From a virus: 20,226 nt of DNA. Location: IMG/VR virus record IMGVR_UViG_3300034418_004469, positions 1 through 20,226 of that record; one strand, written 5' to 3'. Shown here piece after piece: positions 1-20,226 of the stretch; position 1 is the first letter of the stretch, and every line of letters begins with the position of its first letter. Below the pieces are notes generated by a model, which saw only the letters and a program-made list of their open reading frames with translations, was not told where the DNA came from and searched no databases. The position numbers and the translations under genes are program-made.

Positions 1-1
1 T

Positions 2-124
2 ACAGAAACAGCTCCTTCAAGTACTGGAGAAGTTGCAAGATTGATAGGACACAACATTTATGACAGTGGAGTTGGTGGTGTAATTATACGTTTCCAACCA
101 GATAATACATGGATAGTAATTTAA
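2..124 (+). CDS. C-terminal end of a gene cut by the window edge, probably a virion/tail protein
   Basis: An open frame runs in from the left edge and ends at TAA 122-124, leaving about 40 residues. The tail ends in GVGGVIIRFQPDNTWIVI, a beta-strand-like hydrophobic ending. No start is visible. The next gene begins 11 bases downstream and looks like a tail-fibre or appendage protein, so this is most likely another virion or adhesin protein. That is inference from position only; the fragment is too short to assign to a family. Confidence 0.6.
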   Translation, partial: TETAPSSTGEVARLIGHNIYDSGVGGVIIRFQPDNTWIVI

Positions 125-135
125 AATAATAGAAA

Positions 136-726
136 ATGGCAAGTGTCAATGGTGTTCCTTTTGCAAGTATGAATTCAGGAAGTACATACATTCCTTATAA
201 TGATGGTACTTCTTTTGTAGATAGTGGGTTTTATTATAATGGACCTGCAGGATATGAAACAACATTACTTCAACACACAGATGCATTTACTACAACTTTA
301 AAATTAGATAGTTATAATAGTGAGTTCACTTTTGGTAGGGCTACGGCAGGTGGTATAAGTACATCTGCAACTGCAGGTTTAGGTATTTTTTTAATGGCAT
401 CTCAATTTTCTTTAGGTAATGCTGAAACAACAGGCTCAAGTGTTGCTGCAAGTTGGGGAATGGCTATTGATGGAACTCTCGGAGAAGCAATTATTGGATG
501 TGGAACATCATCTCCTTCAAATGGAGTATTTAGAGCAAGTTCAGGTAATGGTGCTATTTGGTTAGGGCCTTATGGAGTTAGTTGGGGTGTTGGATTTAAT
601 ACAAATACTGATTCAATATTAATAGGTTCAAGTTTAATGTCTCTAGGTTCATACAGAAACATTATTAAATGGGCTCAAGTTAATGATGAACTGGGGAATA
701 CATATTTTATACCTTTATATGCTTAA
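136..726 (+). CDS. Glycine/serine-rich putative tail fibre or virion appendage protein
   Basis: The 196-residue protein is rich in Gly, Ser, Thr and Asn. It has alternating hydrophobic/polar stretches and recurring aromatic residues, including two related segments near residues 139-151 (AIWLGPYGVSWG). There is no signal peptide, membrane segment or enzyme motif. This composition is typical of beta-structured phage fibre tips and baseplate appendages. The start follows an A-rich leader (AATAATAGAAA) without a Shine-Dalgarno site. It lies 11 bases after the preceding truncated gene and 11 bases before the next one, consistent with one late operon. The family is not recognised; the fibre-like role is inferred from composition and position near the lysis and head modules. 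Confidence 0.6.
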   Translation: MASVNGVPFASMNSGSTYIPYNDGTSFVDSGFYYNGPAGYETTLLQHTDAFTTTLKLDSYNSEFTFGRATAGGISTSATAGLGIFLMASQFSLGNAETTGSSVAASWGMAIDGTLGEAIIGCGTSSPSNGVFRASSGNGAIWLGPYGVSWGVGFNTNTDSILIGSSLMSLGSYRNIIKWAQVNDELGNTYFIPLYA

Positions 727-737
727 TAAATAAAAAA

Positions 738-1031
738 ATGGGACTTTTAATTACAAACGCAAAGTTTAAAAACACAGATATTGTAGCACCACAAGTGTAT
801 GCACGTCTTCAATATTTTGCACATGCTGATGGAAAGAAAACTAATGTAAAACTTATTGTATCTGACAATAAAGTAAATGCATTGGCTTATAAAGAAATTA
901 GTACTAATTTGCCTGAAACTTTGATTATAACTTTACAAGATGGACAAAATCAAGACCTTTCAACTATTCATGATATGGTAAAAGGTGTTCTTGAGATAGC
1001 TGGCTTTGTTGTAACTATTGATCTAACTTAG
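738..1031 (+). CDS. Small phage protein of unknown function (97 aa)
   Basis: The 97-residue protein appears to be alpha/beta and soluble, with no membrane segment and no cysteine. It contains a basic patch near residues 31-38 (ADGKKTNVKL) and ends in a hydrophobic strand (IAGFVVTIDLT). It starts after a leader of A residues, 11 bases after the fibre-like gene, and ends with TAG. Co-directional spacing suggests co-expression with the virion genes on its left, so a small tail or assembly component is possible. I do not recognise a family. Confidence 0.6.
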   Translation: MGLLITNAKFKNTDIVAPQVYARLQYFAHADGKKTNVKLIVSDNKVNALAYKEISTNLPETLIITLQDGQNQDLSTIHDMVKGVLEIAGFVVTIDLT

Positions 1032-1054
1032 TTAAAATAAAAAACCAAATAAAT

Positions 1055-1192
1055 ATGACTGTAGAACAGGCTCTAAAAATAGTTGAACAAGCATTAAATC
1101 AAGCAACCGTAAAAGGAGCATTTGATCTTAATGAAGTTTCTCATATCATACAAGCACTTCAAGTATTAAAACCTTTAGTTGATAAAAAATAA
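1055..1192 (+). CDS. 45-residue helical protein of unknown function
   Basis: This short open frame begins with ATG at 1055, follows an AAACCAA leader (1042-1048) and ends with TAA at 1190-1192. The product, starting MTVEQALKIVEQALNQA, is predicted to be almost wholly alpha-helical. It has two amphipathic stretches (residues 3-17 and 26-42) separated by a KGAFDLNE turn. It fills the space between two larger genes with the same strand and composition, and its leader matches those of other genes here, which supports a real gene. The function is unknown; a two-helix assembly or adaptor protein would fit. Confidence 0.6.
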   Translation: MTVEQALKIVEQALNQATVKGAFDLNEVSHIIQALQVLKPLVDKK

Positions 1193-1214
1193 TTGTATAT
1201 TTGCTTAAAACCAA
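1193..1214 (+). promoter_or_regulatory. Bacteroidota-type promoter -7 box with AAACCAA leader
   Basis: TATATTTG at 1196-1203 is an exact match to the Bacteroidota -7 consensus TAnnTTTG and is followed after four bases by AAACCAA (1208-1214). The same arrangement occurs at 7667-7685. The ATG of the 730-residue protein is at 1221, so the leader would be very short. A clear -33 TTG at the usual distance is not evident. Confidence 0.5.
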
Positions 1215-1220
1215 CAGCAG

Positions 1221-3413
1221 ATGAACAATTTATGTCAACTAGCATTAGCTAACGGAGGCTCTGTCAATTATCTTATAATCCCAGGAAATATTACTGAAGG
1301 TCTAGGTCTTACTAATCCATCTATCTATTATAGTGATGGATTATATACATTAAACCTAAGACACGTTCAATATGCACTATATCATAGTGAGAATGAACAA
1401 AAGTACCAGACTCCCTGGGGTCCTCTAGCATATCTTAACCCAGAAGATGACGTAACTCTTAGAACTACAAACTATGTTTGTTATCTAGATCCTAATACTT
1501 TAGCAATTGATAGTCACTATAAAGTAGATACATCTAAGTTAGATGTGACTCCAGTATGGGAATTTATTGGATTGGAAGATGCAAGAATTGCATATTGGAA
1601 TGATAAGTTCTATCTCACAGGTGTACGTAGAGATACTAAAACAGATGGTGAAGGAAGAATGGAACTATCTGTAATTGATAATAATGCTAAAGAAACTGAT
1701 AGATATAGAATAGAACCTCCTACACATTCTTATTGTGAAAAGAACTGGATGCCTATTCTTGACATGCCGTACCATTATGTTAAATGGACTAACCCTACAG
1801 AAGTAGTAAAAGTAGATCCTAAAAAAGGTACCTCAGTTTCAGTAAAGATTGTTGAGCAAGATGTCACTTTTCCTAGAGATATTAGAGGTGGATCCCAAGT
1901 TATTACATATGGTGATTACTATGTAGCCCTTACACATGAGGTAGACCTATGGTTTAATGAACAAGGAAAGAAAGATGCTCATTATTATCACAGATTTATT
2001 GTATGGGATAAAGACTGGAAGATAGTTCATTATTCTCCAGAGTTTAAGTTTATGACAGGAAATATTGAGTTCTCCTGTGGTTTAGCATATGATGGTGATA
2101 GTTTTATTATCCCATTTGGTTTTCAGGACTCTACGGCCTTTATTTTAAAACTTCCTGTCACAGTTTTTAACCAAATATGTGACATACCAGAGACAGAAGT
2201 AAAGCCAATTACTAGAGGCATAACACCATCTAAGTTAGAAAAGTTCATCAATGACCCATATAATGCATCAAAAGCATTTGATATGGGTAACTATTACTTT
2301 ACTAATTTACACTATGCATCTGCAATGTCATTCTTTTTAAGAGCTGCAGAATACAGCAAGAATGATGAACTAACTTATGATTCATTAATTATGGTTGCTA
2401 AGTCTTTATCTGCATTAGGTAGAAGAAAAGTAACTGAGTTAGGTCTATGGCAAAATGCTATTGCTTTTGAACCAACAAGACCAGATGCATACTTACATAT
2501 AAGTGAGTATCATGAGCAAATGAAAAACTATCATCAATCTTATTCACATGCTGTAATGGGATTACACTTTACAGAAGTAGGTAGTACTCATTACTGGGAA
2601 CTTATGTTCCAAAAAGCAGTTGCTGCATGGTGGATTGGTAGAGGTAAAGAAGCAAGAGATACATTTGCATATCTTGCTGACAATGCAAAGAATCTTACAG
2701 AAAAGTACCAAAAATTGGTACAAACTAATATTACATCATTAGGTTCAGGACCAGATCCATTCCTTAGATACCATAAAGGATTCTATGATCAACTAAGATA
2801 TAAGTTTCCAGGAGCAGAAAAGATTGAGAAAAACTATTCCCAGACATACCAAGATATGTTTGTTCTAACAATGCTTAATGGTAAAAGAAATGGAACTTAT
2901 TTTGAAATTGGTTCAGCAGACCCATACTATGGTAGTAACTCAGCTTTATTAGAAGAATTTGGTTGGACAGGAACATCTTTAGAAATTAAAGAAGATGAGG
3001 TAACTAAATTTAATAAAGTAAGAAAGAATAAATCTACATTAGCAGATGCTACTAAGTTTGATTATAGTATTCTTAAAGGTCACATAGATTACTTACAAGT
3101 AGACTGTGAACCACCAAGCACAACATTTGACATTCTTAAAATGATTCCATTTGAACAGTGTACATTTGGTGTAATAACATTTGAACATGATTACTATGCT
3201 GATATTACAAGATCTTATAGGGAGTTAGGAAGACATTATCTTTTATCAAAAGGATATGTACTTGTAGCAAGTAATATAGCACCTAATGATTCTAGTGCAT
3301 ATGAAGACTGGTACGTGCATCCTAAGTATGTTGATGATAAAATACTTAAGATAATGCTCGCAGCTGATAACACAGTTAAAAATGCAGAGAAATATATGCT
3401 AGGAATGTTATAA
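1221..3413 (+). CDS. Three-part protein: GH130-like beta-propeller, TPR-like helical middle, FkbM-type methyltransferase
   Basis: The protein is 730 residues long. Residues about 20-320 look like a five-bladed propeller of the GH130 (beta-mannoside phosphorylase/hydrolase) type, with blade motifs NPSIYYSDGLYTLNLR (32-47), GLEDARIAYWNDKFYLTG (117-134), EKNWMPI (173-179) and RGGSQVI (222-228). Residues about 340-510 are helical with TPR-like pairs, such as AFDMGNYYFTNLHYASAMSF. Residues about 538-705 resemble the FkbM SAM-dependent methyltransferase family: SQTYQDMFVL (540-549), YFEIGSADP (560-568), a GWTGTSLEI segment (581-589) and DYLQVDCE (623-630). The propeller could bind or cut a glycan and the FkbM domain methylate a sugar. 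A role in modifying virion or host-surface glycans is inference. The gene has its own promoter-like box and lies between the fibre and lysis genes. There is no signal peptide, so the action is cytoplasmic or on the virion. Confidence 0.7.
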   Translation: MNNLCQLALANGGSVNYLIIPGNITEGLGLTNPSIYYSDGLYTLNLRHVQYALYHSENEQKYQTPWGPLAYLNPEDDVTLRTTNYVCYLDPNTLAIDSHYKVDTSKLDVTPVWEFIGLEDARIAYWNDKFYLTGVRRDTKTDGEGRMELSVIDNNAKETDRYRIEPPTHSYCEKNWMPILDMPYHYVKWTNPTEVVKVDPKKGTSVSVKIVEQDVTFPRDIRGGSQVITYGDYYVALTHEVDLWFNEQGKKDAHYYHRFIVWDKDWKIVHYSPEFKFMTGNIEFSCGLAYDGDSFIIPFGFQDSTAFILKLPVTVFNQICDIPETEVKPITRGITPSKLEKFINDPYNASKAFDMGNYYFTNLHYASAMSFFLRAAEYSKNDELTYDSLIMVAKSLSALGRRKVTELGLWQNAIAFEPTRPDAYLHISEYHEQMKNYHQSYSHAVMGLHFTEVGSTHYWELMFQKAVAAWWIGRGKEARDTFAYLADNAKNLTEKYQKLVQTNITSLGSGPDPFLRYHKGFYDQLRYKFPGAEKIEKNYSQTYQDMFVLTMLNGKRNGTYFEIGSADPYYGSNSALLEEFGWTGTSLEIKEDEVTKFNKVRKNKSTLADATKFDYSILKGHIDYLQVDCEPPSTTFDILKMIPFEQCTFGVITFEHDYYADITRSYRELGRHYLLSKGYVLVASNIAPNDSSAYEDWYVHPKYVDDKILKIMLAADNTVKNAEKYMLGML

Positions 3414-3418
3414 ATTTT

Positions 3419-3430
3419 TCGTATATTATA
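3419..3430 (+). promoter_or_regulatory. Weak promoter-like sequence before the lysis/membrane operon
   Basis: GTATATT at 3421-3427 repeats the core of the boxes at 1195 and 7666, but continues as ATATG rather than TTG. It sits only a few bases before the ATG at 3434. It may be a degenerate -7 box starting the lysis block; alternatively the block is read through from upstream, since no terminator is seen after 3413. Confidence 0.25.
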
Positions 3431-3433
3431 TGT

Positions 3434-3940
3434 ATGAAGTATATACATATATCACGGATTAATCTTTCAACAGTATTGCAGGTATGTCTAATAGTGATGT
3501 GCCTGTTTCTACTTATGAGAAAACCTAAGCAGGTTTATCCAATAAGTAAGCAGAAAACTATAGAAAGAAGAATAGAAGGTAAAGAGACTATTATTAAGGA
3601 ACAAGGTAAAGTAATTGACAACAGTAAATCAATTATAGCTCAACTTAATAATGGTCTTTCTGATTTACAGGCTCAACTTGAGGAAGTAAAAAATACTAGA
3701 GATACCATCAATATCATCCAGATTCAGGATACAATGATCCATGTACTTTATAAAAGAGACAAGGAAAAAGATGCTATTATAGCAGCTCAGGACACTATTA
3801 TACAAGCCCAGAGATATGTTATAAATTCAAAAGATACAATTATAGCAACTCAAGCCTTTGATTTAAAAAGAATAAAAAGACAGAGAAACCTTTCAATACT
3901 ATTGAATGGAATATTAACTACAGGTATAATTATCAAATAA
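3434..3940 (+). CDS. Single-TM coiled-coil protein, inner-membrane-spanin (Rz)-like
   Basis: The 168-residue protein has a short N-terminus, one membrane segment at about residues 11-29 (STVLQVCLIVMCLFLLM) and a long coiled coil from about 38 to 150. It ends in a hydrophobic segment (153-167). The C-terminal half repeats a DTII or DAII pattern (residues about 114, 121 and 135), so the rod is built of short repeats. An N-terminal anchor plus a long periplasmic coiled coil is the architecture of Rz-type i-spanins, which fuse the inner and outer membranes at lysis. Its place in the block with holin-like and endolysin genes supports this, but no outer-membrane partner with a lipobox is evident nearby. 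The TAA at its end overlaps the next ATG (3938-3942). Confidence 0.55.
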   Translation: MKYIHISRINLSTVLQVCLIVMCLFLLMRKPKQVYPISKQKTIERRIEGKETIIKEQGKVIDNSKSIIAQLNNGLSDLQAQLEEVKNTRDTINIIQIQDTMIHVLYKRDKEKDAIIAAQDTIIQAQRYVINSKDTIIATQAFDLKRIKRQRNLSILLNGILTTGIIIK

Positions 3941-4239
3941 TGGACAATTCAACTTTAACCATAATAATCTTTATATGTTCAGGAATATTAGGATTATTTG
4001 GATTCTTTCTTAAGACAGCTTATAATGATGCAAGAAGAGATATAGATTTACTTTTTTCATCTGATCAAAAGAAAGCAGAAGATCTAGGTAAGCTCAAAGG
4101 AAAGATTGAGTTAGTAGAACAAGAAGCACGTCTCAAATATCAGGCCATACAAGAGCAAACTCAACTTGAGATAAAAAACTTAGCAAGAAGTGTTGCTGAA
4201 CTATCTGAAGCAATCAAAAGAATTGTACTTGAAAAATAA
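3940..4239 (+). CDS. Small single-TM coiled-coil membrane protein of the lysis block
   Basis: The 99-residue protein has an N-terminal membrane segment at about residues 7-25 (TIIIFICSGILGLFGFFL) and a charged coiled coil from about 30 to 98. Architecture and size are like small phage membrane proteins of the haemolysin XhlA or spanin-accessory type. Start and stop overlap both neighbours by TAATG, so translation is probably coupled. It could pair through its coiled coil with the upstream spanin-like protein. The lysis role is inferred from context; the specific family is not recognised. Confidence 0.5.
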   Translation: MDNSTLTIIIFICSGILGLFGFFLKTAYNDARRDIDLLFSSDQKKAEDLGKLKGKIELVEQEARLKYQAIQEQTQLEIKNLARSVAELSEAIKRIVLEK

Positions 4240-4343
4240 TGAACGAGTTATTTAAATCTAAAGAGTTTAAACAATTACCATTTATCCATAGAGTTTGGAT
4301 TAGACTTAAAATTGCTTTTTTTGAAACAATATCTATGTTATGA
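4239..4343 (+). CDS. 34-residue basic, amphipathic peptide coupled to both neighbours
   Basis: The ATG at 4239 overlaps the previous stop (TAATG, 4237-4241). The frame ends at TGA 4341-4343, which overlaps the next ATG (ATGA, 4340-4343). The product begins MNELFKSKEFKQLPFIHRVW and continues as an amphipathic aromatic-rich helix (residues 18-34). The perfect fit between two overlapping genes argues for a real gene. Another short protein at 7158-7316 has a loosely similar basic/aromatic segment. The function is unknown; membrane-surface association is plausible. Confidence 0.55.
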   Translation: MNELFKSKEFKQLPFIHRVWIRLKIAFFETISML

Positions 4344-4528
4344 AAAATATAAGTTCAATCAGAATGGTTTATGCATTAGTATGTATTTTACTATTTGTAG
4401 CTTCAGCTTGTAATTTTTGGCCACTAGTAATATTTATTGCAGTCATGCTCTTTATAGGGTCAATAACAACTTTGTGCCCATCTAAATGGTTTTTTGAGAA
4501 ACTAGGATTTGGTAAATCTAAACTTTAA
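4340..4528 (+). CDS. Two-TM small membrane protein, DUF2892-like
   Basis: The 62-residue protein has two hydrophobic segments at about residues 9-24 and 27-43, then a CPSKWFFEKLGFG segment (about 46-58). A pair of helices followed by a Cys-Pro and a short amphipathic end ending in LG resembles the DUF2892 membrane domain found alone or in YgaP-type proteins; this is recognised by pattern only. Its stop overlaps the start of the histidine kinase (TAATG, 4526-4530), so the two are probably made together. It could be a partner of the kinase in the membrane or an antiholin/holin-like protein; neither is shown. Confidence 0.5.
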   Translation: MKNISSIRMVYALVCILLFVASACNFWPLVIFIAVMLFIGSITTLCPSKWFFEKLGFGKSKL

Positions 4529-5412
4529 TGGCAGCACTAGATGGCATATCAATTAGATCCAGAATTTGTCTAGGATGTGCCACACTTATAATGCTTGTGT
4601 TCTTTATATTTAAAACACTTGTAGTATTTAGATATATACATCATAGCACATTTACTCATTACTTTGAATGGCTATCTGTAATAATATTCATGCCCCCATT
4701 CTTTATTGTAGTTAAAGAGTTTCTTGAACAGAAACAAATGACACGTAATGATTTAGATAAAAAAAATATCTATCTTGAACATGCAGCTAAAATTATAAGA
4801 CATGATATGCACTCTGGTATTAATACTTATCTACCTAGGGGTATATCTTCACTTAAGAGAAGATTAACACAAGAAGATATTGATTCATTAAAAATTAAAT
4901 CTCCATTACAGTTAATTGAGGATGGTTTATCACATGCTAGAAAAGTATATGCAGGTGTATATGAGTTTACTAATCTTGTAAAGTCTGGATCTGAAATGAG
5001 TAAGAAGATGTGTAATGTACACCATATTCTTGAAGATTATTTAAAACTTACAGCATATAAAAATTCAGTTATTCTTGATAGTTCACTTGAAATAGATTTA
5101 GAGCTTAATGAAGCACTTTTCTGCACAGCTCTGGATAATCTTATCAGAAATGGTTTAAAATACAATGACAGCCCAACTAAATGGGTTAAAATATACATAG
5201 AAAATAAATACCTCTATATTGAAGATAATGGAAGAGGAATAACAAATAATGAATTTATAGAATTATCAAAACCATACGTTAGAAAAATAGGACAAAAAGA
5301 AGAAGGTTCTGGATTAGGTTTAAATATCTGCAATGAAATTTTAAGAGAACATAATTTCAGTATTGAAGCTGAAAAAACTAATACCGGTACTAAAATAAAA
5401 ATTAAGATATGA
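4528..5412 (+). CDS. Membrane-bound sensor histidine kinase
   Basis: The 294-residue protein has two membrane helices (about 12-35 and 44-63) joined by a loop of only about 8-10 residues, so it has no periplasmic sensor domain and resembles intramembrane-sensing kinases. A linker (64-85) leads to an H-box with His92 in IIRHDMHSGI. The ATP-binding domain has an N-box (DNLIRNGLKYND, N204 and N208), a G1 box (EDNGRGI, D233, G235, G237) and a G2 box (GSGLGL, 260-265). All residues needed for ATP binding and autophosphorylation are present. The start overlaps the stop of the upstream gene, and the end overlaps the next ATG (ATGA, 5409-5412), where the cognate regulator begins. A phage-encoded kinase among lysis genes is unusual. 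The signal is unknown; membrane state or superinfection is inference. Confidence 0.85.
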   Translation: MAALDGISIRSRICLGCATLIMLVFFIFKTLVVFRYIHHSTFTHYFEWLSVIIFMPPFFIVVKEFLEQKQMTRNDLDKKNIYLEHAAKIIRHDMHSGINTYLPRGISSLKRRLTQEDIDSLKIKSPLQLIEDGLSHARKVYAGVYEFTNLVKSGSEMSKKMCNVHHILEDYLKLTAYKNSVILDSSLEIDLELNEALFCTALDNLIRNGLKYNDSPTKWVKIYIENKYLYIEDNGRGITNNEFIELSKPYVRKIGQKEEGSGLGLNICNEILREHNFSIEAEKTNTGTKIKIKI

Positions 5413-5846
5413 TAGAGACATTAATGTTAATAGATGATGAGAACTTATTCCACCTTGTATTTGAGGATGCATGTTCTATATTAGATATGGCACTTTCTAT
5501 AGAAGCATTAGACAGTTCTGATGAAGCAGATAGAATGTTCCGTAAATGGTTTCCTGAAGACCCTAATCATGAGAGACCACAGTGTGTATTTGTAGATTTA
5601 AATATTATAGGTTCATCTTTTGATGGCATAGAAATGATTAGAAAAATTAATCATGAATATGGGAATGGATGTGTGATAGGAATTATATCATCTTCACAAG
5701 ATCAAGTAGAAATTGAAAAAGCTAAAGCAGTTGGTGCTCAATTTTGGATTATTAAATCTGATGAGATTGAACCTAGACTAGAAGAATTTAAAAAAGATTA
5801 TGAAGGGTATAGAACAAAATCATTACCTTTCAAAGTTTATAGATAA
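5409..5846 (+). CDS. Single-domain response regulator (receiver only)
   Basis: The 145-residue protein is one receiver domain. The Mg-binding acidic pair is D9-D10 (LMLIDDE), the phosphoacceptor is D63 (VFVDLNI), the switch Ser is S94 or S95 (GIISSS) and the conserved Lys is K116 (WIIKSDE). Spacing of these residues matches CheY-type receivers. A basic tail of about 15 residues (YRTKSLPFKVYR) follows. There is no DNA-binding or enzymatic output domain, so it must act by protein contact or as a phosphorelay step. It overlaps the kinase gene by ATGA and the following coiled-coil membrane protein by TAATG. The kinase is its likely phosphodonor, and the next gene product is a candidate target by position. 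Confidence 0.85.
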   Translation: MIETLMLIDDENLFHLVFEDACSILDMALSIEALDSSDEADRMFRKWFPEDPNHERPQCVFVDLNIIGSSFDGIEMIRKINHEYGNGCVIGIISSSQDQVEIEKAKAVGAQFWIIKSDEIEPRLEEFKKDYEGYRTKSLPFKVYR

Positions 5847-6394
5847 TGTTATTACCAAAAGCAGTTAGAGAAGGGTTATTAAAAATAGCTAAAGAAAAGA
5901 AACTCTATTTAGAGGGTAATCTTCTTAAGATAATTGAACCTGGAACTGATGATTCTGCTTTTGCTGAATATCTAAAACTCTGTAAAGAAAGAGATATTTC
6001 TTCTAGAAAGAAAAGATTGGAGGTAACTAAACAAGTTCAACAAAAAAATAAAGAACTTGAAGTTGCAATGGAAGAGAATAAAGTTCTAATGTTAGATCTT
6101 AAAATAGCTCTTGAAGAAGCTGAAAAATTAAGGGATGCAGCAGTAGAAGATTTAGACCTTTTACAGAAAAGAACTCAGTTTGAACTAATTAGCACAATAG
6201 TTAAAGTAGCACTAGCAATTATAATTAGTATAGGTTTTGTAGTGACTATTATCTATTTATTTGCTATATTATATAATAAGGACACCCAAATAATAGGTTC
6301 CACATGGAGTAATCTTTTGGGTATATTACTAACCAATGCATTCTCCATAGTAGGTACTATTATGGGTGTTAAGTATGCAACAGAAAATAAATAA
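5846..6394 (+). CDS. Coiled-coil protein with two C-terminal TM helices, possible output of the two-component system
   Basis: The 182-residue protein has a basic N-terminal region (1-50), a charged coiled coil (about 52-110) and two strong membrane helices at about 115-142 and 156-175, with a short NKDTQIIGSTWSN loop between. The N-terminus is likely cytoplasmic, within reach of the response regulator encoded just upstream with a TAATG overlap. The holin-like gene starts three bases after its stop. Two TM helices plus a cytoplasmic coiled coil could make it a holin, an antiholin or a signalling scaffold. No family is recognised; the link to the two-component pair is inferred from gene coupling. 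Confidence 0.6.
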   Translation: MLLPKAVREGLLKIAKEKKLYLEGNLLKIIEPGTDDSAFAEYLKLCKERDISSRKKRLEVTKQVQQKNKELEVAMEENKVLMLDLKIALEEAEKLRDAAVEDLDLLQKRTQFELISTIVKVALAIIISIGFVVTIIYLFAILYNKDTQIIGSTWSNLLGILLTNAFSIVGTIMGVKYATENK

Positions 6395-6396
6395 TT

Positions 6397-6618
6397 ATGA
6401 AATTTTTAAGAGAAATTTTTCAAGATGAGAACGGTGTGTATTCATCAAAAAGATTTACAGGAATACTATGTGTATTAGCACTAGTAACTTCTTTAGTATT
6501 AAACACATTTACACATGGGGATATTAAACCATCAGATGCTTTAGTTAATGCAGTAGCATTGTTTTCATTTGGTGCTTTAGGTCTTACATCATTAGATAAG
6601 TGGAGTAAAAGAAAATAA
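6397..6618 (+). CDS. Holin-like small membrane protein
   Basis: The 73-residue protein has a polar N-terminus with DENGVYSSKRFTG (10-22), membrane helices at about 20-37 and 48-64, and a basic C-terminus (DKWSKRK). A two-TM protein of about 70 residues with a charged tail, directly before the endolysin, is the classical holin layout. The ENG-x-x-SSKRF start is one I associate with small holin-like proteins of Bacteroidota phages, though I could not check this. A holin would permeabilise the inner membrane and trigger lysis. There are 21 bases before the endolysin start. Confidence 0.6.
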   Translation: MKFLREIFQDENGVYSSKRFTGILCVLALVTSLVLNTFTHGDIKPSDALVNAVALFSFGALGLTSLDKWSKRK

Positions 6619-6639
6619 ATAATATTTAAAAAGTAAAAT

Positions 6640-7158
6640 ATGAGTCATAATTTTTTAAAAGAAGAAAAATCCCCACAGATATTAGTTCAAGCTGTAAAGA
6701 TGCTTGGTACTAAAGAGATTGTAGGTAAAGAACATAATCCTGTAATTATGGGGTGGGCTAAAGAACTTGGATTACAAAAAGTATATACTGCAGATGAGAT
6801 TCCATGGTGTGGTTTAGCAGTAGCTTATGCAGCACATAAAGCAGGAGTACAAGTAGTAGATAAACCACTATGGGCACTTAACTGGGCTAAGTTTGGTAAC
6901 AAAGTTGATGAACCTATGTTAGGTGATGTACTCACTTTTAAGAGAAATGGTGGTGGACATGTAGGAATATATGTTGGAGAAGATAAAGATTGCTACCATG
7001 TACTTGGAGGAAACCAAGGAAATGCAATGACTGTAACTAGAATATTAAAATCAAGATTGTATCAAGCAAGAAGAACAGCATGGAAAATTGCTCAACCAGC
7101 AAATGTTCGTAAGATATTTTTGGATGCAAAAGGTGCAATCAGTAAAAATGAAGCATAA
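6640..7158 (+). CDS. Endolysin, TIGR02594/CHAP-like peptidoglycan hydrolase
   Basis: The 172-residue protein resembles the TIGR02594 family of phage CHAP/NlpC-like lysins. The putative catalytic Cys57 lies in PWCGLAVAYAAHKAG (56-70) and the putative catalytic His107 in GGGHVGIYVG (104-113). The conserved VLGGNQGNAMTVTR segment is at 121-134. Such enzymes cleave amide bonds in peptidoglycan. There is no signal peptide, so export would depend on a holin, consistent with the holin-like gene 21 bases upstream. The length is normal for a single catalytic domain with a short basic C-terminal extension. The TAA overlaps the next ATG (7156-7160). Confidence 0.85.
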   Translation: MSHNFLKEEKSPQILVQAVKMLGTKEIVGKEHNPVIMGWAKELGLQKVYTADEIPWCGLAVAYAAHKAGVQVVDKPLWALNWAKFGNKVDEPMLGDVLTFKRNGGGHVGIYVGEDKDCYHVLGGNQGNAMTVTRILKSRLYQARRTAWKIAQPANVRKIFLDAKGAISKNEA

Positions 7159-7316
7159 TGAAATTTAGAAACGGTTGGAATACCTACACAAAGCAATGGG
7201 ATAAATTTGCAATTAAGTTAAGATTCTCATTCATTGATATCTTATCTATAGAAATAGATATATCAAGAAACTTTTATTTACTAACAATATTTAACTTAAC
7301 TATTAAAAGCAGATAA
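7158..7316 (+). CDS. 52-residue basic/hydrophobic protein after the endolysin
   Basis: The ATG at 7158 overlaps the endolysin stop (TAATG) and the frame ends with TAA at 7314-7316, two bases before the next start. The product begins MKFRNGWNTYTKQWDKFAIK and continues with alternating Ile, Leu, Phe and Ser (about 19-50), which could be beta-strands or a membrane-surface segment. The close fit between genes supports it. The function is unknown. It fills what would otherwise look like a gap of about 160 bases. Confidence 0.5.
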   Translation: MKFRNGWNTYTKQWDKFAIKLRFSFIDILSIEIDISRNFYLLTIFNLTIKSR

Positions 7317-7318
7317 TC

Positions 7319-7585
7319 ATGAAAAAGGTAAAAGGACTAGCTGGCACTAAGTGTGCTCTAGAACACTCAAAAACAATGAAAAAAGGAGGGCCAAAACCTA
7401 TGATTCGTTCTATGAAAAGTTATGCAATGGGAGGTGAGTCTGAAATGACAAGTGCAGGACCTATTAAAAGAAAACTTAAAAGAGCTTGGAGAAATTTTAA
7501 GAATACAATAAAAAATCCTGGAGGAGGTAGTCATACCCCTAGGCTACATAAGCCTAATTGTGGAGGCCCAGGCCATTATTGTTAA
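7319..7585 (+). CDS. Small basic Gly/Lys-rich protein with SKTMKKGG motif
   Basis: The 88-residue protein is strongly basic (for example KRKLKRAWRNFKNTIK at about 50-65) and glycine-rich. It has a C-terminal Cys/His cluster (HKPNCGGPGHYC, 77-88) that may bind a metal. Residues 17-24 (SKTMKKGG) closely match a segment near the C-terminus of the protein at 19469-19924. Such composition is typical of nucleic-acid-binding or virion-internal basic proteins. It is the last gene before a terminator. There is no known family match that I can state. Confidence 0.55.
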   Translation: MKKVKGLAGTKCALEHSKTMKKGGPKPMIRSMKSYAMGGESEMTSAGPIKRKLKRAWRNFKNTIKNPGGGSHTPRLHKPNCGGPGHYC

Positions 7586-7605
7586 TACAAATTAAACTAC
7601 TAGAG

Positions 7606-7635
7606 TCCAGGTACTTTCAGTGCCTGGATTTTTTT
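7606..7635 (+). terminator. Rho-independent terminator ending the lysis block
   Basis: Stem TCCAGGTAC (7606-7614) pairs with GTGCCTGGA (7620-7628). It has nine pairs including one G-U, a loop TTTCA and a run of seven T (7629-7635). It lies 21 bases after the stop of the small basic protein and about 30 bases before the promoter-like box of the next unit. Confidence 0.85.
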
Positions 7636-7663
7636 ATTTAAACAATATACATTTAAACTTTTT

Positions 7664-7685
7664 TTGTATATTTGTTGTAAACCAA
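7664..7685 (+). promoter_or_regulatory. Bacteroidota-type promoter box before the packaging/capsid unit
   Basis: TATATTTG (7667-7674) matches TAnnTTTG exactly and is followed after four bases by AAACCAA (7679-7685), the same arrangement and spacing as at 1196-1214. TTG directly precedes both boxes. It follows a terminator and precedes the ATG at 7699, so it probably starts the head-gene transcript. A canonical -33 element is not clear. Confidence 0.6.
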
Positions 7686-7698
7686 TAAATTAATTATT

Positions 7699-7992
7699 AT
7701 GGAAAACCAACAAGAAAGAGAGTTAACAGCTGATGAATTAGCTGCTCAAAAAGAACAAATGCTTCAATTTTATACTGAATCTTTACCTTATTTAGAAGCT
7801 CAACTTAAGTATGAAGAAACTCTTCTTAAAATAGATGAAGCTAGATTCAAGAGAACTAATATTCAGATGCAGTATGCAATGATGGCACAAGCTCAACAAG
7901 AAGCGGAACAAGAAGCAGAGGGTTCAGACTTTGATATTGATAATCAACCTGAAGTACCAGAACAAGGTAAAAGGAAGCTTAGAAAACAATAG
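7699..7992 (+). CDS. Small acidic coiled-coil protein of unknown function
   Basis: The 97-residue protein is mostly helical, Gln/Glu-rich coiled coil (about 5-74), followed by an acidic stretch (DFDIDNQPEVPEQ) and a basic end (GKRKLRKQ). It is the first gene of the packaging/capsid unit, behind a promoter-like box. An AAACCAA repeat lies both before (7679-7685) and just inside (7704-7710) the gene. It could be an assembly chaperone or small scaffold-like protein; this is inference from composition. No family is recognised. Confidence 0.6.
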   Translation: MENQQERELTADELAAQKEQMLQFYTESLPYLEAQLKYEETLLKIDEARFKRTNIQMQYAMMAQAQQEAEQEAEGSDFDIDNQPEVPEQGKRKLRKQ

Positions 7993-7994
7993 TC

Positions 7995-8360
7995 ATGGCT
8001 ATAGTAAATCAAGTACAGAAAAGAGTAAGAATGTCTAAAAATGACATTATTAAATATCAAATTTTAACATATTGTTATATTAATCGTATAACAGTAAGTA
8101 GTTCAGATTTAGAATGTTTAACACTTTTAGCTACACTTGGTCCTATTGAATTAACAAGTTTTTGTTATGATGCTTCAGAAGATTATGAAATTTTTAAATC
8201 TTCACAAACAGTAAGAAATTGTATTAATAAATTTGAAAAGAAAAATATAGTTAATAAAGATTCTTTAAATAAAAAAGTTATTTTAATTAATCCAAATCTT
8301 AAAATACAAACTAAAGGGGATATTTTATTAGACTATAAATTTTTTGGAAATGAATCCTAA
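7995..8360 (+). CDS. Unknown 121-residue protein, possibly winged-helix-like
   Basis: The protein starts two bases after the preceding stop. It begins with a basic N-terminus (QKRVRMSKNDIIKYQ), followed by helices with an LTLLATLGPIEL segment (43-54) and a QTVRNCINKFEKKNIV segment (71-86). The latter could be a recognition helix leading into a wing-like strand pair (KKVILINPNLKIQ). That layout would suit a small DNA-binding or assembly protein, but I see no diagnostic motif. Its end overlaps the start of the HU/IHF-like gene by 11 bases. The function is not assigned. Confidence 0.5.
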   Translation: MAIVNQVQKRVRMSKNDIIKYQILTYCYINRITVSSSDLECLTLLATLGPIELTSFCYDASEDYEIFKSSQTVRNCINKFEKKNIVNKDSLNKKVILINPNLKIQTKGDILLDYKFFGNES

Positions 8361-8739
8361 AAAGTCTAGTAAATTATATAGACCTCTTGCAGAAGAACTA
8401 TCCGTAAGTGAGGATTTAGTAGAAGATATTATTCAATTTTACTATAAGACATTAAGATTAAAACTTTCAAATTTAGAAGCACCAAGAATAAATGTAGAAG
8501 GTTTAGGTCATTTTGTAATTAAACCTGTATCAGTAAGAAATGCAATAACCAAGTATACTAAAGTTTTAGACAACCATGATACATCTACCTATAGTGCATA
8601 CTTTAATAAAAAAATGTTAGAAACTAAACTTAATTCTTTAATTGAAATTGAAAAAAAAATATGTGAGCAAGAACAAGTAAAAAGAAATTTTAAAAAAAGT
8701 AAAGATGAAAACAGTACTGAAAGCAATTTGGGAGAATAG
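8350..8739 (+). CDS. HU/IHF-family-like DNA-binding protein
   Basis: I chose ATG 8350 (129 residues), which overlaps the upstream gene by 11 bases; an in-frame TTG at 8344 is less likely. Residues about 10-40 form the helical part (LAEELSVSEDLVEDIIQFYYKTL in two segments) and 47-65 the HU-like strand turn INVEGLGHFVIKP, equivalent to the I-x-GFGTF signature of HU/IHF proteins. A helical, highly charged C-terminal extension (about 85-129) goes beyond a normal HU of about 90 residues. HU/IHF proteins bend DNA. crAss-like phages carry an IHF-like gene in their structural region, which fits here. The exact role, in packaging or nucleoprotein structure, is unknown. Confidence 0.6.
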   Translation: MNPKKSSKLYRPLAEELSVSEDLVEDIIQFYYKTLRLKLSNLEAPRINVEGLGHFVIKPVSVRNAITKYTKVLDNHDTSTYSAYFNKKMLETKLNSLIEIEKKICEQEQVKRNFKKSKDENSTESNLGE

Positions 8740-8998
8740 AAAAGGAATCCTAGAGGGTATAAAAAACTCAGTAATTAGAGATGAGTTTGTAGAAGATGTG
8801 TCACGTATGAGATATGATGTATGTGATGAGTGCTCTAGTAAAGGAAAAAAATGTGCTGTAAAAGGTACTGCTCCATGTTGTAATGAATGTGGTTGTTCAC
8901 TAGCTTTTAAAACAAGATCTCTTTCTTCAGAATGTCCTCTTGGTAAGTGGCAAGCAATTGCTACAGAAGAGGAAGAAGATAAATTAGAAGAATTATGA
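8705..8998 (+). CDS. Cysteine-rich putative zinc-binding protein
   Basis: The 97-residue protein has eight cysteines: C40 and C43 (CDEC), C50, C58-C59, C62 and C64 (CCNECGC), and C77. The arrangement is that of a small zinc-binding fold with two metal sites. A helical N-terminus (1-35) and an acidic C-terminus (EEEEDKLEEL) flank it. The gene overlaps the HU/IHF-like gene by 35 bases and the nuclease gene by ATGA (8995-8998), so it is part of the same expression unit. Proteins of this pattern are common in phages, but I know no established function; protein or nucleic-acid binding is likely. Confidence 0.6.
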   Translation: MKTVLKAIWENRKGILEGIKNSVIRDEFVEDVSRMRYDVCDECSSKGKKCAVKGTAPCCNECGCSLAFKTRSLSSECPLGKWQAIATEEEEDKLEEL

Positions 8999-9831
8999 GT
9001 ATAGTATTTAATGCAGATAATCACAGTTATGTTAGTGTAGATCCAAATGATCAGATCAAATGGACTAGTGTAACAACATTAGTATCTAGTTTGAAGAAAC
9101 CTTTTGATGCAAAGAAAGTAGCTGAAAAAGTAACTAAAAGCAAAAGATCAAAATGGTATGGGGTAGATCCTAAAACTATTATGCAGATATGGGACAATGA
9201 AGCTAATAGAGCTACTACACTAGGTACATTCTATCATAATCAAAGAGAGTCTGATCTATGCTCATTTGCATCTATTGAAAGAGAAGGAGTAACAGTTCCA
9301 GTATTTAAACCTTATGAAGGAGAAAATGGTCTAAAAATTGCTCCTTCACAAAAATTAGAACCAGGTGTATATCCTGAACATATGGTCTATCTTAAGTCAG
9401 CAGGCTTATGTGGCCAATCAGATTTAGTTGAAGTAGTCAATGGTAGAATTAATATTATTGACTACAAAACTAATAAGGAAATTAAGACTGAATCATTTAA
9501 GAATTGGGAAGGTATGAGTGAGAAAATGCTTGATCCAGTACAGCATTTAGATGATTGTAATTTTAATCATTATGCACTTCAACTCAGTGTTTATATGTAT
9601 ATTATATTAAAGCACAATCCCAAATTACAACCTGGGAAGATATTTATACATCATATAACATTTGAAACAGATGGTGAAGACCAGTATGGTTATCCCATTT
9701 CTAAATTAGATTCAAATGGAGAACCTATTGTAAAAGAAGTTACTCCTATGCCGGTGCCTTATCTATATGATGAGGTAATCTCAATAGTTAACTTTATGAA
9801 AGAGTTTCCACATTTAATTAAAAAGAAATGA
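8995..9831 (+). CDS. PD-(D/E)XK superfamily nuclease (RecB/Cas4-like)
   Basis: The 278-residue protein carries the ordered motifs of RecB-like nucleases: GTFYH with H81, the GQSD motif with D143, the IDYK motif with D156 and K158, and the QLSVY motif with Q196 and Y200. These residues coordinate metal and cut phosphodiester bonds in the family. It is a stand-alone nuclease domain without helicase motifs or an iron-sulphur cysteine cluster. It lies two genes before the terminase and overlaps neighbours at both ends by ATGA. Position suggests processing of replicated DNA for recombination or packaging, which is inference. Similar nucleases occur in crAss-like phages. Confidence 0.8.
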   Translation: MSIVFNADNHSYVSVDPNDQIKWTSVTTLVSSLKKPFDAKKVAEKVTKSKRSKWYGVDPKTIMQIWDNEANRATTLGTFYHNQRESDLCSFASIEREGVTVPVFKPYEGENGLKIAPSQKLEPGVYPEHMVYLKSAGLCGQSDLVEVVNGRINIIDYKTNKEIKTESFKNWEGMSEKMLDPVQHLDDCNFNHYALQLSVYMYIILKHNPKLQPGKIFIHHITFETDGEDQYGYPISKLDSNGEPIVKEVTPMPVPYLYDEVISIVNFMKEFPHLIKKK

Positions 9832-10343
9832 TTGTAAAACTATTTGATGTTCAAAATGGTAAAGTAATTCCTACAGAACATTGCTATACACTTAAGGCAC
9901 TTAAAGATATCATGGATAATTATCCAGAGGATCATCTTAAAATATATCAGTATCTTTTTTATATGACTTGTCCTAATCCAGATATGAATCCTTTCTTTCA
10001 TACTCCTGAAGTAGATAAAGAGCATATTATACTAAATGAGATAGAAGCAGAGTTCTCTACAGAAGATGATGATATACATACAGCTCTTCTATTCTGTCAG
10101 AGAATGTATGAAACTCCTACATCTAGAGCATACAAAGGTATGGCATCTATGTTAGATAGATTAGCTAGATATATGGAGACTACAGCTATCACTGCAGGTA
10201 GAGATGGTAACATTAACTCTCTTGTAGCTGCAGCAAAAAACTTTGACCAGATTAGGGCATCATTTAAAGGAGTATATAAAGATCTCCAAGATGAACAGTC
10301 TAGTAAAGTAAGAGGTGGAATTGGAATGGCATATGACCAATAA
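9828..10343 (+). CDS. Unknown protein upstream of the terminase; small-terminase candidate
   Basis: The 171-residue protein starts in the ATGA overlap with the nuclease gene and ends two bases before the terminase start. The N-terminal half is mixed alpha/beta. The C-terminal half (about 85-160) is helical (ALLFCQRMYETPTSRAYKGM and MLDRLARYMETTAIT). A gene immediately before the large terminase, coding a helical protein of this size, is where a small terminase subunit is often found. I see no helix-turn-helix signature that would prove it, so the assignment is positional only. Confidence 0.5.
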   Translation: MIVKLFDVQNGKVIPTEHCYTLKALKDIMDNYPEDHLKIYQYLFYMTCPNPDMNPFFHTPEVDKEHIILNEIEAEFSTEDDDIHTALLFCQRMYETPTSRAYKGMASMLDRLARYMETTAITAGRDGNINSLVAAAKNFDQIRASFKGVYKDLQDEQSSKVRGGIGMAYDQ

Positions 10344-10345
10344 CT

Positions 10346-12550
10346 ATGAGTGAAATTTATCAAGACATACCAACTTATGAAAATGGACAATGGACAACAA
10401 CAAGCTTTGAATCCAGACAGGACTTCAATAACTTCATATTTGGAGTTTTCAGAGAACCTGGTAAGTACGGCTTCAATGATACTACTAATAAGATATTTAC
10501 ATCAGAGTCAGACAAGTTTAGAAGTGATGGAGTATATTGCACTGCCCCCTTCAAATCTAAAGACTTCATTGCTTATTGGGATGATCAAAAACAAAAATGC
10601 CGGAAAGGAATAATTGTAAAAGATAAAGATAACACATGGTTTGTATCAAGAGAATACTACATGTGGTTAAACTTTTTACCAATCTTTGACAAAGAACAAC
10701 AGAAGTTTGACTTTGCTAAAATTAGAGATGCACAGTATCATATGGCTCTATATGAGTTACTAGCAGAGTTAAATTATAAACATGTTGCTATTTTAAAGAA
10801 ACGTCAGATTGCATCTTCTTATTATCATATGGGTAAACTTATAAACCAGCAATGGTTTGAACCAGGGGTTACTCTTAAAATTGGTGCATCACTTAAGGAT
10901 TATATTAATGAGAAAGGTTCCTGGAAATTCTTACAGGAATATGCAGCATTCTTAAATGAGCATACAGCATGGTATAGACCTATGTCACCAGACAAGGTTA
11001 TGATGTGGCAACAAAAGATTGAAGTAAGGAAAGGAGATAGAAAAACAGAAGTTGGTCTCAAGGGTACTATACAAGGCATGTCATTTGAGAAAGATCCAAC
11101 AAATGGTGTAGGGGGTCCAGTAAAATACTTCTTTCATGAGGAGGCAGGTATTGCACCTAAGATGGACCAAACATATGAGTATATGAGACCTGCAATGAAA
11201 TCAGGTTTAGTTACTACAGGTATGTTTATTGCAGCAGGATCTGTGGGTGACTTGTCTCAGTGTGAACCATTAAGAGATATGATTCTTAATCCTCTATCAA
11301 AAGATGTGTATGCAGTTGAAACTAATCTTATTGATGAAAAAGGTACAGAAGGTATGTCAGGATTGTTTATTCCTGAGCAGTGGTCAATGCCACCATACAT
11401 TGATGATTATGGTAATTCACTTGTAGAAGAAGCATTAAAAGCTTTAGATGATCAATTTGCTACTTGGAAAAAAGAACTTAATCCAGAAGATTATCAGTTA
11501 AGAATTTCTCAGCATCCAAGAAACATTAGAGAAGCATTTGCACATAGATCTGTATCTGTATTTCCAATGCACTTAGTTTCAGCTCAACAAAGAAGAATAG
11601 AAGAAAAAGAATATGGCTATGAATATTTAGATATTTATGCTGATGAAAATGGAAAAGCATCTGTAAGAAGTACTGAAAAATTACCAATAAGAGAATTTCC
11701 AGTTCCTAAAAAACTAGAAGATAAAACAGGAGTCTTAGTTGTATGGGAAAGACCAATTAAAGATCCTACATTTGGACAGTATTATGCATCTATTGACCCT
11801 GTATCAGAAGGCAAGACTACAACATCAGAATCACTCTGTTCTATTTATATTATGAAGGCTCCTGTAGAAGTTACTAAAGTAACACTAGGAGAAACAGAAA
11901 CATACATAGAACCAGATAAGATTGTAGCAGCTTGGTGTGGAAGATTTGATGATATCAATAAAACTCATCAGAGACTAGAGTTAATTATAGAATGGTACAA
12001 TGCCTGGGCAGTAATAGAAAATAACATCTCTTTATTTATTCAGTACATGATATCTAGAAAGAAACAAAAATATCTAGTACCTAAGAGCCAGATTATGTTC
12101 TTAAAAGATCTAGGAGCAAATGCTAATGTATTTCAGGAGTATGGTTGGAAAAATACAGGTACATTATTTAAAGCTCACTTATTAAGTTATGCTATTGAAT
12201 ATACTAAAGAAGAATTAGATATAGAAACTAAAACAGATGGTTCTGTAGTAAGAACAAAATATGGAATAGAACGTATTCCAGATCCTATGTTACTTAAAGA
12301 AATGCAGGAATATGCAGATGGAGTAAACGTGGATAGATTAGTATCATTTGCAGCCCTAGTTGCATTTATGAGAATACAGCAAGCAAACAGAGGATATAGT
12401 AAAAGAGTAATCATGGATGATGCCTCTAAAAACTTGCAAAAGTCAAATAATTTGTTTAAATTAAATAAGAGTCCGTTCCGTCATATGGGTGGTAGTGATT
12501 TAACTGGTGGAAGATCTTTTAAGAGGTCTCCATTTAGAAATATTAAGTAA
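10346..12550 (+). CDS. terL: Large terminase subunit (TerL), packaging ATPase and nuclease
   Basis: The 734-residue protein packages DNA into the prohead. The ATPase half shows a deviant Walker A (ILKKRQIASS, 149-158), a Walker B-like strand (YFFHEE, 261-266, with the catalytic Glu at 265 or 266) and a coupling motif (TGMFIAAGS, 291-299). The RNase H-fold nuclease half has the acidic triad D484 (ASIDP), E558 (AVIENN) and D663 (NVDRLVSFAALVAF). Domain order and length fit crAss-like terminases, which are longer than many phage TerL. A basic Gly/Ser tail (about 700-734) containing NNLFK and HMGGSDLTGG follows. Five bases separate it from the portal gene. Confidence 0.93.
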   Translation: MSEIYQDIPTYENGQWTTTSFESRQDFNNFIFGVFREPGKYGFNDTTNKIFTSESDKFRSDGVYCTAPFKSKDFIAYWDDQKQKCRKGIIVKDKDNTWFVSREYYMWLNFLPIFDKEQQKFDFAKIRDAQYHMALYELLAELNYKHVAILKKRQIASSYYHMGKLINQQWFEPGVTLKIGASLKDYINEKGSWKFLQEYAAFLNEHTAWYRPMSPDKVMMWQQKIEVRKGDRKTEVGLKGTIQGMSFEKDPTNGVGGPVKYFFHEEAGIAPKMDQTYEYMRPAMKSGLVTTGMFIAAGSVGDLSQCEPLRDMILNPLSKDVYAVETNLIDEKGTEGMSGLFIPEQWSMPPYIDDYGNSLVEEALKALDDQFATWKKELNPEDYQLRISQHPRNIREAFAHRSVSVFPMHLVSAQQRRIEEKEYGYEYLDIYADENGKASVRSTEKLPIREFPVPKKLEDKTGVLVVWERPIKDPTFGQYYASIDPVSEGKTTTSESLCSIYIMKAPVEVTKVTLGETETYIEPDKIVAAWCGRFDDINKTHQRLELIIEWYNAWAVIENNISLFIQYMISRKKQKYLVPKSQIMFLKDLGANANVFQEYGWKNTGTLFKAHLLSYAIEYTKEELDIETKTDGSVVRTKYGIERIPDPMLLKEMQEYADGVNVDRLVSFAALVAFMRIQQANRGYSKRVIMDDASKNLQKSNNLFKLNKSPFRHMGGSDLTGGRSFKRSPFRNIK

Positions 12551-12555
12551 TAGAT

Positions 12556-15321
12556 ATGCAAGTATTAAATGCTCTTCAACTAAAAAATGGTGCTAAGGCA
12601 GATTATCAAAAGATTGGTACTATAAGTCAACCTTTACAATTTATTCCAAAAAAAGATAAAACTCAAGAATGGGCAGCATGGAATCTTGACTGGATTGAAT
12701 GGCAAGGATTAAAACAAATCCGTAGAAATGCCAGAAGATTAATGAAGAATTATAAACTTGCCAAAGGTATTATTGATAGATCTGATTATATAGTTGAAGA
12801 AGATAATGAATATAGAGATATTGTTGAACTTTTAACTAAAGAAGATGCTTCAGCATTAGAATTAAAATTTTATCCTATTATTCCAAATGTTATTAATGTT
12901 TTAGTAGCTGAGTTTGCTAAAAGATCTACTAAGCTTACATATAGATCTTCAGATGAGTTTTCATATAATGAAATGCTTGAACAAAAAAGGCAAATGGTAG
13001 AAGATACTCTTCTTGCTGATGCACAAGTTAAAATTACAGCTGCACTATTAGAACAAGGATTAGATCCAAGAGCTCCAGAAGCTCAACAAAAATTACAACC
13101 AGAAAATTTAAAAACACTACCTGAAATTGAACAGTTCTTTAAAAAGGATTACCGTTCAATGATAGAACAATGGGCAACACATCAACATAAAGTAGATGTT
13201 GAAAGATTTAAAATGGATGAGCTTGAAGAAAGAGCTTTCCGGGATATGCTTATTACAGATAGAGAGTTCTGGCATTTTCAAATGAGAGATGATGATTATG
13301 ATGTAGAACTATGGAATCCAGTAGTTACATTTTATCATAAATCTCCAGATGCAAGATACATATCTCAATCTCAATGGGTTGGTAAAACAGATATGTTTAC
13401 TCCAGCTGATGTTATTGATAAGTTTGGTTATTTAATGAATGAAGAACAACTTGCTTCATTAGAAGCCATTTATCCAGTTAGAGCTGCAGGTTATACTATT
13501 GGAGGTATGCAAAATGACGGTTCATTTTATGATGCAACTAAGTCTCATGAATGGAATACCAATATGCCATCTCTTGCTTATAGACAATTTACAACTGCTA
13601 TGGCAGGATCAGTTTATGATGGAGGTGATATAATAACTAGCATATTATCAGAAGGAGAAGATTATTATGACCAAGGTACCGCATACTTACTTAGAGTAAC
13701 TACATGTTATTGGAAGTCACAGAAAAAAGTTGGCCATTTAACAAAAGTTAGTGAATTAGGTGAAATAGTAACTGAGATAATAACAGAAGACTATAAAATA
13801 TCAACTAAACCTATTTATGATACTAGATTATTTAAAAATAAAACAAAAGATAATTTAGTGTATGGTGAACATATTGATTGGATATGGATTAATGAAGTTT
13901 GGGGTGGTATAAAAATTGGTCCAAATATTCCTTCATATTGGGGAATGAATAATCCTGGTGGGTTTGCCCCTATGTATATTGGAATTGATAAAAGTGAAAT
14001 AGGTCCACTCAGATTCCAATTTAAAGGAGACTCAACATTATATGGTTGTAAACTACCTGTAGAAGGATCAGTATTCTCAGATAGAAATACTAAATCTACA
14101 GCTCTTATTGATTTAATGAAACCATATCAGATTGGATACAATATTGTAAATAATCAGATTGCAGATATTTTAGTAGATGAATTAGGTACTATTATTATGC
14201 TTGACCAAAATACTTTACCTAGACATTCATTAGGTGAAGATTGGGGTAAAAATAATTTAGCTAAAGCTTATGTAGCAATGAAGAATTTCCAGATGCTACC
14301 TTTAGATACTTCAATAGCAAATACAGAGAATGCATTAAACTTCCAGCATTTTCAAAAACTTGATCTTGAACAAACTAATAGATTAATGTCAAGAATTCAA
14401 TTAGGTAATTATTTTAAACAACAAGCATATGAAGTAATTGGTGTTAATCCACAAAGAATGGGACAACAACTATCTCAAATGACTGCTACTGGAGTAGAAC
14501 AAGCTGCTGCAGCATCTTATGCTCAAACAGAAATATACTTCATACAACACTGTGATTACTTAATGCCTAGAGTACACCAAATGCGTACAGACTTAGCACA
14601 GTATTATAATTCTACTAAACCATCTGCTAGACTTACATATATTACAGCTACTGATGAAAAAGTAAATTTTGAGATTAATGGAACAGATCTTTTAATGAGA
14701 GATTTAAATATATTCTGTACTACAACTGCAAATAATAGAGCTATTCTTGAACAGTTAAAACAAATGGCTATGCAGAATAATACTACTGGAGCTTCTATTT
14801 ATGATCTTGGAAAAGTAATTCAGTCTGATTCAGTTGCAGAACTTAATACAGCATTAAAATCTACTGAGCAAAGACAAGAGCAAATGAAGCAACAAGAAAT
14901 GCAGCAAGCTCAACAAATGCAACAAGAACAAATTCAGGCTCAACAACAAATGGAGCAAATGAAGATTGATGCACAAATGGCTGAGAAAGAAAAAGATAGA
15001 CAAAGAGATATCTTAGTTGCTGAAATTAGAGCTGCTGGTTATGGATCTATGGTTGACTTAAATCAAAATCAAATGTCTGACTATAGAGATGCAATGAAAG
15101 AAATTAGACAAACAGAAGCTTACAAAGAACAGTCTGATATTCAGAGACAAAAACAAAGTGATGATATGGTTAGACATTCTCAAAAAATGGATATTGAACA
15201 ACAAAAAATTCAATCACAACAAGAGATTGCTAATAAACAACTTGAAATTGCTAGGATTAATAAGAACAAATATGATGTTCAATCAGAATCAGAATCCAAG
15301 AAAAGTGGAAAAAAGAAATAG
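12556..15321 (+). CDS. Portal protein, crAss-like, with Gln-rich C-terminal coiled coil
   Basis: The 921-residue protein forms the ring through which DNA enters the head. It is identified from size, its place between TerL and the capsid genes, and portal-like segments. These include a helical N-terminus (GLKQIRRNARRLMKNYKLAK near 51-70), a strand region with NPVVTFYHKSPDARYI (near 254-269) and a long stem/crown region. From about residue 765 to 921 it is a Gln/Lys/Glu-rich coiled coil (for example MQQAQQMQQEQIQAQQQMEQ) ending in a basic tail (SGKKK). It is longer than typical portals of 450-600 residues, but crAss-like portals are also long. The coiled coil may contact internal or cargo proteins. 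Confidence 0.85.
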   Translation: MQVLNALQLKNGAKADYQKIGTISQPLQFIPKKDKTQEWAAWNLDWIEWQGLKQIRRNARRLMKNYKLAKGIIDRSDYIVEEDNEYRDIVELLTKEDASALELKFYPIIPNVINVLVAEFAKRSTKLTYRSSDEFSYNEMLEQKRQMVEDTLLADAQVKITAALLEQGLDPRAPEAQQKLQPENLKTLPEIEQFFKKDYRSMIEQWATHQHKVDVERFKMDELEERAFRDMLITDREFWHFQMRDDDYDVELWNPVVTFYHKSPDARYISQSQWVGKTDMFTPADVIDKFGYLMNEEQLASLEAIYPVRAAGYTIGGMQNDGSFYDATKSHEWNTNMPSLAYRQFTTAMAGSVYDGGDIITSILSEGEDYYDQGTAYLLRVTTCYWKSQKKVGHLTKVSELGEIVTEIITEDYKISTKPIYDTRLFKNKTKDNLVYGEHIDWIWINEVWGGIKIGPNIPSYWGMNNPGGFAPMYIGIDKSEIGPLRFQFKGDSTLYGCKLPVEGSVFSDRNTKSTALIDLMKPYQIGYNIVNNQIADILVDELGTIIMLDQNTLPRHSLGEDWGKNNLAKAYVAMKNFQMLPLDTSIANTENALNFQHFQKLDLEQTNRLMSRIQLGNYFKQQAYEVIGVNPQRMGQQLSQMTATGVEQAAAASYAQTEIYFIQHCDYLMPRVHQMRTDLAQYYNSTKPSARLTYITATDEKVNFEINGTDLLMRDLNIFCTTTANNRAILEQLKQMAMQNNTTGASIYDLGKVIQSDSVAELNTALKSTEQRQEQMKQQEMQQAQQMQQEQIQAQQQMEQMKIDAQMAEKEKDRQRDILVAEIRAAGYGSMVDLNQNQMSDYRDAMKEIRQTEAYKEQSDIQRQKQSDDMVRHSQKMDIEQQKIQSQQEIANKQLEIARINKNKYDVQSESESKKSGKKK

Positions 15322-15415
15322 TCTTAGCCATATAGTACACAAAATTAATTATTCAGTTTTAAATTTTTAAAATTTAATAACTATATTATATTATAAATAA
15401 AAACCAAAAACCAAT

Positions 15416-16699
15416 ATGGAAACCAACAACAATGAAATTCAAGAGGCAACAACGGTTGCCCAAGTAGATGTAAATATTGATGAGATATTTGGGATGCCTG
15501 GAGCAGAGAATGTAATGCTTCCAGATAATGAAGATAGCTCAGAAGAAAAACCAAAATCTGTTTTTTCTAAAGAAGAAGTAGATACCACGTTCCTTGACAA
15601 ACCTGAAAAAACTACAACTGCAAATACTAAGAGTAGTTCTAATACTGAAAGTAGTTCTAATACTGAAACAGAAGAAAAGGTTGATGTTGAAGATGCACTT
15701 GCTCAATTGGATGATATGATCACCCAAGAGGAAGATGCTGGAAACAAAGGAAGACCTAAAGTAGATAAGTCTGGTCTTGCAGAGTTAGCAGCTAAAATGA
15801 TAGAAGAAGGAACTCTTATTGGATTTGATGATGACAAACCATTAGAAGAGTATACAACAAAAGACTTCCGTGAACTATTTGAAGCTAACTTTCAAGAGAG
15901 AGAAAATAAAATTAGACAAGATACTCCAAGAGAATTCTTTGAATCATTACCACAAGAACTTCAAGTTGCTGCTAAATATGTAGCAGATGGAGGACAAGAT
16001 CTTAAAGGTCTTTTTAGAACTCTAGCTCAAGTAGAAGAAATGCGTCAGTTAGATCCTACTAATGAATATGATCAAGCTGAAATTGCAAGACAATATCTTT
16101 ATGCTACAAATTTTGGTACACCTGAAGAAATTGAAGCAGAAATTAATGACTGGTCAGATTTAAATAGACTTGAACAAAAAGCTCAACAATTTAAACCAAA
16201 GTTAGATAAAATGCAAGATGAAATTGTTGCAAGACAATTAGCAGAGCAAGAGTATAAAAAAGAACAACAACAAGAACAAGCCAGAGCATATACTGAAAAT
16301 GTATATAACACACTTTCTGTTGGTGAATTAGGTGGATTAAAACTTGATAAAAAAATTCAGAGTATGTTATATTCTGGTTTAGTTCAACCTAACTTTCCAT
16401 CAATATCAGGAAAACCAACTAATATGTTAGGACATCTTCTTGAAAAATATCAGTTTGTTGAACCAAGACATGATTTAATTGCAGAAGCACTTTGGTTACT
16501 TGCTGATCCAAATGATTATAAAAATAAAATAAGAGAACAAGGTTCTAAAGCAGCTGTAGAAAAAACAGTAAGACAATTAAAAACTGAACAGTCAAGAAAG
16601 TTGACTTCATCAAATCAAGAAGCTGAAGAAACAAGAAAGACTAGTTCTAAACCACAAAGAACACTCTCTAGACAAAATAATTTGTTTAAGAGATTTTAA
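15416..16699 (+). CDS. Acidic head-assembly protein, probable scaffold
   Basis: The 427-residue protein lies between portal and major capsid protein, the usual place of a scaffold or protease-scaffold. The N-terminal 120 residues are acidic and low-complexity with an SSNTES duplication. The middle (about 120-300) is helical with Glu/Gln-rich coiled coil (EQEYKKEQQQEQARAYTE). The C-terminus is basic (RKTSSKPQRTLSRQNNLFKRF). An acidic helical body plus a basic capsid-binding tail is the classic scaffold layout. There is no protease motif. The leader carries tandem AAACCAA copies (15401-15414) and a further one inside the gene (15420-15426). A distinct promoter is not clear in the 94-base AT-rich gap. 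Confidence 0.65.
   Translation: METNNNEIQEATTVAQVDVNIDEIFGMPGAENVMLPDNEDSSEEKPKSVFSKEEVDTTFLDKPEKTTTANTKSSSNTESSSNTETEEKVDVEDALAQLDDMITQEEDAGNKGRPKVDKSGLAELAAKMIEEGTLIGFDDDKPLEEYTTKDFRELFEANFQERENKIRQDTPREFFESLPQELQVAAKYVADGGQDLKGLFRTLAQVEEMRQLDPTNEYDQAEIARQYLYATNFGTPEEIEAEINDWSDLNRLEQKAQQFKPKLDKMQDEIVARQLAEQEYKKEQQQEQARAYTENVYNTLSVGELGGLKLDKKIQSMLYSGLVQPNFPSISGKPTNMLGHLLEKYQFVEPRHDLIAEALWLLADPNDYKNKIREQGSKAAVEKTVRQLKTEQSRKLTSSNQEAEETRKTSSKPQRTLSRQNNLFKRF
15632..15667 (+). repeat. Perfect 18-bp tandem duplication inside the scaffold-like gene
   Basis: Two identical 18-base units (AGTAGTTCTAATACTGAA) lie head to tail at 15632-15649 and 15650-15667, encoding SSNTES and SSNTET in the disordered acidic N-terminal region. 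It is in frame and most likely arose by slippage; it could vary in copy number between related phages. Confidence 0.95.
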
Positions 16700-16707
16700 T
16701 TAGTAAC

Positions 16708-16723
16708 AAATAAATAAATAAAT
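16708..16723 (+). repeat. (AAAT)4 tract in the capsid-gene leader
   Basis: Four AAAT units precede the major capsid start at 16729. An unstructured A/T-rich leader without a Shine-Dalgarno site is typical of well-translated Bacteroidota genes, so it may help strong capsid translation; this role is inferred. Confidence 0.7.
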
Positions 16724-16728
16724 ACAAA

Positions 16729-18345
16729 ATGGCAACTCCAGTTTTAAACAATGGTATATTCCTTAGGGATACCGCTTACAATGCTAGTTCCCATGTGGAT
16801 TCTTACCACTTGGTGAATATGCTGAAAGATGCTGAGCCAATGGACTTGGGTCCTGTGGATCTATGGGCTATGGCTCAAAAAGTAGAAATGCCCCTTTATC
16901 AAATGTCTTCATTTGGTGGCAAAAATGTAATTATGGTTGACAATGCTCGTGGAGAGTATAGATGGCAGACTCCTGTATCTATAGATCTTCCTTACATTGT
17001 TGAAGACATTGAGCCTAATAATGACTACAAAGGTATTGAAGGTACTACTTTCCGTATTAAACTTAACAAAAGAGAATTTGGACATGGTGATATCATCACT
17101 TATGACAAATACAATGGTGTTGAGATGTACATCACTGCAGAAGATATTCTTCCTATAGGTGATGGCTTTATCTATACTGTACAGTTAGTTAATAATGATA
17201 ACTACAAATATCTTGACAACAAGTATTTGGCTAATGGTACTAAAGTATTCCGTAAAGGTTCTGCAAGAGGTGAATATGGTGAAAGATTCTCTGACATCAT
17301 TACTAACACAGGTTTCCGTGAATTCTACAACTATGTAGGTGGTGCTGAAGCTCATGTTCATTACTCTATCTCTAGCCGTGCTGACTTGATGATCAAAGGT
17401 GGTATGAATGCAGATGGTACAGTTCCTGTAACTGAGATCTGGAGAACATTTGATAAAACTATGGATCCAGCAATCTCTTCTTTGGAAGACATGGTTAAAG
17501 TTATGGGTAAAGATGCTGTTAAAAAAGCATTTGACAATGGTAACTTGTCACGTACATTCTTAACTAATATGGAAGCTGCTCACTTGAGCAAAATTGCTAC
17601 TGACATTGAAACTTACTTAATGTGGGGTCATGGTGGTAGAGTTCGTCAAGATGGTCCAGATGATGTTAGATTGTCTGTGGGTCTTTGGAAGCAGTTGGAT
17701 AACTCATTCAAAAGAGTATACAACAAAAACAACTTCACACTTGACTTGTTCCGTTCTGAGATCTACAACTTCTTCAATGGTAAAGTTGAATTCCAAGGTC
17801 CAGATCCAAAACGTAGCCTAGTTGTACAAACAGGTATGGGTGGTATGAGAATGGTTAATGAGGCTATCAAACAAGAGGCTATCTCTTCTGGTCTTCTTAT
17901 CCAAGCTGCTGATATCGGTGCAATCACTGGTAAAGGTATGGACTTGAACTTTGGTTTTGCATATACTTCATATGTAATTCCATTCTTGGCAAATGTTAAG
18001 TTTGTTCTTAACCCAGCATTTGACAATGTTAATACCAATGATATTGAGAACCCAATCATTGATGGTTTCCCATTATCTTCTTACTCATTCATTATCTTTG
18101 ATATCACTGACAATACTAATGACAACATCTTCTTGTTGAAATTGTCTTGGGATAATCAATTGAAATGGTGGTATCAAAATGGTACTATGGACTACATGGG
18201 ACGTAGCCAAGGCTTCCAGTCTTCAGGTCAGTTCAATGGTTACCGTGTGATGATGTCTCAAACAATGCCAGCTATCTGGGTTAAAGACCCTACTAAAGTG
18301 TTGAAAATTGTTATGAGAAACCCAATCACTGGTGGATCATTCTAA
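16729..18345 (+). CDS. Major capsid protein (HK97 fold, crAss-like)
   Basis: The 538-residue protein is the main shell subunit. Evidence is its position after portal and scaffold, its length, typical capsid-like segments (NARGEYRWQTPVSIDLPYI, 73-91; VQLVNNDNYKYLDNKYL, 149-165), and expression signals. The latter are an A/T-rich leader and a strong terminator 15 bases after the stop. Codon use differs from the neighbours: by my count 11 of 22 Arg codons are CGT, while nearby genes use AGA almost only, and TTG Leu and C-ending codons are frequent. This fits selection for high expression. The HK97 fold itself is inferred from family resemblance to crAss-like capsid proteins, not seen directly. 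Confidence 0.85.
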   Translation: MATPVLNNGIFLRDTAYNASSHVDSYHLVNMLKDAEPMDLGPVDLWAMAQKVEMPLYQMSSFGGKNVIMVDNARGEYRWQTPVSIDLPYIVEDIEPNNDYKGIEGTTFRIKLNKREFGHGDIITYDKYNGVEMYITAEDILPIGDGFIYTVQLVNNDNYKYLDNKYLANGTKVFRKGSARGEYGERFSDIITNTGFREFYNYVGGAEAHVHYSISSRADLMIKGGMNADGTVPVTEIWRTFDKTMDPAISSLEDMVKVMGKDAVKKAFDNGNLSRTFLTNMEAAHLSKIATDIETYLMWGHGGRVRQDGPDDVRLSVGLWKQLDNSFKRVYNKNNFTLDLFRSEIYNFFNGKVEFQGPDPKRSLVVQTGMGGMRMVNEAIKQEAISSGLLIQAADIGAITGKGMDLNFGFAYTSYVIPFLANVKFVLNPAFDNVNTNDIENPIIDGFPLSSYSFIIFDITDNTNDNIFLLKLSWDNQLKWWYQNGTMDYMGRSQGFQSSGQFNGYRVMMSQTMPAIWVKDPTKVLKIVMRNPITGGSF

Positions 18346-18360
18346 TCTAAAACTAGAAAC

Positions 18361-18389
18361 AAGGGAGGGGGAAACTCCTCCCTTTTTTT
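18361..18389 (+). terminator. Strong rho-independent terminator after the capsid gene
   Basis: Stem AAGGGAGGGG (18361-18370) pairs with CTCCTCCCTT (18375-18384), with one G-U pair and a GAAA (GNRA-type) tetraloop. Seven T residues (18383-18389) follow the GC-rich stem. It is the only long G/C-rich stretch in the area and closes the head transcript immediately after the capsid gene. Confidence 0.92.
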
Positions 18390-18390
18390 C

Positions 18391-18421
18391 TATATATTTA
18401 ACCAACAAAAAATAAAACCAA
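18391..18421 (+). promoter_or_regulatory. Promoter-like box and AAACCAA leader of the post-capsid unit
   Basis: TATATTTA (18393-18400) differs by one base from the TATATTTG boxes at 1196 and 7667 and directly follows the terminator. AACCAA (18400-18405) and AAACCAA (18415-18421) lie between it and the ATG at 18428. This layout suggests that the downstream genes have their own start of transcription. Confidence 0.45.
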
Positions 18422-18427
18422 CAAAAC

Positions 18428-19444
18428 ATGGAAAATTTCACAATGGTAGAAACCGGTCATGGTACCGTAAAACAAACAGCAATTGCTGTAAGACCGTTCT
18501 TTGACAATGCAGTCTCTAATATGGGACTAGAAAATTATGGCTTATCTCTATATGATGGAGTTAAGCACTTTGAACAACTTGCTTGTCTTGAGCAAAATGG
18601 AGTAATAAGATACCTTACTGGTCTGAATGAATTTGCTCCAGATGTTAAACTTCTAAAAGGTGATGCTAAAGAAGCAAGAGTAAGAGAAATTAGAACAGCT
18701 GTTGCTGAACTTGAGCAAGAGTTAGCAGCTAATGTTTTAGATATTAATGATCCACAATTCTGGAATCAAGTTAAATTACTAAAACCAGATAATAAAGAGT
18801 TCTGGAATAAGATTAGTATATCTTGTGGTAATGAACCTGTATTTCTAGATCCTAATGATCCCTATGATAGAATTAAACTATATGCAATTGAATCAGGTGG
18901 TTTTTCTATTGTAGCAAAGAGTTTTGATGATGCAAGATCAAGAGCTGTTCCACCTAAGTTTTACTTAGATAAACAAGAACAGACAGTTGTTGCAAGAACT
19001 GAATATAAGAAAATGCGCAACAAAGCACTTTCTGAACTTCAGAAATTATTTGACAAAAACAGTACTAAACTATTCTATGTAGCTAAAGTAGTAGATGGTA
19101 ACAGTACACAATATAGAAAGTCAACACCTAATGATGTTATGTATGAGAATATGGACTTGTATATCAATGGAGAAGGAGTTGAAGGTAACAAAGAAAGAGC
19201 TGCAAAGTCTTTCCTTGAAGCAGTAAATATGGATATGGAAACTCTAAAAATTAAATCAATTGTAAGAGATTCCGTATTTTTTAAGTATATTATTAATAAG
19301 GCTGATGGTTACATTTACCATGCTAAAACTAATGCTATGTTAGGTAGAAATGTGTCAGATGTAATTGAGCACTTGAAGAACCCACTTAATGAGGATGTTC
19401 TAACAGATCTCAATAAAGCCTGTGAAAAATATTGGAACTCATAA
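18428..19444 (+). CDS. Unknown 338-residue post-capsid virion or assembly protein
   Basis: The protein is soluble. It has a helical charged segment (about 77-100, GDAKEARVREIRTAVAELEQ) and an alpha/beta C-terminal half including KALSELQKLFDKNSTKLFYV (about 198-217). There is no membrane segment, signal peptide or enzyme motif that I recognise. It sits behind the capsid terminator with its own promoter-like box. In phages with this gene order the post-capsid genes often encode head completion or auxiliary capsid proteins, so that is the best guess by position only. Confidence 0.6.
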   Translation: MENFTMVETGHGTVKQTAIAVRPFFDNAVSNMGLENYGLSLYDGVKHFEQLACLEQNGVIRYLTGLNEFAPDVKLLKGDAKEARVREIRTAVAELEQELAANVLDINDPQFWNQVKLLKPDNKEFWNKISISCGNEPVFLDPNDPYDRIKLYAIESGGFSIVAKSFDDARSRAVPPKFYLDKQEQTVVARTEYKKMRNKALSELQKLFDKNSTKLFYVAKVVDGNSTQYRKSTPNDVMYENMDLYINGEGVEGNKERAAKSFLEAVNMDMETLKIKSIVRDSVFFKYIINKADGYIYHAKTNAMLGRNVSDVIEHLKNPLNEDVLTDLNKACEKYWNS

Positions 19445-19451
19445 ACATAAA

Positions 19452-19467
19452 ATATATATATATATAT
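19452..19467 (+). repeat. (AT)8 dinucleotide tract before a start codon
   Basis: Eight AT units occupy most of the 24-base gap between the 338-residue gene and the ATG at 19469. The tract may simply be an unstructured leader and is a likely site of slippage variation. Confidence 0.9.
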
Positions 19468-19468
19468 C

Positions 19469-19924
19469 ATGGCAACTAAAAAAAATGACCCAGTAAAACC
19501 TAAACTTCCTAAAGATAAATGGGGTAGATCACCTGGAAGTAAGTGGTATAACTTTAATCCAAAAACAAAAAAATACGAAGACCCTAAAAATGTCTATAAG
19601 TATCCAAAAGAAGGTTATGGAAAAGTTAATTATAATCCATTAACTATGAATAGTGGTATTGGTCCACAGGTAAGTTACATTAACTCAGCAAGAGCTAAGG
19701 ATTCAATGCAACAACAAAATGCATATTATGGTAGACCTGAAAATGCTGGAATGACACAAGCAAAAAAAGATGCTGCTAAAAGATCTGGTATGAATACATT
19801 ATCAGGTAGTATAAGAATGACACCAAATGCTGCTCCTAAAAAGAAAATAGGTGGTCGTGTTAAATCTTCAAAGACTATCATGAAAAAGGGTGGTACATTA
19901 AAAAGAACTATGCGTAAGAAATAA
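19469..19924 (+). CDS. Basic Gly/Lys/Asn-rich protein with SKTIMKKGG motif
   Basis: The 151-residue protein is strongly basic, low in hydrophobic residues and probably disordered. The N-terminus (MATKKNDPVKPKLPKDKWGR) and the middle are rich in Lys, Pro, Tyr and Asn. The C-terminus (about 124-151) has KKKIGGRVKSSKTIMKKGG and KRTMRKK. The SKTIMKKGG segment matches SKTMKKGG in the protein at 7319-7585. A positively charged, disordered protein in the head region may coat DNA or be packaged in the virion; this is inference. Its stop overlaps the next ATG (19922-19926). Confidence 0.6.
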   Translation: MATKKNDPVKPKLPKDKWGRSPGSKWYNFNPKTKKYEDPKNVYKYPKEGYGKVNYNPLTMNSGIGPQVSYINSARAKDSMQQQNAYYGRPENAGMTQAKKDAAKRSGMNTLSGSIRMTPNAAPKKKIGGRVKSSKTIMKKGGTLKRTMRKK

Positions 19925-20226
19925 TGCCAAAAGATGCATGTTATAATAAAGTAAAAGCACAGTATGCTGTGTTTCCATCAGCTAGGGCATCCCAAGCAAT
20001 TGCTAAGTGCCGTAAAGGTTCTGGTAATGTTAGGAAAACTAAAGCTGGTACAAACCTTAAAAGATGGCAGGCAGAGAAATGGCAGGACACTAAGTCTGGA
20101 AAACCTTGTGGTGCCGGTGGTAAAAATGAGTACTGCCGGCCTACAAAAAGAGTATCAAAGGATACTCCTAAAACAAAGTATGAATTATCTCCTTCTAAAC
20201 TAAGAGCTAAAAAGGCAGAGAAGTCT
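19924..20226 (+). CDS. DUF5872-like basic protein, truncated by the window edge
   Basis: The ATG at 19924 overlaps the previous stop and the frame stays open to the right edge (101 codons seen). The visible part begins MPKDACYNKVKAQYAVFPSA and includes an SARASQAIAKCRKG segment, a paired-Trp stretch (LKRWQAEKWQD) and CGAGGKNEYCRPTKRVS. This pattern, a short helical basic module with conserved Cys, Trp and a GG-x-x-x-YCRP turn, resembles DUF5872, found in aquatic phages and large viruses. The function is unknown. Lys/Arg richness and the neighbouring basic protein suggest a nucleic-acid-binding or virion-internal role. Confidence 0.65.
   Translation, partial: MPKDACYNKVKAQYAVFPSARASQAIAKCRKGSGNVRKTKAGTNLKRWQAEKWQDTKSGKPCGAGGKNEYCRPTKRVSKDTPKTKYELSPSKLRAKKAEKS

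Follow-up and report, generated by a model that had tools for sequence, protein, structure and literature searches.

The window analysed here is a 20,226-base virus record (IMG/VR IMGVR_UViG_3300034418_004469), with matches to phage head families for TerL, portal, and capsid. The portal shares 33% identity with that of the Leptolyngbya phage Lbo-JY46 and 28% with that of csAssE-Sib, and it also resembles, more weakly, those of many gut crAss-like phages. Based on these portal similarities, we assign the window as a fragment of a crAss-related phage. An uninterrupted ORF with an ATG start (1221..3413, + strand) encodes a 730-aa fusion protein, in which a GH130/GT108-like five-bladed propeller (residues 1-322; 1221..2186, +) is followed by TPR helices (residues 337-507; 2229..2741, +) and an FkbM-like SAM methyltransferase (residues about 538-730; 2832..3413, +). 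This union of three folds in a single protein had been proposed in a first-pass annotation and was borne out by models, profiles, and motifs.

Upstream, all on the + strand, the window opens with the conserved C-terminus of a fibre (2..124, comprising 40 codons at 2-121 and the stop), the gene of which is cut by the window edge. Its relatives are collagen-like, as tblastn with positions 2-121 matched the end of the collagen-repeat protein encoded at locus L024 with 82% identity across 38 aa (68% for L017 and 53% for L013). It is followed by a 196-aa ORF (136..726) that has no family match and is perhaps a fibre tip or accessory (L021 and L017 have an ORF of comparable length in this position), and by a 97-aa ORF (738..1031) with 35% identity (E 7e-13) to the 100-aa ORF in the equivalent position of L013. 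A 45-aa ORF (1055..1192) takes up most of the space ahead of the fusion gene, and a similar peptide could be recognized by eye at the same place in L013. On the other side, a CHAP-like lysin is encoded at 6640 (weak Pfam match), which supports the location of the fusion gene between fibre and lysis genes, as annotated at first. Beside the lysis genes, the window also carries a two-component pair (4528-5846), in which a histidine kinase gene (HATPase, 2e-14; motif RHDMHSG) overlaps a response regulator gene (Response_reg, 3e-7); both are also found on the sister contig L134, with 52% and 85% identity. PADLOC gave no defence-system match, and a defence reading was dropped.

Directly before the ATG (1196..1220, +), TATATTTG with a Bacteroidetes-type -7 element (TAnnTTTG) is followed by an inverted repeat. 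The closer fused relatives mostly keep both, and the leader of the fusion gene folds unusually well (z -3.9). A second TATATTTG site with a similar flank, TTGTAAACCAA, is located at 7667-7698 before ORF 7699, which suggests a shared promoter class. Together, TATATTTG and the inverted repeat would fit a shared promoter or operator; by itself, the 8-mer shows no enrichment in the window. A sigma-70 scan remained at chance level (14 sites found vs 13.9 expected), and a promoter of this type was rejected. Hence, what stands of the earlier claim that the gene has its own promoter-like box is the conserved element at 1196, whereas sigma-70 sites are not enriched and the 45-aa ORF occupies most of the gap. 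The Bacteroidetes-type box moreover hints at a host among the Bacteroidota.

The window protein alone stays below every Pfam cut-off and gives almost no signal in Pfam or PHROGs, and the analysis thus had to rely on its relatives. An IMG/VR scan confirmed at least 598 of them, and 79 loci were kept. In more than 20 of the 79, the protein is encoded by one fused ORF of 730-770 aa with 55-88% identity to the window protein. Since these relatives are fused alike and an overlapping contig is identical to the window sequence, an assembly join can be ruled out, and the suspicion that two genes had been joined by error did not hold. In other phages, the same domain order is found as two adjacent genes, with a 323-350-aa propeller gene directly followed by a TPR-methyltransferase gene (e.g., TAA ATT ATG); an in-frame stop subject to recoding was dismissed, as an ATG directly after the stop marks two genes. 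The Synechococcus phages S-SCSM2R and DSL-LC02 both have this split of homologous propeller and TPR-FkbM genes, for which tblastn reached up to 44% identity at 97% query coverage (both values from S-SCSM2R, where the genes overlap by 8 bases), and carry an additional DUF6445 or radical SAM/SPASM domain in the second gene.

In a tree of 62 propellers, 23 of the 24 fused rows fall into one supported clade, which also holds four members with propeller and TPR only; the fusion in L046, which sits on a long branch, is probably a second, separate event. The family is essentially viral. Nine matches from genome collections (L085-L093) lie on draft contigs labelled as bacterial or archaeal, and a bacterial origin was rejected, as all nine loci are short or binned contigs and the two that were read closely carry phage genes; these, L087 and L090, look as if phage contigs had been binned with cellular genomes. 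A TAA lies inside the methyltransferase domain of the fused relative L014 (3646-3648) and reflects either a decayed gene or a sequencing error. The Actinomycetia phage DSL-LC01 encodes a stand-alone, distant propeller (L004:4968-5849; 25% identity), which adjoins a methyltransferase gene near a TauD dioxygenase. Among the best 50 matches of a full-length fold search, none spanned all three domains, and the fusion architecture was not found described in the literature searched.

The AlphaFold2 model of the propeller reached a pLDDT of 88.8 and a pTM of 0.89, and in the full-length model (pLDDT 83.8, pTM 0.69) the propeller, the helices 337-507, and an alpha/beta methyltransferase-like domain are visible. 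About 40 of the best 50 PDB fold matches of the propeller (E 1e-9 to 1e-5, TM 0.45-0.65) come from GH130 phosphorylases/mannosidases and GT108 Leishmania MPTs, the latter including the MPT-1/2/4-type entries 2b4w, 6q50, 6q4z, 6q4x, and 6q4w; the domain has five blades, and its closest solved structures belong to GH130. Predicted viral folds are nearer than any of these (TM 0.72-0.79) and stem from pithoviruses, an uncultured phage, and giant-virus proteins. The giant-virus matches are named as fucosyltransferase, pyruvyl transferase, or LicD family, names that might stem from other parts of long proteins, and several carry glycan-modifying domains. With Pfam GH130 (PF04041), the propeller alone scored 11.7 bits against a curated cut-off of 26 bits and remained under the cut-off in the whole record too. 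We accordingly do not file it as GH130, even though it appears to work like this family, with which (as with GT108) it shares the five-bladed propeller and an N/R/ED/K/H/Y/D active-site pattern; the initial GH130-like designation thus holds for fold and active-site residues, but not for Pfam membership by score. What sets it apart from GH130 and GT108 enzymes, beyond 10-17% identity to solved structures, is that it is phage-borne and fused to or paired with TPR-FkbM.

Invariant or nearly invariant in the propeller are N32, R47, E119, D120, K174, R222, H239, Y255, and D303. In BT3780, the -1 mannose is bound by N74 and D363 and the +1 sugar by R89 and E141. The candidate acid of this enzyme is D142, its beta-1,2 specificity is determined by K199, and a pair of Glu occupies the positions of the phosphorylases' basic phosphate-binding residues (PMC4599007). 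By profile alignment and spacing, N32 and D303 correspond to the -1 mannose contacts, and the invariant D120 lies in the ED/YD-PR motif, with E119-D120 kept. The 15-residue spacing of N32 and R47 in the phage family equals that of N74 and R89 in BT3780. K174 is part of EKNWMP, 54 residues past D120, and the corresponding distance to the K-N/D motif is 47-60 in most bacterial GH130 sequences that have the motif; H239 aligns near YHG. For K174, R222, and H239, the correspondence to GH130 is at motif or profile level. Unlike in GH130 mannosidases, the putative phosphate-contacting His/Arg are kept in the phage family, and no hydrolase-specific acidic pair was seen in the family alignments, so that the conserved pattern resembles a phosphorylase or transferase more than a hydrolase. 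Since the residues for sugar binding, the catalytic Asp, and the likely phosphate contacts do not vary, the propeller resembles a mannosyl transferase/phosphorylase. A glycan-cleaving role, as initially considered, is not favoured by the retained His/Arg and by viral relatives that are built together with transferases.

The helical segment was confirmed as TPR by a family profile search against PDB (E 1e-10), by matches of several members to Pfam TPR models, and by the helices of the model. As for the C-terminal domain, FkbM Pfam (PF05050) matched 8 of 25 relatives at E <= 0.1 (best 1.3e-4), with no match for the window protein itself, and a PDB sequence-profile search with the domain gave no match. 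Its motifs agree with the FkbM assignment made at first: SAM motif I (E/D-x-G) is present as GTYFEIG and the D-x-E motif as VDCEP (within IDYLQVDCEPP), with E62, G64, and D123 (numbering of alignment A6) invariant or positionally conserved. With motif I and the downstream acidic motif, it retains the SAM-binding features common to FkbM methyltransferases, from which it differs by its divergence and its fusion behind TPR helices. Elsewhere, the propeller has other C-terminal partners (FkbM with radical SAM/SPASM, FkbM with DUF6445, WavE, or a GT25-like domain on the propeller), and these partners are exchanged among glycan and protein modifiers. Genes near family members encode collagen-repeat proteins, Peptidase_S74 fibres, 2OG-Fe oxygenases, cytidylyltransferases, and glycosyltransferases. 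Tryptophan-halogenase-type genes account for 4 of 91 neighbours in T4-like and split loci (alignment A5), and one Acb1 anti-CBASS gene occurs in the other neighbour set (A4). On L090, a contig of a T4-like phage that was binned with a Rhodobacteraceae MAG, a gene run with radical SAM/SPASM-like Cys motifs (1330-5841) precedes the propeller gene.

Among the 31 fused loci with at least 1 kb of upstream sequence, a giant, collagen-like gene directly precedes the fusion gene in 24 (hand count, near-duplicates included), often at a distance of 36-50 bp and with up to 308 unbroken Gly-X-Y triplets. The other seven have no collagen gene in the available stretch, in two cases probably because the contig ends first. 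Collagen matches were found in 8 of 9 whole fused records and, above cut-off, in 1 of 11 sister records (TerL sisters of at least 20 kb without the fusion gene), corresponding to p ~6e-4 in Fisher's exact test (by hand, with kinship and fragment length ignored). In DSL-LC02, the split-gene module likewise lies beside collagen-like fibre genes, and in some T4-like phages a Thr-poor collagen gene (5-9% Pro, 8-11% Thr) is located 20-30 kb from the propeller gene. The repeats linked to fused genes (5,523 triplets) are unusual in composition, with 0.7% Pro, 1.2% charged residues, 27% Thr, 12% Ser, and 24% Gln at the X/Y positions; the sole sister collagen without a fusion gene has 26% Pro and 4% Thr in only 23 triplets. 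Prolyl or lysyl hydroxylation of the fibre was rejected, as the repeats contain almost no Pro or Lys and a search of seven fused records for a PF13640 hydroxylase found none. E. coli prophage collagens depend on Pro and charge for stability, and Thr glycosylation has been named as a further collagen stabiliser (PMC3368898). Thr-rich repeats poor in Pro and charge, together with the lack of PF13640, lead to a model in which a sugar on Thr would replace hydroxyproline and salt bridges.

We thus favour, with a probability of roughly 0.5, that the fusion protein adds O-methylated glycans to the fibre of its own phage, probably on Thr residues, as a substitute for hydroxyproline. The propeller fold and its active-site pattern, structural relatives in viruses with glycan-modifying domains, the linkage and co-occurrence with collagen genes, the composition of the repeats, the missing PF13640, and the exchanged partner domains all argue for this reading. 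The protein would probably be a cytosolic bifunctional enzyme, the propeller of which attaches a mannosyl-type sugar, donated by GDP-mannose, mannose-1-phosphate, or a similar compound, most likely to Thr/Ser of the Gly-X-Thr repeats or to a sugar already present. The TPR arm may grip the fibre chain or a fibre chaperone, while the FkbM domain would O-methylate the added glycan, presumably in a subsequent step. In a fibre without proline or salt bridges, such decoration could stabilise the triple helix and/or shape adsorption. Counting against Thr glycosylation, GH130-fold enzymes act on sugars and are not known to act on Thr, and the first sugar may hence be added by another enzyme. The seven fused loci without a collagen gene and the distant, Thr-poor collagens of some T4-like phages also argue against the favoured reading.

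The first-pass annotation had left open whether virion glycans or the host surface are modified, and the virion option is now better supported because the gene is tied to that of a collagen-like fibre, whereas a host or superinfection role found no specific support. Mannosylation and O-methylation of host surface polysaccharide or its cytosolic precursors (O-chain, capsule), blocking superinfection or the loss of progeny onto debris, would fit with FkbM enzymes commonly methylating sugars, with WavE- and GT25-type partner domains known from LPS synthesis, and with a corresponding interpretation of glycosyltransferases in host-recognition clusters of marine myophages (PMC7029224). However, the gene comes after a fibre gene, its presence tracks collagen, and the TPR arm suggests a protein partner, so that we regard this option as unlikely, albeit as the main alternative. 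Less probable still is that another virion protein (capsid, tail, or a non-collagen fibre tip) is glycosylated and methylated and that the collagen link reflects nothing but shared transfer of fibre modules: the adjacent collagens are Thr-rich and Pro-free and the linkage recurs, even if loci without nearby collagen also lie among fibre or tail genes and glycosylation of capsid and tail proteins has been reported for mycobacteriophages (cited in PMC12619734).

Two further scenarios concern the propeller itself. It could be a phosphorylase or hydrolase that degrades beta-mannosides, feeding the infection or stripping host glycans, with the methyltransferase as unrelated cargo. We consider this improbable despite GH130 phosphorylases being the nearest solved structures, as fusion or adjacency to TPR-FkbM is kept across distant phages, the other partners are transferases, and the alignments do not display the acidic pair of hydrolases. 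The protein could also be a virion component adjoining the fibre genes, with the propeller as glycan-binding adhesin and a degenerate methyltransferase fold; invariant catalytic-type residues and SAM motif, a propeller that is often a separate gene, and no fibre or trimerisation domain seen on it in the loci studied render this the most improbable option.

The proposed decoration of the phage's own fibre has parallels in known systems. Bacillus anthracis BclA is a collagen-like spore glycoprotein. Oligosaccharides on its collagen region, cited in PMC3368898 and PMC9614988, resemble what is proposed here, but BclA is a spore protein with unrelated enzymes. Mimivirus L230, a bifunctional collagen lysyl hydroxylase/glucosyltransferase, is likewise a viral enzyme with two activities that modifies the virus's own collagen-like protein (PMC9614988), the role put forward here for the fusion protein. 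The folds, however, are unrelated: L230 combines GT25-like and 2OG-Fe oxygenase domains and acts on Lys, whereas propeller and methyltransferase face repeats without Lys here, and neither a GT25-like nor a 2OG-Fe hydroxylase domain was found in the window protein by Pfam or in the full-length model.

Few cases of phage virion glycosylation are known, and the gene pair makes it testable how collagen fibres without proline retain their fold. Tentatively, and with more doubt than for the window protein itself, a widespread class of phage enzymes may decorate Thr residues in proline-free collagen fibres with O-methylated mannosyl-type glycans as a glycan substitute for hydroxyproline in viral triple helices, via a propeller glycosyltransferase family common to phages and giant viruses. 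The family is abundant in aquatic viromes (at least 598 confirmed loci) and mostly unannotated, and its nearest structural kin in giant viruses point to a shared viral glycan toolkit.

Follow-up and report, generated by a model that had tools for sequence, protein, structure and literature searches.

The window analyzed here, meaning the whole 20,226-nucleotide stretch of IMG/VR record IMGVR_UViG_3300034418_004469, carries a predicted two-component system on its plus strand. The histidine kinase gene (HK; positions 4528 to 5412, 294 amino acids) overlaps by ATGA with the gene of a response regulator (RR; 5409 to 5846, 145 amino acids) that consists of a receiver only and has no output domain. 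HK passed the cutoff of the Pfam model HATPase_c (E = 2.3e-14), and RR narrowly passed that of Response_reg (E = 2.8e-7; 31.1 bits against a cutoff of 30.2). The earlier note on this DNA had described such an overlapping pair, and both the open reading frames and the domains bear it out. The motif residues it had listed are likewise all in place, namely, H92, N204, N208, D233, G235, G237, G260, G262, and G264 in HK and D9, D10, D63, S94, and K116 in RR. H92 and D63 are the presumed phospho-acceptors of HK and RR, respectively. RR is 67 to 87% identical to nine relatives in A1.

The HisKA models of Pfam did not match the window HK. In an AlphaFold2 model of HK (27-row alignment, pLDDT 84.6, pTM 0.68), helices at residues 9 to 33, 41 to 112, and 124 to 150 are followed by an ATPase fold, and a Foldseek search with this model retrieved HK853, CpxA, and ZraS (E values of about 1e-9 to 1e-8 and TM-scores of about 0.4 to 0.5). 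The modeled helical hairpin and these structural matches support the presence of a phospho-acceptor domain in HK. In the model, about 7 residues separate the two predicted transmembrane (TM) helices, in agreement with the claim that the kinase has almost no periplasmic loop. Intramembrane-sensing kinases are recognized by two TM helices, a short loop (less than about 25 residues), and the lack of a periplasmic domain, and the predicted HK shows this architecture. No added sensor domain is present in the window HK.

The conserved unit is larger than the pair first noticed. A module of five open reading frames linked in a chain by TAATG and ATGA overlaps spans positions 4239 to 6394, and its third conserved gene, TMcc, as well as its accessory genes, had been overlooked. 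The module begins with a 34-amino-acid reading frame, sORF (4239 to 4343, plus strand), whose start overlaps the previous stop as TAATG and whose stop overlaps the next start as ATGA. It had no match in Pfam, and its family follows the approximate pattern LEDIFKTEEFKSLPxxKRxWIRLKVAFFxTIxM; in 37 of 72 groups, the 1.1 kb preceding the kinase contain a match to its HMM. The second gene, tm62 (4340 to 4528, plus strand), encodes 62 amino acids with two hydrophobic stretches recognized by eye and overlaps HK as TAATG. Its similarity to YgaP-like_TM (PF11127; E = 1.9e-4) is under the cutoff, and its family was found in 86 of 167 sequences, a count that still includes duplicates. Downstream of RR lies TMcc (5846 to 6394, plus strand, 182 amino acids), with a soluble N-terminus, a coiled coil leading into a TM helix, a short loop, and a second TM helix. 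Its AlphaFold2 model (70-row alignment, pLDDT 84.7, pTM 0.38) has helices at residues 37 to 142 and 148 to 180, the hydrophobic parts of which look by eye like a TM hairpin. Foldseek against viral models (BFVD) returned one match with an E value below 0.001, an uncharacterized protein of an uncultured tailed phage that is 48% identical, and a sequence search of the PDB with TMcc gave nothing informative. We propose that TMcc is the output or partner of RR.

The neighborhood of the module resembles a lysis region in part. A plus-strand gene at 6640 to 7158 encodes a probable endolysin of the TIGR02594/CHAP-NlpC type (NCBIfam TIGR02594, E = 6.2e-29, above cutoff); its best PHROG match is to a baseplate hub or tail lysozyme (7.2e-29), and an endolysin family follows at 6.4e-8. 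Between TMcc and this gene, the plus-strand gene TM73 (6397 to 6618, 73 amino acids) has two hydrophobic stretches by eye. It is a holin candidate, but its description as holin-like needs correction in that neither TMcc nor TM73 matched the holin and antiholin models of Pfam, PHROG, and NCBIfam. On the other side, two plus-strand genes precede the module. The first (3434 to 3940) encodes a possible inner-membrane spanin of 168 amino acids, a coiled-coil protein whose N-terminus has, as judged by eye, a single hydrophobic stretch and which weakly matches the PHROG Rz-like spanin (E = 0.084). The second (3940 to 4239) encodes a 99-amino-acid protein with an N-terminal hydrophobic stretch and a helix, which is holin/spanin-like by weak PHROG matches (lipoprotein, 0.0012; holin, 0.024; Rz-like spanin, 0.06). 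Of the claim that the pair sits between spanin-like and holin-like/endolysin genes, the lysis enzyme has a solid TIGR02594 match, and the spanin assignments are weak (PHROG E values of 0.06 to 0.08). A terminator-like hairpin with a 14-pair stem and a T run (7602 to 7632, plus strand) is the likely operon end; three terminator-like sites were counted in 5 kb, compared with 1.2 (standard deviation, 1.1) in shuffled sequences.

The window derives from a crAss-like phage, as its capsid protein matches Pfam Crass_capsid (E = 2.7e-31); the identity of its large terminase is about 25% to crAss-like terminases and 23% to those of Flavobacterium phages. A search of IMG/VR in which the kinase was the only query yielded 19 loci, while searches with alignments of RR and TMcc gave at least 530 confirmed relatives and at least 417 matches, respectively, of which the best 80 each were retained as loci. 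In contrast, the RR alignment found only two confirmed loci in 84,980 genomes of bacterial and archaeal species, both in metagenome bins (L165 and L166). Two of four tested neighbors of L165 match PHROGs (PhoH and a nuclease), as does one of six tested neighbors of L166. Among 395 Bacteroidota genomes, TMcc was found in one, the L166 bin, and the kinase motif likewise in one. Neither RR nor TMcc had a match in 50,697 GenBank phage records, of which the kinase matched just 10, all below 30% identity. The possibility that a bacterial gene was newly picked up by one phage was rejected, since the relatives lie in hundreds of viral contigs and in nearly none of the cellular genomes searched.

As a check independent of RR, the H-box of the kinase was searched for in IMG/VR as an exact DNA pattern, which occurred in 103 stretches, 80 of them listed. 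This pattern contributed 92 new loci (68 after near-identical copies of earlier loci are set aside), and a kinase-motif search of Bacteroidota genomes contributed one more. Among the resulting 93 loci, 64 have HK, RR, and TMcc, 14 have HK and RR, and 15 have the kinase alone. Of the 29 incomplete loci, 24 end at the locus edge (all 14 with HK and RR and 10 of the 15 with the kinase alone), and three kinase-alone loci (L220, L223, and L243) have less than 2 kb of downstream sequence. Only L237 and L250 are real exceptions, with more than 5 kb downstream and neither RR nor TMcc. Several of the H-box contigs are 140 to 385 kb long. Seven of 49 records contain Crass_capsid at an E value of 1e-3 or lower, six of them above cutoff, and its absence carries little weight because many records are fragments. 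As is shown by the diverse neighbors and contig sizes, the module occurs across crAss-like phages and others. We are highly confident that the module is real, conserved, and nearly confined to phages; the earlier note had missed that it is common to many phages and not particular to this one.

Removal of duplicates reduced the 167 sequences (166 loci and the window) to 88 groups, 84 of which have a called RR and 71 of which form complete HK-RR-TMcc triples; because most groups come from RR and TMcc searches ranked by similarity, divergent copies are undersampled. In 80 of the 84 groups, HK lies no more than 4.5 kb from RR, and the same count holds for TMcc. The acidic pair, acceptor Asp, Ser, and Lys of RR are kept in 71 of 71 triples, as are the catalytic residues of HK, except G260 (70 of 71). 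Pairwise dN/dS has a median of 0.09 for RR, 0.20 for HK, and 0.21 for TMcc, based on 406, 593, and 741 usable pairs of 2,485, respectively, the rest having been dropped mostly for saturation. With hundreds of relatives and purifying selection, the module is beyond chance. Pairwise distances are correlated between HK and RR (Mantel r = 0.70), RR and TMcc (0.54), and HK and TMcc (0.44), with null maxima of 0.25, 0.28, and 0.21, respectively; the adjacency of the HK and RR genes and their correlation are those of a cognate pair. As judged from sequence, the three genes of the triple are co-inherited, remain intact, and occur in unrelated phages.

These results bear on the possibility that the module rewires the host, i.e., that the phage kinase or receiver cross-talks with Bacteroidota two-component proteins, such as regulators of the envelope, secretion, or gliding. 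A receiver without an output domain could serve as a phosphate sink, and phage phiCDHM1 provides a precedent, having a kinase but no regulator (PMC3901668). However, here the phage supplies a matched RR with which the kinase codiverges (Mantel r = 0.70), the near confinement of TMcc to phages makes the output appear to be the phage's own, and no close host homolog was found in the cellular genomes searched, two binned contigs aside. We consider host rewiring quite unlikely.

The input side of the module is variable. The kinases of L012, L018, and L066 contain one PAS domain, those of L016 and L136 contain a GAF and two PAS domains, and that of L166 contains three PAS domains. Classified by length alone, the 71 triples comprise 28 short kinases, 40 of one-PAS size, and 3 long ones, and size class changed at least nine times on the module tree. 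An intron or disruption as the cause of the length differences was rejected, as the PAS and GAF input domains are in frame. The small genes upstream vary as well: among 69 labeled triples, 32 have sORF and tm62 together, 12 have family 30 (a 50-amino-acid protein), 6 have only tm62, 2 combine tm62 with family 30, 1 has only sORF, and 16 have none of these genes. Locus L092 has the same immediate flanks as the window (families 40 and 41 upstream; TM73, 51, 52, and 53 downstream), but another gene replaces sORF and tm62, and its kinase is 52% identical to that of the window, compared with 85% for RR and 79% for TMcc. In L101, with a gene order like that of L092, the sORF-tm62 position is occupied by a gene with a YceI domain (E = 6.8e-44). 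L094, with the same neighbors, has a YceI-kinase fusion beside a shortened TMcc, which could be an assembly artifact. Because the kinase and accessory gene differ while RR and TMcc stay similar, the former would act as an input unit and the latter as an output unit, and this natural swap is the best evidence here for the proposed direction of signaling.

The swap also bears on the role of TMcc, which might instead be a co-sensor or scaffold of the kinase, with RR directly targeting a holin (TM73, for example) or other factors of the phage. Membrane partners are common among intramembrane kinases, and LiaF is a co-sensor or scaffold for LiaS, itself an intramembrane-sensing kinase; TMcc and the kinase are both modeled as TM-hairpin proteins. 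TM73 is close to lysis enzymes in many loci, its family lying within two genes of 30 of the 51 lysis-enzyme genes seen, but it is within 4.5 kb of RR in just 33 of 84 groups. Moreover, TMcc lies on the RR side and stays similar along with RR where the kinase and accessory gene differ. We regard this alternative as very unlikely.

Lysis-family neighbors of the module, identified through representatives, belong to TIGR02594, PG_binding_1 with Amidase_2, Peptidase_M15_3, Glyco_hydro_19, DUF5675, a relative of a PHROG endolysin, and Phage_holin_4_1. Pfam searches of 49 whole records, with the window enzyme added by hand and the L166 bin excluded, found at least one match in 44 and none in those families in 5. 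The tie to lysis genes had been set against random placement in related genomes. Random placement would give 9.6 records whose nearest lysis-family gene is no more than 3 kb from the module, and 35 of 44 were observed, a count biased towards "near" by the choice of families from module neighborhoods. In 33 of those 35, it is within 1 kb. The excess persists without the hand-added window enzyme (34 of 43 records), among records of at least 50 kb (10 of 18; 2.1 expected), after 15 sibling records were dropped by hand (22 of 29; 6.1 expected), and without DUF5675 (28 of 33). DUF5675 has no proven lysis role. As a check on the bias, three outside families were searched in the same 49 records and added one more record, with a distant match only and none near. 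GH108 was absent from all 49, which is uninformative because its control had no match anywhere either; Peptidase_M15_4 gave weak matches in 2 of 49, in open frames of 1166 amino acids about 10 kb off; and Phage_lysozyme was found in two of the 49 records, L042 and L096, at distances to the module of about 12 and 5 kb, respectively. With these families included, 45 of 49 records have a match, and 35 are still within 3 kb.

Non-redundant groups give a similar picture, with one of the seven families within 3 kb in 53 of 84, always on the strand of the module. Ten neighbor labels require at least 25 changes on a tree of 71 kinase-core and RR sequences, where 9 is the least possible and 41.0 is the shuffled mean, so that the labels are clustered too, and where the label "none" includes short contigs; Amidase_2 needs 6 changes on the module tree, DUF5675 needs 5, and M15_3 needs 3. 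Such repeated changes imply that the module and its lysis neighbors were re-paired more than once, and a functional tie to lysis is supported by the near-lysis placement and by this repeated turnover among several unrelated families. The tie is not universal, and the earlier interpretation is borne out in part. The nearest match is 6 to 72 kb away in 9 of 44 records (L003, L005, L009, L014, L068, L086, L093, L128, and L154), two of which, L003 and L068, are crAss-like genomes. Among groups with 3 kb on both sides, 29 of 46 have a lysis family nearby and 17 have none of the seven. Of 41 further kinase-motif clusters, 23 have one nearby, three of these on the opposite strand only, and some of the matches may reflect a shared peptidoglycan-binding domain. 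Adjacency to endolysin or holin genes, the mark of a lysis cassette, is conserved in this incomplete sense.

The lineages in which the module lies elsewhere are relevant to a further alternative, namely, that it is a late-expressed superinfection exclusion system or envelope guard, in which the signal for the kinase is injection by a second phage or stress on the envelope, and TMcc prevents entry or depolarizes the membrane. The vicinity of lysis genes would then mean that late regions tolerate cargo. Consistent with this, most components are predicted to be, or resemble, small membrane proteins, the module is common to unrelated phages, and in some lineages late structural genes surround it in place of lysis genes, with a head/packaging gene downstream of it (L009/L086/L093 type) or a baseplate-wedge gene near it (L111/L113/L120 type). 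On the other hand, same-strand adjacency to varied lysis families in 53 of 53 groups exceeds what is expected of generic cargo, and cargo at a tolerant site would presumably decay more often. None of eight proteins tested matched PADLOC defense models at an E value of 0.1, and a known antiphage defense system was rejected on this basis. We regard superinfection exclusion as unlikely.

Phage lysis timing is understood as holin/antiholin chemistry. In the leading reading, which has about an even chance of being correct, the module controls lysis. The kinase and its accessory protein would sense the state of the membrane or cell, and the PAS/GAF versions would sense a cytoplasmic ligand or redox state; the kinase would autophosphorylate at H92 and pass the phosphate to D63 of RR. 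That the module signals by phosphotransfer is very likely because the motifs are conserved. Lacking a DNA-binding domain, RR would act through protein contact, most likely on TMcc, which in turn would raise or lower the action of holin or endolysin, so that lysis comes earlier or later with the state of the cell. It is an evenly balanced judgment, drawn from sequence comparison, that this is a phage-specific two-component system with TMcc as a dedicated membrane output, probably tuning lysis. More tentatively, and somewhat short of an even chance, the nearly phage-confined HK-RR-TMcc relay would combine a swappable sensor (short TM, PAS, GAF, or YceI partner) with a conserved membrane output that sets lysis timing, a phosphorelay switch common to crAss-like, other tailed, and large-genome phages.

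If this is true, phages compute the lysis decision from the state of the host or its membrane. The conserved module is a concrete, testable gene set. It is also unusual among complete two-component systems in that its close relatives turned up almost solely in viral contigs, and its natural sensor swap hints at how the parts divide into input and output. Because it is widespread in metagenomic viral contigs while RR and TMcc are unmatched in the searched GenBank phage records, it may represent biology that culture collections miss. In the open-access literature, a scope that leaves out most subscription papers and all bioRxiv preprints, we found no description of the module and nothing on a histidine kinase and lysis in crAss-like phages. 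Kinase genes in phages are already known: two-component genes are counted among viral auxiliary genes (PMC9636769) and a histidine kinase is present in phage bins (PMC6302217). New here are the phage confinement, the receiver-only RR with a dedicated adjoining membrane protein, the swappable inputs, and the linkage to lysis genes.

Several known systems share features with the module. Lysis inhibition by T4 RI and RIII works by direct holin binding and is not known to involve phosphotransfer; it resembles the proposed role of the module in that phage proteins delay lysis according to the state of infection. A second comparison is LytSR-LrgAB of Staphylococcus, where LytR is a transcription factor. 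The kinase of that system is thought to read membrane potential, and the system acts through a holin/antiholin-like pair for which control over murein hydrolases and cell death has been proposed (PMC8774646). The module, as we propose it, shares this general design. However, the system is bacterial and, in that text, has a five-TM kinase, whereas the phage HK has two predicted TM helices and RR has no output domain.

The agrBDC genes of phiCDHM1 are peptide quorum-sensing genes in one phage, with a host origin proposed by the authors (PMC3901668). They offer a phage-borne kinase gene, and a passage on primer design mentions an endolysin gene close to agrD, but that phage has no response regulator (PMC3901668). 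With intramembrane-sensing kinases, the module shares the two TM helices, the very short loop, the lack of an extracytoplasmic sensor domain in the window HK, and small membrane proteins encoded alongside; it differs in that many relatives of the phage HK carry an added PAS or GAF domain. The regulators of intramembrane-sensing kinase systems are DNA-binding. This class of kinases includes SaeS, VraS, GraS, and BraS, as listed in PMC8774646. Lastly, the divergent cREC domains of jumbo phages are also receiver-like domains in phages and are reported never to occur in histidine-kinase systems (PMC7824862). The RR of the phage module, in contrast, has all the catalytic residues and a neighboring kinase.

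In locus L016 (6564-11649), a single receiver and a single TMcc, the coiled-coil/TM-hairpin protein, are preceded by two kinases of the module family, and in L178, L185, L192 and L210 the kinase and receiver genes are separated by about 2 kb, which is space enough for a second kinase. The kinase of L015 (4271-5535) is shared between two overlapping frames of 128 and 304 aa; this split is a frameshift or a sequencing error.

The small ORF that opens the module in the window seems to be a domain able to undergo fusion. Versions lengthened to about 70 aa are found in L004, L038 and L040, and a 124-aa protein of L041 (17679-18053), encoded at a distance from the kinase, carries the domain at its C-terminal end.

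At the other end of the module, a gene family encoding proteins of about 179 aa (L126, 3352-3888, and 32 other loci) lies immediately 3′ of TMcc in several groups of loci and is possibly a further module component; it had no match in Pfam or PHROG. Very basic proteins of about 44 aa, with the approximate pattern RPGVHAKTKTSKxKNSxNYKKKYRGQGR, recur in these phages (L038, 8574-8708; similar ones in L073, L092, L095 and L120), in some cases near the module. In the window itself, the 730-aa protein at 1221-3413 had no Pfam match at an E value of 0.1; by eye, its C terminus resembles an FkbM-type methyltransferase and its middle is TPR-like.

In L101, a crAss-like phage, the gene immediately 5′ of the kinase (2376-2891) encodes a YceI domain (6.8e-44). 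YceI proteins bind isoprenoids, a property that would be in keeping with the sensing of membrane lipids or quinones.
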